Origin: Methanococcus vannielii SB
GTDB taxonomy: Archaea; AGJL01; Methanococci; Methanococcales; Methanococcaceae
Length of the DNA: 64,000 nt
Assembly: GCF_000017165.1 (NCBI RefSeq)
Contig: NC_009634.1
Location: 248,001 to 312,000 of the forward strand
Direction of reading: 5' to 3'
Shown here: positions 1-64,000 of the stretch, in pieces
Layout of the letters: every line of letters starts with the position of its first letter
How positions within the stretch are numbered: position 1 is the first letter of the stretch
Notes under the pieces: generated by a model
Told to the model about the DNA's origin: nothing
The model's database searches: none
Seen by the model: only the letters and a program-made list of their open reading frames with translations
Position numbers and translations under genes: made by a program

Positions 1-131
1 GTAAGTCCTTCAAATGGTTTTTCTTTCTTAAATTCTTCTTGAATAAGTCCTAAAACAGGCATGTGTTGTTTTGCCCAGTTCATTTTTAAATGACCTGCCT
101 TAGCAAGATTCATATCTTTAACTCTACTCAA
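1..131 (-). CDS. ahcY: adenosylhomocysteinase, N-terminal part (cut by window edge)
   Basis: Read on the minus strand from a TTG at 131, this gives about 43 residues beginning LSRVKDMNLAKAGHLKMNWA, then KQHMPVLGLI. That is the typical beginning of S-adenosylhomocysteine hydrolase, which splits S-adenosylhomocysteine into adenosine and homocysteine so that methylation reactions can continue. A GGTGA ribosome binding site lies at 136-140, a few bases before the TTG, which decides the start. The rest of the gene lies outside the window to the left. It is divergent from rnp4. The family call rests on this short N-terminal piece only, but the KDM and MPVL motifs are characteristic. Confidence 0.75.
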   Translation of the reverse strand, partial: MSRVKDMNLAKAGHLKMNWAKQHMPVLGLIQEEFKKEKPFEGL

Positions 132-491
132 TATTTCACCATAAAAAAATTATTATTCTAAAGTTATTGCTAAATGAATACTTAATCTTAATCTTAATCT
201 TAGTCCTAATCCATTATTTATCATAACATATTTGTAACGTTTTATTTATCAATATTTTTAGTTACTGTAATACTTCTATTTGTCTTTTGCTTGTCTTTAA
301 ATTTATCCTAATTATTTAAACATTATATGTATTTTAAGATGTAGTTCTATTAACTTTTGACATCTATTTTAAGATTAACTATTTTATTTTAGAATTCTTT
401 TTATATAATTTTATTAGATTTTGTTTAAGTTAATTATGGTTATTATATTTAATATATAAAATCAATATATCTAAAAAAACTAGGGAAACTC
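132..491. promoter_or_regulatory. divergent intergenic region between ahcY and rnp4
   Basis: This 360-base AT-rich stretch holds no convincing gene. On the plus strand a TATA-like TATATAAA at 453-460 lies about 30 bases before the rnp4 start, implying a short leader. At about 182-205 a hexamer (TTAATC or a close variant) is repeated in tandem three to four times. The ahcY promoter should also be here, on the minus strand, but I could not single out one TATA box. Confidence 0.5.
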
Positions 492-821
492 ATGAAACTA
501 AAAAAGAAATTTTTAGAAAAATCAAAAAACATAGCAAATGAAAGAATAGATATTTTGATGAATTTCGCTCAAAAAGAACTTAGATGTGAAAAAAAAGAAC
601 GTTCAAAAAATTATGTATTATTGAGTAAAAAAATTGCAATGAGAATGAGAATGCCCTTCCCAAAAGAATGGCGTCGAAGAATATGCAAAAATTGTGGCTC
701 TTTTTTAATATATGGTAAAAATTCAAGTGTTAGAATTAAGTCAAAAAATTATTCTCACGTTGTTATAACCTGTCTTGAATGTAAACACATTTTTAGAATT
801 CCAATTAAAAAATCCAAGTAA
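492..821 (+). CDS. rnp4: ribonuclease P protein component 4 (Rpp21/Rpr2 family)
   Basis: The 109-residue basic protein matches archaeal RNase P subunit Rpp21/Rpr2. It starts with a lysine-rich helical segment, followed by a zinc ribbon with CKNCG near residues 66-70 and CLECKH near residues 94-99, whose four cysteines would bind zinc. With the RNase P RNA and the other archaeal protein subunits it removes 5' leaders from pre-tRNAs. The conserved RMPFPKEWRRRICKNC stretch is typical of the family, and the length is normal. The start is an ATG preceded by GGGAAA at about 482-487. It appears monocistronic, with a 160-base gap before the next gene. Confidence 0.88.
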   Translation: MKLKKKFLEKSKNIANERIDILMNFAQKELRCEKKERSKNYVLLSKKIAMRMRMPFPKEWRRRICKNCGSFLIYGKNSSVRIKSKNYSHVVITCLECKHIFRIPIKKSK

Positions 822-982
822 ATTTAATAAAATTCAAGTAAAAATAAATTAAAGGTTAAAAATAAAGATTAAAAAATAAGTTTTGGGTAATGCAGTATAA
901 AATAAACATAACTACCTACACAAAAACAATATAGTATATAATCAGCAGAGAAATATACAAGTAATATTGGAGCCGATTTAAC

Positions 983-1744
983 ATGGTTAGTTTTGAAAGT
1001 AGTGTTGAAAGATTTGAAAAGTTAAAAAAAGAAACGAGTCTAAATGAAAAGACTGTTGAATGTAATGTTAAAAATGAATATTTAGATGAAAAAACCAACA
1101 AATCAAAAGTGGAAACAGTAGATAATAATAAAACAGTAGATAATAAAACTAATAATGAAACTGACTTTTTTGACTTCGATAATGAAGAAAATGGTACGTT
1201 TAGTAATGATTTAGGTATTGATGAAAATAAAGATACTGATGAAAACTTTGATAATTTTGAAAATACTGCTAAAAATCTAAAAGATTCCATGGATAACATT
1301 TTTAAACGAATAAAATCTGCAATGGACGGTACAAAAGTTCAAAACAACATTTCAAAAGATATTATAGATACAAATATCTTAAAAACTGGCTCTGAAGGAA
1401 ATAACGACCTACTTGAAGTAATAAACAATAAATTGGATATATTACTTGCAATAAATAATGAACAATCATCTAAATTGGATGAAATAACTTTGGAAATAGA
1501 TAAAGTTCTAACAACAATTGATGAGAATTCGGAAAAAATAATCGATTTAATTGATGCTCAAAATATAAAAATTTCAGGACTTTTAACAATTCTCCAAGAA
1601 ATCTATGAGGGAGTTCAGGAGATAAAATATATTTTAAAGAATTTCACGCCTGAAAATATTGATAAAGCATCTAATGTAGTCGATAAATTGAAAAATAAAA
1701 TTGATAACTATATGGGTAATGTAAATAGCGAAATTGAAGCTTAA
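983..1744 (+). CDS. acidic coiled-coil protein of unknown function
   Basis: I do not recognise this 253-residue protein. Residues 1 to about 110 are low-complexity and very rich in Glu, Asp, Asn and Lys (runs such as DNNKTVDNKTNN and NKDTDENFDNFEN), so probably disordered. From about residue 150 the sequence becomes heptad-like (NNKLDILLAINNEQSSKLDEI onward), consistent with a long coiled coil. There is no signal peptide or membrane segment. The ATG at 983 has GGAG at about 969-972. The stop lies 10 bases before the dapB ATG, so the two are probably co-transcribed. A TATA-like sequence lies near 931-940. A structural or oligomerising role is possible but is only inference. Confidence 0.65.
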   Translation: MVSFESSVERFEKLKKETSLNEKTVECNVKNEYLDEKTNKSKVETVDNNKTVDNKTNNETDFFDFDNEENGTFSNDLGIDENKDTDENFDNFENTAKNLKDSMDNIFKRIKSAMDGTKVQNNISKDIIDTNILKTGSEGNNDLLEVINNKLDILLAINNEQSSKLDEITLEIDKVLTTIDENSEKIIDLIDAQNIKISGLLTILQEIYEGVQEIKYILKNFTPENIDKASNVVDKLKNKIDNYMGNVNSEIEA

Positions 1745-1754
1745 AGGTGATAGT

Positions 1755-2567
1755 ATGGTTAAAGTAGCAGTTACAGGGGCTCTTGGTAGAATGGGAAGTG
1801 GCATTATACAAAAAATTTTAGAAACAGAAGGACTTAATGTTGTTGCTGCAATTGATATTCCAAATCACCCTAAAAAAGGTCACGATATTGGGGAATTAAT
1901 CGGTATTGGAAAATTAGGAGTAAATTTAAGCACTTCAGACGAACTTGAAAGTGTTTTAAAAAGTTCCGGTGCAGAAGTACTTGTTGATTTTACAGCGCCT
2001 GCACCTTGTGTTAATACTGCAAAAATTGCATCAAAATGCGGTGTTAATTTAGTTATTGGAACGACAGGATTTACAAAAGAGCAAAAAGATGAAATGGAAA
2101 AAGCAATTTTTGAAAATAAGGTTGCTGCAACAATTTCCCAAAACTATGCTGTTGGAGTTAATATTTTCTTTAAAACACTCGAACTTTTAGCACAAAAACT
2201 TGGTGAGTATGATATCGAAATCGTAGAAATGCACCACAAGTTCAAAAAAGATGCACCAAGTGGAACTGCATTAAGGGCTGCTGAAATAATTCAGGAAAAT
2301 TTAAACAGAAACTCAAATTTAATCTACGGGCGAGAAGGGATTACTGGCGAAAGAACTAAAGAAGAAATATGCATTCATGCTTTAAGGGGCGGTGACGTTG
2401 TCGGGGATCACACCGTAATTTTTGCAAATGATGGGGAAAGGCTTGAATTGTCCCATAAAGCAAGTAGTAGGCAATCATTTATAGCCGGCGTTATTCTTGC
2501 AATAAAATTCGTTGGAACTAAAAAAGAAGGTATTTTCAATACTTTTGATGTTTTAGGCCTCAATTAG
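1755..2567 (+). CDS. dapB: 4-hydroxy-tetrahydrodipicolinate reductase
   Basis: DapB reduces 4-hydroxy-tetrahydrodipicolinate to tetrahydrodipicolinate with NAD(P)H in lysine biosynthesis. The N-terminus carries the Rossmann nucleotide-binding motif [12 protein letters not shown]. The dimer and substrate motif [16 protein letters not shown] near residues 155-170 contains the catalytic His-His and Lys residues. The C-terminal [12 protein letters not shown] segment is also typical. I chose the ATG at 1755 because GGTGA at 1746-1750 is ideally spaced; a start in the same frame at 1734 would overlap the preceding gene. At 270 residues it has normal length. trmY follows after 8 bases, so these form an operon. 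Confidence 0.95.
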
Positions 2568-2575
2568 GTGGAATT

Positions 2576-3172
2576 TTGAAAGAATTTATAATTAAAGCTA
2601 ACAAAGCAGTAACTAACGGAGAAATCAATTTAAAAGATCTTCCAGGAAGTTCAGGGAGGCTTGATTTAATATGTCGCTGTGTAAACAGTGCATTCTTCCT
2701 TTCTCACGATCTTAGGAGAGATACTATTTTTTATAGTGTTAATTATGGAAACCCAAATCCACCTGTTGCATTAAAGTTTATTGGTGACGAATTAAAAAGA
2801 TTAAGTCCTGATGAGAGAAGTATTGCAATGTTTATACAAAAAGCACTTTCTAAAGATGCTTCAGAAATATGGAAAGAAAGTACCTCTGGAATTTACTATT
2901 CAAATCATGAATTTAAAGAAATTATTCTTGAAAAAAAAAATAGTGGGAAAAAAATATTTTACCTGCATTTAAATGGTAAACCGCTTGAAAATTTTGATTT
3001 TAAAAACGAGAGTGATGTTGTTTTTATTCTTGGTGACCATATTGGACTTTCTAAGGAGGATGAAGAGTTTCTTGAAGAAATAGGTGCAGAACAGATTTCA
3101 CTGTCCCCCTTAGAACTGCATGCTGATCACTGTATAATACTTGTTCATAATGTCTTAGATAGGTTAAAATGA
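2576..3172 (+). CDS. trmY: tRNA (pseudouridine(54)-N1)-methyltransferase
   Basis: TrmY is a SPOUT-class methyltransferase that makes N1-methylpseudouridine at tRNA position 54 in archaea. The 198-residue protein has the family segments [23 protein letters not shown] at the N-terminus, [17 protein letters not shown] in the middle, and [19 protein letters not shown] with [13 protein letters not shown] near the C-terminus, where the SAM-binding knot forms. The start is a TTG at 2576, fixed by AGGTGG at 2565-2570. It sits between dapB and cheW with gaps of only about 10 bases, so it may be transcribed with both. Confidence 0.93.
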
Positions 3173-3182
3173 GGTGTTTATT

Positions 3183-3626
3183 ATGGATGACGTTCCAAAA
3201 GTAGTAGTTTTTAAGTTATCAAGTAATGAATACGGTTTAAGAGTAAATGAAGTTAGAGAAGTTTTAAAATTACAAGACATTACTTCACTTCCAAATACTC
3301 CAAGTTATATTGTTGGCGTTACAAACATTCGTGGGGAAATAATGCCAATTATTGACTTAAGAAAAAAATTAAACCTTTTTGAAGATAATTTAGATGAAGC
3401 AGCGTCTGAAAAACTTGTAATGGTAATTGAAATTGATAAAATTCCAGTAGGAATTTTAGTTGATTCAGTAAGTGACGTTATGCAGATTTCATCAAAACAG
3501 ATTGAAACTATTGAAGGAATTAAGAAAAATGCAAGTGGGGAATATATCGAAGGAATTGCAAAAATTGGAAACCGTTTAATAATTATTTTAAATATTAAGA
3601 ATTTAATTGACCCACAAGAATTTTAA
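3183..3626 (+). CDS. cheW: chemotaxis coupling protein CheW
   Basis: CheW is the adaptor joining chemoreceptors to the histidine kinase CheA. The 147-residue protein is a single CheW/SH3-like domain with VFKLSSNEYGLRVNEVREVL at the N-terminus, the hallmark GVTNIRGEIMPIIDLR in the middle and VGILVDSVSDVMQI after it. GAGGTG at 3171-3176 fixes the ATG at 3183; a GTG start at 3174 would lie inside the ribosome binding site. It begins the series cheW-cheB-cheA-cheD-mcp with gaps of about 15 bases or fewer, an obvious operon. Confidence 0.95.
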   Translation: MDDVPKVVVFKLSSNEYGLRVNEVREVLKLQDITSLPNTPSYIVGVTNIRGEIMPIIDLRKKLNLFEDNLDEAASEKLVMVIEIDKIPVGILVDSVSDVMQISSKQIETIEGIKKNASGEYIEGIAKIGNRLIIILNIKNLIDPQEF

Positions 3627-3640
3627 AAAACTGTGAAATC

Positions 3641-4729
3641 ATGAAAAAAATAAAGGTTCTAATTGTTGACGACTCTGCATTCATGAGAAAGGTTTTAGAA
3701 GACATCTTAAGTTCTGACAACGAAATAGAAGTAGTTGCAACTGCAAAAGATGGTAAAGAAGCAATTGAACTTACAAAAAAGTTAGAGCCTCATGTAATTA
3801 CGATGGACGTTGAAATGCCCATTTTAAATGGATTAGAAGCTACAAAATCGATCATGGAATCTAAACCAACACCAATAGTAATGCTTTCTGCTATAACTAA
3901 AGAAGGTTCAGAAGCAACATTAAAAGCAATGGATTATGGTGCAGTCGATGTTATTGAAAAACCATCTGGCTCAGTATCGTTAGATATTCGAAAAATTGGC
4001 GAAGATATCATAACTAATGTTAAATCTGCATCTAAATCAACAGTTAAGTCCAATTCAATTCGATTTTTAAAAAATGAAGATAAAAATCAGAACATAGTAG
4101 CTGAAAAATCTCTTGAAAAAATTTCAGGAATTGCTCTTGAAAAATTAAACAGTATGGCAATATTAATCGGTTCGTCTACTGGAGGGCCCCCCGTTGTTTC
4201 TGATATTATATCTAGTCTTCCAAAAGGAATGCCCCCTATATTTGTAGTTCAACATATGCCAAGAGGATTTACAAAAGTCTTTGCAGAAAGAATGAATACT
4301 GTTTCTAAATTAACTGTTAAAGAAGCTGAACACGGGGAACTTGTAAAATCTGACCACGTTTACGTAGCGCCCGGTGACACACAAATGCTCCTTCAAAAAC
4401 GTGGTGGAAACGCCTATATTTCAATTGATGAAAATATGCCAAAAGTACATGGTACAAGGCCAACAGTTGATATTACTGCAGAATACGTTGTAAAAGTATA
4501 TGGGCGAAATACTGTAGGAGTAATTTTAACAGGAATTGGAAAAGATGGTGCAAATGGATTAAAACAGATCAAATCTATTGGGGGGTATACTATTGCACAG
4601 GATAAAGATTCTTGCGTAATTTATGGAATGCCTAAAACCGCAATTGAAATGAATGTAATTGATGTAGTTTTAAATCCTTCAAAAATTCCTGAAGAAATTA
4701 TTAAATTTTCCAAAAAAATAGTGGGCTGA
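3641..4729 (+). CDS. cheB: protein-glutamate methylesterase CheB
   Basis: CheB removes methyl groups from, and deamidates, chemoreceptors after phosphorylation by CheA, giving adaptation. Residues 1-120 are a receiver domain (LIVDDSAFMRKVLEDIL) with the phosphorylatable Asp at residue 56 in VITMDVEMP. After a linker rich in Ser, Lys and Asn (about residues 125-165), the catalytic domain shows the Ser motif GSSTGGPPVV, the His motif VVQHMPRGFTKVFAERM and the Asp motif ILTGIGKDGANGL. The length of 362 residues is normal. Its stop lies 6 bases before cheA. Confidence 0.96.
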   Translation: MKKIKVLIVDDSAFMRKVLEDILSSDNEIEVVATAKDGKEAIELTKKLEPHVITMDVEMPILNGLEATKSIMESKPTPIVMLSAITKEGSEATLKAMDYGAVDVIEKPSGSVSLDIRKIGEDIITNVKSASKSTVKSNSIRFLKNEDKNQNIVAEKSLEKISGIALEKLNSMAILIGSSTGGPPVVSDIISSLPKGMPPIFVVQHMPRGFTKVFAERMNTVSKLTVKEAEHGELVKSDHVYVAPGDTQMLLQKRGGNAYISIDENMPKVHGTRPTVDITAEYVVKVYGRNTVGVILTGIGKDGANGLKQIKSIGGYTIAQDKDSCVIYGMPKTAIEMNVIDVVLNPSKIPEEIIKFSKKIVG

Positions 4730-4735
4730 TACCTA

Positions 4736-7609
4736 ATGGAAGATATGGAGCAGTATAAGGAACTATTCATGACTGAAGCCGAAGAGCACCTACAGTCATT
4801 GAATCAGAACATGGTTGAACTTGAAAATTCGCCAGAAAATGCGGAAGAAATTATCAATTTAATATTTAGGTCTGCACATACGCTAAAAGGTTCTGCAAGA
4901 ACGCTTGGTTTTGAACATATTTCTTCATTAACACACCATATGGAAGATATTTTAGACTATATACGGGACGGCAGAATAAAGGTAAATCGTGAAATAGTGG
5001 ATTTATTATTTAAATGCCTTGATGCTCTTGAAAAAATGGTTTCCGAAGTTAGTGAAGGGGAAAATACAACAGACGTTGATGTAGAAAGCCTTGTAACTTT
5101 AATAAAGTCCATTAAAAGTAAATATCTTTCAGGGGAATGTAATAGTAAAGATACAGTTAAATCCAAAACAGAAGTAACTCCTGATTTAAAATTAAATTTA
5201 GTTGAAAAAAAGGCTAAAGAACCAGTAACCCAAAATTTAACTACTAATGCATTAAAAAAATTACTTTTAAAAAACGAAGTAGATAAAGTAATAGTAAAAC
5301 AAAAAACCGTTGAAAATATAGATAAACCTGAAAATTTAGACGAAATATTGTCCCAGATGCAAGAATCAGCTTCAACACTTCAAACAATACTTGATGCATT
5401 AGGATATGGAAAATTAAAAGATACTATAAAAAATATAGGTGAATTTTCAAAATCGATATTAAATGAAACGGTTAAATTAAACAGTCATTCGATGTCAATA
5501 CTTAAATTAGCCCTTTTAACAATGGAAAAAACTGCAAAAGCAGTTGAAAAAGGAGAAGATGTTACTTTTGACTATGGAACATTAAACAATGATATTTTAT
5601 GTATTTTAAATGGCGAATATAATGTTGAAATAGATACTGACGAAGAAATTACTCTTGACAGTACCATTTTTGATTTTGAAAGTATTTCAGATGAGATATT
5701 ATCTGAACTTGATGAAAATAAAAAAATATACCACTTAAAGGCCAAAGTTTCAGATGACTGTATGTTAAAGGCAGTTCGATTAACAATGGTAGTTTCAAAA
5801 ATAAGGCAGATTGGTTCAATACTTTTAGTACTCCCTCCTGAAAATGAAATTTTAAGTGGGGGGCATAATGAAATTGATGTTTTATATTCTACAGATTTTG
5901 AAAATCCAAATATTTCAAATGAAGTATGTGAAATGGATTATGTTGTATCTAAAGAGCTTCTTTTTGAAATAAATGAAAATAATGAATCCATTATTGATAA
6001 TAATCCAGATATACGTGATAAATTCGAAAATGAGTTTAAAGAAAATATTGATGATAAAGAAAATATTGATGATAAAGAAAATATTGATGATAAAGAAAAT
6101 ATTGATGAAGAAATTAATTCAAAGTATAAAATAGAAATTAAAGTAGACCCTGAATGCATGTTAAAGGCAGTTCGAACATATATGGTAATTAAAGATTTAA
6201 AAACAAAAGGAACCGTTTTAAAAACAACCCCTTCTGAAGAACAGATTCAGACCGGAAATCTTGAAGGCGAAAGTGCTATAATATATTATAATAGCGATAG
6301 TTCTGAAGATGAAATACGGGAAATTATATTAAAGACTCCCGAAATAATTGATACATCAGTAGAAACTCTCGATTTTGACCATGAAGATAGCGTAGTAGAA
6401 ATTAAAAGTTTAAAAATCGATTCAGAAAAGGAAAACCTTAAAAAACAGCAGCAAGCAGAAGCTGCTAAAAAATCCCAAACTGTACGGGTAAATATTGAAA
6501 AATTAGATAAATTAATGAATTTAGTTGGGGAAGTTGTAATAAATAGGGCAAACTTTACCCAAATTGCAACAAAATACGATTTAAAAGAGCTTCACAATGC
6601 TGTTGGCCGGCTAAATATGCTTGCAACCGAATTACAAGAAGAAGTAATGAGTATGAGAATGATTCCTGTTGGATTTGTATTTAACAGGTTTCCAAGAACC
6701 GTAAGAGATACTGCAAAAGCACTTGGAAAAGAAATTGATTTTGAAATTGAAGGCTCAGAAATTGAACTTGATAGAACCGTTTTAGATGAATTAGCAGAGC
6801 CATTAACGCACCTCATAAGAAATTCACTTGACCATGGAATAGAAACTTCTGAAGATAGAATAAAGTCTGGAAAATCTGAAAAAGGAATTTTAAAACTAAT
6901 CGCAACAAGAGAACGAGATCGTGTAAATATCATAATAAAGGATGACGGAAAAGGCATAAATCCAGATTTCATGAGAAAGATTGTAGTTAAAAAAGGTCTT
7001 TATTCAAAAGAGGAAGCAGAAAAGTTAACCGATAATGAAGCCGTTAATGTAATATTCCTTCCAGGATTTAGCACTGCTGAAAAAGTTTCAGATGTTTCTG
7101 GAAGGGGCGTTGGAATGGACGTAGTACGGTCAAAAGTTGAATCATTGGGCGGTAGCGTATCAGTTAAATCTAAAGTTGGAGTAGGTACTGAAATAACGCT
7201 TCATTTGCCGTTAACAATGGCAATTATTCAGACATTACTTGTTAAATTAAATAGCCAGATATATGCCCTACCACTAACAAGTGTTCTTGATGTCGTATCT
7301 ATTCAAAAAGACCAGATTAAAAATTTAGAGGGTCAAGAAGCTATAATTTATCGAGAACACCTCCTTCCAGTAATATGGTTAAAAGATGCACTAAATCAGT
7401 ATGGAACATCGAGTTCAGAAGGTCTTTATGTTGTCGTAGTCGAGAAAAATAAGGATAAAATTGGAGTAATTCTTGATGAAGTAATTGGTAGGGACGAAAT
7501 TGTTGTAAAGCCCTTAACAGGAATTTTAAAGAATGTTAACGGCCTTGCAGGGGCAACTATTCTTGGTGACGGAAAAGTAGCATTAATATTGGATTTAAAC
7601 AACATTTAG
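4736..7609 (+). CDS. cheA: chemotaxis histidine kinase CheA (long form)
   Basis: CheA is the receptor-controlled kinase that phosphorylates CheY and CheB. Domains in order: an Hpt domain with phospho-acceptor His48 in [15 protein letters not shown]; a long variable region (about 115-580) with two similar modules, each around a CMLKAVR motif, probably CheY/CheB-binding P2-like domains; a dimerisation segment (about 580-640); a HATPase domain with [22 protein letters not shown] and GRGVGMDVV; and a CheW-like regulatory domain at the C-terminus. At 957 residues it is longer than many CheA proteins because of the duplicated middle and a hexapeptide repeat (6041-6108). cheD follows after 10 bases. 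Confidence 0.96.
6041..6108 (+). repeat. 18-bp in-frame tandem repeat inside cheA
   Basis: An 18-base unit (GAAAATATTGATGATAAA) occurs nearly four times in a row, encoding ENIDDK repeats in the linker between the two middle modules of CheA. The unit length is a multiple of three, so copy-number change would alter linker length without breaking the frame. Confidence 0.85.
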
Positions 7610-7619
7610 GACGATAATT

Positions 7620-8084
7620 ATGGTGTTAAAGGTAAAAATGGGGGATATTGGTGTTGGAAAAAGCCCTGACTCTATAGAAACCTTACTTGGATCCTGTGTT
7701 GCAATAATCCTTTATGATAGGGGTAAAAAAATTGGAGGCCTTGCACACATAATGCTTCCAAAATCAAGGGAGTCTGATAGTAAAAGCCCTGGAAAATATG
7801 CAGATACTGCAGTTCCAGAACTTTTAGAGAGACTAGTAAAATTAGGTGCAAGAAGAGATAAACTAGTTGCAAAAATTGCAGGTGGTGCTGCAATGTTTAA
7901 AGCTAATACAAATTCTATAGATGTAGGTAAAAAAAATATCGATGCATCAAAAGACGAATTAAAAAAAGTTGGTCTTAGAGTATCTTCTGAAGATACTGGT
8001 GGCGAATCTGGTAGAACGGTAGTACTATCATTAAAAGACGGAAATGTTACCATTAGGAAAGGTAATGAAGTTAAAAATATTTGA
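7620..8084 (+). CDS. cheD: chemoreceptor glutamine deamidase CheD
   Basis: CheD deamidates specific glutamines of chemoreceptors and, in Bacillus and probably archaea, interacts with CheC. The 154-residue protein has the catalytic Cys near residue 26 in [14 protein letters not shown] and the catalytic His near residue 43 in GGLAHIMLP, followed by [14 protein letters not shown] and the KIAGGAAMF motif. The first ATG at 7620 has only a weak ribosome binding site; an ATG at 7638 (MGDIGVGKS) is an alternative. It lies 10 bases after cheA and 11 bases before the receptor gene, matching a role in receptor adaptation. Confidence 0.93.
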
Positions 8085-8095
8085 AGGTGATTAAA

Positions 8096-9541
<1,446 letters not shown>

Positions 9542-9588
9542 TTTAATAGGTTTTTAAAATACTTGATTTTATTATTTCATATTATATA

Positions 9589-9918
9589 CTAATCCCGCAC
9601 TTTTTCCATTATTATTGAATATTTAATATTATTTTTAATTGCATAGTTTTTAGCATAGGAATTTTCATTACATTGAATTATTAAATTTGGATTACCTGAA
9701 AAAGCATATCTTCCAATGCTAGTTACTGAATTAGGAATAACTACACTCGTTAATTTGTTATTTTTAAAAGCATCATCCCCTATATTAATTACTGGTTTTC
9801 CATTGTATTCATTTGGAATAGATATATCTTTTAAAGTACCGTTATATTTTTTTAAAATATATCCTCTTTCAATTTCAGAAAATTCAAAATCATTTAAATT
9901 ATTTACAACAGGTTTCAA
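9589..9918 (-). pseudogene. BspA-type leucine-rich repeat fragment
   Basis: The minus-strand frame of 109 residues contains BspA/Treponema-type leucine-rich repeats (IPNEYNGKPVINIGDDAF, then LTSVVIPNSVTSIGRYAF). Proteins with this repeat are usually hundreds of residues long, secreted and surface-exposed. Here there is no signal peptide, only about two and a half repeats, and the apparent start is a TTG with no recognisable ribosome binding site. I read it as the remaining tail of a larger surface-protein gene. A small free-standing LRR protein is possible but less likely. It lies between the (AAT)n tract and groEL, both of which look like acquired or unstable DNA. Confidence 0.6.
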
Positions 9919-10084
9919 ATATCACATAAAACGTCTAAACTGTTAAAAATTCATATTAAATGAAGTAAAATATGCTGAGGGACTCTAAATTATATTTAAA
10001 TGATATTTTGTCAGCAAATGCAAAAATAGAACTTTTTGTTTGAATTTATAATTAAAGAATAAAAAAATTAAATAAAATTTGAAA

Positions 10085-11713
<1,629 letters not shown>

Positions 11714-11980
11714 TTATTCAATAAACGCTAAAACGTCTTCAATTTTTATTATAATGTATTTTTGGTTATCTTCATTGAATTCTGTTCCAGAATATTTTGA
11801 AAATACTATTTTTTGACCAATTTTAAAATCTTTTACTTTTTCACTATCTGAAACAGCAACTATTGTACCAATATTTGATTTTTCCTTCGAAGAGTTTGGA
11901 ATAATAATTCCGCCTGCTGTCTTTTCTTCAATTTCTATGGGTTTTACCAATATTCTTTCACCGTATGGTTTCAATGCCAT
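11714..11980 (-). CDS. groES: co-chaperonin GroES
   Basis: The 88-residue protein begins MALKPYGERILVKPIEIEE and continues KTAGGIIIPNSSKEKSN, the GroES mobile-loop region, then GTIVAVS and VLAFIE at the end; this is the complete Hsp10 fold. It caps the GroEL chamber. A strong AGGAGG at 11990-11995 fixes the ATG at 11980. The order groES-groEL with an 18-base gap is the usual bacterial operon. A TATA box sits upstream at about 12036-12045. Confidence 0.93.
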   Translation of the reverse strand: MALKPYGERILVKPIEIEEKTAGGIIIPNSSKEKSNIGTIVAVSDSEKVKDFKIGQKIVFSKYSGTEFNEDNQKYIIIKIEDVLAFIE

Positions 11981-12035
11981 TTTTAAAAACCTCCTAGATA
12001 TTGTCAAGTTTTCATATGTATTGATAATGAATATA

Positions 12036-12045
12036 CTATATAAAT
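12036..12045 (-). promoter_or_regulatory. TATA box for groES-groEL
   Basis: On the minus strand the sequence reads TTTATATA within AATTTATATAGT, about 55-65 bases before the groES start. It would place transcription start near 12010. I did not see a CIRCE-type inverted repeat of the bacterial HrcA regulon between it and groES. Confidence 0.55.
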
Positions 12046-12092
12046 TTTTCGGTTAATTAAATATGATTTATAATTTTAAATTTTGAGGATTT

Positions 12093-12127
<35 letters not shown>

Positions 12128-12355
12128 ACGGGATTTATTCAAAATTCAACTAAACAACCCCTCTTGAAAGATTAGATTAGAAATTAAAAAGGATTAATTA
12201 ATCGAATATCCGAAAAGAGAGTAAATACTGCCAAATTCTTTAAATAAATTCGCTTTTTTACTATTAAATCGACATTAAAAGAAGACTTTTTATATATTCA
12301 TTAAAATAATAGATTTTAAGATTTAATAAGGGGAATACTTTTGGGGACTTAAAAA

Positions 12356-13868
12356 ATGCTGCCTATCCCAATATCTCAATTACTTGAAACTAATTTAATC
12401 GAAGAAGAACGGTTAGAATTAAAACGGGGATTTAATCCAGAGGATGTTATGCATACAATGTGTGCATTTGCAAATGATTTTAACAATTGGGGCGGCGGAT
12501 ATATTATAATCGGGATTCACGACAAAACAAAAGAAGTTATCGGAGTAAATCCTTCTGAAATTGATACTATTTTGAAAAAAATGATTGGTTTATCCAATAA
12601 AATCCATTATCCATATTTTCCAGTAGTAGAACCCATAATTTACAAAAATAAGACAGTATTGGTTATAGCCTGCCCTGGAGGTCCTGCAAGACCATATAAG
12701 GCACCAACAAGTCTCGGTAAAAATTCAGAATATAAATATTACATCAGGCGAAACTCATCAACTGTTATCGCAAAACATGAAGATGAAAAAGAATTAATTG
12801 GAATGTCTAATCAAATTCCATATGATGATCAGATAAACCATAAAGCGTCAATTAATGATTTAAATTTACATTTAATTAAACAATATTTAAAAGAAATAAA
12901 TTCTAATCTTGATCCAGAAATTTTGAAATTTGAAGAGTTATGTAAAAGCCTAAATATCGTAGATGGGCCAAAAGAATATTTGAAACCAAAAAACATTGGT
13001 TTACTGCTTTTTTTCAACAAATCCTAAAAAATTCATCAAAACACCGTGGATTGAAGTTACTGTATTTTACGATGAAATTGGCGATAAATTTGATGAAGAT
13101 GTGTTTGATGGAGATTTGGTTTCACAGATACGGCTTTCACTAAATTATATAAAAAGCATAGCAATTCGTGAAAGAGTTCAAAAAATCCCGGGAATCGCAG
13201 AATCAAAACGAATTTATTCTTATCCCTTTGAAGCAATTGAAGAAGCACTCGTAAACGCAGTATATCATAAAAGTTACGAAATCGATGCACCAATTGAAAT
13301 TAGAATTGAAACGGATCGAATTGATATAATAAGTTATCCGGGACCACTTCCACCACTAAATAAATATAATCTTAATGATGATATTGTTATTTCTAAAAGG
13401 TATAGAAATAGGCGAATTGGTGACTTTTTAAAAGAATTTAAACTTACAGAAGGTAAAAATACAGGTTTTAGGAAGATAAGACATGCTTTAAAAAACAATG
13501 GATCCCCGGAACCTGAATTTATAACTGATGATGAAAGAACACAATTTATCGCCCGGCTAAGAATTCATCCAGAATTTATTGAGGATATAAAAAAGACCCA
13601 AGCTAAGACCCAAGTCAAGACCCAAGTCAAGACCCGGGCTGAAGATGAAATACTACTCGTAGTAAAAGATATTGAAATGTCGAGTTCGGAAATATTGTCT
13701 GAAATAGGGTTGAAGTCTAGAACTAAACGATTCAAACAGGCAATTTCAAATTTATTGGAAAATAACTTAATTGAATTAACAATTCCTGATAAAATAACAA
13801 GTTCAAAACAAAAATATCGAATTACTAAAAAAGGTTTAAAATTATTGAATGATCTATCAAATGGATAA
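12356..13868 (+). pseudogene. AlbA_2/Schlafen-type ATP-binding protein, split by a frameshift
   Basis: Two overlapping frames (12356-13027 and 12996-13868) make one protein of about 504 residues. The first half has the AlbA_2/Schlafen domain (ERLELKRGF, then FANDFNNWGGGYIIIGIHD). The second half continues with SYPFEAIEEALVNAVYHKSYE, as in the ATPase C-terminal domain that follows AlbA_2, then a winged-helix end. The break lies in a run of seven T at 13008-13014: with six T the reading goes GLLLFSTNPKKFI without interruption. A 12-bp repeat encodes KTQAKTQVKTQVKT near 13600-13640. A TATA-like TTTTTATATA lies at 12287-12296. It may be a pseudogene, a phase-variable gene or a sequencing slip. 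Confidence 0.75.
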
Positions 13869-13943
13869 TTAATTTATAAATTTTCACAAGGAATAATCGT
13901 TTGAATTAAGGGCTCATTCAGTCTAAACTTAAAATTTAACTAA

Positions 13944-13954
13944 AATATATTTAT
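13944..13954 (+). promoter_or_regulatory. TATA box upstream of the tandem-pseudoknot RNA
   Basis: ATATATTTATA at 13944-13954 lies about 40 bases before the 12-bp terminal stem that opens at 13989. This fits transcription starting near 13975-13985, just outside the structured element. Confidence 0.5.
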
Positions 13955-13988
13955 AGTTTCAAAACAAGTCTATACTTGTACATAACTA

Positions 13989-14104
13989 GTGATATCCAGC
14001 ATTCTGTCGGTAACCCGTAATCCGACTAATAAAATGCGGGCCGGATCTTTCTGTCGGTAACCCGTAATCCGACTAATAAAATGCGGGTCGGAGCTGGATA
14101 TCAC
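13989..14104 (+). ncRNA. structured RNA with two tandem pseudoknot-like repeats; likely type III antitoxin RNA
   Basis: Two 44-base units repeat with a period of 47 (14002-14045 and 14049-14092), differing at only one base. In each, GTCGG pairs with CCGAC, and the loop CCCG can pair with CGGG further downstream, which is an H-type pseudoknot. The pair is enclosed by a perfect 12-bp inverted repeat (13989-14000, GTGATATCCAGC, with 14093-14104). The element is much richer in GC than its surroundings, has a TATA box upstream and lies 26 bases before a broken small gene on the same strand. Promoter, tandem pseudoknot repeats and toxin gene in this order is the layout of type III toxin-antitoxin loci (ToxIN, CptIN, TenpIN), in which the RNA itself neutralises the endoribonuclease. 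The pairing was worked out by eye. Confidence 0.6.
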
Positions 14105-14130
14105 AACATATTTACTAATCAGGATAAATC

Positions 14131-14597
14131 ATGATAGTATCAGAAAACTATTTTTATACCGTTAAAGACGAGTTTTTCACAGATTATAAAAATTTTCTAA
14201 ATTGTCAGTTTATGGACAATAAATTAGAATGTAGGCCTTTTTACTATCCGTTGAAGATAAAAAAACAGGATTACCTTGGTTAATTCCGTTATCTACTAAA
14301 ATCAAAACATATGAACCTAAGATAGAACGTTAAGTGGAAAAAAGAGGGTTTTGTGACGGATATCACATTATACGAAATAAAGATGGTTCAATATATAAAA
14401 TAGGTGGTCAAGAGGGCGTTTTTTTAATTTTAAAAATGTTTCCCATAACAAAAAAATATTTGAAAGAAAACTATTATTTTAATACTGTTCCACAAAGACT
14501 CGTATCCGAGAATCATATCAAACTAATAGATAAAAAATGCAACATCGTAATGATTTTCCACCAACCAACTGTTTGCAAAATCTATAACAGCCAGTGA
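14131..14597 (+). pseudogene. degenerate ToxN/CptN-like type III toxin gene
   Basis: An ATG at 14131 opens a frame giving MIVSENYFYTVKDEFF and RPFYYPLKIKK, then hits a stop at 14281. A run of seven A near 14259-14265 with one base missing restores the frame: it continues LPWLIPLSTKIKTYEPKIER, meets an in-frame TAA at 14331, and goes on with FCDGYHII, FLILKMFPITKKY and LIDKKCNIV to 14597. The order (RPxxxxL, IPLSxK near the middle, CD, then MFPI) resembles endoribonuclease toxins of type III systems, especially those I remember from CptIN-type loci in Firmicutes. It lies directly behind the tandem-pseudoknot RNA. One frameshift plus one nonsense codon mean no functional toxin. The family assignment is from memory and not certain. 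Confidence 0.55.
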
Positions 14598-14630
14598 TAA
14601 ATCCTTAATATTCCATATTTTGTATTAATT

Positions 14631-14702
14631 GATAAGGAGTATGCCCTCTCTGTCCCAAATCGGTTCTTGAAGGATATTCCTTGTCTGAGGGCGAATCTTA
14701 TC
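14631..14702. other. long imperfect hairpin at the distal end of the CRISPR array
   Basis: GATAAG (14631-14636) pairs with CTTATC (14697-14702), GCCCTC (14643-14648) with GAGGGC (14687-14692), and AAGGA (14670-14674) with TCCTT (14678-14682), giving a three-tier hairpin of 72 bases. It lies between the broken toxin gene and the last CRISPR repeat. It could be a small RNA, a transcription end for the array or the edge of a former mobile element; nothing in it decides. Confidence 0.45.
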
Positions 14703-14747
14703 AATCTCTTTCACCATTTTTCTATTATACAGTACTTATCGGCTTAC

Positions 14748-17700
14748 GAGTTTATGTCTGTTCTAATGCATTATGCTCTTTTACCCATTAAGGAAGTTGC
14801 ACAGGCTGTCGACTCAATAGGTTTCAATGCTTGTTCTAATGCATTATGCTCTTTTACCCAATGAAGCAAGTACTAATGAGTCGTATTATACAAGTTTCAA
14901 TGCTTGTTCTAATGCATTATGCTCTTTTACCTATCTAATATCCTATTATGTAATGGCTCGCACTCGTGTTTCAATGCTTGTTCTAATGCATTATGCTCTT
15001 TTACCAGAATCGTAAGTACCTAAATTTATAGTTCCATCAGTTTCAATGCTTGTTCTAATGCATTATGCTCTTTTACTGTTACGCCGTTTGCGGTTCCAAA
15101 ATCAGATATTTGTTTCAATGCTTGTTCTAATGCATTATGCTCTTTTACTTCTATAGGTGTTCGTTGAAAGTTCCGTAATGTCTGGTTTCAATGCTTGTTC
15201 TAATGCATTATGCTCTTTTACTGTCTTTTTTTCCTTGTTTCAACTGAAAGAGATACGTTTCAATGCTTGTTCTAATGCATTATGCTCTTTTACTACAATT
15301 CAGAGAACTGGTGCTTCGGGTAAGATACCGTTTCAATGCTTGTTCTAATGCATTATGCTCTTTTACCTGGCCAGGCTTATGCTATGCATATGGAGAATAT
15401 CCGAATGTTTCAATGCTTGTTCTAATGCATTATGCTCTTTTACTCCGACGATACCGGAAAAATCCAATGTATCGGCTTGTTTCAATGCTTGTTCTAATGC
15501 ATTATGCTCTTTTACCTGGAAAACACCTACTGTTAATCCTGCAAGTATGAATGTTTCAATGCTTGTTCTAATGCATTATGCTCTTTTACTTCATTGTCAA
15601 CTACTTCTGCGATTCCCAAATCAGGTTTCAATGCTTGTTCTAATGCATTATGCTCTTTTACTTTATTCTACCCCAACTATTACTATAACTAGCAGAGGTT
15701 TCAATGCTTGTTCTAATGCATTATGCTCTTTTACTACGTGATGTAGTACGTGTCTGCTGCAGCGATGAATAAGTTTCAATGCTTGTTCTAATGCATTATG
15801 CTCTTTTACTTGTTGATGCAATTCCTGCCATTGACGTTCCGTGTTTCAATGCTTGTTCTAATGCATTATGCTCTTTTACCTGCTCCAAGCATGATTACTG
15901 CTACTGCGATGATTGGGTTTCAATGCTTGTTCTAATGCATTATGCTCTTTTACGTTTCTATGTGTTGGGTTGTGCCATTGTTGTAATGGTTTCAATGCTT
16001 GTTCTAATGCATTATGCTCTTTTACACCGATAATGTTTTGTACTCCTTCAACATTTTCTCTATAGTTTCAATGCTTGTTCTAATGCATTATGCTCTTTTA
16101 CTCCAGAATTGATAAACGGTATACATTAAAAACCATTAGTTTCAATGCTTGTTCTAATGCATTATGCTCTTTTACTCAATTCTTTGTCAAGATGAAATTA
16201 AAAGATTATTATACGTTTCAATGCTTGTTCTAATGCATTATGCTCTTTTACTATAGTTCTATTTTTAACACACTTTAAAAAGTGTGAGTTTCAATGCTTG
16301 TTCTAATGCATTATGCTCTTTTACTTGGAACCGGATTTTATAAATTATATGATATTAGTTTCAATGCTTGTTCTAATGCATTATGCTCTTTTACAGTTTC
16401 ATCCATCTCTTTTTGGTATATTTTCATAATTATGTTTCAATGCTTGTTCTAATGCATTATGCTCTTTTACGTTCGATATGAGGGGAACCAATCTCAAGTG
16501 TGGGATGTGTTTCAATGCTTGTTCTAATGCATTATGCTCTTTTACTCTTAAAAGATAAAGGATATGATAAAAGGGATGATAGTTTCAATGCTTGTTCTAA
16601 TGCATTATGCTCTTTTACAATCAGTAAATCAGTATCGAATATTAAGGGTTTTGGTTTCAATGCTTGTTCTAATGCATTATGCTCTTTTACTTTGTAGTTG
16701 CTATACTATCCCTCTGTTTTATTTCGTTTCAATGCTTGTTCTAATGCATTATGCTCTTTTACTCTGTCAATGTTTCTACTTCCGCTTTAAAATCAATAGT
16801 TTCAATGCTTGTTCTAATGCATTATGCTCTTTTACCATAAATTAATTTCTTCATTGGTTAGAATGCCCTCGTGTTTCAATGCTTGTTCTAATGCATTATG
16901 CTCTTTTACCAGTGAAAATCCATATGAATTGGCACAGTACTTCATGTTTCAATGCTTGTTCTAATGCATTATGCTCTTTTACTACTCCTTCAACATTCTC
17001 TCGATATAAGTCATCTTTGTTTCAATGCTTGTTCTAATGCATTATGCTCTTTTACGATACAGTCTTCACACATTGCACCACTTTCAAGTGTTGTGTTTCA
17101 ATGCTTGTTCTAATGCATTATGCTCTTTTACACCACTCCAAAAAAGATAATGATTATTTGATAATTATGTTTCAATGCTTGTTCTAATGCATTATGCTCT
17201 TTTACAAATATCACATAGGAATAATTTTACCTCCGTAGCGATGTTTCAATGCTTGTTCTAATGCATTATGCTCTTTTACAGACGAAAGATCAGTTATTCA
17301 ACTGATTTTCCACGCAGGTTTCAATGCTTGTTCTAATGCATTATGCTCTTTTACCCTTCATGTTTTTCCATTTCTTTTATTGTGAAGTGTTTCAATGCTT
17401 GTTCTAATGCATTATGCTCTTTTACTGAATCAACGTATCCTGTATCAATTTTGAGTTTAAGTTTCAATGCTTGTTCTAATGCATTATGCTCTTTTACAGT
17501 TAATTGCTGTAATTTAAACGAGTTTTTCCTTGTGTTTCAATGCTTGTTCTAATGCATTATGCTCTTTTACAAGAATAATGCAATGGCAAACATCACAGAT
17601 GAGAAATGTTTCAATGCTTGTTCTAATGCATTATGCTCTTTTACATCGAATAGTAGTTTTTTTCCGAAGTACTCACTTGGGTTTCAATGCTTGTTCTAAT

Positions 17701-20700
17701 GCATTATGCTCTTTTACAGTTCAAAAAGCAATGGCAAGAAAGAATTACAAAGCGTGTTTCAATGCTTGTTCTAATGCATTATGCTCTTTTACTCAGACAA
17801 ACTATGCCTTAACTGTCTTTTTCAGACATGTTTCAATGCTTGTTCTAATGCATTATGCTCTTTTACCTGAACTTCTAGTTCTTGAAAATCTACATATTCG
17901 GAGTTTCAATGCTTGTTCTAATGCATTATGCTCTTTTACTTATCGGTTCAAAGTGTAACTGTTGAAGCAGGATAGTTTCAATGCTTGTTCTAATGCATTA
18001 TGCTCTTTTACATGCCCCTTCAGTAATCTCGAATGCAAATCTTTCGACACGTTTCAATGCTTGTTCTAATGCATTATGCTCTTTTACATTTGGCCGTACT
18101 CAGTATATATAATATCTGAGTCGTGTTTCAATGCTTGTTCTAATGCATTATGCTCTTTTACCTATTTATGCAAAATAAAGATAAAAAGTTTAAAGCCATG
18201 TTTCAATGCTTGTTCTAATGCATTATGCTCTTTTACTTTTCATGTTGATCCCTCAATTAAAGTTTTCTTTATGTTTCAATGCTTGTTCTAATGCATTATG
18301 CTCTTTTACCTTAAAAGATAAAGGATATGATAAAAGGGACTACAGTTTCAATGCTTGTTCTAATGCATTATGCTCTTTTACTACTATTTAGTATCCCTTA
18401 AAAAACTAGTATCATATGACTGTTTCAATGCTTGTTCTAATGCATTATGCTCTTTTACAAATATTACAGAAGCTCAGCACATAGAATCCATATGTTTCAA
18501 TGCTTGTTCTAATGCATTATGCTCTTTTACTACCAAGATATTATTTGCACAGTAGGTAACCGGAAAAGTTTCAATGCTTGTTCTAATGCATTATGCTCTT
18601 TTACTCTATATCTTTTGCTAAAATATTAATTTGATATGCTCGTTTCAATGCTTGTTCTAATGCATTATGCTCTTTTACAACAAACCTAGAGGGTGCAGAC
18701 CTTAGGGGGGCTGACTGTTTCAATGCTTGTTCTAATGCATTATGCTCTTTTACTATTTTACAATTTATAATATGTGAATATTACTATAGTTTCAATGCTT
18801 GTTCTAATGCATTATGCTCTTTTACTTTTTCACAATTTAGCAATATTTATTAAAGTTTTCTTGTTTCAATGCTTGTTCTAATGCATTATGCTCTTTTACA
18901 GAAGAGGAGCTAGAGATGGTGACTCAACCGTTATTCTGTTTCAATGCTTGTTCTAATGCATTATGCTCTTTTACTTTACTTATTATTGATTGAAAGGGGG
19001 CGATAATGACGTTTCAATGCTTGTTCTAATGCATTATGCTCTTTTACCCTATTTTAATTGTAGTTAAAAAATCAATTAAAATGTTTCAATGCTTGTTCTA
19101 ATGCATTATGCTCTTTTACAGATGTGGAAATGGTAGAAATTATTGAAGAAGAAGCGTTTCAATGCTTGTTCTAATGCATTATGCTCTTTTACCCAACTCG
19201 GCTGTTGCTTACTATGGGAAAAAAGTTAGTTTCAATGCTTGTTCTAATGCATTATGCTCTTTTACACGATAACGAGACTGTTGAAGTAGACCCAACTCTT
19301 GGTTTCAATGCTTGTTCTAATGCATTATGCTCTTTTACCTTTGTTCGATTGTTACAGGTCCATAGTTTTTTTTAGTTTCAATGCTTGTTCTAATGCATTA
19401 TGCTCTTTTACAATTATTCACACGACATAATAGACCAATAATTTGTGTTTCAATGCTTGTTCTAATGCATTATGCTCTTTTACCTCAGATTTTTCAAATT
19501 TTTTCGAGGTATGGTATTATAGTTTCAATGCTTGTTCTAATGCATTATGCTCTTTTACAATCGATTATTCAGAACTAATACGTTCTCTATATAGTTTCAA
19601 TGCTTGTTCTAATGCATTATGCTCTTTTACTCGTTGTTTGTGAGTTCTTGCATAATATAACACCTTGTTTCAATGCTTGTTCTAATGCATTATGCTCTTT
19701 TACTTTTGAATATGGTAAAAACATGTCTTAATTATGATGATAGTTTCAATGCTTGTTCTAATGCATTATGCTCTTTTACAAGATCACCGGGTCGGGACCC
19801 AGATTTATCTTAAGTTTCAATGCTTGTTCTAATGCATTATGCTCTTTTACATTTAACAAAAATAGTGAGAACATGAACGATATTGAGTTTCAATGCTTGT
19901 TCTAATGCATTATGCTCTTTTACTGATTCTAATTCACCATTATGTAAGCTACCGGATTCGTTTCAATGCTTGTTCTAATGCATTATGCTCTTTTACTCCA
20001 ATTCCTGAAGGTCATGATCTGGATCAGGACTTGAGTTTCAATGCTTGTTCTAATGCATTATGCTCTTTTACTAGATCACTATGCTGGAAAAAAAGCAACT
20101 GAAATAATGTTTCAATGCTTGTTCTAATGCATTATGCTCTTTTACTTGAAAAAATACTTACTGAATTGTCGATTAATGGTGAAATGTTTCAATGCTTGTT
20201 CTAATGCATTATGCTCTTTTACACTGTAAGGAATTCTGATAAATTTATTCATTCCAGCAGTTTCAATGCTTGTTCTAATGCATTATGCTCTTTTACATCA
20301 CTAATCTCGTCGACAACCACACATTTTAAGTTGTTTCAATGCTTGTTCTAATGCATTATGCTCTTTTACATTGACTCTTTTAATTTGATTTCAGGTGCTA
20401 AGTCAATACGGTTTCAATGCTTGTTCTAATGCATTATGCTCTTTTACTTCTATTATTGTTTTTTCGTCGTTAGGATTTCGTCTGTTTCAATGCTTGTTCT
20501 AATGCATTATGCTCTTTTACCCAAAATGTTTTTTTACGATATCTCTAATTGAGTTTCAATGCTTGTTCTAATGCATTATGCTCTTTTACCGCTTTTAATT
20601 TATATGGTGAAAACAATTTTAAATTGTTTCAATGCTTGTTCTAATGCATTATGCTCTTTTACATTATTTTATAATAATATATTATCTATTATACTAGTTT

Positions 20701-22115
20701 CAATGCTTGTTCTAATGCATTATGCTCTTTTACAAAAACAATTCGATAAAATACATTATGAAATAATAAGGTTTCAATGCTTGTTCTAATGCATTATGCT
20801 CTTTTACTACTAAAAGATAAAGGATATGATAAAAGGGATTACAGTTTCAATGCTTGTTCTAATGCATTATGCTCTTTTACATCACTTTTTTATTATTTCT
20901 ATTTTCGATAGAATATTGTTTCAATGCTTGTTCTAATGCATTATGCTCTTTTACTACTACAAAGGATAGAAGACTATTATATAATTGAAGTTTCAATGCT
21001 TGTTCTAATGCATTATGCTCTTTTACAGTGAGAATACATAAAAACAATCAAAAAGAAGGGAGTTTCAATGCTTGTTCTAATGCATTATGCTCTTTTACTT
21101 CATTGTCAACTACTTCTGCGATTCCCAAATCAGGTTTCAATGCTTGTTCTAATGCATTATGCTCTTTTACTTTATTCTACCCCAACTATTACTATAACTA
21201 GCAGAGGTTTCAATGCTTGTTCTAATGCATTATGCTCTTTTACAGTGAGAATACATAAAAACAATCAAAAAGAAGGGAGTTTCAATGCTTGTTCTAATGC
21301 ATTATGCTCTTTTACTTGTTGATGCAATTCCTGCCATTGACGTTCCGTGTTTCAATGCTTGTTCTAATGCATTATGCTCTTTTACCTGCTCCAAGCATGA
21401 TTACTGCTACTGCGATGATTGGGTTTCAATGCTTGTTCTAATGCATTATGCTCTTTTACGTTGTATGTGATGCCTTCCCCTCCCGACTGAACGTGTTTCA
21501 ATGCTTGTTCTAATGCATTATGCTCTTTTACCGATATATAATATTATATTATAATATCGGGTCAAAAGTTTCAATGCTTGTTCTAATGCATTATGCTCTT
21601 TTACTATCCTGTCTTTGTATTTCATTTGTTGAATTAATACGTTTCAATGCTTGTTCTAATGCATTATGCTCTTTTACTTTCAATTTTTGCATTTTCTTCA
21701 AGATAGTTAATGGTTTCAATGCTTGTTCTAATGCATTATGCTCTTTTACATTACTTACTATATATAGTTATCTACACTAAGTAGTTTCAATGCTTGTTCT
21801 AATGCATTATGCTCTTTTACGGCCGAAAAATTTAACTTTTAATAACTGCATATCTGTTTCAATGCTTGTTCTAATGCATTATGCTCTTTTACGAAACGAT
21901 TGGAGTTAATATGTAAGATTTTGAGTATGTTTCAATGCTTGTTCTAATGCATTATGCTCTTTTACACAGGTAATCAAAAGTAATTTGGGGGCAACTGCGT
22001 TATACGTTTCAATGCTTGTTCTAATGCATTATGCTCTTTTACGACTATTTTTTTATAAAAGCATAACTATATATATGAGTTTCAATGCTTGTTCTAATGC
22101 ATTATGCTCTTTTAC
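14748..22115 (-). CRISPR. type I-B CRISPR array, about 101 repeats
   Basis: A 37-bp repeat (plus strand: GTTTCAATGC at the start, CTCTTTTAC at the end) occurs about 101 times by hand count, with unique spacers mostly of 33-39 bp. The repeats look identical except the one at 14748-14784, which has about seven mismatches in its first 13 bases; such decay marks the leader-distal end. The transcript therefore runs on the minus strand from the AT-rich leader at 22116-22467, next to cas4. In that direction the repeat ends ATTGAAAC, the 8-nt tag I recall for crRNAs made by M. maripaludis Cas6b. A central TAATGCATTA palindrome gives a small stem. A spacer block near 15590-15916 recurs at 21099-21422. 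Confidence 0.97.
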
Positions 22116-22467
22116 AGATGATGTAAAATTCAAAGCATAATTTGCAATGTAACTTATTAAATTCCCACGTATAAATATGTTTCGAACCATTTTATCAACA
22201 AAAATTATTGATAAGTAATATACATTTATTTTGTAATTTAGGCACATAATAAAAGGTTATAATTAAATATGCACTTGGGTAACTAAATATTTTTAAATTA
22301 AATAATTATTATTTTGTTAATTTACTAACTTGTACTTTTTATAAATTTAAAATGTTAAAATACCTTTTTAAAGATTTATTTTTAAGTATTACGTATTTTT
22401 AAGAATTTTTTAGATACCAATGTTAAAAAATAAGCTCAAATTAAAGTTTATAATTTTTAAGGAACAA
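22116..22467 (-). promoter_or_regulatory. CRISPR leader and array promoter
   Basis: This 352-base AT-rich, gene-free stretch separates cas4 from the intact end of the array. On the minus strand CATATTTATACG (about 22168-22179) is a TATA-like element that would start transcription some 30 bases before the first repeat. It is therefore the likely leader, where new spacers are inserted and pre-crRNA transcription begins. A short frame running from here into the array encodes repeat sequence and is not a gene. Confidence 0.7.
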
Positions 22468-23097
22468 TTATTTTACACAAATATTTTTATAACAACAATC
22501 AATACATTTTAATTTATTTGACGCTGATTTTGGGTAATGTCCAGACATTACTTTTTTAAACTCCTCTAAATATTTATTCAGCTTATTTATTTCTTTTATA
22601 TTCACTTCTATTTCTTTTAAGACATTTTTTCCACGACAATATAATATATATCCTTGTGTAACTTCTGCATTAAAAGTTTCAGCTATCATTAAAGAGTACA
22701 TTATAGTTTGCATTTTATATGTTTTATATATTATGTCATTGTACTCAGCAAATTTGTAATCGAGTGAAGCCATGGTTCCGTTTGAAAGTGTTAAAACTTC
22801 ATCGGCAATCCCTTTAATACCATAGTTTTTCGAAACCATTGAAACGTTTATTTTTTTGTCAACCACGTTTATTTTTTTACGTAAGTAGTTCGCATTTTCT
22901 AACTCCTTTTTTTCATGAATTGTTCTACCCTTTAAAACTTTGTACCGTTTTTCTTCATGCTGGCTTATTCCCAAATAATTCATAAAGTAGGTATATCGTT
23001 TACAATACAAAAATTCAAGCATTTCTGAAGGAGTTATGTAATATTCATTTTCATTGAATCCTTCAAAATTATTAAAAGAATTTTGAGACGATTTCAT
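22468..23097 (-). CDS. cas4: CRISPR-associated exonuclease Cas4
   Basis: Cas4 is a RecB-family nuclease with an iron-sulfur cluster that trims prespacers and helps choose PAM and orientation during adaptation. The 209-residue protein has ITPSEMLEFLYCKRYTYF at the N-terminus (first cluster cysteine), the RecB-like nuclease core with GIADEV and SLDYKF, and the C-terminal cysteines CIDCCYKNIC. I chose the ATG at 23097, which overlaps the end of cas2 by 26 bases; a longer start at 23130 is possible, but its extra residues (MAKRLIKSWYL) do not look like the family. It is the last gene of cas1-cas2-cas4, next to the leader. Confidence 0.92.
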   Translation of the reverse strand: MKSSQNSFNNFEGFNENEYYITPSEMLEFLYCKRYTYFMNYLGISQHEEKRYKVLKGRTIHEKKELENANYLRKKINVVDKKINVSMVSKNYGIKGIADEVLTLSNGTMASLDYKFAEYNDIIYKTYKMQTIMYSLMIAETFNAEVTQGYILYCRGKNVLKEIEVNIKEINKLNKYLEEFKKVMSGHYPKSASNKLKCIDCCYKNICVK

Positions 23098-23362
23098 CAG
23101 ATACCAACTCTTTATCAAACGCTTGGCCAATTAATCCTGCTTTATTTAATTCATCTTTACTCATTGGAAATACATAGATTGAATCAATATCTAAATTAAT
23201 AGTATCCTCTAAGATAATTTTTAATTCATCAAGAGCATTGCTATTTACGTCCCCTAAAAATACGCTTTTTTGAACGCGGTATAATCCATAGTTTAAACAT
23301 GTCTTTGAAACTTTGCTTCTTATTTTATCATCTGAAATATCGTAAATTACCCATAAAAGCAT
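23072..23362 (-). CDS. cas2: CRISPR-associated protein Cas2
   Basis: Cas2 is the small ferredoxin-like dimer at the centre of the Cas1-Cas2 spacer-integration complex. The 96-residue protein begins MLLWVIYDISDDKIRSKV, where the conserved Asp follows the first strand, then has GLYRVQKSVFLGDV and DSIYVFPM. I chose the ATG at 23362 because GGTGAT lies directly upstream; an ATG four codons earlier is within that ribosome binding site region. It starts 4 bases after the end of cas1 and overlaps cas4. Confidence 0.95.
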   Translation of the reverse strand: MLLWVIYDISDDKIRSKVSKTCLNYGLYRVQKSVFLGDVNSNALDELKIILEDTINLDIDSIYVFPMSKDELNKAGLIGQAFDKELVSDEIVSKFF

Positions 23363-23366
23363 ATGA

Positions 23367-24347
23367 TCACCCATTTAAAATCCTGTTTGCAATATTATGG
23401 CATTCTAATTGGATTATATTTTGAATTTCCATATTTTTTCCGCGATATTTTTCCTTACTCTCAATTAATAGGTTGTATTCTGAAATTAACGCTTGTTTTC
23501 CATCTTTTGCTAAATAAAATCCCCCTTCAATTTCTTCAAAAAAGTTATCTTTTATCTTTTTTGTTGAAAACATTTTAAAAATGATTTTGTCAATATATAT
23601 TCGATATTTTTCAATTAAATCAAAAGTAAACGCTTTTCTATTGTAATTATCAACATGCAAAATGCCGATATATGGGTCAAGTCCGGAAATTATACATGAA
23701 CGTTCAATTTGGGAATAAAGTATTCCATAGCCGTAGTTTAACATGCAGTTAAAGTAATCCTCTGCAGGATTTCTACTTCTTTTGTTAAATTGATATTTTT
23801 CAGGTAAACTTTTTGAAATCATTTCAAAATATAGTCTACTTGAATAACCCTCATAACCTTGAATCGTATTTCTTATTTCATCAATATTTTGTTCGAATGT
23901 TAATGAATTTAACTTATTTTTCCTTTCATCCATTTTTAGGATACTTTCATTAATCAAATCTCTTCTTTCATCTCTTCGGTTCATAGCAATTATTTTTAAA
24001 AAATCAGTCTGATTTTCTATTTTTTTAGAAATCCATTCTTTTACAAGTGTTAATCCAAGTTCATTTTCAGAAAGCAAAAGTTGTTTTTTTCTAATTGTGG
24101 AAATACTCCCGTGCTTTGAATGCCAAAATCTACCTACGGGTTTTCCATTCATTTTTAAGAGTACTAAATCAATATTTTCTTCAACTGCCAAGGATATTGC
24201 CTCAGTAGATATGGAAGAAGGGCAAGTAATTAAAATTTGTTCTACCTTTTTTGCAGGGATTTCCTGAACATTTTCGCCATTTTTTAATTTAAAGCGAGTT
24301 CCTGATTTTGATATATATGTTCCAGGGGTGTTGATAATTAGTTTTAT
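23367..24347 (-). CDS. cas1: CRISPR integrase Cas1, apparent AUA start codon
   Basis: Cas1 is the metal-dependent integrase that inserts new spacers. With the start used here the protein has 326 residues, the normal length: N-terminal KLIINTPGTYISKSGTRFKL beta domain, GRFWHSKHGSISTIRKKQLL linking to the helical domain, and NRRDERRDLINESILKM and GYEGYSSRLYFEMI (conserved Glu), NPAEDYFNCMLNYGYGIL, and GLDPYIGILHVDNYNRKAFTFDLIEKYR (conserved His and Asp-Glu-like region). No ATG, GTG or TTG lies in frame at the right place; ATA at 24345-24347 directly follows GGAGGGG with ideal spacing. The next possible start, TTG at 24191, would remove 52 residues including the whole first sheet. Confidence 0.88.
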   Translation of the reverse strand: MKLIINTPGTYISKSGTRFKLKNGENVQEIPAKKVEQILITCPSSISTEAISLAVEENIDLVLLKMNGKPVGRFWHSKHGSISTIRKKQLLLSENELGLTLVKEWISKKIENQTDFLKIIAMNRRDERRDLINESILKMDERKNKLNSLTFEQNIDEIRNTIQGYEGYSSRLYFEMISKSLPEKYQFNKRSRNPAEDYFNCMLNYGYGILYSQIERSCIISGLDPYIGILHVDNYNRKAFTFDLIEKYRIYIDKIIFKMFSTKKIKDNFFEEIEGGFYLAKDGKQALISEYNLLIESKEKYRGKNMEIQNIIQLECHNIANRILNG

Positions 24348-24425
24348 AGTATCCCCTCCAATTAAAACCGATAATATTATATTGTTAAAACTAAATAATA
24401 TATCTTGTTTATACGGGGGTTCAGT
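24348..24425. promoter_or_regulatory. divergent promoter region between cas1 and cas8b
   Basis: The 78 bases between the two cas operons hold the cas1 ribosome binding site (GGAGGGG read on the minus strand) and the cas8b one (GGGGG at 24415-24419). The AT-rich middle (TAATATTATATTG, AATAATATATC) can supply TATA boxes for both directions. Confidence 0.55.
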
Positions 24426-26105
24426 ATGATAGATATTATTTCAAACATTGGAAAATTTTCAAGAAATAATCATGGTGAAAAAGAACTAATAGATATTTGG
24501 CAAAAACCGGAAAAAGATTTTGATTCAATTTTAGAAGTTGATATTGACACAAAAAATAACAGCATCAATGTCATATCTAAAGAATTTGATAAACGTGTTT
24601 TTCGGGATTCGTTATTTTATCAAGTTGGAAACGGGCACGTTGGTTCACTCGTTAAAATAGAGAAATTTAAAGATGATCAAAAAGTCATTGAAAAAATTAA
24701 CAAAAAAATAGAGAGTTCATTGAAGTTTTTAAGCATAAAAACTGAATTTGTGAAAAACATATCCGAAAAAGTTTTTGAAAAAGTAAGAATAGCACCTTCA
24801 AAGGCATATATTGTTAGTTTTTTAAAAGATGGAAAAAAACCCATAGATCTTTTTTTAGATAAATTTAACAATGAAATAGAAAAGACGTACTTAAATAAAA
24901 CTAAATTTACTAAAGAGTGCCACATATGTGGTAAATCTGAAATTATATATGATACAGCCATTTATAATTGTTATACTAACGATAAAGAGATTTATTCAAA
25001 TACTAAAGGTTTCTCATTTGGTATTTGTAAAGAGTGTCTTTTAAATATACTTCACGGGCGTGATTATACGAGAGATTATCTATCTACATATTGGGCAGAT
25101 AGTGAAGTAATGATTTTGCCACATAACTACGATAACGATATCGACGAAATTTTTAAGGGCGAAAATATCGGTTCAACACATTCAGAATCAAAACTTATAA
25201 ACAAACTCAAATCAGCCGAAGAAGAAATATTTGAAGAATTCGGAAGACTTAATGAACCTGTAGATATAGTTTTTTTTGAAGATCCAAAAGCAAGTTCTGA
25301 ATGGAAAATAATTTACCATATACGAGGAATTTTACCTTCTCGATTTAAATTAATATCTGATTTAGAGAAAAAATATTCTTCAGAAAATCATAATTTTAGA
25401 CTTAGGGATATTTTGAACATTTTAGCAGGGGGAACTTCTTCAAACGAATCGAAAAGACTTTTAAATATGATATTTCATGGTAAAAAATACAGTAGAAGTC
25501 TTTTTTTTAATAAAGTACTTAAAAGCTACCAAAAAAATCATTTTAGTCAGAAAAAAATACCTGACTGGAGGTTTATGGCCAATATTCATTCCGTTTATAA
25601 TTTTTTGGTAGATTGCAACTGTTTGAATAAAGGTTGGAATTTTAAATCAAAAAATAATGGGGGAGGTTATGAAATGACAGTATATGCTACAATAGACGAA
25701 TTTTTTGAAAAAAATAATGAATTTTTTGATACAAACCAAAAGAAAGCATGGTTTTTAATTGGAAATGTTTATTCAAGCTTGATTTATTATTCAAAAAAAT
25801 ATCATGATTCGAATGTATCTTACCTTGAAAAAAACTTCTTTTTTGGTAAAAAATATGATTATAAAACATTTATTTACTTTACAAATAAGTGTTCTGACCT
25901 AATTATTAAATATAAAAGTGGAGGGGCATTAAATTCAGGATATTCTTTAAATTCACTACTTATAATGGCTAAAGAATATATTGGTACGGGAAAAAATTTA
26001 CCTACTGCTGATGAAGCCAAATATATATTTTTTTGGGGTATGCAACAACGTATTGGTAAAAAAGAAAAAAATGAAGATACATTAACCAATGAGGGTGAAC
26101 AATAA
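24426..26105 (+). CDS. cas8b: type I-B Cascade large subunit Cas8b (Csh1-like)
   Basis: The 559-residue protein is the large subunit of the type I-B interference complex, expected to recognise the PAM and position the complex for Cas3. Family evidence: location directly before cas7-cas5-cas3, length, and a zinc-finger-like module of two CxxC pairs, ECHICGKSE (about residues 166-174) and GICKECLLNILHGRDY (about 204-219), typical of Cas8b/Csh1. The rest diverges fast, as in all Cas8 proteins. GGGGG at 24415-24419 fixes the ATG at 24426. Its stop overlaps the ATG of cas7 (TAATG). Confidence 0.85.
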   Translation: MIDIISNIGKFSRNNHGEKELIDIWQKPEKDFDSILEVDIDTKNNSINVISKEFDKRVFRDSLFYQVGNGHVGSLVKIEKFKDDQKVIEKINKKIESSLKFLSIKTEFVKNISEKVFEKVRIAPSKAYIVSFLKDGKKPIDLFLDKFNNEIEKTYLNKTKFTKECHICGKSEIIYDTAIYNCYTNDKEIYSNTKGFSFGICKECLLNILHGRDYTRDYLSTYWADSEVMILPHNYDNDIDEIFKGENIGSTHSESKLINKLKSAEEEIFEEFGRLNEPVDIVFFEDPKASSEWKIIYHIRGILPSRFKLISDLEKKYSSENHNFRLRDILNILAGGTSSNESKRLLNMIFHGKKYSRSLFFNKVLKSYQKNHFSQKKIPDWRFMANIHSVYNFLVDCNCLNKGWNFKSKNNGGGYEMTVYATIDEFFEKNNEFFDTNQKKAWFLIGNVYSSLIYYSKKYHDSNVSYLEKNFFFGKKYDYKTFIYFTNKCSDLIIKYKSGGALNSGYSLNSLLIMAKEYIGTGKNLPTADEAKYIFFWGMQQRIGKKEKNEDTLTNEGEQ

Positions 26106-26980
26106 TGGTAAATTCAAGAGAATTTTTATTAATATGGGATAGTACAATGGCAAATCCAAATGGTGATATGTTAAATGATAATAAACCAAGACAGGATGAA
26201 GCCACAGGGCAACTTGAGGTTTCTGATGTTAGGATAAAAAGATTTATTCGTGACCACTGGATTTCGAATGGAAAAAATGTGCTTGTACAGACAAAAACTG
26301 ACAAAAATGGAAAAGTAATGACTTGTCAAGGAATTGTTAAAGAAATGGCATCAGAAAATAACTTAAAAGACGAAGAAATTCCAAATTATCTTTTGGAAAA
26401 GTATATCGATGTAAAACTGTTTGGTGCAGTAATTACAAAGCCAAAATATGATATCACAGGCCCCCTTCAAATTGCATGGAGCAAATCCGTTCACGAAGCA
26501 GATGTAAAATTCATGCAAGGAAATGCAGCATATGCAAGTGGCGAAGGAAAAGATCAGGCATCCATATGGTCTAAATTTATTTCACCTTACGCACTTTTTA
26601 AAACATATGCAGTCTACAATGACAAAGTTGCAGAAAAACAAGGAATAAATGTTTCAGATGATGATTTAAACGATTTTAAAGATGCATTACTTAATGGACT
26701 GAAAAATTACCGGAGTACCTCAAAAAATCAGATGCCTAGACTGTTAATTGAAGTAATTTATAATAATAACAAGTTAGATGGGGAATTAAATTACGTTGAT
26801 ATTACTTATGAAAATCAGGACCTTGAATTAAGGGATATTTCGCAAGTTGTTATTAATTTGGGTAAACTTTCAGAATATGCTCTTGAAAAGTCAGCAAGTA
26901 TTGAAAAAATTATAATTTATAAACATAAGAATGTTAACTTAATAAATGTGCCAGAAAATGCTGAAGAAAACTTAATTTAA
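26105..26980 (+). CDS. cas7: Cascade backbone subunit Cas7 (Csh2 family)
   Basis: Cas7 forms the helical backbone that coats the crRNA spacer. The 291-residue protein has the Csh2-type N-terminus REFLLIWDSTMANPNGDML and VSDVRIKRFIRDHW, then ITGPLQIAWSKSVHEADV and a segment GNAAYASGEGKDQASIWSKFISPYALF. Its ATG shares a base with the cas8b stop, so the two are translationally coupled; cas5 follows after 9 bases. Length and order are standard for type I-B. Confidence 0.95.
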   Translation: MVNSREFLLIWDSTMANPNGDMLNDNKPRQDEATGQLEVSDVRIKRFIRDHWISNGKNVLVQTKTDKNGKVMTCQGIVKEMASENNLKDEEIPNYLLEKYIDVKLFGAVITKPKYDITGPLQIAWSKSVHEADVKFMQGNAAYASGEGKDQASIWSKFISPYALFKTYAVYNDKVAEKQGINVSDDDLNDFKDALLNGLKNYRSTSKNQMPRLLIEVIYNNNKLDGELNYVDITYENQDLELRDISQVVINLGKLSEYALEKSASIEKIIIYKHKNVNLINVPENAEENLI

Positions 26981-26989
26981 AGGGATATT

Positions 26990-27667
26990 ATGAAATCAGT
27001 AGTTTTTAGTGCTAAAAGTGAATATGGGCGATTTAGAAAGCCATACACAACTACATCAGCACTTACATTTCTATGTATCCATCCTGTTGCAGCAAAAGGA
27101 CTTATCGGGGCTTTGGTGGGAATTGATAAACTAGATCTTTACGAAGAGACTAAAGATTTGAAAATAGGGATAGAAGTACTTGGTGAAATAAACAAAGATT
27201 TACAATCTGTAAAACTATTAAATTTGAAAGAAGGAGTATCTGGTGGAATGTTCCATTTTCCATCAAACATTGAATTTTTAAGGTGCCCTCATTATCGATT
27301 TTATGTTATGTGGAATGAAAATAAATTAAACGAATTAAACGATAAGTTAAATGTTGGGGAATGGGAATTTACCCCGTATTTGGGCGTTAGTGAATCCATT
27401 GCTAAGATGAACTATGAAGGAATGTTCGAAGTTTCAAAAGTGGAAAAAGCAGATTTTGTAAATACAATAATTCCAACAAAAAATATACTTCCAAAAATTA
27501 ATCTCAATACAAAAATGTATTCTGATAAAATACCTGTAAAGAATAATTCAAATCGGGAATATATTGAATATGAAAAAATAGTTTTTGCTGAAAAAAACCC
27601 ATTATTTGGGAAAATCAGCAACACGGATATTTACCAAGTCGGTGAAAGAAATGTCTATTTCTTTTAA
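26990..27667 (+). CDS. cas5: Cascade subunit Cas5 (Cas5h type)
   Basis: Cas5 binds the 5' tag of the crRNA and contacts the large subunit. The 225-residue protein shows the Cas5 start VVFSAKSEYGRFRKPYTTTSALTF, then IHPVAAKGLIGALVG, the first RAMP strand-helix with the glycine-containing turn. The C-terminal half (YEKIVFAEKNPLFGKISN) is family-like. An ATG with AAAGGG just before it starts the gene. The 3' end overlaps the first codons of cas3 by 17 bases. Confidence 0.92.
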   Translation: MKSVVFSAKSEYGRFRKPYTTTSALTFLCIHPVAAKGLIGALVGIDKLDLYEETKDLKIGIEVLGEINKDLQSVKLLNLKEGVSGGMFHFPSNIEFLRCPHYRFYVMWNENKLNELNDKLNVGEWEFTPYLGVSESIAKMNYEGMFEVSKVEKADFVNTIIPTKNILPKINLNTKMYSDKIPVKNNSNREYIEYEKIVFAEKNPLFGKISNTDIYQVGERNVYFF

Positions 27668-29948
27668 TCTTTTTTCACACCCCGATCAAACTTTAAATGA
27701 CCATTTAACGGGCGTAAGAGATATTGCTTTAAATTTACATAAAAATCACAATGTTAACAAAGATTTAACGGATGTACTTGAAATAATTTGTATGGCACAT
27801 GATTTTGGAAAGGCCACTTCTTTTTTTCAAGACCGGTTAAAAACTGGAAATAAAAGTAAACTTACAGATCATGGGGAAATTTCTGCGTGTTTTGCGTACT
27901 GGTTATTGCCCGAACTTTGGAAAATACCTGGATTTTTGATAGTAAAAAGACATCACGGTAGCATGAAAAATGCAAATGATGAAATATTGCTTAATATTGA
28001 TATTTTAAAAAAACAAGCAAAAAATATCTTAGAAAATAATTTTGAAGAAGTTAATTTAATTTATTCAGAAATGCTTGAAAAAAATTCTAAATACTTAAAC
28101 GATTTTTTTGACTTTTTAAATTCATTAAATGAACGTTCTATAAAAAAACACTTTAGAAAAGAGATTTCTAATATTAAATACGATTTAGAACTTTTTATAA
28201 AAATCCAGTATATCTATTCTATTTTATTAAGTGCAGATAAATCACAGTTAATTTTAAACAAAGCATATCTTCCAAAAGTTACAATACCTTCAGAATATGT
28301 TGAAAAATATAAAGAAGATTTAAAAAAGAAATTTGTGGAAAAAATTGGAAATTTTGAAAATAATATGGTATTTAATATTAGAAACGATGCGTTTAATGAA
28401 TTAAAATATGAACTTGAGGAAGTTGATTTAAACAATAATAAAATTTTTTCAATAAATATGCCAACTGGAACTGGTAAAACAATGCTCGGATACTATTCGG
28501 CATTTAAAATACTTGAAAGGTTAAAAAACGAGCAAAATTTAAATTCTCAAATCATATACTGTCTTCCATATATGAGTATAATTGATCAAAATTATGCGGA
28601 ATTATACAAACTCCTTGAATATAATTTAAATCGGCATCCAAACGATGAGGAACTTTTAAAGTTTCATTCTATGACTGAAATAAAATATAGTGATTTTAAA
28701 GAATATGATGCAAGATTTTGCTTTGAAAACTGGCAGAGTAAGGTTGTAACAACTACGTTTGTACAGTTTTTCAATACAATATTTAAATCTGGAAAAAATT
28801 CCGTTATGCATCGGTTTCATACGCTTTCTAATTCAGTTATTATTCTTGATGAAGTTCAGGCAATTGAAACAAAGTATTTTCCCCTTATAAAGCAGTTTTT
28901 AGAGATATTGTCTAAAAATTATAATGTTTATATAATTTTAATGACTGCAACAATGCCCATACTTCTTGATACTTATGAATTAATACCAAATAATGAAAAA
29001 TACTTTAAAAGTCTAAACCGGATAAAAATAATAAATAATACGTCAAAAAATATTTCTTTAAATGAATATAAAGATATTTTACTTGAAAAAACAATTAAAA
29101 ATTCAGATAAAAGTTTTTTAATAGTAATGAATACTGTAAAGTCTGCAAAAGATGTTTATCAGTATTTAATGAAAGAAACTAATCGAAAATGTATTTATTT
29201 ATCAACAGAGATATATCCAAAATTACGACTCGAAAAAATAAATGAAATAAGAAAAATGAATAAACGTGGTGAAAAACCTGTTGTTGTATCAACACAGCTT
29301 ATAGAAGCAGGAATCGATATTGATATGGATACCGTATATAGGGATTTTTCCACACTTGATTCTATAAATCAAACTGCTGGAAGGGCAAATAGAAATGGTT
29401 TAGGGGAAAAAGGTGAAGTTTATATTTATAATATAATCGATGATAAAAAAAGGCCTTACTGTGGATATATCTATCCACATCATTTATTAGACTGCACAAA
29501 ATCCGTTCTTTTAGAAACTGAAATTAATGAAAAAGAACTTTATGAAGTTAATAATAAATATTTTAAGGAAGTTCAAAACCGTTCTTTAAATGAAATAGGT
29601 GAAAATGTCCAAAAATCAATAAAATCATTAGATTTTAAAACATTTAGGGATAATTTTGAACTTATTAAAAAAGAAGAGTGGAAAAAAGATATTTTTATAA
29701 ATGCAGACAATAATTCTGATGAAATATTAAAAAAACTTGAAAATTCAAAAGATTTTTCTAATTTGGAAATTAAAAATTTGTTTAGAGCGTTAAATAATTA
29801 TAGAATTTCGATAAATACTCAAAAATACGATAAAATAAAAAATAATCTAATATCAGTAGATAAATTCGAGTTAGAATATTTAAATATTGATAATTACTCT
29901 GTGGAAGAGGGCATACTTGATAATCTACAAAACGAAATATTTTTTTAG
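27651..29948 (+). CDS. cas3: CRISPR helicase-nuclease Cas3
   Basis: Cas3 is recruited by Cascade to unwind and shred target DNA. The 765-residue protein carries the HD nuclease first (DHLTGVRDIAL, CMAHDFGKATSFFQ, VKRHHGSMKN) and then the SF2 helicase: Walker A MPTGTGKTMLGYYS, the DEAD-box variant ILDEVQAIE, TATMP, and motifs V-VI VVSTQLIEAGIDIDMD and QTAGRANRNG. Both activities are in one chain, with all key residues present. GGTGAAAG upstream and homology choose the ATG at 27651, overlapping the end of cas5. cas6 follows after 8 bases. Confidence 0.96.
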   Translation: MSISFNLFSHPDQTLNDHLTGVRDIALNLHKNHNVNKDLTDVLEIICMAHDFGKATSFFQDRLKTGNKSKLTDHGEISACFAYWLLPELWKIPGFLIVKRHHGSMKNANDEILLNIDILKKQAKNILENNFEEVNLIYSEMLEKNSKYLNDFFDFLNSLNERSIKKHFRKEISNIKYDLELFIKIQYIYSILLSADKSQLILNKAYLPKVTIPSEYVEKYKEDLKKKFVEKIGNFENNMVFNIRNDAFNELKYELEEVDLNNNKIFSINMPTGTGKTMLGYYSAFKILERLKNEQNLNSQIIYCLPYMSIIDQNYAELYKLLEYNLNRHPNDEELLKFHSMTEIKYSDFKEYDARFCFENWQSKVVTTTFVQFFNTIFKSGKNSVMHRFHTLSNSVIILDEVQAIETKYFPLIKQFLEILSKNYNVYIILMTATMPILLDTYELIPNNEKYFKSLNRIKIINNTSKNISLNEYKDILLEKTIKNSDKSFLIVMNTVKSAKDVYQYLMKETNRKCIYLSTEIYPKLRLEKINEIRKMNKRGEKPVVVSTQLIEAGIDIDMDTVYRDFSTLDSINQTAGRANRNGLGEKGEVYIYNIIDDKKRPYCGYIYPHHLLDCTKSVLLETEINEKELYEVNNKYFKEVQNRSLNEIGENVQKSIKSLDFKTFRDNFELIKKEEWKKDIFINADNNSDEILKKLENSKDFSNLEIKNLFRALNNYRISINTQKYDKIKNNLISVDKFELEYLNIDNYSVEEGILDNLQNEIFF

Positions 29949-29956
29949 GCGATATC

Positions 29957-30610
29957 ATGAAATTAAGCTATTTATCAATTAATTATTATGATTTGAATCT
30001 CCCAATGAGGTATGGTTCAAAAATTAGAGGTTATTTTGCAAATAAATATCCTGAAAGTATTTTGGTTCATAACCACGATAATGAAAAGAGCGTATACAAG
30101 TACCCTTTGATACAGTATAAAATAATCGATAACATTCCAATTATAATTGGCTTAAATGAAGGTTCAAAAGAATTAATACAGAAAGGAATTCTGTTTGAAA
30201 ATTCAATAACTATTGAAGAAACAAAATACAACTTAGATAGAACCGAAATAATTTCAAAAGAAGCTTATTTCGGCACAATTGACAAAATTTTAAAATACCA
30301 ATTTAAAACACCTTGGATGGCATTAAATAAGAAAAATGCAGAAATTTATAAAAAGTTAGATGAAATAGATCGAGAAGAACTTCTTAAAAGAATTTTAATC
30401 GGAAACATTATTTCGATGTCAAAATCACTAGGATATGATATAAAAGAAACATTGAAAATTAAGATAAATTTAAAAGAAATCCCCGTAAAGTTCAAAAATC
30501 AAGAAATGGCGGGGTTTAAGGGGGAATTTTACATTAATTTTGATATTCCCAATTATTTAGGCATTGGAAGAAACGTTTCAAGGGGATTTGGAACGGTTTT
30601 TAAACTTTAA
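29957..30610 (+). CDS. cas6: crRNA endonuclease Cas6b
   Basis: Cas6 cuts the repeat to give crRNAs with an 8-nt 5' tag. The 217-residue RAMP protein has His38 and His40 (ILVHNHD) and Tyr47, the residues I recall as catalytic in the published M. maripaludis C5 Cas6b, and ends in the glycine-rich loop YLGIGRNVSRGFGTVFKL that binds repeat RNA. Its position as the last gene after cas3 differs from many I-B loci, where cas6 comes first. The ATG at 29957 has an AGGCGAT ribosome binding site. Confidence 0.95.
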   Translation: MKLSYLSINYYDLNLPMRYGSKIRGYFANKYPESILVHNHDNEKSVYKYPLIQYKIIDNIPIIIGLNEGSKELIQKGILFENSITIEETKYNLDRTEIISKEAYFGTIDKILKYQFKTPWMALNKKNAEIYKKLDEIDREELLKRILIGNIISMSKSLGYDIKETLKIKINLKEIPVKFKNQEMAGFKGEFYINFDIPNYLGIGRNVSRGFGTVFKL

Positions 30611-30924
30611 AATACTAAAATAAAAAAATTTTCTTTTAATTTACGTTGTATCAGTTAAAACGCAGAATTTAGTATATGCAACACTTTTTTAAAAAGTTAA
30701 GTCTACTAAAAAGTACTGACTTAAAGTGGGTGATTAAAAGTCCTGAAACTTTAAAAATTTCTTACTAGTTCTGTTGTTTTGTATAAAATAGAAAGGCATA
30801 TAAATGTTAAATACAATTAAAATATTTAAGCATTCTTAAAAAAATTAAGGATGTTTAATAGTGTTTCATTCAAAAAATGTAACGCATGCTAAAATAACCA
30901 CATTGACCTTAGGAGGCGATTTTT
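30611..30924. other. gene-free region after cas6
   Basis: These 314 bases hold no plausible gene. GGCATATAAATG near 30794-30805 resembles a TATA box for the small gene that starts at 30925, and a run of T at about 30682-30690 (after GCAACAC) could end the cas transcript. The Shine-Dalgarno AGGAGG of the next gene is at about 30911-30916. Confidence 0.4.
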
Positions 30925-31146
30925 ATAGGATTATTTAAAGACGATATAGAACACTTGAAAAAAGATTTAGAACACATACATTGCGATGTAGAACACATGT
31001 CTAAAGACTTTGAAAGCTGTGATTGCGGCAGTAGTGCGTTACAAGATCTTAAAGACCACTTAAATGATTTAGATTCACATTTGCATGATGTATTAGCACA
31101 TGTTGGGCATGTTAAAGCTCATTCTGATGAAGATAATATAAAATAA
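30925..31146 (+). CDS. small acidic His/Asp-rich helical protein, apparent AUA start
   Basis: I do not recognise the function. From ATA at 30925 the frame gives about 73 residues, (M)GLFKDDIEHLKKDLEHIHCD onward, with regularly spaced His, Asp and Leu, two cysteines as CDCGSS, and a pattern suited to an amphipathic coiled coil (DLKDHLNDLDSHLHDVLAHV). AGGAGG lies 8 bases before the ATA. The only ordinary start in frame nearby is TTG at 30955, which has no ribosome binding site and would cut ten residues that continue the same heptad pattern. The many His and Cys residues could bind metal, which is only a guess. Confidence 0.6.
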   Translation: MGLFKDDIEHLKKDLEHIHCDVEHMSKDFESCDCGSSALQDLKDHLNDLDSHLHDVLAHVGHVKAHSDEDNIK

Positions 31147-31299
31147 TCATTCTTAATAAATTATTGGTTGAAGTTTTAAAACCAGTACTTAAACTAATAT
31201 TTAAGTATTGCTTTTAAAACATTAGTACTTCTAATTTAGATGTTATTATTTTCAAATTGACAAAAATATATAAAGGGTTAAACCATATTTCATTTTATA

Positions 31300-31442
31300 T
31301 TGGGTAACAATGGTGGCCTATATTGATAATTTTATAACTTCAGTATAGCTGTATGATGACAGTTACCCCCGCTGACTGGATTAACTGCTTTAAAGGCTAT
31401 TTTTTCGGGATGACGATATCAGCACTATCTGACAAAGCTACC
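31300..31442 (+). ncRNA. structured leader or small RNA upstream of cobJ
   Basis: A strong TATA box (AAAATATATAAAG, 31263-31274) predicts a transcript start near 31297-31300. The following 143 bases are richer in GC and can fold: GGTGGC (31312-31317) pairs with GCTACC (31437-31442) as a closing stem, CAGTTA (31360-31365) with TAACTG (31382-31387). A competing pairing, GGGTAAC (31302-31308) with GTTACCC (31362-31368), excludes the second stem. Two exclusive structures in the leader of a cobalamin gene suggest a riboswitch-like control element, but I see no standard cobalamin-riboswitch box. A box C/D-like RNA (TGATGA 31354-31359, CTGA 31372-31375, CTGA 31429-31432) is a weaker reading. Confidence 0.45.
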
Positions 31443-31527
31443 ATTTATTAAATTTACTATTTATTTAACTTTGTCTTGTTTTATGAAATGTTTTATGAAA
31501 TTTATTTTTTTGAGAACAAGTGATAAT

Positions 31528-32277
31528 ATGTTGTATGTTATTGGAATTGGGCCTGGAAACGAAGAGTTTTTTACAAAAGAAGCTGAAAATATTCTTAATT
31601 CTGTGGATATGATCGTATGCTATAAAGGGTATAAAGAATACATCGAAAGATTTCAAAAAGAAATTTACGTAAATGGAATGACGAAAGAAGTTGAAAGAGT
31701 AGAATATGCATTAAATCAGGCTAAAAATAAAACTGTTGCTCTTGTTTCAAACGGTGATGCAACAATTTACGGGTTGGCATCGTTAGCATTTGAATTAAAC
31801 GAAAAAAATTTTGAAAAAGTTGAAATAAACGTTGTAAGTGGCATTACCTCTGCAAGTATTTGTTCTGCAATTTTAGGGGCCCCCTTAAACCATGATTTTT
31901 CGGTTGTTAGTTTAAGCGATTTATTAACTCCTTTAGAAAAAATTTTAAAGAGAATAATTTGTGCATTTGAAAGCGATATGATTTTGGCAATTTATAACCC
32001 GTTAGGTAAAAAAAGAAAAGAACCTTTTTTAAGTGCTCTTGAAATTATTTTAGACTATTCAAAAGATAGGAATATTGATTATGTTATTGGAATTGTAAAA
32101 AATGCAGGAAGAGACAAACAAGAGTATAAAATAACTACAATTAATGGCATTTTGGAAAATCTTGACTATTATATGGATTATATTGATATGAGCACTACAT
32201 TAATAGTTGGAAATTCAAATACAAAAATTATCAACGGCAAAATGATTACTCCAAGAGGTTATCTTTCAAAATACTGA
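31528..32277 (+). CDS. cobJ: precorrin-3B / cobalt-factor III C17-methyltransferase
   Basis: CobJ/CbiH methylates C17 and contracts the ring in corrin biosynthesis; in anaerobic archaea the substrate is cobalt-factor III. The 249-residue protein shows the SAM-dependent tetrapyrrole methylase fold: LYVIGIGPGNEEFFTKEA at the start, VALVSNGDATIYGLA, VVSGITSASICSAILGAPLNHDFSVVSLSDLLTP and LAIYNPLGKKRKEPF, which are specific for CbiH/CobJ. I start it at the ATG 31528 (AAGTGAT upstream); longer frames run into the leader. It is a single gene, 86 bases after the structured leader element. Confidence 0.93.
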   Translation: MLYVIGIGPGNEEFFTKEAENILNSVDMIVCYKGYKEYIERFQKEIYVNGMTKEVERVEYALNQAKNKTVALVSNGDATIYGLASLAFELNEKNFEKVEINVVSGITSASICSAILGAPLNHDFSVVSLSDLLTPLEKILKRIICAFESDMILAIYNPLGKKRKEPFLSALEIILDYSKDRNIDYVIGIVKNAGRDKQEYKITTINGILENLDYYMDYIDMSTTLIVGNSNTKIINGKMITPRGYLSKY

Positions 32278-32387
32278 TTTTACAAATCATTTATACGCCC
32301 TTTTTTAAAATAGTAATAAACCGTTCTTGATATATTTTTAAAAAGCTAAATTGATTTTAAATACTTAATCTAATGAAATACCATATA

Positions 32388-32470
32388 ATTTTATATATTA
32401 GTAAGCAATATTATTGAAAAGCCTTTTTTCAGGACTACATTGTTATATGGCACTAATATATTTGCCATAT
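32388..32470 (+). promoter_or_regulatory. eIF5A promoter with inverted repeat
   Basis: TTTTATATAT near 32389-32398 is a good TATA box. Downstream, ATATGGCA (32445-32452) and TGCCATAT (32463-32470) form a perfect 8-bp inverted repeat with a 10-base AT-rich loop that itself contains AATATATT. The palindrome lies between TATA box and gene and could be an operator or a leader hairpin. Confidence 0.5.
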
Positions 32471-32507
32471 GCTCAAAAAAACACTACAAGTTTAAAATGG
32501 TGATATA

Positions 32508-32903
32508 ATGGCAGGAACAAAACCGGGAGATTTAGGTCAGGTTAAAGTTGGTCAGTACGTAGTTATTGATGGTATTGCATGTAGAGTCATGGATACTGCA
32601 CACTCAAAACCTGGAAAACACGGCGGTGCAAAAGTAAGAATGGTTGCAGTCGGTATTTTCGAACCCGTTAAAAAAGAATACGTAGGTCCAGCAGGTTCAA
32701 GAATTGATATACCCCTTATTGATAAAAGAAAAGGGCAAGTTTTAGCACTTATGGGTGACCAAGTTCAAATAATGGACATGGAATCATTTGAAACATTGGA
32801 AATCCCAATGCCTGAAGATGTAGAAGGTATTGAAAGTGGTGCAGAAGTAGAATACTTCGAAGCAATGGATAGATATAAAATTACAAGAGTTATTGGAAAA
32901 TAA
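32508..32903 (+). CDS. eif5a: translation factor aIF5A
   Basis: aIF5A helps the ribosome with difficult peptide bonds and carries hypusine or deoxyhypusine on a lysine. The 131-residue protein has the modification loop SKPGKHGGAKVRMVAVGIF with Lys37 as the expected modified residue, preceded by KVGQYVVIDGIACRV and followed by the C-terminal OB domain (RKGQVLALMGDQVQIMDMES). Length is normal. GGTGAT lies upstream of the ATG. It is transcribed alone, with its own promoter. Confidence 0.97.
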   Translation: MAGTKPGDLGQVKVGQYVVIDGIACRVMDTAHSKPGKHGGAKVRMVAVGIFEPVKKEYVGPAGSRIDIPLIDKRKGQVLALMGDQVQIMDMESFETLEIPMPEDVEGIESGAEVEYFEAMDRYKITRVIGK

Positions 32904-33062
32904 TTCTTGTAAATATTTTAATGAACATTTTAAATATTTTAAAATGTTTAAGCCCCATGATTTTAAAAAGTATTTTTTTAATGATAATTTAAACTTTTTT
33001 AAATGCGTATTAAACTTTTTTAAATTTCTAAAACAATTTAGATTATTCGATTGAGTATTATA

Positions 33063-33995
33063 TTAATATATTAGATTAAAGTATAAGACCATGTAAATTA
33101 CTAAAAATAGTAATACCGAATAATCAACTGCTTTTAGTGAATTTACTGCCTTTAAAACAGTAATTTCTCCTTTTCCAAGTTTATAACAACCTATTTTTTC
33201 AAGTTCCATTGAAAGCGAGTTTGCAATTACTGCCATTGTGTATCCCGAATTTGGAGATGGTGTTTTAAAACCTTCTTTTAGATATCCATAGATGGCGGGA
33301 ACAATTTTTCCACCGTAAAAGGGTGCAGAAATTATTAATAAAATTCCGGCAATTCTTGAAGGGATAAAATTTAAAATATCATCTAAATAGGCGGCAGTTT
33401 TTCCGTAATATCGATATTTTTCGTTTTTATAACCTAGCATTGCATCCATTGTGTTTACTGCACGGTATATAAATGCACCCGAAAGCCCAAAAATTGCAGC
33501 ATAAATTAATGGTGCAATTATACTGTCCGTAATATTTTCTGAAGAGCTTTCAACTGCTGCTGAAATTACGTGCTTTTCATCTAAAGTTGATGTATCCCTA
33601 CTTACGATATGCTGAACTGACTTTCTAGCGCTTTTAATATCCCCAGACATTATGTACTTTATTGGGGCTTTTGAAAATTCTAAAAGTGATTTATGGCCAA
33701 TAGAAAATGAGAGAATTAAAGAATAGGAAAATAATTTAATATAATAATTTGAAATTAAATTTAAAATTAATTCCAGCGTAAAAAATATTAAAAATACGGT
33801 AAAAACCGTTAAAAATACCGTAATAAATCCAAAAACTAAATCTTTAAGCTTTTCAACTGAATGCGTTGATGGAAACACTTTTTCTAAAAACTTAACGAAA
33901 TTCCCGATAAAAACAACAGGATGGAGTTTTTCAGGAGGCTCTCCAATGTATCTATCTAAAAGGTCTGCAATAATTAAATAAATTGGATTTATCAT
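33063..33995 (-). CDS. cobD: adenosylcobinamide-phosphate synthase (CbiB/CobD)
   Basis: This membrane enzyme attaches aminopropanol (phosphate) to adenosylcobyric acid, a late step of cobalamin synthesis. The 310-residue protein has the family start YLIIADLLDRYIGEPPEKLHPVVFIGNFV, several membrane segments (about residues 50-100, 160-180, 205-225, 285-305) and the cytoplasmic motif SRDTSTLDEKHVISAAVESSSENITDSIIAPL. NSGYTMAVIANSLSMEL is also typical. It starts 14 bases after the end of the next gene upstream, so the minus-strand genes cca, the unknown protein and cobD may form one transcript. Confidence 0.93.
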   Translation of the reverse strand: MINPIYLIIADLLDRYIGEPPEKLHPVVFIGNFVKFLEKVFPSTHSVEKLKDLVFGFITVFLTVFTVFLIFFTLELILNLISNYYIKLFSYSLILSFSIGHKSLLEFSKAPIKYIMSGDIKSARKSVQHIVSRDTSTLDEKHVISAAVESSSENITDSIIAPLIYAAIFGLSGAFIYRAVNTMDAMLGYKNEKYRYYGKTAAYLDDILNFIPSRIAGILLIISAPFYGGKIVPAIYGYLKEGFKTPSPNSGYTMAVIANSLSMELEKIGCYKLGKGEITVLKAVNSLKAVDYSVLLFLVIYMVLYFNLIY

Positions 33996-34009
33996 TTTTT
34001 CAAAGTCTC

Positions 34010-35494
34010 TTAAAGTTTTCCAAGGGCATTTAAAAAGCTTTTCGTTTTTTCTTTTTTAATTTTACAATACTTTTCAAGAACTTTTAAGTCTATTTTTCCT
34101 TTTAAATTTTCTTTAATGTCTTCAATTACAGCAATTAATTTTAAAATATCTTCAATTCCTGTTTTTTCAAAACCGTACTCTAAAGCTTTTTCCATACCAT
34201 ATAATAAGTATATAGAAACTCCACCTATATTTTTTAACGATATTTCATACTTTGGAAGCTCTTTTTCAAACATAAACTTTAAATCAAGTATTTTTTTTGG
34301 CTCAATTTCTTCAATATCAAGCCATTTCAATTGGGAAGTTGAAGGAGTTACAAGTATTGATGAAAACATATGGGAACGACTTCTTTCGTCAGGCGACTTT
34401 AAAAGATAGTACATAAAAAGATCTTTTGAAATCTTTTTTATCGGAATTTCAACGGAAATCGATTCAAAAATCCTATTTTGTATTTCAAGTGATTTTTTTA
34501 AATTTTCTAATAATTTTCCATTTTTATACAGTCCTTTTTCCTCTAAATCTGTTTTTATATTCATTTTTTTTAGTTTCGTTTCTTCAAGTGCCCTAACATC
34601 AATAATTCCGCCTTCATAAACATCATTTTCAAAATTTTCGCAAATGTTACTGTATTTTTTAATTAAGCACCGTTCTTCTTTTGAAAGCGACTCTTTTACT
34701 TCTAAATTGATTTTTTCCTTTATTTCCGGCAAATACGTTGTAAAATAAGCTAAAGTAAGTGTTTTTTTAACATATTGGTCATTTAGTAGCTTATTTTTTG
34801 AATAGTTCTTTTTTACTGAAGTAATTATGGCGTCCCCATACGTCCTTTTTATATATCCTTCATAATCTTCTTCTTCAATTTTTACACGCTTAAATTTTCT
34901 TTTCCCATTTTCAATAATAACTAAAGACAGAGTTATCGAACTTACTACGCCTTTTTCAGGATAAGCATGTTCTAAACCCTTAATTTTTGAAGAACGAAGC
35001 TTTGAAAATCCTTCTGATTCAAATGCACTTAAAATGTTTTTATATGATTTAAAAAACAGTGGGGGTATTTTTGATAAGTGTTCTTTATACGAACCGTTGT
35101 AAGGTAAATTTTGAAGTATATCTTTATTTCCAAATTCATCTAAAAGATTTCCAATTGCAATTTTGTGTGAAACTATTGCGTATTTTGCCCTTTCAAGAGA
35201 ACCTTTTTTTTCATCTACCATTCTTCTTAAATACGAAGAATAGTTAATTATTTCATAAATATCATCGTCTTCTCCACCTTTAATCTGCCCAACACCAATA
35301 TACGGCGTTTCAAAGCCCTGTAACTCCATTTTTTCCCTTAAATTTTCTAAAATGCATAAATTACATTCAAGACTCTTTTGAAGTTCGTTTACACTATTTT
35401 CTTTTTCAAGAAATGGTTTTTTAAAATTATCTCCAAAATTAGATAGCCCATCTAAAAATTCGTTGCATTGCTGTATCAAGACACTACTGTCCAT
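34010..35494 (-). CDS. conserved methanogen protein, possibly DUF530
   Basis: The 494-residue protein is soluble, rich in Lys and Glu, with several helical stretches likely to be coiled coils (residues about 20-60 and 290-345) and the segment YGDAIITSVKKNYSKNKLL in the middle. I do not recognise a catalytic motif. Length and composition fit the methanogen family DUF530, but this is memory, not a search. It lies 17 bases downstream of cca and 14 bases upstream of cobD, all on the minus strand, so it is probably co-expressed with them. No function can be assigned. Confidence 0.6.
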   Translation of the reverse strand: MDSSVLIQQCNEFLDGLSNFGDNFKKPFLEKENSVNELQKSLECNLCILENLREKMELQGFETPYIGVGQIKGGEDDDIYEIINYSSYLRRMVDEKKGSLERAKYAIVSHKIAIGNLLDEFGNKDILQNLPYNGSYKEHLSKIPPLFFKSYKNILSAFESEGFSKLRSSKIKGLEHAYPEKGVVSSITLSLVIIENGKRKFKRVKIEEEDYEGYIKRTYGDAIITSVKKNYSKNKLLNDQYVKKTLTLAYFTTYLPEIKEKINLEVKESLSKEERCLIKKYSNICENFENDVYEGGIIDVRALEETKLKKMNIKTDLEEKGLYKNGKLLENLKKSLEIQNRIFESISVEIPIKKISKDLFMYYLLKSPDERSRSHMFSSILVTPSTSQLKWLDIEEIEPKKILDLKFMFEKELPKYEISLKNIGGVSIYLLYGMEKALEYGFEKTGIEDILKLIAVIEDIKENLKGKIDLKVLEKYCKIKKEKTKSFLNALGKL

Positions 35495-35511
35495 GATTTC
35501 CCAAATTAAAT

Positions 35512-36852
35512 TTAAATTCTTTCTACAAAAGTTCCAATATTAATTAATGCATTTTCAGGACAGATATATTTTGGATAGGTTATCTGACCTTTTAATTTCC
35601 CATTTACGATATTATTGAATAGTATCTGTACATTTTTATATTTTCTGTTTTTGTATGCACAAACATTGCACCCTGAAACAAAATATTTTTCGTTATTTTT
35701 TATAAAATTTAAAACTCCAAAAGAACTGCTAACTGGGGGGCCCACCCTTAATTTTACATCAGGTAATTCGTGTACTAAAAACTCCCATGAAAGATAGCAG
35801 ACTTTTTCATCTGCAAAATTGGTATATCTTAAATAATCAAAATCATGTTCTTTAATAAGCTTATTAATACTTTTTTGTAATTTTTCCATTTGAGGATAAA
35901 CTATATCTTCAACAACGTTTTCTGGACGTTTTATTTCAATAGTTAAAAAATACCCGTGACTTCTTTCATTTAATTTATTAATGGTTTTTTTTTCAAAATT
36001 ATAAAAAAATTCTTTATTTGGGTTCATTAAAAACATTTTAGAATAAAATATGAATTTACAATAGTTTTCAAGGCTTAATGCAGCGGCAACGTTTCTATTT
36101 AAATCTACAGGGTCATAAACAATAAGTGAATCATTAAATTCTAAAAATTTATGGTCATTTTTTAAACCATACATTTCGTAAATTTCATCTAAAACTATTA
36201 CTTTTTTAAGTTTCCAAGTTTTTACATCGTTTAGTAAATTTAAAAAACTCCCATATTTTAATATTAAAAGTTCGCATAAATATCCTGAAAAACCGGCAGT
36301 TTTTAGGTCTGAACCATATATTGAAAGTCCTTTTAAAAATTTTTTTAAAAGACGGACTTCATTTGAAATGTCTGTTTTTAAACTAGCCAACACTAAAAAT
36401 TCATTATGTAGTGGCGTTCTATCTACGGCAGATATTATTTTTTCACAGTTTTCGATTTTATAGCATGGAACAATATCTAATGAAAATTTTCCAATTTTTC
36501 CAGATATATATGGATGTTCAGCATATTCTAACCAAGATATTCCGCCAAAATAATCAATTACTTCTTTTCCAACCCGTAAACCTACTTCTTTTAGGGTTTC
36601 TCGCTCAGTATTTCTTTCAAATCTTAAAAAAATATCAATATCATGGTCATTTTTTAAATTAGCATTTCTTGCTGTAGAACCAACTTGTATTATATCTAAG
36701 ATGGGATATTCAGAAATACTTTTTAATTTATGTAGTACTGCATTAGAAAATAACGTTAATTCTTCTTTTTCTGAATCTGTTGGAGAGATATCAGTTAAAA
36801 CTTCGTTTAGTACTTTTTGTATACCCATAGAATTTTCAAGTATTTCTTTCAA
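35512..36852 (-). CDS. cca: archaeal CCA-adding enzyme (tRNA nucleotidyltransferase)
   Basis: This class I enzyme adds or repairs the 3' CCA of tRNAs, needed here because the tRNA-Ser in this window does not encode CCA. The head domain carries QVGSTARNANLKNDHDIDIFLRF, with the GS and paired Asp motif for metal binding, and a third Asp in FSLDIVPCY. The neck and body follow with KFLKGLSIYGSDLKTAGFSGYLCELLILKYGSF. The protein has about 446 residues. I prefer the TTG at 36852 because GGTGG lies 5 bases before it; a GTG three codons upstream is part of that ribosome binding site. Confidence 0.93.
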   Translation of the reverse strand: MKEILENSMGIQKVLNEVLTDISPTDSEKEELTLFSNAVLHKLKSISEYPILDIIQVGSTARNANLKNDHDIDIFLRFERNTERETLKEVGLRVGKEVIDYFGGISWLEYAEHPYISGKIGKFSLDIVPCYKIENCEKIISAVDRTPLHNEFLVLASLKTDISNEVRLLKKFLKGLSIYGSDLKTAGFSGYLCELLILKYGSFLNLLNDVKTWKLKKVIVLDEIYEMYGLKNDHKFLEFNDSLIVYDPVDLNRNVAAALSLENYCKFIFYSKMFLMNPNKEFFYNFEKKTINKLNERSHGYFLTIEIKRPENVVEDIVYPQMEKLQKSINKLIKEHDFDYLRYTNFADEKVCYLSWEFLVHELPDVKLRVGPPVSSSFGVLNFIKNNEKYFVSGCNVCAYKNRKYKNVQILFNNIVNGKLKGQITYPKYICPENALINIGTFVERI

Positions 36853-36911
36853 AATATCCACCTTATGTTAAAAATAAAAAAATACTAAAAAAATAAACAC
36901 TACTTAATCAA

Positions 36912-37277
36912 TTAAACCGTATGTTTGATTTGGCCTTTATACTGGACAGTAAGGGAATTTTTAACCTTCTTTAGATTTTGGTTATCGTCTAAATCCGAAT
37001 CGCTTTCTAAGTGTAAATATTTTAATGCATTATCTGATAATCTTTTTGAAAGGTTTTCAGGAATAGAATCATCTCTTTCAGAGAGTCCCTCTGCAATACA
37101 CGCAGCAAGTAAAAAAATAGCAGCTCTTTGTTCAGTTTTTAACTTGTGTATATGGTGGGGTTTTACGTCTAATTCTTCGTAGGTTTTTAAGTATTCACAG
37201 CCCATTATGTCGGGGACCGTTTCTCTAAAGACGTGTACAAAGAATTGGTGGAGTTCCATTAGCTGTTCCTTATGCAT
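36912..37277 (-). CDS. UPF0058 family protein
   Basis: This 121-residue protein matches the small archaeal UPF0058 family: it starts MHKEQLMELHQFFVHVFRE and continues ELDVKPHHIHKLKTEQRAAIFLLAACIAEGLSE. The family is nearly universal in methanogens and has no assigned function. It is predicted all-helical, soluble and His-rich near the N-terminus. A TATA-like CATATATATAATATG lies upstream on the minus strand at about 37320-37333. A run of ribosome-binding-like purines (AAAGGGGGAACA) precedes the ATG. Confidence 0.82.
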   Translation of the reverse strand: MHKEQLMELHQFFVHVFRETVPDIMGCEYLKTYEELDVKPHHIHKLKTEQRAAIFLLAACIAEGLSERDDSIPENLSKRLSDNALKYLHLESDSDLDDNQNLKKVKNSLTVQYKGQIKHTV

Positions 37278-37464
37278 TGTTCCCCCTTTTAAATCTGTTT
37301 TGAAATAAATTAAACCATCATATTATATATATGTTTTCAGAAAATCTAGATTTTTAAAAATTATGGGTTTTTAAATATCATACCTTAACTAATATATTCA
37401 AAACATATTTATGGTTAATGATTATATTTATTCTAAATATGCTCATAAGTTACAGGTGGTTATT

Positions 37465-38331
37465 TTGATTTTACTTGCATTACCAAATAAGGGGAGAATT
37501 TCAAAACCCGTAAATGAGATTTTAGAAAAAGCTGGATTAAAAATAAGCGTTCACGGTAGAAGTCTCTTTGCAAAAACAGTTGATGAAGAAATTAAAGTAA
37601 TGTTTGCAAGGGCTAAAGATATCCCTGAATTTGTTAGGGATGGGGTTGCAGATGTTGGCGTTACGGGCTATGATTTAATGTTAGAACGTGGAACAGAAGA
37701 TGAATTAGAAATGCTTTTAGATTTTAAGTTTGGAAATGCAAGACTTGTAATTGCAGCTCCTGAAAATTCGCCAGTAAATTCGATAGATGATATTACCAAT
37801 AAAATGAAAATTGCAACAGAGTTTCCAGGCCTTACTAAACGGTATTTAGAAAGTAAAGGGCTTGATTTAGAAATAATTGAACTTAGCGGGGCTACTGAAA
37901 TAGCGCCTTTTATTGGTGTATCCGACCTTATATGCGATTTAACTTCAACTGGAACAACACTTAAACTTAACCGTCTAAAAGAAGTAGATAACGTGGTTTC
38001 ATCAACAACGAGGCTTGTTGCAAATAAAAAAAGCATGGACGACCATTTAAAACGTGTAAAAATAGACCAAATAGTAAGCGGGATAAAAAGCGTACTTTAT
38101 GCCCAAACAAAGCGTTTGGTTATGATGAATGCACCAAAAAGCAAGGTTTCAGAAATAACGGCAATTATTCCTGGAATGGGGGGCCCGACAGTTTCAGAAA
38201 TCTTATCAAACAATGACATGTTTGCAATAAATGCAGTAATTGATGAAAATAAAGTTTTTGAAACCGTTTCAAACCTTGAAAAACTTGGAGCAAGGGATAT
38301 TTTAGTTTTACCTATTGAACGAATACTTTAG
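37465..38331 (+). CDS. hisG: ATP phosphoribosyltransferase, long form
   Basis: HisG catalyses the first step of histidine synthesis, joining ATP and PRPP. The 288-residue protein begins [23 protein letters not shown], has [10 protein letters not shown]-like [10 protein letters not shown], and the PRPP-binding loop [14 protein letters not shown]. The C-terminal 80 residues form the regulatory domain of the long form, which binds histidine for feedback inhibition ([10 protein letters not shown] motif). The start is a TTG at 37465 chosen by AGGTGG ahead of it; a longer frame from 37411 runs through the promoter. It is monocistronic. Confidence 0.95.
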
Positions 38332-38560
38332 AATATAAAAGTTTAAAATAATTTTTAAATAACTTTTTAAAATAACTTTTAAATTTAATAAAACAACTGA
38401 TTTAAATTTGTTTAAATTTGTTTAATTTTAAAAATTTTAAAAAACCTTTTATAGTTAAATTTAAAAAGAAAGTAGGATGTAGTTATTTAATCATTATTGA
38501 TGCTTAATTTTTGCTATATATGATTTTAATTTATTTTAAGGTTAAATTTAGGTGAATAAT

Positions 38561-39970
38561 ATGAGCGACGACTTATCCATGAAATGCGGTCTTGAAATTC
38601 ACGTTCAAGTTGACACGAATTCAAAGTTGTTTTGTAAATGTCCAACAAACTATAAAGATGTTTTCCCAAACACGAATATCTGTCCGGTATGTATTGGACA
38701 CCCTGGCGCAAAGCCAATGCCTCCAAATAAAAAAGCGTTTGATATTGCAATAATGGTTGCAAAAATGCTAAACTGTGAAATGATAACTGATAAAGATATA
38801 TATTTCCAAAGAAAGCACTATAATTATCCAGATTTACCTAGTGGGTATCAAAGGACTTCAGTTCCAATAGGGGAAAAAGGAAATTTTTTAGGCGTTGGAA
38901 TTACCGAAGTTCACCTTGAAGAAGACCCTGGGCAATATAAGCCGGATTTAGGAACAGTGGATTATAACCGAAGCGGAACTCCACTAATTGAAATTGTAAC
39001 TGACCCAGATATGAAAAGCCCTGAAGAAGCAAGGGAGTTTTTAAGGCAATTAATGAGGCTTTTTAGATATATCGGCAATTTAAGGGGCGAAGGTACCATG
39101 AGGGCCGATACAAACATTTCAATTAATTATAACGGAATTCAAGGAAAACGTGTTGAAGTTAAAAACGTAAATTCTATAAAGGGAGTTTACAAGGTTTTGA
39201 AATACGAAATCATCCGGCAAAAAAATATTTTAAGGCGTGGTGGCGAAATTAAAATGGAAACAAGGGCATTTATGGAAAGCCAAATGATTACAAAATCCAT
39301 GAGAAGTAAGGAGACTGCGGATGATTATAGATATATTCCTGATCCTGATTTACAGCCAATAGTTTTAGATAATTCTTGGATTGAAAGGGTAGAATCAGAA
39401 ATGCCTGAAACACCTATTTCAAAAGAAAAAAGATTTGTTGAACAGTATGGGATAAAAGAAGATGATTCAAAAGTATTGGTATCTGACCTTGATTTGGCAG
39501 ATGTTTTTGAAAGAGTAATTAAAGACGTTGGAAGTGATGAAACAGGTATTTCACTTGCAGTAACGTGGGTTAGAAATGAATTAAAGAGAGTTTTAGTTTA
39601 CAATAAAATTGACTTCTTTGAAAGTAATTTAAAACCAGAACATATAATTGAACTTATTAATTCAATAAAAGACAGGACAATCAGTCAAAAAATTGGAAAA
39701 ACAGTTATTGAGCACATGGTGGATCAAAAAGGCGAAAAAACTCCAAAAGAATTAATAACGGAGCTTGGTTTAACTGTTATTGAAGATGTAAGCGAACTTG
39801 ACCAAGCATGTGAAGAAGCAATAAAAAATAGTGAAAAAGCTATTGAAGACTATAAATCTGGAAATATACGGGCTTTAAACTCCGTTGTTGGACAAGTAAT
39901 GAAGCTTACAAAAGGTAGGGCAGAACCTGGAACTGTTGTGGAAATGCTTAAGAAAAAAATTGATGGATAA
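38561..39970 (+). CDS. gatB: aspartyl/glutamyl-tRNA amidotransferase subunit B
   Basis: GatB binds misacylated Glu-tRNA(Gln) or Asp-tRNA(Asn) and, with GatA and GatC, converts it to Gln- or Asn-tRNA. The 469-residue protein starts KCGLEIHVQVDTNSKLFCKC, has the zinc cysteines CKCPTNYK and CPVCIGHPGAKP, the kinase-like core with DLPSGYQRTSVPIG, EEDPGQY, SGTPLIEIVT and MRADTNISI, and the C-terminal YqeY-like tail. GGTGA at 38551-38555 fixes the ATG at 38561. The upstream 229 bases are AT-rich with no gene. gatA and gatC are not in the window. Confidence 0.96.
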   Translation: MSDDLSMKCGLEIHVQVDTNSKLFCKCPTNYKDVFPNTNICPVCIGHPGAKPMPPNKKAFDIAIMVAKMLNCEMITDKDIYFQRKHYNYPDLPSGYQRTSVPIGEKGNFLGVGITEVHLEEDPGQYKPDLGTVDYNRSGTPLIEIVTDPDMKSPEEAREFLRQLMRLFRYIGNLRGEGTMRADTNISINYNGIQGKRVEVKNVNSIKGVYKVLKYEIIRQKNILRRGGEIKMETRAFMESQMITKSMRSKETADDYRYIPDPDLQPIVLDNSWIERVESEMPETPISKEKRFVEQYGIKEDDSKVLVSDLDLADVFERVIKDVGSDETGISLAVTWVRNELKRVLVYNKIDFFESNLKPEHIIELINSIKDRTISQKIGKTVIEHMVDQKGEKTPKELITELGLTVIEDVSELDQACEEAIKNSEKAIEDYKSGNIRALNSVVGQVMKLTKGRAEPGTVVEMLKKKIDG

Positions 39971-40048
39971 AACAACTTTTCATTTTTTAGTATTTTCTTA
40001 AAAATAAATAAAAAAATAATATTAATATTATTTTCAGGAGTTTTAAAA

Positions 40049-41887
40049 CTATTTAATTTTCCAATCTATTTCAAGTAACTCTTCATATTTTTTTACGACT
40101 CGTTTAATATACTCATTGAAGTTTCCTTTTTCAAATTCTTTTGACCATTTTTCATTTTCAAATTCATTAGCACCCGAAATTATTAGCTCTTCTACACGTT
40201 TACTTTCCATTGTAGGATAACCAATATTTGAATCGTATTTTGATATATCTTTTAATAATTTTTTACTTTCAAAAAATATGTCAATATCACTTACTTCCTT
40301 TAAAAGTTTGTCAATTATTGGAGTAATCCATTTTCTATGGAATCTACATATTCCAAGATTTTCAAGCATTATTTCTTCAAGAGTATTTTTAACACTTAAT
40401 TTGGCCAATTCTTCAGGTTCTAAAAATACTCCGCATTGGTAGTGTGTTAAGTACTTTCCCTGTATTAAATACGGCATAAAGTTCCCAATTGCCCAATACA
40501 TTGTTGGCGAAATCTGCCCTTCTTTTCCAAAAGAATCATATACTCCAAAGTCTTCAAACTTTCTATCTTTTATCCTTTCAGGATATTTTTCATTTAGTAC
40601 TTTTGATGCTCGCCTAACTCCACGGGAACAAAGGTTTCCAAATTCATTTTCATTGAATGCAACAATTTTTGCAAAAGCTACGGCCTGTTTCGCATTATGC
40701 TCTGAATTTTTTAAGATATCTTCGTCATTTTCAAAGCTTTCAATATCAAAAACTGGCTTTTCAATTCCAACTTCTTCGGGTTTTAACATTCCATTATCTA
40801 AAAGTTCAAATACCCATGAACAAAGGTTTCCAAATTCAATTGCATCAATTCCAATGGTATCCACCATATTTACAACTTTATCAGCGGCGTAAATATCGAA
40901 AATTCCAAGCAATGGCCCGTTTGCTTCATAAGGTTCGTAATCCACGTGTAATCCATTTCTATGTTTTTTACAGACTGTTGGGCAGGGTTCTCCACAATTT
41001 GTCCAGTTTTTAGTTTCAATTGCTTCAATATCGAAATTTTTCACAAAATGCTTTAATATTTTTCTGTGCAATTTAAATCGTTTATTTTTATCAATAAATG
41101 GCATTCTCCAGTTAAAAATTGGAGTTAGCTCCATTGTAATATGATAATTATTTCCAAAAGTTCCGCCTGTTTTTTTTTCTTCACTATATCTATATTTTTC
41201 AGTATTTTCTAAAACTACTTTAGTATATGGTTTTTTAAAGTGTTCTTCTACAATATGTCTTAAATCTTTTTCAGGCCTTTTTTTACCGAAAAAAACAACG
41301 CCTACTATATTATGGGCTTGAAATAGTACGGAACCACCTCCGCCTCTTGCAGCCCAGTCTTCTGAACCTTCAACTGCTTTTCCATTTTTAATAGTGTGTG
41401 AGTATATTGCACCCATATTTGTTGTTTTTGAAGCAGGGCCAACTAAAAATGCACGGTAATTTTTTTCTTTGAATTTATCAATAATTTTTTCATTAAATTC
41501 GTAAATACTTTCAATTTTATCGTTAAATGGGATAAAATCTACTTTTAAATTTTCTTCTTCCCCGTTTATAACGATTAAACTTGGGATACTACATTTTCCA
41601 GTAATTGCAACGTTTGAAACTCCTGTATCTTTAAATGTATATCCTGCTCCACCCATTGCCGAAAAATGGAATCCATCCCAAAGTGGTGATCTAAATGAAA
41701 ATATTAGCCTATGGCCGCCAATTACGGGTAAAATTCCTCTGCCAAAACAGAAAAGATTTTTTTCGTCAAAAGGATTATATTTCCACGTTTCATGTGTTTC
41801 ATGCATCATCATACCAAATGAAAGTGGGAAGTACTCTCCTTCAATTATAGAATAATTTTGTTCCTTTGCATCAATCAAAATGTTCAT
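40049..41887 (-). CDS. gor: glyceraldehyde-3-phosphate:ferredoxin oxidoreductase-like (AOR family)
   Basis: The 612-residue protein belongs to the tungsten/molybdenum aldehyde:ferredoxin oxidoreductases. It shows the N-terminal AOR domain (SFRSPLWDGFHFSAMGGAGYTF, AARGGGGSVLF), the iron-sulfur cysteines CGEPCPTVC with a last Cys likely in HYQCGVFLEP, and the pterin-binding DTIGIDAIEFGNLCSW. AOR-family enzymes of this size in M. maripaludis were described as GAPOR, which oxidises glyceraldehyde-3-phosphate with ferredoxin; I assign that function by recall. GAGGGAAT precedes the ATG. It is divergent from the permease gene. Confidence 0.85.
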   Translation of the reverse strand: MNILIDAKEQNYSIIEGEYFPLSFGMMMHETHETWKYNPFDEKNLFCFGRGILPVIGGHRLIFSFRSPLWDGFHFSAMGGAGYTFKDTGVSNVAITGKCSIPSLIVINGEEENLKVDFIPFNDKIESIYEFNEKIIDKFKEKNYRAFLVGPASKTTNMGAIYSHTIKNGKAVEGSEDWAARGGGGSVLFQAHNIVGVVFFGKKRPEKDLRHIVEEHFKKPYTKVVLENTEKYRYSEEKKTGGTFGNNYHITMELTPIFNWRMPFIDKNKRFKLHRKILKHFVKNFDIEAIETKNWTNCGEPCPTVCKKHRNGLHVDYEPYEANGPLLGIFDIYAADKVVNMVDTIGIDAIEFGNLCSWVFELLDNGMLKPEEVGIEKPVFDIESFENDEDILKNSEHNAKQAVAFAKIVAFNENEFGNLCSRGVRRASKVLNEKYPERIKDRKFEDFGVYDSFGKEGQISPTMYWAIGNFMPYLIQGKYLTHYQCGVFLEPEELAKLSVKNTLEEIMLENLGICRFHRKWITPIIDKLLKEVSDIDIFFESKKLLKDISKYDSNIGYPTMESKRVEELIISGANEFENEKWSKEFEKGNFNEYIKRVVKKYEELLEIDWKIK

Positions 41888-41983
41888 ATACTATTCCCTC
41901 AATACGATTATTTACTGATTATTTATATGGCGGTAGTACTATATTATTTAAAATGTCTATTTAAAATGTCTTATAGGGATGTT

Positions 41984-42994
41984 ATGAAAGATAACGAGTA
42001 TCGATTTATAATGCGAATTTTTGTTTTTATTACTTTTTTAGCAGTTATTTTTACAGCATGGCCTTTTTTAGATACTCTTGCTTTTGCATGCGCTTTTTCA
42101 TACATGTCAAAGCCGTTTTATGATGCCATACGAAAATTTACAGGTAGAACACTTGGGGCACTAATATGTATACTCATTATAACAATTCCTGCGATATTTT
42201 TACTATTATTTATTATTTCAGACGTAATCAATTTTTTAAATACTTTAAATTTTTTAGAAATAATTGAAAACGTTACTAACTTTTTAACATATCTTGGATT
42301 ACAAAATATTGCAAAAAAGGACTTAACTCCAGTAATTTCAGAATTATGGATTTTTTTAAGGCCGACAATAAATATGATGGCATCACAGCTATATAGGCTT
42401 CCTTTATTGTTTATAAAAATATTAATCACTGTATTTTTAACTTACTATTTCTTAAAAGATGGCCATAATTTTAAAGGTGCGATAATGCCACACGTTCCGG
42501 ATGTTTATGCGCCTCAGACAGAATTATTTATGGAAAACTTACATGAGGCATACAAAAATTTATTTGTTGGAAATGCTTTAACATCATTTACCGTTGGGAT
42601 TATTTCAATTATTGGCTTTTGGGCAATGGGGCTTCCAAACCCAGTTACGCTTGGTGCACTTAGTGGAATTTTGACACTTTTACCCGTTGTTGGAGGCTGG
42701 ACAATTTACATGCCCCTTTGTTTATTCTATATCGCAACAGGAATGTACTTAAAAGCACTTTTACTTTTTGGTTTTGGAGTATTATTTTTATCACTAGCCC
42801 CTGATTTTGTAATTCGTCCAAGTATCGTAAGTAATGAAAGTGATATACACCCTGCACTTTTATTAATTGCATTTTTAATGGGGCCGTTAGCTCTTGGAAT
42901 AACAGGTTTTGCACTAGGCCCAATAATTGTTGGGACATTTGATGCAATTTTTAGGGTTAGAACTGGAGAAGATAGTATTATAAACTTAAAATAG
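41984..42994 (+). CDS. AI-2E family transporter / PerM-like permease
   Basis: The 336-residue membrane protein has about eight hydrophobic segments: residues 10-45 (two), 65-85, 150-175, 205-260 (several) and 280-310. Motifs VFLTYYFLKDGHNF, GLPNPVTLGALSGILTLLPVVGGW and the C-terminal GPLALGITGFALGPIIVG are those of the AI-2E exporter/PerM family. Members move small solutes or protons/sodium; the substrate here is unknown. I chose the ATG at 41984, which has AGGGAT close upstream; an ATG at 41966 would add six residues. ribL follows 22 bases downstream. Confidence 0.85.
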   Translation: MKDNEYRFIMRIFVFITFLAVIFTAWPFLDTLAFACAFSYMSKPFYDAIRKFTGRTLGALICILIITIPAIFLLLFIISDVINFLNTLNFLEIIENVTNFLTYLGLQNIAKKDLTPVISELWIFLRPTINMMASQLYRLPLLFIKILITVFLTYYFLKDGHNFKGAIMPHVPDVYAPQTELFMENLHEAYKNLFVGNALTSFTVGIISIIGFWAMGLPNPVTLGALSGILTLLPVVGGWTIYMPLCLFYIATGMYLKALLLFGFGVLFLSLAPDFVIRPSIVSNESDIHPALLLIAFLMGPLALGITGFALGPIIVGTFDAIFRVRTGEDSIINLK

Positions 42995-43016
42995 CCAATA
43001 ACTATAAAGTGATATA

Positions 43017-43472
43017 ATGGATAGGAAAAAAATAGCTGTAACAGCAGGTACATTTGACCTTTTGCATCCGGGGCATTTTAACACGTTAAACTTTGCAAAA
43101 AAGCATGCAGATGAACTGATAGTAATAATTGCAAGAGATGAAACGGTTAAAAAAATAAAAGGTAGACGACCAGTAATTCCCGAAGAACAGAGGAAAATCA
43201 TGATTGAAGCATTAAAGCCTGTTGATAGGGCCGTATTAGGAAGTTTAAATGATAAATTAGAACCTATTATAAATATTAACCCCGATATAATTATTATAGG
43301 GCCTGATCAAACCACTTACCAGATTAATGAATTGAAAAGGCAGTTATTAAATCATGGGCTTAAGCCGGAAATTATAAAAGTTGAAGAATATGTAAACTGT
43401 CAATTTCACAGTTCTTACGATATTTTAAAAGAAATTGTAAGGCGATGGTGCAATAAAGAATTAAAAGTATGA
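43017..43472 (+). CDS. ribL: FAD synthetase RibL (archaeal)
   Basis: RibL is the archaeal enzyme that adenylates FMN to FAD. The 151-residue protein starts [25 protein letters not shown], in which HPGH is the HxGH nucleotidyltransferase motif, and continues [22 protein letters not shown], typical of RibL. The conserved C-terminal cysteines (NCQFHS and WCNKE) match the redox-sensitive Cys reported for the M. jannaschii enzyme. GTGATATA precedes the ATG. It lies in a plus-strand group with the permease and the TauE gene, with gaps of 13-22 bases. Confidence 0.92.
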
Positions 43473-43485
43473 GTTTAGTGTTAGT

Positions 43486-44319
43486 ATGGAAGTTATCTTA
43501 ATTTATATCTTTTTGACCATTCTTGGTGCAATTATAGGGCTTATTACTGGCGGATTGGGCCTCGGTGGCGGTTTTTTAATGGTTCCAATACTCACCTATA
43601 TTTTTCAAAGTCTTGGAATTTCTGAAGATAATTCAATAGCATTTGCAGTTGGAACAAGCCTTTCTGTAATTTTTGTAACTTCTTTAAAAAGTGCATATGA
43701 ACACCATAAACTCAAAAATATTATATTTAATTACTCGCTTCTTCTTGGAATTTCGGGATTATTTGGAACTATTGTTGGGGTACATATAGTTACAAATTAT
43801 CTTGATGGCGGACTTCATAAAATGCTTTTTGGAATTATTTTAATTATTTTATCTTTAAATATGGCATTAAATACAGTAACGCCTGAAAATGAACTGGATA
43901 TAACACAAGAATTAAAGTGTGATACAACTAAGTATCCTTTAATTTTGGCTTTTGGAATTATAATGGGGGTCTTATCAAGTGTATTTGGAATTGGCGGTGG
44001 AACTATTGCAGTTCCAGTATTAACGCTATGTTTAAAGCTTCCAATTAAAAAGAGTGTGGGCACTTCTCTTGGAATGATGTCAATAGTTTCATTAGGTGGT
44101 TTTTTAGGTTACCTTTCAAGCCCAGTTGAAATTTTAGATAGCTATAAATATTTAAACTTTGTAGGGTATGTTTCAATCTCTTCTTTAATTTCAATTTCAA
44201 TTTCTAGCATAATATTTTCAAAATACGGTGCAGAACTTTCAAATAGGCTTGATGCTAAATCTTTAAAAAGGTTTTTTGCAGGTATACTATTTATAGTCGG
44301 GCTAAAAATGGTAATTTAA
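43486..44319 (+). CDS. TauE/SafE-type anion exporter
   Basis: This 277-residue membrane protein belongs to the TauE/SafE (UPF0721) family of sulfite/sulfoacetate exporters. It has two similar halves, each beginning with a glycine-rich motif: GLITGGLGLGGGFLMVP near residue 18 and GVLSSVFGIGGGTIAVPVLT near residue 160. About eight hydrophobic helices can be drawn. The substrate is not deducible; a small sulfur-containing anion is the usual guess. It is 13 bases after ribL. Confidence 0.9.
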   Translation: MEVILIYIFLTILGAIIGLITGGLGLGGGFLMVPILTYIFQSLGISEDNSIAFAVGTSLSVIFVTSLKSAYEHHKLKNIIFNYSLLLGISGLFGTIVGVHIVTNYLDGGLHKMLFGIILIILSLNMALNTVTPENELDITQELKCDTTKYPLILAFGIIMGVLSSVFGIGGGTIAVPVLTLCLKLPIKKSVGTSLGMMSIVSLGGFLGYLSSPVEILDSYKYLNFVGYVSISSLISISISSIIFSKYGAELSNRLDAKSLKRFFAGILFIVGLKMVI

Positions 44320-44389
44320 CTTGAAAAATATATTATAAAGGTTATAGGATTTTGATATATGCAATTTTCATATTTTTACGGTGGTAATT

Positions 44390-45865
44390 TTGAAAACAGT
44401 TTTAGGAAAAATACATTTAAAATGGTGCAAAAACTGCAATGTTCCAGTACTTGATAAAACGTGTGGAATTTGTAATTTAGAAACTTTTGAAGTTAAAGTA
44501 ACTCCCCCTGGAGATGCTAGGCCGGCTTTTAAAAAAGATATAGAACTTATAACTAAAACCCTAAAAATGCAGTTTGGACTTGAAGAAAATATTTTTAAAG
44601 ATAAGCTAGTTCTTTTAAATAAGGCTCCTGGAGTAGAATACTTCCAAGAAATTATATTGGATGGCCAAATAATTGGATTATTGAATTTTAATGAAAAAAA
44701 GCATGATTGGAAAATAATTCCAACAATTGAAGGTGCAAGAAGACTAATTAATGCAGGGTGCACTAAAAAAATACTAACTGTAAAAAAAGACGTTCCAAAG
44801 TACATTTTAGAAAGTGGAGCATCAGTTTTAAGGCCTGGAGTATCCTACGTAAGTGAGGATATAAAAATAGATGATGACATATTGATATTAATTGAAAATG
44901 ATGAACAATTAAATTTTAATTTTTCTGAAAACGATGTACTAGGTGTCGGTAGGGCTAGAATGGATTATTCAGAAATTATAAGTTCTGAAAAGGGAATGGT
45001 TGCTAAAGTTAGGAAAGCAGAATTACCAAAAACTTCTGAAATACTTTTAAAGACAGGAACTTTTGAAGAATCTATTGGTTTGATGATTCAAGCAAATGAG
45101 GATGCAATTACTAGATTTGAAAGTAATTCCGTTGGATTTATGAAAAATACTGCTAAAAGAATAGAACGTCCAATTTCAGTTGCCTATTCTGGTGGAAAAG
45201 ATAGTCTTACAGTTTTACTTCTTGCGATAACTGCATTTAGAAATCCAGAAGAACCAGTTGAATTTGACGTTTTATTTAATGATACCGGACTTGAATTTGA
45301 TGAAACACTTGAAAACGTTGATTTAGTCGATAAATTGTATGGTTTAAATATTTTAAAAACTGAATCAGGGCAATTTTGGGAAAAAGTTGAAGAATACGGC
45401 CCGCCGGGTAGGGATAACCGCTGGTGCAGTGAAATTTGTAAAGTTGGCCCCCTTGGAAAACTTATCGATAAAAAATATGAAAAAGGATGTTTAACTTTCG
45501 TAGGAATTAGGAAATACGAATCATTTAGCCGTTCAAAAAAACCGAGAATATGGAATAGTCCAACAATAGAAAAACAAATGCTATCTTCTCCAATTTTAAA
45601 TTGGTCAGCGATGCATGTTTGGATATATTTATTTAAAAATAAAGCACCATACAATGTATTATATACTGAATGTTTTGATAGGGTTGGGTGTTTCATGTGT
45701 CCTGCAATGGAAATTGGGGAAATTGAACTTGTAAAGCAGGGTTATCCTAAAACATGGGATCGCTGGGAGGATTTTTTAAAAAATTACGCCAAAATTCATG
45801 GTAAAAATGAAGAATGGGTATCTGGAGATTGGCGGTGGACCAATAAAAAAAGTAATAAAAATTAA
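44390..45865 (+). CDS. PAPS reductase-like PP-loop protein with zinc ribbon and PUA-like region
   Basis: The 491-residue protein starts with a zinc ribbon (WCKNCNVPVLDKTCGICN), continues with a PUA-like domain (about residues 95-195, ILDGQIIGLLN to VLGVGRA) and then a PP-loop ATP pyrophosphatase domain of the PAPS-reductase family, with VAYSGGKDSLTVLLL near residue 265. Further cysteines (NRWCSEICKVGP, FDRVGCFMCPAM) could bind an iron-sulfur cluster. Such proteins are conserved in methanogens and annotated as phosphoadenosine phosphosulfate reductase, but a sulfur-transfer or RNA-modification role is equally possible given the PUA domain. GGTGG selects the TTG at 44390 rather than the GTG at 44381. 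Confidence 0.82.
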   Translation: MKTVLGKIHLKWCKNCNVPVLDKTCGICNLETFEVKVTPPGDARPAFKKDIELITKTLKMQFGLEENIFKDKLVLLNKAPGVEYFQEIILDGQIIGLLNFNEKKHDWKIIPTIEGARRLINAGCTKKILTVKKDVPKYILESGASVLRPGVSYVSEDIKIDDDILILIENDEQLNFNFSENDVLGVGRARMDYSEIISSEKGMVAKVRKAELPKTSEILLKTGTFEESIGLMIQANEDAITRFESNSVGFMKNTAKRIERPISVAYSGGKDSLTVLLLAITAFRNPEEPVEFDVLFNDTGLEFDETLENVDLVDKLYGLNILKTESGQFWEKVEEYGPPGRDNRWCSEICKVGPLGKLIDKKYEKGCLTFVGIRKYESFSRSKKPRIWNSPTIEKQMLSSPILNWSAMHVWIYLFKNKAPYNVLYTECFDRVGCFMCPAMEIGEIELVKQGYPKTWDRWEDFLKNYAKIHGKNEEWVSGDWRWTNKKSNKN

Positions 45866-45983
45866 AATGTAAATTAAACTTAAATATATTAAAACTACAA
45901 TAATTTTCTTAAATTTTCTTTGAAATAACATAACTCATATATTAATTAGTTCTTATAATATCTTATGAAAAAAAGGTGATACA

Positions 45984-46271
45984 TTGCCAAAAATGGTACT
46001 ACTTCCAAAATTAACAATGTCGCTTGGTGGATACATCAGGGAAACTGTAGAAATATATTTAGATGATGGCGTTAAGAAGTTCCCGCACAGAAACGTTGTA
46101 GTTGGAAATCCAACAAACGAACCAATAAAAATAGATGTACCGGCATATGACGATGAATGGATAGAAAGGCATAAAAATTTGGGCTTAATTGTAATTCCAG
46201 TTGGGGAAGACGAAGACTTTGTAGGAATATTTAAAATGGTTGAAGATAAAGTTAAACGTGCTATTACTTAA
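45984..46271 (+). CDS. small conserved protein of unknown function (possibly DUF749)
   Basis: The 95-residue acidic protein has a beta-rich pattern (VEIYLDDGVKKF, NVVVGN, LGLIVIPVGEDEDFVGIF). I do not recognise a motif with a known activity; it might belong to DUF749, a small methanogen family, but I cannot confirm this. The start is a TTG at 45984 behind AAGGTGAT. The HAD gene starts 13 bases after its stop, so both are probably in one operon with cobS. Confidence 0.7.
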   Translation: MPKMVLLPKLTMSLGGYIRETVEIYLDDGVKKFPHRNVVVGNPTNEPIKIDVPAYDDEWIERHKNLGLIVIPVGEDEDFVGIFKMVEDKVKRAIT

Positions 46272-46284
46272 TTTTGGTGAAACC

Positions 46285-46962
46285 ATGATTAGAGGGGTTT
46301 TATTTGATCTCGATGATACACTTTATAATTCATCTAGCTTTGCAAACCGTGCAAGAAAAGAAGCTTTAAGGGCCATGATCGATGCAGGTCTTGATTCAAC
46401 GGAAGAAAATGCTCAAAAAGTTTTAAATAAAATCATTGACCAGAAAGGTTCTAACTATGGAATGCATTTTAATGATTTAGTGAAGGATATAATGGGCGTA
46501 CACGACCCAAAAATAATTACAATGGGCATAATAACATATCACAACGTTAAATTTGCACTTTTAAGGCCTTATTCGGATACAATCAAGACACTTGTAGATT
46601 TAAGAACTATGGGTTTAAAATTAGGTATTCTAACAGATGGGGTAACTATAAAACAGTGGGAAAAACTAATAAGACTAGGAATACACCCGCTTTTTGATGA
46701 AGTTGTAACTTCTGAAGAATTTGGTCTTGGAAAACCAAACACTGAATTTTTTAACTATGGTCTAAAAAAGCTTAAACTAAATCCTGAAGAAGTAGTTTAT
46801 GTTGGCGATAGGGTGGATAGGGATATAATTCCTGCAAAATCTGTTGGAATAAGGACAGTACGTATATTACAGGGGAAATATTCAAGTGTTTGTGATGAAA
46901 CTAGCGACTATACAATAAAAAATATTTCTGAACTTTCAAACGTTATAAAAAAGATGATTTAA
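46285..46962 (+). CDS. HAD-superfamily hydrolase, subfamily IA
   Basis: The 225-residue protein has the four HAD motifs: FDLDDTLYNSSSFANRA (nucleophile and acid/base Asp), LGILTDGV (Thr), GKPN (Lys) and VYVGDRVDRDIIPAK (Asp pair). The cap insertion after motif I is helical, as in subfamily IA phosphatases. The substrate is not deducible. I use the ATG at 46285; the longer frame from 46240 overlaps the preceding gene. cobS begins 2 bases after its stop, so a role linked to cobalamin, such as a phosphatase step, is possible but unproven. Confidence 0.88.
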   Translation: MIRGVLFDLDDTLYNSSSFANRARKEALRAMIDAGLDSTEENAQKVLNKIIDQKGSNYGMHFNDLVKDIMGVHDPKIITMGIITYHNVKFALLRPYSDTIKTLVDLRTMGLKLGILTDGVTIKQWEKLIRLGIHPLFDEVVTSEEFGLGKPNTEFFNYGLKKLKLNPEEVVYVGDRVDRDIIPAKSVGIRTVRILQGKYSSVCDETSDYTIKNISELSNVIKKMI

Positions 46963-46964
46963 GC

Positions 46965-47729
46965 ATGATTGATGAAATAAAAGGTCTTATATTATTCATG
47001 ACTCGAATACCTGCTGGGAATTCTAAAAGCGATTTTGAAGGTATTGCGAAATATTTCATGTTAATGCCATTAGTTGGGACATTAATCTCTCTTTTTGGGG
47101 CACTTGTCGCAATTTTAATGAGTACTCTTGGAATTACATCCGGAAACATTTTAGGAACTATTGTCTTATTTACTTTACTTTATGTACAGGGATTTCACCA
47201 TATTGACGGCCTTGCAGATTATGGGGATTCTTGGATGGTTCAGGGAAATGCTCGAAAAAAATTAGAAGTTATGAAAGACGTATATATTGGAATTGGCGGA
47301 TTTATATTTGTTTTTTTTGTTGAATTAGTATCTTTATTTTCAATTTCCTATTTATTTGAAACTAATGGAATAATTATTTTTGTAAAGTACATTATTATTA
47401 TTGAAACATGTTCACGGCTTGGATTACTTTCTTGTGCATGCTGTGGAATTCCTTCAACTGAGGGTACAGGCAGGTTTTTTGTTAAACGGACAAATGAATC
47501 CCACTTGTTAACTGGACTTTTACTTTCACTTTCTGTTTCATTATTACTAAATATTCCAAAGCTAGGCGCTTTATGTTCAATTTTAGCAGTATTTGTCGGA
47601 ATGTTTTTTGCATGGAAATGTAACAATCAATTAAATTGTGTTACAGGAGATATTCTTGGAGCTACTGCGGAAATATCAAGAATGATACTTTTAATTTCAG
47701 TTATTATAGCGGCCCCTTTAATTAGTTAA
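46965..47729 (+). CDS. cobS: adenosylcobinamide-GDP ribazoletransferase (cobalamin synthase)
   Basis: CobS is the membrane enzyme that joins adenosylcobinamide-GDP with alpha-ribazole (phosphate) in the last part of B12 synthesis. The 254-residue protein has the diagnostic motif HHIDGLADYGDSWMVQGNARKKLEVMKDVYIGIGGF near residues 83-118, with the metal-binding Asp residues, and about six hydrophobic helices. It follows the HAD gene directly. With cobJ and cobD this is the third cobalamin gene in the window, though the three are in separate operons. Confidence 0.94.
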   Translation: MIDEIKGLILFMTRIPAGNSKSDFEGIAKYFMLMPLVGTLISLFGALVAILMSTLGITSGNILGTIVLFTLLYVQGFHHIDGLADYGDSWMVQGNARKKLEVMKDVYIGIGGFIFVFFVELVSLFSISYLFETNGIIIFVKYIIIIETCSRLGLLSCACCGIPSTEGTGRFFVKRTNESHLLTGLLLSLSVSLLLNIPKLGALCSILAVFVGMFFAWKCNNQLNCVTGDILGATAEISRMILLISVIIAAPLIS

Positions 47730-47787
47730 TTAAGTAGTTAGTTACTTAACTACTTAATTAGATTTATTTTAAAAAAATAGATTTAAA

Positions 47788-48540
47788 TTATAAATTTCTA
47801 AAAACGTCTTCTTCTTTTTTTCGAACTAAGTCTTTACCTGTCCCGCCATTAAAAGGTACTGGTGCATTTCTTATAATTACAAGGGGGATTCCTTCATTTG
47901 ATTGTCCCATTACAACAGATGCTGCAGCTGCAAGTTCGTCTGAAATCCCAACTTCGGTTGTTTTTAATGTTCTTTCAAATAAATCTTTTTCCCCCCGTCT
48001 ATCCCATAGGGCAGTAACTCCGCTAACTCCTATTGCAACACCGCAAGAACCTTTCCTAAATGGTCTCCCCATGCTGTCATTAATAATTACTCCAACCTTT
48101 TTACCAGTTATTTTTTCAATTTCAACCCTTATTTCATCAGAACTTTTATCCGGATTTTTTGGTAGGGGTTTTATCCCTTTTGAAGTGTTACTTTCGTCAA
48201 CGCCGCTGTTTGCACATACGAAACCGTGTTTAGTTTCGGTAACTATAAAATTAGGGCCTAACTTTACAATTTCATTTGATTCATCTAAAATCACCTGAAC
48301 TACTTCAGGGTCTTTTCCTAATTTTTTAGAGAGCTGAATTGCATTTTCGGATATTATAATATCGCTTTTATCTATCACATTTTTTTCTTTTTTTGATACA
48401 ACAGTTTCTGCAATAACAATAATATCGTTATCAAACAAAGGATATTTTGAAATCAATTCTGCAAGACTATATTCTTCATCCCCGGTAATTATTGGAATTT
48501 CTAAACCAATTACTTCCATTTTAACTCTTTCTTTTATCAT
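47788..48540 (-). CDS. cofE: coenzyme F420:L-glutamate ligase
   Basis: CofE adds glutamates to F420-0, giving the mature hydride carrier of methanogenesis. The protein has GLEIPIITGDEEYSLAELI at the N-terminus, DIIVIAETVVSKKE, the metal/GTP region FVCANSGVDESNTSKGIKPLPKNPDKSS and the conserved IINDSMGRPFRKGSCGVAIGVSG. The frame from 48540 gives 250 residues; an ATG at 48519 (MEVIGLE) is about equally plausible as neither has a strong ribosome binding site. It converges with cobS and lies downstream of aroE on the same strand after a 76-base AT-rich gap. Confidence 0.95.
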   Translation of the reverse strand: MIKERVKMEVIGLEIPIITGDEEYSLAELISKYPLFDNDIIVIAETVVSKKEKNVIDKSDIIISENAIQLSKKLGKDPEVVQVILDESNEIVKLGPNFIVTETKHGFVCANSGVDESNTSKGIKPLPKNPDKSSDEIRVEIEKITGKKVGVIINDSMGRPFRKGSCGVAIGVSGVTALWDRRGEKDLFERTLKTTEVGISDELAAAASVVMGQSNEGIPLVIIRNAPVPFNGGTGKDLVRKKEEDVFRNL

Positions 48541-48616
48541 GTTCTTTTCCCAAAACTATTTTTTTAAATTTAAAATCTAAAATTTTATTTATTTATAAAT
48601 TTATATTATTTATGAA

Positions 48617-49471
48617 TTAACTTTTAAGTAAATTAACAATGCTGTTTTTCATTACGTTAGTATCTGGTTTAAATCCTGTCCATATCTCAAAAGAAACTGC
48701 ACCTTGGTAAATAAGCATTCCAAGGCCATTTAACGTCTTTAAACCATATTTTTTAGCTTCTTTTAAAAAAACTGGTTCAAAAGGATTATAAATTATATCC
48801 ATGATAATAGCATCATTTTTTGCATTTTTTAATGGAATTACAGGCTTTGAATTAACATCAGGGTACATTCCAACTGGAGTTGTGTTTATAATAATATCGA
48901 ATTTTGAAATATCTGTTGATAAATCGCCGTATTTTAGGTATTTTTCACCATACTCCTTAGTAGCTAAATTCTTAGAAATTTCAAATGACAATTCTTTTGC
49001 ATTTTTTATATTTCTATTTATTATCGTTATTTCATTCTCTTTTGCAAGTTCAAAAGAAATTGATCTTGAAGAACCGCCTGAGCCAATCATTAATATATTT
49101 TTATTATTAAATTTGCCAATTTCTTCTTCAAGGGATTTTTTTGCACCAATTCCATCCGTATTATACCCAACAGCCTCCCCATTTTCAATTTTTACAGTAT
49201 TTACAGCACCAATAAACTTTGCAGTATCATCGATTTTGTCAAGGTACTTCATTATTTCTACCTTATACGGAATTGTAACATTAAAACCCAAAATACTGAG
49301 TGTTTTTGCAGAATTTACAACATTTTTTAAATTTTCATTTGAAATATCAAATCCTAAATACACATAATTTATTTTTAAGTCATTTATTGCAGCATTGTGC
49401 ATAATTGGTGAAAAAGAATGCTCAACAGGATGGCCAATAAGTCCAAGAAGTACTGTTTTAGAATCTATCAA
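48617..49471 (-). CDS. aroE: shikimate dehydrogenase
   Basis: AroE reduces 3-dehydroshikimate with NADPH in aromatic amino acid synthesis. The 284-residue protein has LLGLIGHPVEHSFSPIMHNAAI (substrate site), GFNVTIPYKVEIMKYLD (catalytic Lys), NTVKIENGEAVGYNTDGIGA, the nucleotide motif MIGSGGSSRSISFEL and NTTPVGMYPD near the end. Length is normal. The start is a TTG at 49471 behind GGAGTGAT. It begins 4 bases after the stop of the UPF0254 gene, so both are co-transcribed. Confidence 0.96.
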   Translation of the reverse strand: MIDSKTVLLGLIGHPVEHSFSPIMHNAAINDLKINYVYLGFDISNENLKNVVNSAKTLSILGFNVTIPYKVEIMKYLDKIDDTAKFIGAVNTVKIENGEAVGYNTDGIGAKKSLEEEIGKFNNKNILMIGSGGSSRSISFELAKENEITIINRNIKNAKELSFEISKNLATKEYGEKYLKYGDLSTDISKFDIIINTTPVGMYPDVNSKPVIPLKNAKNDAIIMDIIYNPFEPVFLKEAKKYGLKTLNGLGMLIYQGAVSFEIWTGFKPDTNVMKNSIVNLLKS

Positions 49472-49475
49472 TTTA

Positions 49476-49976
49476 TCACTCCTTTATATTATATTCTTCA
49501 TTTAATATTTTTATAAATGCCTCAAAAGCCTTATTTACTGCATTTTCTTGTCGTTTCAATATATTTTCGCCTTTTATAAGGTTTCCATAAATGTCCGAAG
49601 TAAATAAATAGCTATTTTTATCAGTTAATATTGAAATTGCGCCTTTTCCAACTCCTGCTGTAGTTGAAATTGCAATATTACATTTTAATTTTTCCTTTAA
49701 CGCTTTTGAAATATATTCAGCTACTTTTAAATCGTTTTCTTCATTGTAAGCTTTTGAATATTTAAATTCGTGGTCAGATTTTGGTAATTTCATGTTTAAA
49801 AGCGATTCAATACTTTCTTTTGATGGTAAAAACATTGATGCAGTTACCAACACGTTTCCCCGTATAATGTCGTATCCAAAGTCATTTTGAAGTTCTTTAT
49901 ATCCGCAAGCCATCTTATGGATTTTAATTCCAATTTTTCCGTGGGTAAAACATTCTAATGTTGCAACTGATATCAT
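49476..49976 (-). CDS. UPF0254 family protein
   Basis: This 166-residue protein matches UPF0254, a family restricted to methanogens: VATLECFTHGKIGIKIHKMACGY at the start, then IRGNVLVTASMFLPS and NIAISTTAGVGKGAISI. No function is known. Conserved Cys and His residues near the N-terminus could bind metal or act catalytically. The gene precedes aroE closely, and from memory the pair is adjacent in other Methanococcus genomes, too. Its upstream region is shared with the divergent cheF gene. Confidence 0.82.
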   Translation of the reverse strand: MISVATLECFTHGKIGIKIHKMACGYKELQNDFGYDIIRGNVLVTASMFLPSKESIESLLNMKLPKSDHEFKYSKAYNEENDLKVAEYISKALKEKLKCNIAISTTAGVGKGAISILTDKNSYLFTSDIYGNLIKGENILKRQENAVNKAFEAFIKILNEEYNIKE

Positions 49977-50198
49977 AATATACCTTTAGTTTTAATTTAT
50001 TTTTAATTTAGCCTTAAAATCATTTTTTTAATTTATTTTTAAATTATATATGAATGATATTAATTTAAACTTTGATATTTTTGTAGCATTATAGTTTTTT
50101 ACTATTTTGTACTTTTAATCTAAAAATTAAAAAATAAAAACAAAAGATTTAAACTACTGTAGCAATAATATATACTAATTTAATTAAAAGGTGTTAAT

Positions 50199-51245
50199 GT
50201 GGCAAAATCTAAGCAGATAGCAACATTTAATGGTAAAGGAATTATTGTAACCCCATATACGTTGAGAGATCCATTTACTAAATGGAGAAAACTTCAGATA
50301 ATATTATACGAAGATTCAATCGATTTTAATTTTGATAATAAATCCTTTGAAATAGATTTTAAAGATATTGAAGATATTGGCTTTGAATTACCTAGAAAGG
50401 CCCTTGAAATTGCAAAAAATACGCTTGAAGATGTTTCAGTATATAGTGCCATTCGGGCAAAACCAAAAGATGAAGACAAATTTGCAATTGGATTTGCACC
50501 TGAAGCTTCAATTTACGGAGAACCTACTATAAACGCATTTTTAAAAAAGTTCTTCCAGCAAATCTTGAATAAAAAAGATATTAAACTACAATATGCTAGA
50601 ATTGTTGGAGGTTCTGTTGATGTTAATTCAAACTGGCAGGACGGAAATCTTGTTTTTGCTAAAAAACCAGTAAGAAAAGGGGTATCAGTTATTGAAGACC
50701 TTGTTCTTGCAGCTGCAGTAACTTCAGGCGATAAGCCAAAAGTTTACGATTTATTCACAAATATCGAATCTGTAAGTATTGAGAAGAAAAAAGTTGGCGA
50801 AGAAGAACAGGAAGTTTTAGAAATAAAGCAGTTAAGAGGTTCTGAAACAGTAAATTCTTACATCTACCTCCAATCAATAAAAATGCTATATCTTTTAAGA
50901 TATATTTCCAAACTAACGAAGTATCATAATACAGTTAAAAACCTTCTCCCAAAATCTGAAGATGAATTTGATTCCGAAATTGCAGTTGAAAGTTGGAGTG
51001 GTGACAAACTTAAAACTGAAGTCGAAAAATTGGCTCCTGAAGAACAGGAAGTTTTGGCTGCAATATATACAGGAATTACTTCCCTTGAACTTCCAAGCAT
51101 GATGGGAATGGGTATTGATGATGTTGAAAAAATCCTTGAAAAATTAATTGACCAAGGTTATTTAGATCTTATCAGGATAAGGAAAGAAACTGACCTAACA
51201 GAAAAAGGTCGTGCCGTTACAAACTTTATTATTACAAACTTTTAA
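50199..51245 (+). CDS. cheF: archaeal chemotaxis protein CheF
   Basis: CheF (formerly DUF439) links phosphorylated CheY to the archaellum motor and has no bacterial counterpart. The 348-residue protein starts KSKQIATFNGKGIIVTPYTLRDPFTKW and carries RGSETVNSYIYLQSIKMLYLLRYISKLTKYH in the middle. The C-terminal third (PEEQEVLAAIYTGITSLELP to GRAVTNFI) looks like a winged helix. The start is a GTG at 50199 behind AAGGTG. It opens the second chemotaxis cluster and lies 72 bases or more before cheY with its own promoter possible between. Confidence 0.88.
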   Translation: MAKSKQIATFNGKGIIVTPYTLRDPFTKWRKLQIILYEDSIDFNFDNKSFEIDFKDIEDIGFELPRKALEIAKNTLEDVSVYSAIRAKPKDEDKFAIGFAPEASIYGEPTINAFLKKFFQQILNKKDIKLQYARIVGGSVDVNSNWQDGNLVFAKKPVRKGVSVIEDLVLAAAVTSGDKPKVYDLFTNIESVSIEKKKVGEEEQEVLEIKQLRGSETVNSYIYLQSIKMLYLLRYISKLTKYHNTVKNLLPKSEDEFDSEIAVESWSGDKLKTEVEKLAPEEQEVLAAIYTGITSLELPSMMGMGIDDVEKILEKLIDQGYLDLIRIRKETDLTEKGRAVTNFIITNF

Positions 51246-51326
51246 ATGGATTACCTACATAAAATCTTAAAATACTAGTATATCATACATAAATTTAGTT
51301 TATTTTTATTTATCGAGGTGTACATA

Positions 51327-51698
51327 ATGGCTAATATTGTAAAAGTGTTAGTGGTTGATGATTCTGCATTCATGAGAAACATATTAAAGAGAATTCTCTC
51401 CCCAACTAATAAATACATCGTTGTAGCTGAGGCTGGAAATGGAAAAGAAGCAATTCAAAAGGTAGAAGAATTACAGCCTGATTTAATAAGTATGGATATT
51501 GTAATGCCTGAAATTGATGGAATAAGTGCTACAAAAACAATCAAAGAAAAATTTCCAAATATAAAGGTAGTAATGTGTACTTCGGTTGACCAAGAGCAAA
51601 AAATGATTGATGCAGTAAATGCAGGGGCAGATGGATATATTGTAAAACCATTCCAAGCACCAAAAGTTCTTGAACAGTTCAATAAATTATTTCCTTAA
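51327..51698 (+). CDS. cheY: chemotaxis response regulator CheY
   Basis: CheY is the diffusible regulator phosphorylated by CheA that acts on the archaellum motor through CheF. The 123-residue protein is a lone receiver domain: VLVVDDSAFMRNIL with acidic Asp11 and Asp12, phospho-acceptor Asp57 in LISMDIVMPEIDG, CTSVDQEQ with the switch Ser/Thr, and Lys in YIVKPFQ. GAGGTG upstream fixes the ATG at 51327 rather than one 9 bases earlier. cheC follows after 12 bases. Confidence 0.95.
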   Translation: MANIVKVLVVDDSAFMRNILKRILSPTNKYIVVAEAGNGKEAIQKVEELQPDLISMDIVMPEIDGISATKTIKEKFPNIKVVMCTSVDQEQKMIDAVNAGADGYIVKPFQAPKVLEQFNKLFP

Positions 51699-51710
51699 TC
51701 GAGGAATAGT

Positions 51711-52400
51711 ATGAACCTTTCTAAAGAAGAATGGGACGTGATTTTAAAAGGTATTTTGGAAGAAGAATTTGGCGGGGAAAAAATGCTTCTTAAAACGGCG
51801 ACGTATAGTACTAAAAATCTTGAATCTATTGAAAATTTAGGAAAAACCGCAGCAGAAAAAGCTGCAAACTTTGTTCAAGAAATGAGTGGAGAATCTGTTG
51901 ATGTAAAGGTATTTAAGGTAAACCTTACGTCCACTCCTGAATTACTTGATAAAATTAGTGATGAAGAAAATAAGGTTTTTACCCAAATTGACTTTAACGG
52001 TGAAATTTCTGGCGTTGGAGTTTTAATATTTTCAGAAGAATCTGCTCTTAAAATGGCTGATGCAATGCTTTTAGGAATGGGTATGGAAGAAGAATCAAAT
52101 GAGAAATTTGGGGAAATGAGAGTTTCTGCAATAAATGAAACATGTAATTTATTAATTTCTGCATTTGTTGACACTATTGCAAATTTTATGGAAACCGGAC
52201 TTAACATGACTCCCCCAAACTTTTGGATTGGAAAAATGCGGGATTTGATTATGAATGAAGTAAAAAACCACAAAATTGAAGCAAAAGATTCAATATTTAC
52301 ATTCAAGTCAGAACTTTTTTCAAATAATATCGGTTCAGGTTTTGAAGTTTTTATAGTTATGGACCCCGAATCCACAAATAATTTATTTGAAAAAATATAA
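51711..52400 (+). CDS. cheC: CheC-like CheY-P phosphatase (first copy)
   Basis: CheC proteins dephosphorylate CheY-P and can bind CheD. The 229-residue protein has a CheC/FliN-like core with the active-site pattern S-x3-E-x2-N in VSAINETCNLLISAF (near residues 143-157), preceded by FNGEISGVGVLIFSEESALKMADAMLLGM, typical of the family. A second helix with the same pattern is not obvious. The N-terminal 40 residues (LSKEEWDVILKGILEEEF) are an extension. GAGGAATAGT precedes the ATG. It is followed by a divergent second copy. Confidence 0.9.
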   Translation: MNLSKEEWDVILKGILEEEFGGEKMLLKTATYSTKNLESIENLGKTAAEKAANFVQEMSGESVDVKVFKVNLTSTPELLDKISDEENKVFTQIDFNGEISGVGVLIFSEESALKMADAMLLGMGMEEESNEKFGEMRVSAINETCNLLISAFVDTIANFMETGLNMTPPNFWIGKMRDLIMNEVKNHKIEAKDSIFTFKSELFSNNIGSGFEVFIVMDPESTNNLFEKI

Positions 52401-52421
52401 TAAATTGGGTTGGTGTTATTT

Positions 52422-53030
52422 TTGGGCGTAGTTGAAACGATAAATAAATTAATAAGTATTGGAAAAGATGCAGCAGATAATACTGCAAAGTCCTTTTCAG
52501 GCCTTACTGGTGAAAATGCAGATATTCATTTTACGGGACTTAGGTTTGTTCCAGTAGAATTTATTCCAGAACAATTTACTGATGAAACATGTAAAGTTGT
52601 TAGAATTAATTTCGATGGGATATTATCTGGAACCTCCGTTTTAATGATAAACGAAGAGGATTCAGTAAAATTAGAAAAACTTTTACTGCTCGACATGATA
52701 TGGGATGGACTCATAAATAGAACAGAACTTCCAGAATATTCTGAAATTGAAGAATCTGTAATTAACGAAGTTGCAAATGTTGTTTTAGCTTCATTTTTAA
52801 ACGTATTTGCAAATGCACTAAAAGATGAAATAAATATTACAACGCCCGAATTTACTAAAAATACTGGATTTAATATTGTAGAATCCCTTGTTTTAGAAAT
52901 GGCGGATAAAGGAATCAATAATGCATTAGTTTTTGATAATACTATTGATATTGTTGGAAGATTCCCAGTTAGAAGTAATATTTTTATATTAATAGACCCC
53001 GAAAAACTTGAAAACCTTGAAAGACTTTAA
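52422..53030 (+). CDS. cheC2: CheC-like CheY-P phosphatase (second copy)
   Basis: The 202-residue protein is a second CheC. It has FDGILSGTSVLMINEEDSVKLEKLLLLDM and the S-x3-E-x2-N site in ESVINEVANVVLASFLNVFANAL, then a C-terminal strand region. It differs clearly from its neighbour, so the duplication is old, and one of the two may bind CheD instead of acting as the main phosphatase. The TTG at 52422 follows TGGTG at 52411-52415; a longer frame starting at 52410 would begin within that ribosome binding site. cheR follows after 52 bases. Confidence 0.88.
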   Translation: MGVVETINKLISIGKDAADNTAKSFSGLTGENADIHFTGLRFVPVEFIPEQFTDETCKVVRINFDGILSGTSVLMINEEDSVKLEKLLLLDMIWDGLINRTELPEYSEIEESVINEVANVVLASFLNVFANALKDEINITTPEFTKNTGFNIVESLVLEMADKGINNALVFDNTIDIVGRFPVRSNIFILIDPEKLENLERL

Positions 53031-53082
53031 TTATTTTTCTATTTTTTAAATACTCTATTTTATGTAATTTACAGGTGATTTT

Positions 53083-53922
53083 ATGGACGATATGTATTTT
53101 AAAAGGATTAAAAGAGATATCGGCACTAAATTAAAGATACAAGTGGACCAGTATAAAGATTCATATATTTTAAGGAGGATTTCTGTAAGAATGCGGCTTT
53201 GTAAGTGTAAAGACTTTAAAGAATATTATGAATTTCTTTTAACAAATCCTGCTGAATTTCAAAAACTTGAAAACACCTTAACAGTAAATGTAACTGAATT
53301 TTGGAGAGATAGAACCGTTTATAACGAATTAAAAAAATTATTTGAAAGTATCGTAATGGATAAAAAAAACCGTTCTTTAAAAATATGGAGTGCAGGCTGC
53401 TCTTCTGGTGAAGAACCGTATGGTCTTGCAATAATTATTAAGGATTTAATGGAAAAACACAATCAAAAGTACATGAGAGTTACGATAACTGCAACTGACT
53501 TAGACAAAGAAATACTTGAAAAAGCAAAAAACGGCCAATACATTTCAAAGCAGTTAAAAAACATGGACGATATAACTATAAATAAATATTTTACCAAACT
53601 AACAAGTGAAGAATATGAAGTTAAAACAGATGTAAAAAGAATTGTGCAGTTTAAAAAACACGATCTTATAAATGAGGGCCCAATTTCTGGAATGAATATA
53701 GTTCTTTGTAGGAACGTAATAATATACTTTGATAAACAAATTCAAGAAGAACTTTTCATGAAATTTCACAATGCATTAATTCCAGATGGTTATTTGGTGT
53801 TAGGTAAAACAGAAATGCTTCATGGAAATGCAAGAAATGCGTTTAAACCGGTAAATCATAGGGAGCGTATCTATCAAAAATTAGATTTAGGAAAATTAAA
53901 TGCAGATGGATTAAAAAATTAA
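53083..53922 (+). CDS. cheR: chemotaxis protein methyltransferase CheR
   Basis: CheR methylates glutamates of chemoreceptors with SAM, opposing CheB. The 279-residue protein has the helical N-terminal domain (YILRRISVRMRLCKCKDFKEYYEFL, TVNVTEFWRD) and the SAM-binding domain with IWSAGCSSGEEPYGLAI, TATDLDKEIL and NIVLCRNVIIYFDK. ACAGGTGAT precedes the ATG. It is the last gene of the second chemotaxis cluster, and an (ATT)24 tract starts about 40 bases after its stop. Confidence 0.96.
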   Translation: MDDMYFKRIKRDIGTKLKIQVDQYKDSYILRRISVRMRLCKCKDFKEYYEFLLTNPAEFQKLENTLTVNVTEFWRDRTVYNELKKLFESIVMDKKNRSLKIWSAGCSSGEEPYGLAIIIKDLMEKHNQKYMRVTITATDLDKEILEKAKNGQYISKQLKNMDDITINKYFTKLTSEEYEVKTDVKRIVQFKKHDLINEGPISGMNIVLCRNVIIYFDKQIQEELFMKFHNALIPDGYLVLGKTEMLHGNARNAFKPVNHRERIYQKLDLGKLNADGLKN

Positions 53923-53961
53923 AAAAATAACTGCTTTAAAAAAATAGTAATTTATTAAAAA

Positions 53962-54033
<72 letters not shown>

Positions 54034-54133
54034 TGAATAACTCTAAAAAAAATAAAAATTTAAGTACTAACACTTGTTGCCTAAATATTAAATGATTCAT
54101 TTGAAAGGCCGTAATTATTAAGTATTTTTGCAT

Positions 54134-54421
54134 TTATTGACTTTTCAAAGTGTTTGTTTCTTTATAAACTTCTATAATTCCACTAGTTCCAATAATATTA
54201 CTTAAATCAAATTTAGTTAATCCAAAAGTTTCCGAAGCATTAATTATTTCAATTCCTGTAATTAATTTTTCCCCAGTTTTAGTTATTCCCATATCTAAAT
54301 AGATATTATCTAATTCAATTGTGTGGTCGTATTGTGATTCAATGTTTTTTCTTTTAATATACATTGCATCAGCTAACGGATCATAGTCTAAAGTTACATC
54401 CTTACCATCAAATTTACTCAT
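54134..54421 (-). CDS. DUF2283-type small protein
   Basis: The 95-residue protein begins MSKFDGKDVTLDYDPLADAMYIKRK and continues TIELDNIYLDMGITKTGEKLITGIEIINA, the pattern of DUF2283 proteins (Y-D-x2-A-D-A-x-Y-I and G-x-I-x-G-I-E-I). The family often occurs near toxin-antitoxin and phage genes, but no activity is established. GGGGGACAAAAC before the ATG at 54421 decides the start; a longer frame from 54526 has no ribosome binding site and unrelated extra residues. Confidence 0.8.
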   Translation of the reverse strand: MSKFDGKDVTLDYDPLADAMYIKRKNIESQYDHTIELDNIYLDMGITKTGEKLITGIEIINASETFGLTKFDLSNIIGTSGIIEVYKETNTLKSQ

Positions 54422-54587
54422 GTTTTGTCCCCCGTTTAGAATCTTGAGGAATTGGAGAAATAAAGTAGAATTTATTAAATCTGTACGAAATAACAAGTAT
54501 AATGTCTTTTTTTGAATCGTATTCATAACTATAGAATTTTAAAGATTTTAATCGATTAGATCTAAAATGCAAACTAAACTAAAAAAT

Positions 54588-54647
54588 ATATATACTTACA
54601 GAGAGATTATCTCTTGTAAACAAATTTGAACATTAGATAATATCTAA
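54588..54647 (+). promoter_or_regulatory. promoter with two operator-like palindromes
   Basis: A TATA-like ATATATATAC (about 54587-54596) is followed by two short perfect inverted repeats, AGAGA-TTA-TCTCT (54602-54614) and TTAGAT-AAT-ATCTAA (54633-54647), which share the core AGAT. The first lies where transcription would begin, the second in the leader of the small gene at 54696. Such paired sites fit an autorepressed locus. Confidence 0.5.
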
Positions 54648-54695
54648 TTTTTAACGTAATATGCCCTGATTAAATTAAACTTAAGGGTGATAATA

Positions 54696-54875
54696 ATGGC
54701 AACATCGTCATTTCATAATGATTTTGTAGTAAAGGATAAAGAAACATGGTGCGAACTAAGGGATGAATTAAAGAATTGCAATTCATTAAACATTGATTCG
54801 CCAAAAGACATTGATGAAGAACTTAAAAGAGGGAAAAAATTACTAAAAACTTTCTCCTCCCACTTAAAGATGTAA
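54696..54875 (+). CDS. small acidic/basic protein, possible antitoxin-like
   Basis: The 59-residue protein starts MATSSFHNDFVVKDKETWCE and is rich in charged residues (DEELKRGKKLLKTF at the end). I do not recognise it with confidence; the SF-x3-FVVKDKE start resembles small antitoxin-like proteins I have seen, and the upstream palindromes fit autoregulation. No toxin gene follows: the next sequence is an integrase remnant. GGGTGATAAT precedes the ATG at 54696. It may be the truncated survivor of a longer gene. Confidence 0.5.
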   Translation: MATSSFHNDFVVKDKETWCELRDELKNCNSLNIDSPKDIDEELKRGKKLLKTFSSHLKM

Positions 54876-54894
54876 TTGAAGAAATAAGGCCTGA

Positions 54895-55035
54895 TTGGAT
54901 GAGGGTACTTCCGTTGAAATTGTAAAGGAAATTTTAGGCCATAGTGACGTAAAAACTACGATGATTTATGCACATGCAAAAGAGAGAACAAAAAAGATGT
55001 TACCAGACATTCGAAAAAAATTAGATCAAAGATAA
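54895..55035 (+). pseudogene. C-terminal remnant of a tyrosine recombinase
   Basis: The frame from 54895 to a TAA at 55033-55035 gives LDEGTSVEIVKEILGHSDVK, then TTMIYAHAKERT. LGHSDVKTTMIYAHA is the last catalytic block of phage-type integrases, with the conserved His and the nucleophilic Tyr. A stop lies directly upstream and no start or other catalytic part (the Arg and HxxR boxes) is present, so this is a scrap of an integrase. It is not part of the intact integrase at 56037-57017, whose corresponding block reads LGHTSIETTLIYSHS. Confidence 0.85.
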
Positions 55036-55464
55036 CTATAATTTCATAACTGTTTTTTACTTTTTTTATATTGAATTAATGACCTGTTTTTATAATTTTT
55101 AATTTGAAAAGGTTTCAAAAAAGAGATGTTTTTTAATAATTTTAAAGGATTGACCAAAATCCATATTTTATAAATCTTAAAATTTTTATAATTTATGAAA
55201 TTAGAATAATTACTGTTTATTTTGGAAAAAATTAGTGTAACAGTCTTTAAATTTTAACTTAGTCCGGTAAAAGTTAAATCCAGTACCCTAAAACCCTAAA
55301 TACGACCAATTGGGGCTCCTACAAAGGTATCAAATCTCCTGTCCGGTACCCCGTGTAGGGACAAAAGGTAGTCCTTCGCTCGTAATATCTTCAGAATAAG
55401 CAATGAGTTAAACTTTTCTGTCCGGTCTTAAAAAAGCTCAGTAATCCGAACGTAAAATTAAAAA
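55036..55464. other. gene-free region with structured GC-rich patch
   Basis: No gene is visible. The part from about 55262 is richer in GC than the surroundings. GTCCGG occurs at 55262, 55341 and 55420, exactly 79 bases apart each time. Around 55341, GTCC can pair with GGAC near 55358 and the loop TACC with GGTA further on, a pseudoknot-like pattern. TTCTGTCCGGT (55416-55426) and GTAATCCGAACGTAAAAT (55441-55458) resemble the halves of the repeat unit at 14002-14045 (TTCTGTCGGT, GTAATCCGAC). Confidence 0.35.
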
Positions 55465-55551
55465 CGCAGAGGGAGGGATTTGAACCCCCGCTCCCCAGTG
55501 GAGAACCGGATTTCAAGTCCGGCGCCTTTGGCCAAGCTCAACCACCTCTGC
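55465..55551 (-). tRNA. tRNA-Ser (anticodon UGA)
   Basis: Read on the minus strand it begins GCAGAGGTGGTTGAGC, has the anticodon stem CCGGA / TCCGG around loop CTTGAAA (anticodon TGA), a long variable arm as in class II tRNAs, the T-loop GGTTCAAATCC and the acceptor end CCTCTGC, with G as discriminator base. CCA is not encoded. A TATA box (GTATATATAC, about 55577-55586) lies upstream on the minus strand. The 3' end is a typical integration target, and a 22-bp copy of it recurs at 55752-55773. Confidence 0.95.
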
Positions 55552-55718
55552 TCGCACATCTACTTAAGCGATTCGGGTATATATACTTTTCTATTTTTCA
55601 TAGCGTTGCGGTAACGTATGACCTGCCATATCGGCGCAGTTAACCATGATGGCTACAACGTCACAAAAACGGCAATTGACATGCTTAACTGTGATTATCG
55701 TTAATTAACTGTTGATAT

Positions 55719-55773
55719 GACTTAAAACCCGATTCTCCACTGAAAACCGGCGGTTCAAATCCCTCCCTCTGCG
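55719..55773 (+). repeat. degraded tRNA-Ser 3' half with perfect 22-bp att-like end
   Basis: This 55-base stretch copies the tRNA-Ser gene from the anticodon loop to the 3' end. The first 33 bases have diverged (GACTTAAAACCC for GACTTGAAATCC), while the last 22 (55752-55773, GGTTCAAATCC to CTCTGCG) equal the tRNA end at 55465-55486. It lies on the plus strand, opposite to the tRNA, so the two are inverted, not direct, repeats. It is probably an attachment-site remnant. Confidence 0.75.
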
Positions 55774-56036
55774 CTTTTACGGCGGCGTTATTGTTTACAT
55801 TATGGCAAATTTCGATAGTATCACCTCACGATATACTGCGAATTATCAATCGACGTAAATCATCGTAAAAACCGATCAAACCAATTATACGTTATATCTC
55901 GGCTATCGTCCAATCTTGCTAAAACTTATTTTGGCCGGTGCGAATGAAAACCCAATCGCATCTTTCTTGGTAAAGGATGCGGTTACGGAGCGCCGGACCA
56001 CTTTCGGCCGGTGCGGTACGATACCACGGGACTTCG
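55774..56036. other. gene-free junction between att remnant and integrase
   Basis: No gene is convincing here. The 10-mer GGCCGGTGCG is repeated at 55933-55942 and 56006-56015, and the second copy forms a hairpin with CGCCGGACC just before it. Such arms near an integrase gene could be accessory binding sites for recombination. Confidence 0.35.
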
Positions 56037-57017
56037 CTACAAAATCTTTGAAATCTGGTCGAGCATTTTGTTTTTTCGGTCTGTTGAGTGTGAATAAATA
56101 AGAGTAGTTTCGATGGAAGTATGACCAAGATATTCCTTCACAACATCGATCGGAACACCTTTTCCGAGTAGATCAACTGCTCGACCGTGACGTAGTGAAT
56201 GTATAACTAGCCACCGATTCTTTGGAATTGTTCCATTTTTCTTTAATTCAACCACGATATCCCTAAACCGTGCAGATAACGTGTATTTATTCATCTTAGC
56301 ACCACGTCCAGATTTGAACAGGTAGTCTTCAGGTGCGTTCTTCGAATCATGCTGCAGGAAGTAGTTCAAAAGCTTCAACGTTTCTTTTGAACACACAACT
56401 GTCCGATCCTGCTTAGTTTTCGTGTTGGTAAGCTTAAACACCCCTTTGTTTAGGTCTGACGCGGAATACGTTAGGTTACAGACTTCAGATACCCGACAAC
56501 CGGTGTCCCACAAGAGCCGCATAAATGTAGCATCCCGTATTTTTGTGTCACCGTTTGCTTCGAGAAGCTTTTTCAAAATCGTGTTTAGCGTATCTTCGTC
56601 AATTGCATCGTAGTGCTTGATATCAAACCGCGAAAACCGTTTACGTTCCTTACTTTCGGTTACAAAATCGTTGAAGTTGCTGTACTTCATCAGCCGGTAG
56701 AACACCTTTAGCAGTTTGAAGTATTTGTTGACTGTGTTATCGCTACAGTTTCGCTCCCGTTTTAGATATGTGAAAAAAGCAAAGTAATCCTTGTCCGTTA
56801 GGGTATCTGGAGTTTTATTCAGCGTGTAGTAACTGTATCGTAAAAATACTTTGATTCGATCGTTATCGTTATCAATTGTTGCATCTTTTATTCCGTCAAA
56901 CCTACGCTGTGCGCTGAATTCTTCAACGAGATTGTCAATTTCAAGTTTTTTGACATCGGCTTGTTGATGTTTTCCGGAATCTTTCTTAATTAGTATCATG
57001 TTAGCTATATCGTCCAT
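56037..57017 (-). CDS. tyrosine recombinase / site-specific integrase
   Basis: The 326-residue protein is an XerC/D-like tyrosine recombinase. The N-terminal SAM-like DNA-binding domain spans about residues 30-125 (KVFLRYSYYTLNKTPDTLTDKDYFAFF). The catalytic residues are visible: Arg in WDTGCRVSEVCNLTY, Lys in the beta-turn NTKTKQDRTV, HSLRHGRAVDLL (His-x2-Arg), LGHTSIETTLIYSHS (His and nucleophilic Tyr). The protein looks intact. It lies next to the tRNA-Ser end and its copy, and probably integrated the element carrying the restriction genes. It is divergent from hsdM, sharing an intergenic region with palindromes. Confidence 0.93.
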   Translation of the reverse strand: MDDIANMILIKKDSGKHQQADVKKLEIDNLVEEFSAQRRFDGIKDATIDNDNDRIKVFLRYSYYTLNKTPDTLTDKDYFAFFTYLKRERNCSDNTVNKYFKLLKVFYRLMKYSNFNDFVTESKERKRFSRFDIKHYDAIDEDTLNTILKKLLEANGDTKIRDATFMRLLWDTGCRVSEVCNLTYSASDLNKGVFKLTNTKTKQDRTVVCSKETLKLLNYFLQHDSKNAPEDYLFKSGRGAKMNKYTLSARFRDIVVELKKNGTIPKNRWLVIHSLRHGRAVDLLGKGVPIDVVKEYLGHTSIETTLIYSHSTDRKNKMLDQISKIL

Positions 57018-57527
57018 AGTTTCACCTAACTGGTGTTTTATTCGGAAAACTTGACCTTCATATGCGGTAAGTTTCCTTTGGGTTGTTGATTGTCATGTTG
57101 TCACCTGAAAAAATCGTTTTTAGTGTTGTTGGAATTATTCAAAAAAGTCATATTGGGTTTAATCGTGCCATTAGTCAAATTGGACTATGTATGTACATAT
57201 AACTGTAAATGTGTACACAATTACGCACATATCTACACATAAATGTGTATACGCTCGTAAAATTACAAATGGAAACCTTACAGTTGGATTTAGTATATGG
57301 AATTAAGCTCAATTAACAGCCAATGTTGATTTTAGACTAGTTATTATCCCGTTTAAACCGGAACGTTTTTAACCGTGCGCTAATATAACGTAATAGGTAT
57401 TTTTTATAACACATTACACGGAATAACCACGCTGGAACCACGAAACGTTCAATTGTGGAATATTTGATAACTTAACCTTGATAAGACAAATTTACAACTA
57501 ATATGCTTGTATCGACCGAGGGAAACG
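57018..57527. promoter_or_regulatory. intergenic region between integrase and hsdM with clustered palindromes
   Basis: In these 510 gene-free bases three palindromes lie within 58 bases: ATGTACAT (57191-57198), TGTGTACACA (57210-57219) and ACACAT-AA-ATGTGT (57235-57248). They share TGTA/ACAC half-sites and look like operators for a dimeric regulator. Further on, TTTTTATAAC (57401-57410) may be the TATA box of hsdM. AGGG-type ribosome binding site GAGGG at about 57518-57522 precedes hsdM. Confidence 0.5.
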
Positions 57528-59297
57528 ATGAGTGCACTCTATCACAAAACCAACGTCAATGTTTCAGAAAAAGCAAACATGATCTGGAACATTGCTGATA
57601 TTATTCGAGGAACATTCAAACCACACGAATACGGTAAGGTAATTTTACCAATGACTGTGTTAAAGAGACTCAATGACACACTATTGCCGACGAAAGAGAA
57701 AGTACTCGAAGCTTACAAGGAATACGGTAGCTTAGAAGTTAACGACGGCTTTTTTAGGGATGCTTCCGGTTATCCATTTTATAACACGAGTCCGTTCACG
57801 TTTGAGACTTTGTTAAACGACCCGGATCACATCGAAGAAAACTTCAGAACGTTCATGGCCGGTTTTTCCGAAAACATTCAAGACATTTTGAAGAACTTCA
57901 AATTCGAACACATTATTTCAGACCTCGTTGGAAGTACAGCTGAAGACGACAAGTTATTTTACGTTATACAAGAATTTAACAAGCCAAATTCATACATGGG
58001 CCCTGATGCGATATCAACCGCTGACATGGGTTACATTTTCGAAGAACTCATACGAAAGTTTTCAGAGTCCTACAACGAAGAAGCTGGAGCTCACTTTACG
58101 GCGCGAGATATAATTTACCTTATGACCGATTTACTCGTTACTGAAGAAGATGCAGCATTAACAAGGGGAAAAATAGACTGTTACGACATGGCAATGGGTA
58201 CATCACAGATGTTAACCTGTCTAACTGAACGGATTTTACAGCTCGATAGTGAAGTTGAAGTTAACGTGTTTGGTCAAGAGTTTAACCCCGAAACATTTGC
58301 GATTGCAAAAGCAGACATGATAATTCGCGGTGGAATTGCTGATAACATGCGTTTTGGCGATACGCTTACAAACGACCAGTTTAAAGGCTACAAGTTTGAC
58401 TACTGTATTTCAAATCCGCCATTTGGTGTTGAGTGGAAACCACAAAAGAACGCTGTCGAAAAGGAACATAAAAGCGGCGATAATGGAAGATTTGGTGTAG
58501 GTTTACCAAAAATATCTGACGGACAGATGTTATTTACGCTAAATGGTATCAGTAAGCTTAAAGACACTGGTAGAATGGCAATTATTCATAATGGTTCACC
58601 ACTATTTACGGGTGATGCAGGTTCAGGCCCATCCGAAATTAGAAAGTACATTATCGAAAACGACTGGTTAGATGCAATTGTTCAGTTACCTAACGATTTG
58701 TTTTACAACACAGGAATTACAACGTACGTGTGGCTTATTTCGAAAAATAAATCCGATGAAAGAAAAGGAAAAGTACAGTTAATTGATGCATCAAATATGT
58801 ATGAAAAGAGACGTAAATCTATCGGTAACAAGCGAGTAGACTTATCTGAAGACTGTCGTGCGGCTATTGTTCAGGCTTATGGCGAATTTACCGACAAATT
58901 CTACGATTACGGTGACAAATCAGTCGAATCGAAGGTATTCAATAACGAGGATTTCGGATTCTACAAAATCACTATTGAGTCACCATTACTTGATGAAAAA
59001 GGTAAAATTGTAATGAAGAAAGGTAAACCCGCACCAGATACGTCAAAGCGGGATACTGAAAACGTACCGTTAACCGATAATATCAAGAATTACTTTGAAC
59101 GTGAAGTTTTACCCTATAACCCCGACGCATGGGTCGATGAAAGTAAAACTGTAATCGGCTACGAAATACCGTTTACAAGACACTTTTACAAGTACGTTGC
59201 ACCGGAAAAGTCTGACGCGATAGCTGAAAGGATTTGTGTAATCGAAGCTGAATTAACAGGTAGTTTGAAGTCGCTATTTGGTAAAGACGGTGAATAA
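57528..59297 (+). CDS. hsdM: type I restriction-modification methyltransferase subunit
   Basis: HsdM methylates adenine N6 in the recognition sequence chosen by HsdS. The 589-residue protein has the HsdM N-terminal domain (IWNIADIIRGTFKPHEYGKVILPMTVLKRL), the SAM motif YDMAMGTSQMLTCLTERI, a variant seen in one HsdM subgroup in place of DPxCGSGG, and the catalytic SNPPFGVEWK (NPPF). GHxxP-type helices follow and the C-terminus has a helical tail contacting HsdS. GAGGG selects the ATG at 57528. hsdS starts one base after its stop, with GGTGA inside the hsdM end. Confidence 0.96.
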   Translation: MSALYHKTNVNVSEKANMIWNIADIIRGTFKPHEYGKVILPMTVLKRLNDTLLPTKEKVLEAYKEYGSLEVNDGFFRDASGYPFYNTSPFTFETLLNDPDHIEENFRTFMAGFSENIQDILKNFKFEHIISDLVGSTAEDDKLFYVIQEFNKPNSYMGPDAISTADMGYIFEELIRKFSESYNEEAGAHFTARDIIYLMTDLLVTEEDAALTRGKIDCYDMAMGTSQMLTCLTERILQLDSEVEVNVFGQEFNPETFAIAKADMIIRGGIADNMRFGDTLTNDQFKGYKFDYCISNPPFGVEWKPQKNAVEKEHKSGDNGRFGVGLPKISDGQMLFTLNGISKLKDTGRMAIIHNGSPLFTGDAGSGPSEIRKYIIENDWLDAIVQLPNDLFYNTGITTYVWLISKNKSDERKGKVQLIDASNMYEKRRKSIGNKRVDLSEDCRAAIVQAYGEFTDKFYDYGDKSVESKVFNNEDFGFYKITIESPLLDEKGKIVMKKGKPAPDTSKRDTENVPLTDNIKNYFEREVLPYNPDAWVDESKTVIGYEIPFTRHFYKYVAPEKSDAIAERICVIEAELTGSLKSLFGKDGE

Positions 59298-59298
59298 C

Positions 59299-60522
59299 AT
59301 GGCTCGCGCGATGAAAGATAGCGGCATTGAGTGGATCGGCGATATCCCTGCGGATTGGAATGTGATAAAGACAAAACATTTGTGTGATATTTCAACAGGG
59401 AATCAAGATACGATTAATCGAGTGGATGGTGGAGATTATCCATTTTTTATCCGTTCAAAAAATGTTGAACGAATTAACACGTATTCTTTTGATGGGGAGG
59501 CAGTTTTAACGGCCGGAGATGGGGATGTAGGAAAAATTTTCCATTATATTGACGGAAAATTTGATTATCATCAGCGAGTTTATAAATTCAGTGATTTCAG
59601 AAGCGTTATTGGAAGATATTTCTATTATTACATATCTTCCAACCTTATTCGCGAACTGGGTAAATATAACGCAAAAACAACAGTTGAATCATTGCGTTTA
59701 CCGTGGCTTAAAGAATTCCCCGTTATCGTCTCTAAAATTGAAGAACAACAACAAATTGCACAGTACCTCGACGATAAAGTCGGACAAATCGACAGTATTA
59801 TCGAAAAAACCAAATCGTCAATCGAGGAGTATAAAAAGTACAAACAGTCAATTATGACGGAAACCGTGACTAAAGGGCTAGATCCAACCGTAATGATGAA
59901 AGATAGCGGCGTTGAGTGGATCGGCGATATTCCTGAACACTGGGATATGGTTAAAATTAAATCATTATTATACGAAATCAATGAACGAAACGTGGATGAA
60001 AATGCAGTATTATTATCATTATTTACTGCTTTAGGGGTAGCACCTCGTTCCGAAATGGAAGAAAAAGGCAATAAAGCAGTTACGGTTATAAATTATAAAA
60101 TAGTTAAACGTGGCGACCTTATTGTCAATAAACTCCTTGCATGGATGGGGGCCATTGCTTTTTCAGATTATGAAGGAGTAACCAGTCCAGATTATGACGT
60201 TTATCGATTTCATGAAAATGCTGAAGCACTAACTGAATTTTATGAGTGGTACTTTAGATTTACTAAATTTAAAGATGATTGCTACAAATTTGGCAGGGGC
60301 ATTATGATGATGAGATGGAGAACCTACCCTGCACAATTTAAAAATATTTACGTAGTAAATCCACCGTTAGAAGAACAAAAACAAATCATCGATTATTTAA
60401 AACAGAAAATTGCAGATATCGATCAACTTATCGACAAAAAACAACGACTAATAACGGAACTTGAATCATACAAGAAATCACTAATTTACGAAGTAGTTAC
60501 GGGTAAAAAAGAAATCAACTAA
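59299..60522 (+). CDS. hsdS: type I restriction-modification specificity subunit
   Basis: HsdS contains the two target-recognition domains (TRDs) that set the bipartite DNA sequence. The 407-residue protein has TRD1 at about residues 10-165 and TRD2 at about 205-360; each is introduced by MKDSGxEWIGDIP and followed by a coiled-coil conserved region (EEQQQIAQYLDDKVGQIDSII and EEQKQIIDYLKQKIADIDQLI). The conserved parts are GC-richer (GATCGGCGATATCCC) than the TRDs, which suggests that the TRDs came from elsewhere by recombination. ATG at 59299 is preceded by GGTGA. hsdR follows after 18 bases. Confidence 0.95.
   Translation: MARAMKDSGIEWIGDIPADWNVIKTKHLCDISTGNQDTINRVDGGDYPFFIRSKNVERINTYSFDGEAVLTAGDGDVGKIFHYIDGKFDYHQRVYKFSDFRSVIGRYFYYYISSNLIRELGKYNAKTTVESLRLPWLKEFPVIVSKIEEQQQIAQYLDDKVGQIDSIIEKTKSSIEEYKKYKQSIMTETVTKGLDPTVMMKDSGVEWIGDIPEHWDMVKIKSLLYEINERNVDENAVLLSLFTALGVAPRSEMEEKGNKAVTVINYKIVKRGDLIVNKLLAWMGAIAFSDYEGVTSPDYDVYRFHENAEALTEFYEWYFRFTKFKDDCYKFGRGIMMMRWRTYPAQFKNIYVVNPPLEEQKQIIDYLKQKIADIDQLIDKKQRLITELESYKKSLIYEVVTGKKEIN
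59311..59350 (+). repeat. hsdS internal direct repeat, first copy (second at 59896-59935)
   Basis: A 40-base stretch (ATGAAAGATAGCGGC at its start) occurs before each TRD, at 59311-59350 and 59896-59935, with only two differences in the first 36 bases. It lets homologous recombination swap or delete TRD1. Confidence 0.85.
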
Positions 60523-60540
60523 ACGAGTGGGGCGTTAGGT

Positions 60541-63500
60541 GTGGATTATAAAGAAAAGCGGTTTGAACAGGATATCGAAAGCTACATGTTAAATTATGGT
60601 GGATACGCCAAAGGTGACATGTCAACGTATGATGCAGAAAATGCAATTGACTTACCAAAACTTGTATCGTTTATCAAATCAACACAGGAAAAAGAGTGGG
60701 CTAAATACGAGCGAAACTACGGAATCGATTCAGAACAAAAACTACTCAAACGATTCAACGAGGAAGTTAACACGCACGGACTTTTACATGTTCTAAGAAA
60801 TGGAATCAGTGACCGTGGTGCTAAGCTCAAAGTTTGTGCATTCAAACCGGAATCCAACTTAAACGCTGAACTTGTAAGTAGGTATGAAAATAACATCCTA
60901 ACCGTTACACGACAGTTTGCATACTCAACGGAAAACCGAAACACGATCGACATGGTATTGTCACTTAATGGTATTCCTATCGTTGCAATTGAACTCAAAA
61001 ACCAGATCACCGGTCAATCAATCGAAAATGGTAAGAAACAATATATTTACGACCGAAATCCAAAAGAACTGTGCTTTCACTTTAACAAGCGATTTTTAGT
61101 GTACTTTACAGCGGACCTCTTCGAAGTTTCAATGGCAACGAAGCTTTCTGGAAAGGATACGACATTTTTACCATTTAACCAAGGTTCAGGCGGTGCTGGA
61201 AATGTCGGTGGTGCCGGTAACCCTGAAAACACTAACGGATACACTACATCGTATCTATGGGAATCCGTACTCACTAAAGATTCGTTAATGAACATCATCC
61301 AGCGATTCTTAAACGTAAGAGTTGAAGAAACAAAGATAACGAAAAACGGTAAGGAAGTAAAGAAAACGAGTACCAAGTTAATTTTCCCAAGATATCACCA
61401 GCTTGACGTTGTAACAAAGCTTGTTGATGACGTTAAAAAGAATGGATCAGGTAACAGCTACTTAATTCAACATTCGGCAGGTTCCGGTAAAAGTAACAGT
61501 ATTGGCTGGATTGCATACCGACTTGCAAGCCTTCACGATGAAGCTGACAAAAACATTTTCACATCCGTTATCGTAGTAACTGATAGGAAGGTACTCGACA
61601 ACCAGTTACAGGATACCATATCAAGTTTTGATCACAAATTTGGGTTAATCGAAACTATCGATGACAAAAAGACATCAAAGGACTTAAAAGATGCGATAAA
61701 CAGCGGTAAAAAGATTATCGTAACAACACTTCAAAAGTTCCCTGTGATATACGAAGAAGTTGAAAGTAACCACGGCAAGCGATTTGCAGTGATTATCGAC
61801 GAAGCTCACTCGAGCCAGACTGGAAGAAGTGCACAGAAACTTAAAATTGCACTTGCAGACAACAAAGACGCGCTTGAAGAATATGCAAAAATCGAAGGCG
61901 ATGTGGAAAACTCAACTGATGACTTTGAGGATAAGCTTGTAAAAGAGTTAACGTCACACGGTAGGCATAAAAACCTTTCATTCTTCGCATTTACTGCAAC
62001 ACCAAAACAAAAAACGTTAGAAATGTTTGGTAAGCGTTACACTGACGGGACATTCCATCCGTTCCACATTTATTCGATGAAACAGGCAATTGAAGAAGGA
62101 TTTATACTTGATGTGCTCAAAAACTACATGACTTATAAAACATGTTACAAGATTGCTAAATCCACACCCGATAACCCGGAATTACCCGAAAGTGAAGCGA
62201 GAAAAGCAATCGCTAGATATGAATCACTACATCCGTATAACTTGCAGCAAAAAACTGCAGTGATGGTTGAGCAGTTTCGTGAAGTTACTTCAAAGAAAAT
62301 TAACGGTCAGGCCAAAGCAATGATTGTAACACCTTCAAGGCTTCACGCTGTTAGGTACTACAACGAATTTAAGAGATATATTAAGCATAAGGGCTACAAC
62401 GATCTCGATGTCCTTATCGCGTTTTCTGGAACTGTAACTGATACTGATGGTACAGAATATACGGAAAGTGGAATGAATAAGACTAAAGCAGGTAACAAAA
62501 TTAGCGAAAAGCAGCTCCCCGAAGTATTTCATGGTGACGAATTTAACATGTTAATCGTTGCCGAAAAGTACCAAACTGGCTTTGATGAACCTTTACTCCA
62601 CACAATGTTTGTTGATAAGAAACTTAGTGGTGTAAAAGCTGTTCAGACACTTTCAAGACTTAACCGAACCGCGAAAGGTAAAAATGACACGTTTATCCTT
62701 GACTTCGCAAACGAAACTATCGATATTCAAGCTGCATTTGCACCATACTACAAGGAAACAGCGCTAGATGAAGAAATCAACGTCAATTTAATTTACGATA
62801 CCAAAGTGTTACTTCGAAAATTTAACGTATACGGCGATAGCGATGTTGAGAAATTTATAAAAATACACTATAAATCCGGCAAACAAACGGACACCGATCT
62901 TGGTAAACTCACAAGTCTTTTCAGACCGATACAGGATTATTATCTCGAACTAAGTGACGAAGACCAGTTCAAATTCAAGAGATCCGTTAGAAACTTTGTT
63001 AAGTGGTATTCGTACATCACGCAAATCACGAGGATGTTTGATCGGGATTTACAGATGGAATACGATTTTCTATACTTCCTAAATAAATCGTTACCAAGTA
63101 ACAGTTCAGAACGAGTTGATCTTGATGATAAGATCAAGCTTGAATATTACAAGCTAGATAAAACGTTTGAGGGTAACATTGCACTCGAAACACCGGACAC
63201 GGTGATACTTGAAAACCCGAAATCAATCGATGTTGAGAAACCAAAAGAAGGTAAGGATGAACTGCTTGAAGTGATAATTCAAAGTATTAACGACCGATTC
63301 AACGGCATATTCACGGATGGCGACAAAGTCATTATCGAAACGATATATGGTCGAATTGTGAATAACGACGGCGAAAGAATTGCGAAATATGCTGAAGATT
63401 CGTTTGAGATATTTAACGACAGTTTCTTCCCAAAGGTGTTTGATGAAGTTGCGAGAAGTTGCTTTTTAGAGCAAACGAAAGCGTTCAAAAAAATATTCGA

Positions 63501-63573
63501 AAATAAGGAGTTTTATAACACGATACAACAGGAGATGGCTCGACAGGTGTACCGTAAGTTTAAGAATCGATAA
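60541..63573 (+). CDS. hsdR: type I restriction endonuclease / translocase subunit
   Basis: HsdR cuts unmethylated DNA after ATP-driven translocation. The 1010-residue protein has the N-terminal PD-(D/E)xK nuclease region (about residues 130-160, NTIDMVLSLNGIPIVAIELKNQ, with Asp and ExK), helicase motifs QHSAGSGKSNSIGW (Walker A, near 310), VVTDRKVLDNQL, VIIDEAHSSQTGR (DEAH) and FTATPKQKTLEMFG, then YQTGFDEPLLHTMFVDKKL and LSRLNRTAKGK in the second RecA domain, and the helical C-terminus. All key residues are present. The start is a GTG at 60541. It completes an apparently functional hsdMSR operon. Confidence 0.96.
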   Translation: MDYKEKRFEQDIESYMLNYGGYAKGDMSTYDAENAIDLPKLVSFIKSTQEKEWAKYERNYGIDSEQKLLKRFNEEVNTHGLLHVLRNGISDRGAKLKVCAFKPESNLNAELVSRYENNILTVTRQFAYSTENRNTIDMVLSLNGIPIVAIELKNQITGQSIENGKKQYIYDRNPKELCFHFNKRFLVYFTADLFEVSMATKLSGKDTTFLPFNQGSGGAGNVGGAGNPENTNGYTTSYLWESVLTKDSLMNIIQRFLNVRVEETKITKNGKEVKKTSTKLIFPRYHQLDVVTKLVDDVKKNGSGNSYLIQHSAGSGKSNSIGWIAYRLASLHDEADKNIFTSVIVVTDRKVLDNQLQDTISSFDHKFGLIETIDDKKTSKDLKDAINSGKKIIVTTLQKFPVIYEEVESNHGKRFAVIIDEAHSSQTGRSAQKLKIALADNKDALEEYAKIEGDVENSTDDFEDKLVKELTSHGRHKNLSFFAFTATPKQKTLEMFGKRYTDGTFHPFHIYSMKQAIEEGFILDVLKNYMTYKTCYKIAKSTPDNPELPESEARKAIARYESLHPYNLQQKTAVMVEQFREVTSKKINGQAKAMIVTPSRLHAVRYYNEFKRYIKHKGYNDLDVLIAFSGTVTDTDGTEYTESGMNKTKAGNKISEKQLPEVFHGDEFNMLIVAEKYQTGFDEPLLHTMFVDKKLSGVKAVQTLSRLNRTAKGKNDTFILDFANETIDIQAAFAPYYKETALDEEINVNLIYDTKVLLRKFNVYGDSDVEKFIKIHYKSGKQTDTDLGKLTSLFRPIQDYYLELSDEDQFKFKRSVRNFVKWYSYITQITRMFDRDLQMEYDFLYFLNKSLPSNSSERVDLDDKIKLEYYKLDKTFEGNIALETPDTVILENPKSIDVEKPKEGKDELLEVIIQSINDRFNGIFTDGDKVIIETIYGRIVNNDGERIAKYAEDSFEIFNDSFFPKVFDEVARSCFLEQTKAFKKIFENKEFYNTIQQEMARQVYRKFKNR

Positions 63574-63715
63574 GTTAAGCAATGATACAGATTCTGACAA
63601 ATCAACGGAATACTTTTAACAACATTACTACTTTTTTTGCCAATTTACGGTATATTCTACACTGTTTTCATCAGTCAGGCTCACTGCTGATAATCCATAT
63701 ATTCTAACACACCGA

Positions 63716-63730
63716 TGAAGTATATATACT
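63716..63730 (+). promoter_or_regulatory. TATA box for the small gene after hsdR
   Basis: AAGTATATATACTAG near 63718-63732 is a TATA box, partly palindromic, about 45-55 bases before the ATG at 63773. It gives the small gene its own promoter, independent of hsdMSR. Confidence 0.5.
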
Positions 63731-63772
63731 AGCTGCAATTTGGTTCAATTACGGACGAACGGAGGTGAGATT

Positions 63773-63970
63773 ATGTTAAGTTATTGCTATGATGACAGCC
63801 AAACTTTGGAGAATACGCTCAGATTACGAATAGAACGTAAATTGAACAAAGCATTCGAGGAAAAAGAATATGATTTTATATTGTATATATTATCTCAGCT
63901 TGAACTACATGAACATGAAATGTTATGCGCAAAACAGCCTGAAGAACTTATGTTTAATCAGGAAGAATAA
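63773..63970 (+). CDS. small protein of unknown function downstream of hsdR
   Basis: The 65-residue protein begins MLSYCYDDSQTLENTLRLRI, is helical and acidic at the end (QPEELMFNQEE) and has no motif I recognise. A strong GGAGGTGA at about 63761-63768 fixes the ATG at 63773. It has its own TATA box and lies 199 bases after hsdR, inside the same GC-richer island. A regulatory or anti-restriction role would fit the place, but nothing in the sequence shows it. Confidence 0.6.
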   Translation: MLSYCYDDSQTLENTLRLRIERKLNKAFEEKEYDFILYILSQLELHEHEMLCAKQPEELMFNQEE

Positions 63971-64000
63971 GTAAAATGTGTTATTTACCGTTTCGAATAG

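What the first reader, a model, noticed from the sequence alone, without database searches (positions are those of the whole stretch)
13944..14597. Probable decayed type III toxin-antitoxin locus in an archaeon
Seen: two nearly identical 44-base units with period 47, each able to form an H-type pseudoknot (GTCGG/CCGAC plus CCCG/CGGG), enclosed by a perfect 12-bp inverted repeat, TATA box upstream, and 26 bases later a gene with RPFYYPL, IPLSTK and MFPITKKY segments broken by one frameshift and one stop. Known: type III systems consist of a promoter, tandem pseudoknot-forming RNA repeats and a ribonuclease toxin gene. Inference: this is a ToxN/CptN-like module, possibly a lineage adapted to archaea. 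The RNA part looks intact while the toxin is dead, so it might survive as an antidote to incoming toxins.
Basis: partly seen in the sequence, partly recalled or inferred. Interest (0 to 1): 0.88.

Follow-up and report, generated by a model that had tools for sequence, protein, structure and literature searches.

The report
Archaeal CptIN locus with broken toxin
A methane-making archaeon carries two copies, and a second Methanococcus species one, of a toxin-antitoxin module otherwise found here only in bacteria, in which the RNA antidote (two knotted RNA units) is intact but the RNA-cutting toxin is broken, which may be a fossil or an antidote kept without its poison.

Summary
The 47-nt tandem units, the pseudoknots, the 12-bp enclosing inverted repeat and the broken gene are at the stated places. 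The protein, with X at each lesion, matches CptN: NCBIfam CptIN 80.6 bits, E 1e-22; PDB 4RMO E 1e-19 with the second copy's C-terminus. The RNA units fit bacterial CptI alignments column for column (10 of 10 pairs, strong covariation). So this is a decayed type III toxin-antitoxin locus of the CptIN family, in what appears to be Methanococcus vannielii (from genome length). New here: (1) the locus lies in a 2,367-bp unit present twice, 100% identical; the window copy lost the toxin's native C-terminus at 14542. (2) Another Methanococcus species has it with the same frameshift and stop at 98-99% identity, while a core stretch is 79% identical, so it spread after the toxin died. (3) It lacks the terminator of its closest bacterial relatives and has a 12-bp stem around both pseudoknots, absent from 69 bacterial/viral loci. 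(4) Copies sit beside type I-B CRISPR-Cas and a PARIS-like system. Whether the RNA is kept as an antidote is open: it is unchanged in all copies, but divergence is too small to prove selection.

The parts
12176..14542 (+). copy A of a 2,367-bp unit present twice in the genome (copy B: G000:C1, minus strand, about 110.3-112.7 kb)
   Evidence: blastn 2367/2367 identical; boundaries
12356..13868 (+). gene with SLFN_AlbA_2, HATPase_c_4 and Fic-like_C domains, broken by a one-base shift at a T-run near 13010; open in the other Methanococcus species
13946..13955 (+). TATA-like promoter element, unchanged in the second species
   Evidence: sequence
13989..14000 (+). left arm of the 12-bp stem enclosing both pseudoknots (GTGATATCCAGC)
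14002..14048 (+). CptI antitoxin unit 1 (pseudoknot core 14006-14040)
14049..14095 (+). CptI antitoxin unit 2 (pseudoknot core 14053-14087)
14093..14104 (+). right arm of the enclosing stem (GCTGGATATCAC); close bacterial relatives instead have a Rho-independent terminator downstream of the array
14131..14283 (+). cptN N-terminal open frame (50 aa plus stop), frame lost at A-run 14259-14265
   Evidence: homology
14284..14333 (+). cptN middle segment with the S-T-K catalytic-triad motif (IPLSTK), readable only in the shifted frame and ended by TAA 14331-14333
   Evidence: active site from PMC4627078
14334..14542 (+). cptN C-terminal segment (MFPITKKY); native sequence ends at 14542
14543..14597 (+). 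foreign tail of the open frame, unrelated to the toxin C-terminus of copy B

Best explanation
This is a decayed type III toxin-antitoxin locus of the CptIN family in a Methanococcus. Shown: two CptI pseudoknot units, 26 bases before a cptN gene inactivated by a frameshift and a stop, later truncated; the same dead form in two copies here and in a second species. Inferred from the family: the RNA is transcribed from the TATA promoter, folds into two pseudoknots clamped by a 12-bp stem, and could be bound and cut by a cognate CptN, which it would inhibit. Inferred: the module reached Methanococcus from bacteria (nearest sequences are in plasmids and genomes of Bacillota), lost its toxin, and then spread between species with the neighbouring AlbA_2 gene. 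Most likely it is now a relic with an expressible but idle antitoxin.
For: CptN homology: NF047359 80.6 bits E 1e-22, 4RMO E 6e-16, rising to 1e-19 with copy B's C-terminus; seven of seven invariant residues kept. RNA: MAFFT places the unit in the bacterial CptI columns; S1 and S2 97.7% paired over 13 sequences, 8 of 10 pairs with double changes, 0 of 500 shuffles, slid controls at most 49%. Period 47 x 2 fits published cptIN values of 45-47 x 2-2.2 (PMC6315513). Shared lesions in G016 at 98-99% against 79% in core DNA. Only 2 of 36 Methanococcia genomes have it.
Against: A model of bacterial CptI with S1 only finds the archaeal units weakly (11.9 bits, E about 2, rank 4-5 in 64 kb). The broken protein is below NCBI's cutoff (80.6 against 90). 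No expression data. The tree leaves the archaeal row on a long unplaced branch, so the bacterial origin rests on distribution.
Confidence: 0.72

Rival explanations
1. Antidote without poison (anti-addiction): the RNA is kept because it neutralises CptN toxins carried by incoming plasmids or other elements, so that loss of such an element or exposure to its toxin is harmless.
For: RNA identical at 118 of 118 positions in two species 79% identical elsewhere, and in both copies here, while the toxin gene gained at least four lesions, two of them independent truncations. In the copies of this genome both protein genes of the unit are broken and only the RNA is whole. Copies lie in defence neighbourhoods.
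Against: Zero changes in 118-143 nt has probability 0.27-0.33 at the dead toxin's own rate. CptI antitoxins are highly specific for their own toxin (PMC4627078), and no intact cognate CptN was found in Methanococcia or phage records; the two viral-contig relatives are distant.
Confidence: 0.2
2. Hitchhiker: what spreads and is selected is the adjacent AlbA_2/HATPase gene, and the dead cptIN locus is carried along.
For: The gene is adjacent in all three copies, open in G016, and shows 20 synonymous to 12 non-synonymous differences; its C-terminal domain is Fic-like.
Against: The gene is itself broken in both copies of this genome. This reading is compatible with the best explanation rather than opposed to it.
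Confidence: 0.45
3. CreTA-like guard of the adjacent CRISPR-Cas system.
For: Copy A ends a few hundred bases from a 100-repeat array with type I-B cas genes.
Against: The unit has no similarity to the CRISPR repeat (945 of 1000 shuffles as high). No CRISPR repeat was found in the 12 kb around copy B. The locus lies at the probable trailer end.
Confidence: 0.02
4. A living toxin made by frameshifting at A AAA AAA (a canonical -1 slippery heptamer in the right phase).
For: The A7 run sits in frame as A_AAA_AAA, the needed shift is -1, and it is conserved in both species.
Against: The shifted frame meets TAA 14331-14333, also conserved, so only about two fifths of the protein could form; two copies also lost their C-termini independently.
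Confidence: 0.03

Closest known systems
CptIN of Eubacterium rectale (type III toxin-antitoxin, PDB 4RMO; PMC4627078)
   Same: Two tandem units of about 45-47 nt forming H-type pseudoknots with a long A-rich second loop ahead of the toxin gene; homologous toxin with the catalytic triad position and the Tyr104 equivalent kept.
   Different: Toxin gene dead; S1 and S2 sequences changed with compensation; 12-bp enclosing stem; archaeal TATA promoter; Ser85 equivalent is glycine.
CptN-like loci on Bacillaceae plasmids (Virgibacillus NZ_CP017963, Peribacillus NZ_CP133764)
   Same: Best plasmid protein match (34%, E 6e-14); the unit ATCGC-AAA-CCCAT-TAA-GCGAT-TAATAAAAT-GTGGG shares the whole second loop with the archaeal unit.
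   Different: Intact toxin; units unlike each other; strong Rho-independent terminator before the toxin.
Chromosomal antitoxins acting as anti-addiction modules (type II, e.g. ccd; from general knowledge)
   Same: Antitoxin kept without a working toxin.
   Different: Those are proteins; here the antidote would be RNA. Function not shown.

Membership tests
CptIN type III toxin-antitoxin | toxin homologous to CptN | tested here: met
   NF047359 E 1e-22 (below NCBI cutoff, gene broken), 4RMO E 1e-19
CptIN type III toxin-antitoxin | tandem repeats of about 45-47 nt, about two copies, directly upstream of the toxin gene | tested here: met
   47 nt x 2; published range in PMC6315513
CptIN type III toxin-antitoxin | each unit forms the CptI H-type pseudoknot | tested here: met
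   10 of 10 pairs in the bacterial alignment frame, covariation 0/500 shuffles. Structure in solution not tested
CptIN type III toxin-antitoxin | Rho-independent terminator between repeats and toxin (criterion quoted in PMC5086642) | tested here: not met
   none found in 14085-14145; but the strict scan finds one in only 8 of 70 loci, and archaea are not known to use this terminator type, so this is a weak count against
CptIN type III toxin-antitoxin | active endoribonuclease toxin | tested here: not met
   frameshift, stop and C-terminal truncation. The locus is a decayed member, not a working system
CptIN type III toxin-antitoxin | RNA neutralises its toxin | not testable with these tools
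   needs a kill/rescue assay
CreTA (CRISPR-regulated toxin-antitoxin) | antitoxin RNA with sequence resembling the CRISPR repeat | tested here: not met
   no similarity above shuffles

The most novel reading that the evidence does not exclude
A mobile RNA-only immunity cassette: an RNA antitoxin freed from its toxin, reshaped for archaea by a closed 12-bp stem in place of the bacterial terminator, and spread between Methanococcus species because it protects cells from CptN toxins of incoming elements.
Probability: 0.15. Interest if true: 0.82.

Novelty: new member of a known kind. Interest (0 to 1): 0.55.

Why it matters
Type III toxin-antitoxin systems are described almost only from a few bacterial phyla; one review mentions Archaea without details (PMC5086642). 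This is a well-supported case in an archaeon, with its RNA part whole, its toxin dead, and evidence that the dead form moved between species. It makes a question testable: can an RNA antitoxin outlive its toxin as a protective gene?

Tried and rejected
Rfam has no matching family, at gathering or at relaxed thresholds. Pfam and PADLOC do not recognise the broken protein. Searches for relatives in phage records and for the archaeal RNA in viral contigs found nothing; a degenerate loop pattern hit four contigs of one phage kind, inside unrelated genes. DNA search in plasmids found nothing. CRISPR spacers do not target the locus beyond short chance matches. The third genomic DNA hit (46 bp) lies in an unrelated place. 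The best 80 of 135 genome relatives are all bacterial; the other 55 were not shown. Searching the genomes by phylum reached the same 36 genomes as by class, so other archaeal phyla were not searched in full. Selection on the RNA was tested by substitution counts and is not significant. Synteny around the G016 copy did not give an empty site. A living toxin by ribosomal frameshifting at the A7 run was considered and set aside because of the conserved TAA.

Full report
What is there. Two 47-nt units (14002-14048, 14049-14095; 45 of 47 identical) each hold a GC-rich H-type pseudoknot: S1 GTCGG/CCGAC, S2 CCCGT/GCGGG (with a closing U-G pair), second loop TAATAAAAT. They stand between the arms of a perfect 12-bp inverted repeat (13989-14000, 14093-14104), behind a TATA-like element (13946-13955). 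A gene starts at 14131. Its frame is lost at the A7 run 14259-14265 and the shifted frame ends at TAA 14331-14333. A geometry scan over 210 kb finds the pseudoknot sequence only at the known copies.

What the gene is. With X at each lesion it matches the NCBIfam CptIN toxin model at 80.6 bits, E 1e-22 (curated cutoff 90) and the solved CptN toxin 4RMO at E 6e-16. With the C-terminus of the second genomic copy the match rises to E 1e-19. All seven residues invariant among seven CptN proteins are kept. The published active site (serine/serine/arginine triad, Asp81, Ser85, Tyr104; PMC4627078) corresponds here to S-T-K, with Tyr kept and Ser85 replaced by glycine (my reading of the alignment). No single product can hold all of it.

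What the RNA is. The units upstream of bacterial cptN genes were extracted from the loci. The archaeal unit aligns with them without forcing. Over 13 sequences the two helices are 97.7% paired, 8 of 10 pairs show changes on both sides, no shuffle of 500 reaches this, and slid partners pair at most 49%. The archaeal row pairs at 10 of 10. In fairness, a covariance model of bacterial units with S1 only scores the archaeal units at 11.9 bits, E about 2: the sequence has drifted, the architecture has not. The Virgibacillus plasmid relative has a unit with the identical second loop.

Differences from bacterial loci. Among 69 bacterial or viral loci the longest enclosing inverted repeat is 8 bp; the archaeal one is 12. 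The close relatives L007 and L012 have a 12-bp terminator hairpin with a T-run between array and gene; here there is none. That the stem stands in for it, or protects RNA ends, is inference.

Where it lies. The genome is one contig of 1,720,048 bases; from memory this is the length of Methanococcus vannielii SB. Window 12176-14542 is identical over 2,367 bp to a second place. The second copy keeps a fuller toxin C-terminus, so the window copy is the truncated one. Each copy includes a gene with SLFN_AlbA_2, HATPase_c_4 and Fic-like_C domains, broken by one base here and open in the other species. The window copy lies between bacterial-type GroEL (with a probable GroES) and the probable trailer end of a 100-repeat array with type I-B cas genes. 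The second copy lies beside AriA/AriB-like (PARIS), Fic and PDC-S01-like genes.

History. Of 36 Methanococcia genomes only this one and G016 have the locus. G016 shares the frameshift and the stop, has the RNA 118 of 118 identical, and 205 of 206 over promoter plus RNA. A 3.3-kb core stretch is only 79% identical between the two. The dead locus therefore spread between species, or into both from one source, after the toxin was lost. G016 then lost the toxin's last part at a different point.

Is the RNA kept by selection? Zero changes in 143 nt has probability 0.27 at the dead toxin's own substitution rate, and in 118 nt 0.08 at the AlbA_2 gene's rate. This cannot decide. It is consistent with an antidote and with a recent relic.

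Verdict. A decayed archaeal member of the CptIN family, well supported. Its present function is unproven; relic or hitchhiker is the more likely state, antidote the more interesting one.

Noticed in passing
window 10085-12007: Bacterial-type GroEL (TIGR02348, 826 bits) and probable GroES next to the locus in an archaeon; no long match to this pair in four congeners.
   Followed up: partly
window 14821-22115 and 22468-30610: CRISPR array of 100 exact repeats with type I-B cas genes; the repeat's reverse complement ends in ATTGAAAC, so it is probably transcribed on the minus strand with its trailer end towards the TA locus.
   Followed up: partly
L004:7797-9904: AriB-like (DUF4435) and AriA-like ATPase genes: a PARIS-like defence system in a Methanococcus, next to the second copy.
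   Followed up: partly
window 12176-12225: The left end of the duplicated unit lies in an interspersed motif (TTAATTAATCGAATATCCGAAAA) found five times in G016 and once in G017 before unrelated genes; perhaps a recombination or regulatory site.
   Followed up: partly
window 13964-13979: ACAAGT-CTAT-ACTTGT palindrome at the expected transcription start of the antitoxin RNA, operator-like; one arm has a change in G016.
   Followed up: no
window about 13595-13640: 12-nt tandem repeats (KTQVKTQV) in the AlbA_2 gene vary in number by 48 nt between the two species.
   Followed up: no

Follow-up and report, generated by a model that had tools for sequence, protein, structure and literature searches.

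An ordered spacer block recurs 5.5 kb nearer the leader, with one unit exchanged, in a type I-B CRISPR array of Methanococcus vannielii

It is very probable that the type I-B CRISPR array of Methanococcus vannielii SB has undergone a real rearrangement by recombination through its identical 37-bp repeats, in which an old run of five spacers, A-B-C-D-E, was copied toward the leader and its C unit was replaced by another spacer, X. The array lies at 14748-22115 of the analysed window (64,000 nucleotides, positions 248,001 to 312,000 of contig NC_009634.1), is read on the minus strand and contains 101 repeats and 100 spacers, which we index 0-99 from the low-coordinate end.

The duplicated block and its extent

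The old block (spacers 11-15, 15590-15916, minus strand) is composed of A (15590-15624), B (15662-15697), C (15735-15772), D (15810-15842) and E (15880-15916). The leader-side block (spacers 86-90, 21099-21422, minus strand) is composed of A (21099-21133), B (21171-21206), X (21244-21278), D (21316-21348) and E (21386-21422), and directly follows the first copy of X (index 85, 21027-21061, minus strand), such that the leader-side order is X-A-B-X-D-E, against A-B-C-D-E at the trailer side. Spacers 11 and 86, 12 and 87, 14 and 89, 15 and 90, and 85 and 88 are pairs with 100% sequence identity and equal length (35, 36, 33, 37 and 35 nt, respectively), while spacer 13 (C) is unique and the second copy of X occupies its place in the leader-side block. 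This is in agreement with the first-pass annotation, which had reported four spacers recurring exactly and in order, and the replacement of 15735-15772 at 21244-21278 by a copy of 21027-21061; all of its coordinates are correct.

Chance does not account for the block matches, which comprise 141 nt of spacer in four pieces of conserved order. Exact identity extends furthest over 182 bp (15553-15734 = 21062-21243) and 185 bp (15772-15956 = 21278-21462), with a further 111 bp for X (20990-21100 = 21207-21317), and these stretches stop at repeat edges, give or take at most 3 nt that are likely chance extension, so that repeat-spacer units are whole and the junctions lie inside repeats. Consecutive spacers, A-B and D-E, thus recur exactly and in the same order, as in block duplication, but the copies are 75 units (5.5 kb) apart rather than adjacent, as tandem slippage duplication would have them; this excludes a single slippage event, although not duplication through repeats in general. 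No further identical spacers beyond the A, B, D, E and X pairs were found within the array, and none of A, B, D, E and X was found outside it in the same genome, where the only hit in a search with the spacers was a weak one of 22 nt, to an AT-rich spacer. The 100 full repeats of the array are all identical, and they are the only perfect copies in this single-contig genome of 1,720,048 bases; the sole degenerate repeat is the terminal one (14748-14784, minus strand), with six mismatches at the crRNA-3' end.

Orientation of the array and direction of copying

The locus encodes a type I-B gene set. Cas4 (22468-23130, TIGR00372), cas2 (23072-23374, PF09827) and cas1 (23367-24347, TIGR00287) are on the minus strand, and the interference genes cas8b, cas7 (Csh2), cas5b, cas3 and cas6b are on the plus strand (24405-30610); a cas8b-based scan for relatives found distant ones only. 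An in-frame TGA in cas1 raised the possibility of a broken adaptation gene, which we rejected, as the frame is open to this TGA, the normal cas1 stop. The conserved cas1 N-terminus (24340-24350, minus strand) has no ATG, GTG or TTG, but starts at an ATA codon, with a GGAGGGG site followed by ATA-AAA-CTA-ATT. A same-genus cas1 homologue (L063) has ATA at the same place with a different upstream frame, which suggests that an AUA start codon is conserved. Another cas1 is present in the genome at L044 (G000:C1:116001-136000), as is a second, short array whose repeat differs (4 repeats found).

A handle at the end of the repeat, ATTGAAAC, is usual in type I systems. Here the minus-strand repeat ends 3' in ...AAGCATTGAAAC and carries ATTGAAAC at its crRNA-sense 3' end, as expected for type I-B. 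Terminal repeats are usually degenerate, with changes like those at 14748 (PMC8047081), which identifies this as the trailer end. The minus-strand cas1-cas2-cas4 genes end at 22468 and are followed by a 352-bp AT-rich, non-coding gap between cas4 and the array (22116-22467, minus strand); together with the handle and the degenerate repeat, this places the leader at the high-coordinate end, and we take the gap, by its position and orientation, to be the leader region. The old block is therefore 85-89 units from the leader and the leader-side block 10-14 units, which bears out the earlier claim that the second block is the nearer to the leader.

Copying most likely proceeded leaderward, with the trailer end as the source, because the G+C content of the block fits the trailer spacers. 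Mean spacer G+C is 0.40 at indices 0-16 and 0.30 from 17 on, with a change point between spacers 16 and 17 that none of 2000 permutations reached. Spacers A, B, D and E average 0.42, while runs of the same shape in indices 17-84 reach at most 0.38, and the log likelihood ratio for membership of the trailer set is 3.7 for the copied block and -1.4 for X. It is the composition of these four spacers, rather than phylogeny, that suggests the direction, and it provides independent support for what the first-pass annotation had asserted. Spacer 91 (21460-21494, minus strand), which adjoins the copied block, is an outlier among AT-rich neighbours with a G+C of 0.54; with a log likelihood ratio of only 0.34, there is a hint that it possibly came along with the block, which would then once have been longer. 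The composition step itself (at about 15989-16025) suggests either a changed source of captured DNA or the joining of an older array segment.

Recombination route and alternative explanations

We infer the recombination route, and the number and order of its steps, from the four new junctions that need explanation: X|A, B|X, X|D and E|91. The A-B-C-D-E run would have been copied about 75 units toward the leader with the original retained, landing directly after X, and the C unit of the copy would have been replaced by X, in the same event or later, to give X-A-B-X-D-E. The likeliest route would be that sister arrays paired unequally, or that the template switched in replication or repair, so that the block was inserted and then altered by a local exchange resembling gene conversion. 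Four steps of tandem duplication and deletion could give the same product; on that path, unequal exchange of the repeat before A with the repeat after X would put A directly after X, as is observed. One replication event with several template switches could also suffice. In a search over possible histories, the minimum was two events with block insertion and conversion, and four with tandem duplication and deletion only, while an ancestor without C yielded no path to the observed array under the allowed operations. Since the internal repeats do not differ from one another in sequence, no crossover point can be located, and the array is compatible with each of these routes. Replication slippage favours nearby repeats, and as such copying over 5.5 kb calls for a less common route. 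Identity, order and repeat-edge junctions thus support the view that the block was duplicated through repeats, although the wording of the first-pass annotation, that recombination must have done this, was too strong, and its sequence of copying followed by rearrangement is one route among several.

Import of a piece of a related strain's array (A-B-X-D-E or A-B-C-D-E-91), recombined through the repeats, would account for G+C-rich spacer 91 beside the block, since a donor block could exceed what the old copy now shows. We nevertheless regard it as unlikely: a search for sister arrays found the 37-bp repeat in no array of another species, no spacer is in common with the other genomes of the family, and a source within the genome suffices. 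An assembly error, or the merging of array variants from a mixed culture, such that the second block is absent from any one chromosome, has to be considered for 7.4 kb of identical repeats with shared stretches of up to 185 bp. This is improbable, because it needs four false junctions (the same four), each across one 37-bp repeat, which reads longer than about 110 bp would test; X-A-B-X-D-E spans about 430 bp and would fit one Sanger read. Repeat errors also more often collapse copies than create ordered new ones.

The direction of copying could also have been the reverse, with the leader-side block original and the trailer copy derived, and two-event paths exist if the leader block formerly contained C. 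However, A, B, D and E group with the trailer set by G+C, and C survives only in the trailer block; a copy made toward the old end would still require the source to have lost C. We consider this direction slightly less probable again than an assembly error. Least credible, to the point of being negligible, is that the same spacers were acquired again independently from the same viruses. One target does appear to have been sampled repeatedly in this array, as spacers 24, 48 and 82 have a common 28-nt core, but their two ends diverge, as is the case in genuine re-acquisitions, whereas the copied spacers of the block agree exactly in sequence, length and order, in line with the earlier judgement that ordered re-acquisition is very unlikely. 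Re-acquisition accounted for 1% of the duplicate candidates in a large survey (PMC11472070), in which 3.3% of 24,090 spacers were such candidates, with 86% of these being simple duplications and 5% rearrangements.

Block duplications are regularly attributed to recombination rather than to repeated uptake (PMC8047081), and the present block resembles reported repeat-mediated duplications (PMC8047081, PMC11472070) in that its spacers and their order are identical, its repeat-spacer units are intact and its junctions lie in repeats. Unlike the tandem or close copies expected of slippage, it lies about 75 units off with one unit swapped. Direct repeats also mediate changes in the archaeal arrays of Sulfolobus, where spacer-repeat regions are duplicated inside a locus and recombined from one locus to another (PMC4390879); duplication within a locus is the common feature, but in S. 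solfataricus the evidence came from a comparison of the sister strains P1 and P2 (section 4.4), whereas here it is deduced from one genome and spacer composition. We also surveyed 24 other arrays of the same order (450 spacers, a small sample in which identical spacers only were counted) and found no distant duplicated block among them. In a same-family genome (L069), four spacers are duplicated as a tandem block (6-9 = 10-13) and one further spacer singly in tandem (15 = 16); L055 has a tandem pair (14-15 = 16-17), and in L046 a single spacer at a contig edge recurs non-adjacently (0 = 11). The L069 block is likewise of four spacers with order intact, in the same order of methanogens, but its copies are adjacent and without a swapped unit. 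The X-A-B-X-D-E block is therefore the least ordinary duplication among the surveyed arrays, yet it is not new in kind.

Spacer targets and significance of the duplication

No convincing target was found for A-E or X, either with concatenated spacers against the genomes of the family and a subset of the spacers against phages and plasmids, or when viral contigs were searched for the exact cores of A, E and X and for that of the 24/48/82 group; spacer E matched E. coli phages weakly (E = 0.3), which was dismissed as chance. Spacers 24, 48 and 82 (16546-16581, 18310-18344 and 20808-20843) share the crRNA-5' boundary of their core, were acquired at different times and diverge both in the seed region (positions 2, 4 and 5) and at their 3' ends. 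In one reading frame they can be translated as LKDKGYDKRD(D/Y), some of the changes being synonymous; it looks as if one site had been re-sampled from seed-altered virus variants. Spacers 17 and 30 (16026-16064 and 16983-17018) overlap by 24 nt with two mismatches at shifted positions, and have related targets via different sites. The matches of spacers 61 (32/36) and 58 (30/35) fall in a single region of a same-genus genome (L039:14673-14702 and L040:49-68; G003:C1:1222672 and 1224035). The site matched by spacer 61 is inside a gene for a PEGA-domain membrane protein, close to a gene with T26-6p-like domains; spacer 3 weakly matches the same PEGA-domain gene (a 16-nt run, LGTYD motif). This region is probably an integrated element.

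Leader-near spacers are often more active. It is conceivable, although very doubtful, that the cell or selection re-promotes old memories by moving trailer-end spacers near the leader through long-distance recombination rather than acquisition, so that they are expressed more strongly; if so, protection against a returning virus would be renewed without a new infection. Because no target of A-E or X was found, a benefit of the copy cannot be argued. We infer neutral shuffling of memory rather than a regulated process.

The order of such an array is not a strict timeline, as a block that stands 10-14 units from the leader in fact belongs to the oldest memories. The reach of recombination in a 100-unit array can be about 5.5 kb, further than the short-range slippage that is commonly assumed, and spacer base composition can reveal the direction of a duplication without a sister strain. 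Dating spacers by position, or reading identical spacers as repeated infections, would misread this array.

Follow-up and report, generated by a model that had tools for sequence, protein, structure and literature searches.

Is a CRISPR integrase gene of an archaeon translated from an ATA codon? Cas1 is the enzyme that records viral DNA, AUA is a very rare start codon, and one cas1 gene of Methanococcus vannielii SB has ATA at the position at which its relatives have their start codons. The gene lies in the window, i.e. the whole 64,000-nucleotide stretch of DNA analysed here (bases 248001-312000 of the 1,720,048-base genome), within a locus of the following composition:

14821..22115, minus strand: CRISPR array of 100 identical 37-nt repeats and 99 spacers
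22468..23130, minus strand: cas4 (PF01930), open reading frame as listed, with a TTG start
23072..23362, minus strand: cas2 (PF09827), presumed start ATG 23362-23360
23367..24347, minus strand: cas1 (PF01867, dN/dS), intact, with an ATA start, 326 sense codons and a stop codon ending at 23367
24426..30610, plus strand: subtype I-B effector genes cas8b (TM1802), cas7, cas5, cas3 and cas6b, assigned by Pfam and divergent from cas1

Pfam matches place cas8b, cas7, cas5, cas3, cas6, cas4, cas1 and cas2 next to the array, an assemblage of subtype I-B in which two matches, those for cas5 and for the Cas3 HD domain, score below the curated cut-offs. The start of cas8b is ATG 24426, with a Shine-Dalgarno (SD) duplex of -9.8. 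For cas4, the ATG at 23097 is a better SD site than the listed TTG, and the cas2 frame in the list of open reading frames opens earlier than its presumed start, at ATG 23374. The SD of cas2, GGTGAT, overlaps the cas1 stop codon. The Cas1 product belongs to PF01867 over its full length (251.7 bits, residues 3-292, profile positions 1-282 of 283), and the solved Cas1 structure 4n06 aligns to it from query residue 2. Residues E166, H231, D243 and E246 (L003 numbering, L003 being the locus of the near relative introduced below) form invariant columns in 10 aligned Cas1 proteins; we take E166, H231 and D243/E246 to be the catalytic Glu, His and acidic residue of Cas1.

The region in which translation of cas1 would begin contains the following elements:

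24345..24347, minus strand: cas1 initiation codon ATA, aligned with the start codons of relatives; ATA in L003 too
24351..24359, minus strand: extended SD GGAGGGGAT, duplex with the 16S tail AUCACCUCCU of -11.4 kcal/mol
24348..24401, minus strand: conserved upstream block, by identity to L003; A+T-rich, includes the SD, presumably serves as promoter and leader
24189..24191, minus strand: internal TTG, codon 53 of cas1; CTA in L003, rejected as start

As stated in the original prediction, the complete Cas1 N-terminus (KLIINTPGTYISK) is encoded in frame directly after ATA 24347-24345, and GGAGGGG (24359-24353) stands 5 bases before the codon; the sequence, the frame and the PF01867 match all confirm this. 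It also holds that the needed region lacks an in-frame ATG, GTG or TTG, since none is present among the 31 in-frame codons back to the upstream stop, and the earliest usual start within the frame is the TTG of codon 53 (24191-24189). The codon at the homologous start position is therefore none of AUG, GUG and UUG. Translation from TTG 24191, which would have removed the need for an ATA start, is spoken against by the comparison with L003, where the codon is CTA; the proteins of relatives reach further upstream, and the SD duplex at this site is -5.6. An ATG at codon 66 was rejected as well: it is present in both genes, but its duplex is -1.3 and the conserved N-terminus would go.

The SD stands before ATA in extended form and at proper spacing. 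The tail (GGATCACCTCCT) occurs in 4/4 16S loci of the genome, and the duplex formed at the cas1 ATA site is the strongest among 49 open reading frames of the window, the next being -11.1 kcal/mol; at the ATA site of L003 the duplex energy is -10.7 kcal/mol. The ranking took in stop-to-stop frames that lie outside the array and reach 109 codons or more, with overlaps dropped, and each of the other frames was given its best usual start within 60 codons of the first; cas2 is too short for the set. The spacing in the two neighbouring genes is identical, with GAT, three nucleotides and ATA in cas1, and GAT, three nucleotides and ATG in cas2. When all 41 genomic sites of the form RGGNGATNNNATA were examined, cas1 was the only one that opens a frame of at least 60 codons and has no ATG, GTG or TTG farther upstream in that frame. 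The other pattern covered by the ATA-start scans, GGTGATN{1,5}ATA, gave 53 sites with a single flagged frame of 74 codons (L196), which is antisense to the open reading frame at window 1725-2567 and was taken as chance. In the genome of the relative, none of the 30 RGGNGATNNNATA sites examined (out of 35) qualified, cas1 included, as an in-frame TTG lies 16 codons upstream of it, and the scan is uninformative there.

The evidence that carries the ATA start comes from a comparison between species. Among 7 genomes of the genus, one near relative of this Cas1 was found (genome G003, locus L003), 89% identical in protein, and its cas1 (L003 1501-2475) has ATA at the same codon, an agreement between two independent genomes. 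The two genes differ at 16 places within codons 2-52, 15 in third positions and 1 in a first position (CTA/TTA), and all 16 differences are synonymous (dS 0.68, dN 0); the chance of such an outcome is about 8e-11 if changes fall at random over sites and mutation bias is ignored. In both species, therefore, the codons that precede TTG 24191 are protein-coding. Over the whole gene, dS is 0.89 and dN 0.057. The leader block is identical to that of L003 in 47/55 alignment columns, compared with 45% farther out (-200 to -70, 130 columns). A recent change of ATG to ATA, or an error in reading, had been considered for this codon; finding the same ATA in another species, at so large a synonymous distance, supports neither of them, and judged by the two genes it is neither a strain mutation nor a read error. 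The start codon is common to the two species, with ATA in 2/2 members of the lineage found, a thin sample. Further homologue searches, including the best 80 of 481 relatives, gave no Cas1 of more than 61% identity besides L003, and there were no relatives in the viral contigs or in the initial scan of genome contigs.

Alignment of the start region with other Methanococcus, proposed as a check of the original prediction, was carried out and gave ATA in the near relative and a usual start codon in the more distant ones. At the aligned position, 7 Methanococcales relatives carry ATG (L004, L005, L007-L010, L023), a count that leaves out the distant Cas1 genes L006, L011 and L012 (ATG) and L014 (GTG); L024, a partial match, and L013, L015 and L016, distant Cas1, were left out of the survey. 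In the M. vannielii paralogue (L002) the aligned codon is TTG. Among the best 80 of the 481 further relatives, 73 have ATG at this position, 6 TTG, 1 GTG and 0 ATA. In several of the 80 a further usual start lies upstream in frame, and for L118, whose match started only at residue 6, the start was moved by 15 nt. Cas1 genes of Tepidibacter subtype I-B systems (L109, L113) encode proteins 59% and 58% identical to that of L003, with the same N-terminus after methionine (MKLIINTPGTY), but they start with ATG, as in the L113 start region MKLIINTPGTYISK. The simplest reading, made without a tree, derives the ATA from an AUG that changed in this small lineage ahead of the split between the two species. 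As a separate observation, L003 Cas1 is 55-61% identical to Cas1 of Clostridia (L109-L124, among the best 80 of 481) and 54% identical to Cas1 of two other Methanococcus genomes; this closer likeness to Clostridia hints, again without a tree, at a transfer between domains.

Use of AUA as the cas1 start is well supported by these comparisons, in which the two genes have no other usual start near ATA in common, and we consider it highly probable that cas1 is translated from AUA at a low rate via the extended SD, the codon being an old and functional weak start that is tolerated or favoured. According to such a model, extended SD pairing would place the small ribosomal subunit with AUA in the P site, where the initiator Met-tRNA would pair imperfectly with the codon (C34 against A3). 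Cas1 would then carry an N-terminal methionine and be made at a low rate, whereas cas2, which would share its message, would start at a normal AUG; if little integrase is needed or wanted, the weak start could be tolerated or even favoured. Decoding by the initiator tRNA, the low yield, a single cas1-cas2 message and any selective reason are all part of what we infer.

Bacterial initiation uses IF3, whereas the archaeon has aIF1, and infC of Escherichia coli starts at AUU. The likeness to E. coli infC is that a weak start sets a low yield; the difference lies in the feedback of the infC product on start-codon discrimination, for which Cas1 shows no evident counterpart. The autoregulation of infC is mentioned in the excerpted text of PMC13009471. 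Closer precedents come from Staphylococcus aureus, for which the same excerpts give AUA starts in infC, ccpN and citZ, yields near 10% of that of AUG for the non-canonical starts of cvfC1 (AUU), ccpN and citZ when the medium was poor, and up to 30% of AUG for the ccpN start in rich medium (PMC13009471). As in infC, ccpN and cvfC1 (and citZ in one strain lineage), a conserved AUA or AUU start is combined with an extended SD, and the start is shared between species, that of ccpN by S. aureus and B. subtilis (excerpts of PMC13009471) and the ATA of cas1 by M. vannielii and the near relative. Unlike the S. aureus cases, in which yields were measured, the present one concerns an archaeal CRISPR integrase gene and is known from its sequence. 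In the excerpts available, archaeal aIF1 is described as discriminating against non-canonical starts (PMC6237735, PMC8211752), and a review of archaeal initiation names AUG, GUG and UUG as starts (PMC7531240). A survey of start-codon switches counted, among 61,358 ancestral AUG codons, 363 changes to GUG, 113 to UUG, 2 to CUG and a single one to AUU; AUA goes unmentioned in its excerpted text (PMC5622118). Searches of the open-access literature turned up no AUA start reported for an archaeon or for cas1; for some of them this holds among the top 15-25 matches listed, and these are weak evidence of absence. From the S. aureus precedent, the discrimination by aIF1 and the survey of switches together, we infer a slow but real AUA start. 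Against it stand the number of ATA sequences, which is only two, the upstream in-frame TTG and out-of-frame ATG of L003, the discrimination by aIF1 (excerpt of PMC6237735), and the second cas1 with its TTG start, which might act in trans. Of the original idea that AUA is really used at low efficiency to limit Cas1, the use of the codon stands by comparison, and the limiting of Cas1 stays conjectural; the measured precedent is bacterial (excerpts of PMC13009471).

The reason why ATA persists is a different matter. Quite possibly the codon is used but reflects neutral drift, with a Cas1 yield that matters little, a strong SD that compensates and no regulation; the start is then the same as in the preferred explanation, and only the reason is another. 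Only two ATA sequences are at hand, and switches to weaker start codons are rare yet do occur (excerpt of PMC5622118). Likewise, although the SD is predicted to pair with codons just inside the gene in both cas1 genes, RNA structure hiding the SD was rejected, as the initiation regions fold no better than shuffles (z 0.77 and -0.84, with 152/200 and 31/200 shuffles folding at least as well), leaving a predicted fold that is unremarkable. On the other hand, a single A-to-G change would restore AUG and is seen in neither lineage across a dS of about 0.9, and conservation is higher in the leader than at synonymous sites. Selection may keep AUA to limit adaptation. More tentatively, the conserved AUA could be a translational valve on CRISPR adaptation, which would hold Cas1 far below Cas2 and let it rise when aIF1-dependent discrimination relaxes. 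Stress or infection, for example, could relax discrimination, and spacer uptake would then be coupled to the condition of the translation apparatus. Drift with compensation is at least as likely as a valve.

The arrays bear on a further reading, in which the full-length cas1 is untranslated, its start codon lost and the gene silent or decaying, and the array is explained by the second cas1 or by old spacers. This is very unlikely. Both ATA-started cas1 genes adjoin CRISPR arrays. That of M. vannielii holds 100 repeats with zero mismatch, judged unusual for so long an array, and 94 of its 99 spacers are distinct; no exact copy of the repeat occurs elsewhere in the genome, and no degenerate end repeat was found at up to 6 substitutions. 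The genome of the relative shows a single Cas1 match, L003, and in L018, next to it, the 25-base end of a different repeat occurs in 28 exact copies. A silent gene fits poorly with an array maintained next to a sole Cas1, with the 100 identical repeats, with the exclusively synonymous differences in codons 2-52 and the low overall dN, or with an ATA common to both species across that divergence. The lesion originally envisaged, with lowered or stopped spacer acquisition, is not supported, given the purifying selection on the N-terminus and the position of both genes beside arrays. The two arrays, the single Cas1 match of the relative and the spacer matches to its genome described below suggest, short of proof, that adaptation has worked while AUA was the start. 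What argues for silence, besides the lack of a usual in-frame start before codon 53 in M. vannielii, also weighs against adaptation with AUA: a second cas1 exists in the genome, and part of the array is duplicated, so that its length is not all fresh acquisition.

In the array itself, spacers 10, 11, 13 and 14 (numbered from the high-coordinate end) repeat spacers 85, 86, 88 and 89 in order, and spacer 12 equals spacer 15 and differs from spacer 87; a block has been duplicated inside the array, with changes in the middle of it. The array was oriented by the ATTGAAAC repeat end, and its leader would lie at the high-coordinate end, next to cas4. The array gave no match to phages and plasmids. 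In a comparison of the 99 spacers with 8 loci, the two best matches sharing one stretch were those of spacers 39 and 42, identical in 32/36 and 30/35 bases to sites within 1.4 kb in the relative's genome (L106 8672-10068). This stretch is possibly a mobile element; of 8 proteins encoded around it, compared with PHROGs, 1 had a modest DnaA-like match and 7 had none. The match of spacer 20 to L107 (30/34, nearly all A and T) and nine other spacer rows, with 16-27 identical bases over the spacer, were treated as chance or unclear.

The second CRISPR locus of M. vannielii (L019 6198-14716) opens with a RAMP gene, a CorA-like gene and a 250-aa gene without a Pfam match, followed by cas6b, cas1 with a TTG start, cas2, four repeats and an AAA-ATPase gene. 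Its cas1 (L002, beside the RAMP and CorA-like genes) is 48% identical and likewise has a non-AUG start at the same codon, but TTG is a usual start, and the locus has four repeats. In the excerpted text of PMC10600005, M. vannielii is one of the species listed for type III-B systems that include CorA and NrN.

An upstream start giving an N-terminally extended Cas1 is very improbable, as the in-frame TTG of L003 (16 codons before ATA and found in L003 only) has no SD and a duplex of +2.6, the L003 ATG 29 bases before ATA has a frame that would join cas1 only if a run of six G were seven or were slipped over, the 31 upstream codons of M. vannielii hold no usual start, two one-base indels just upstream of cas1 make the upstream reading frame differ between the two species although the DNA is conserved, and the start codons of relatives sit at the ATA position. 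The upstream ATG of L003 opens a 10-codon out-of-frame reading frame (1472-1504) whose stop TAA overlaps the ATA start, and M. vannielii has ATA in place of this ATG.

Returning to initiation at AUA, the codon looks like a weak start that has been kept, not a mistake, and it may hold the level of Cas1 down. If this is true, gene callers limited to AUG, GUG and UUG would truncate or mis-start Cas1, and the locus would make it possible to test, simply and in a natural setting, whether cells restrain the formation of CRISPR memory by translating the integrase weakly.
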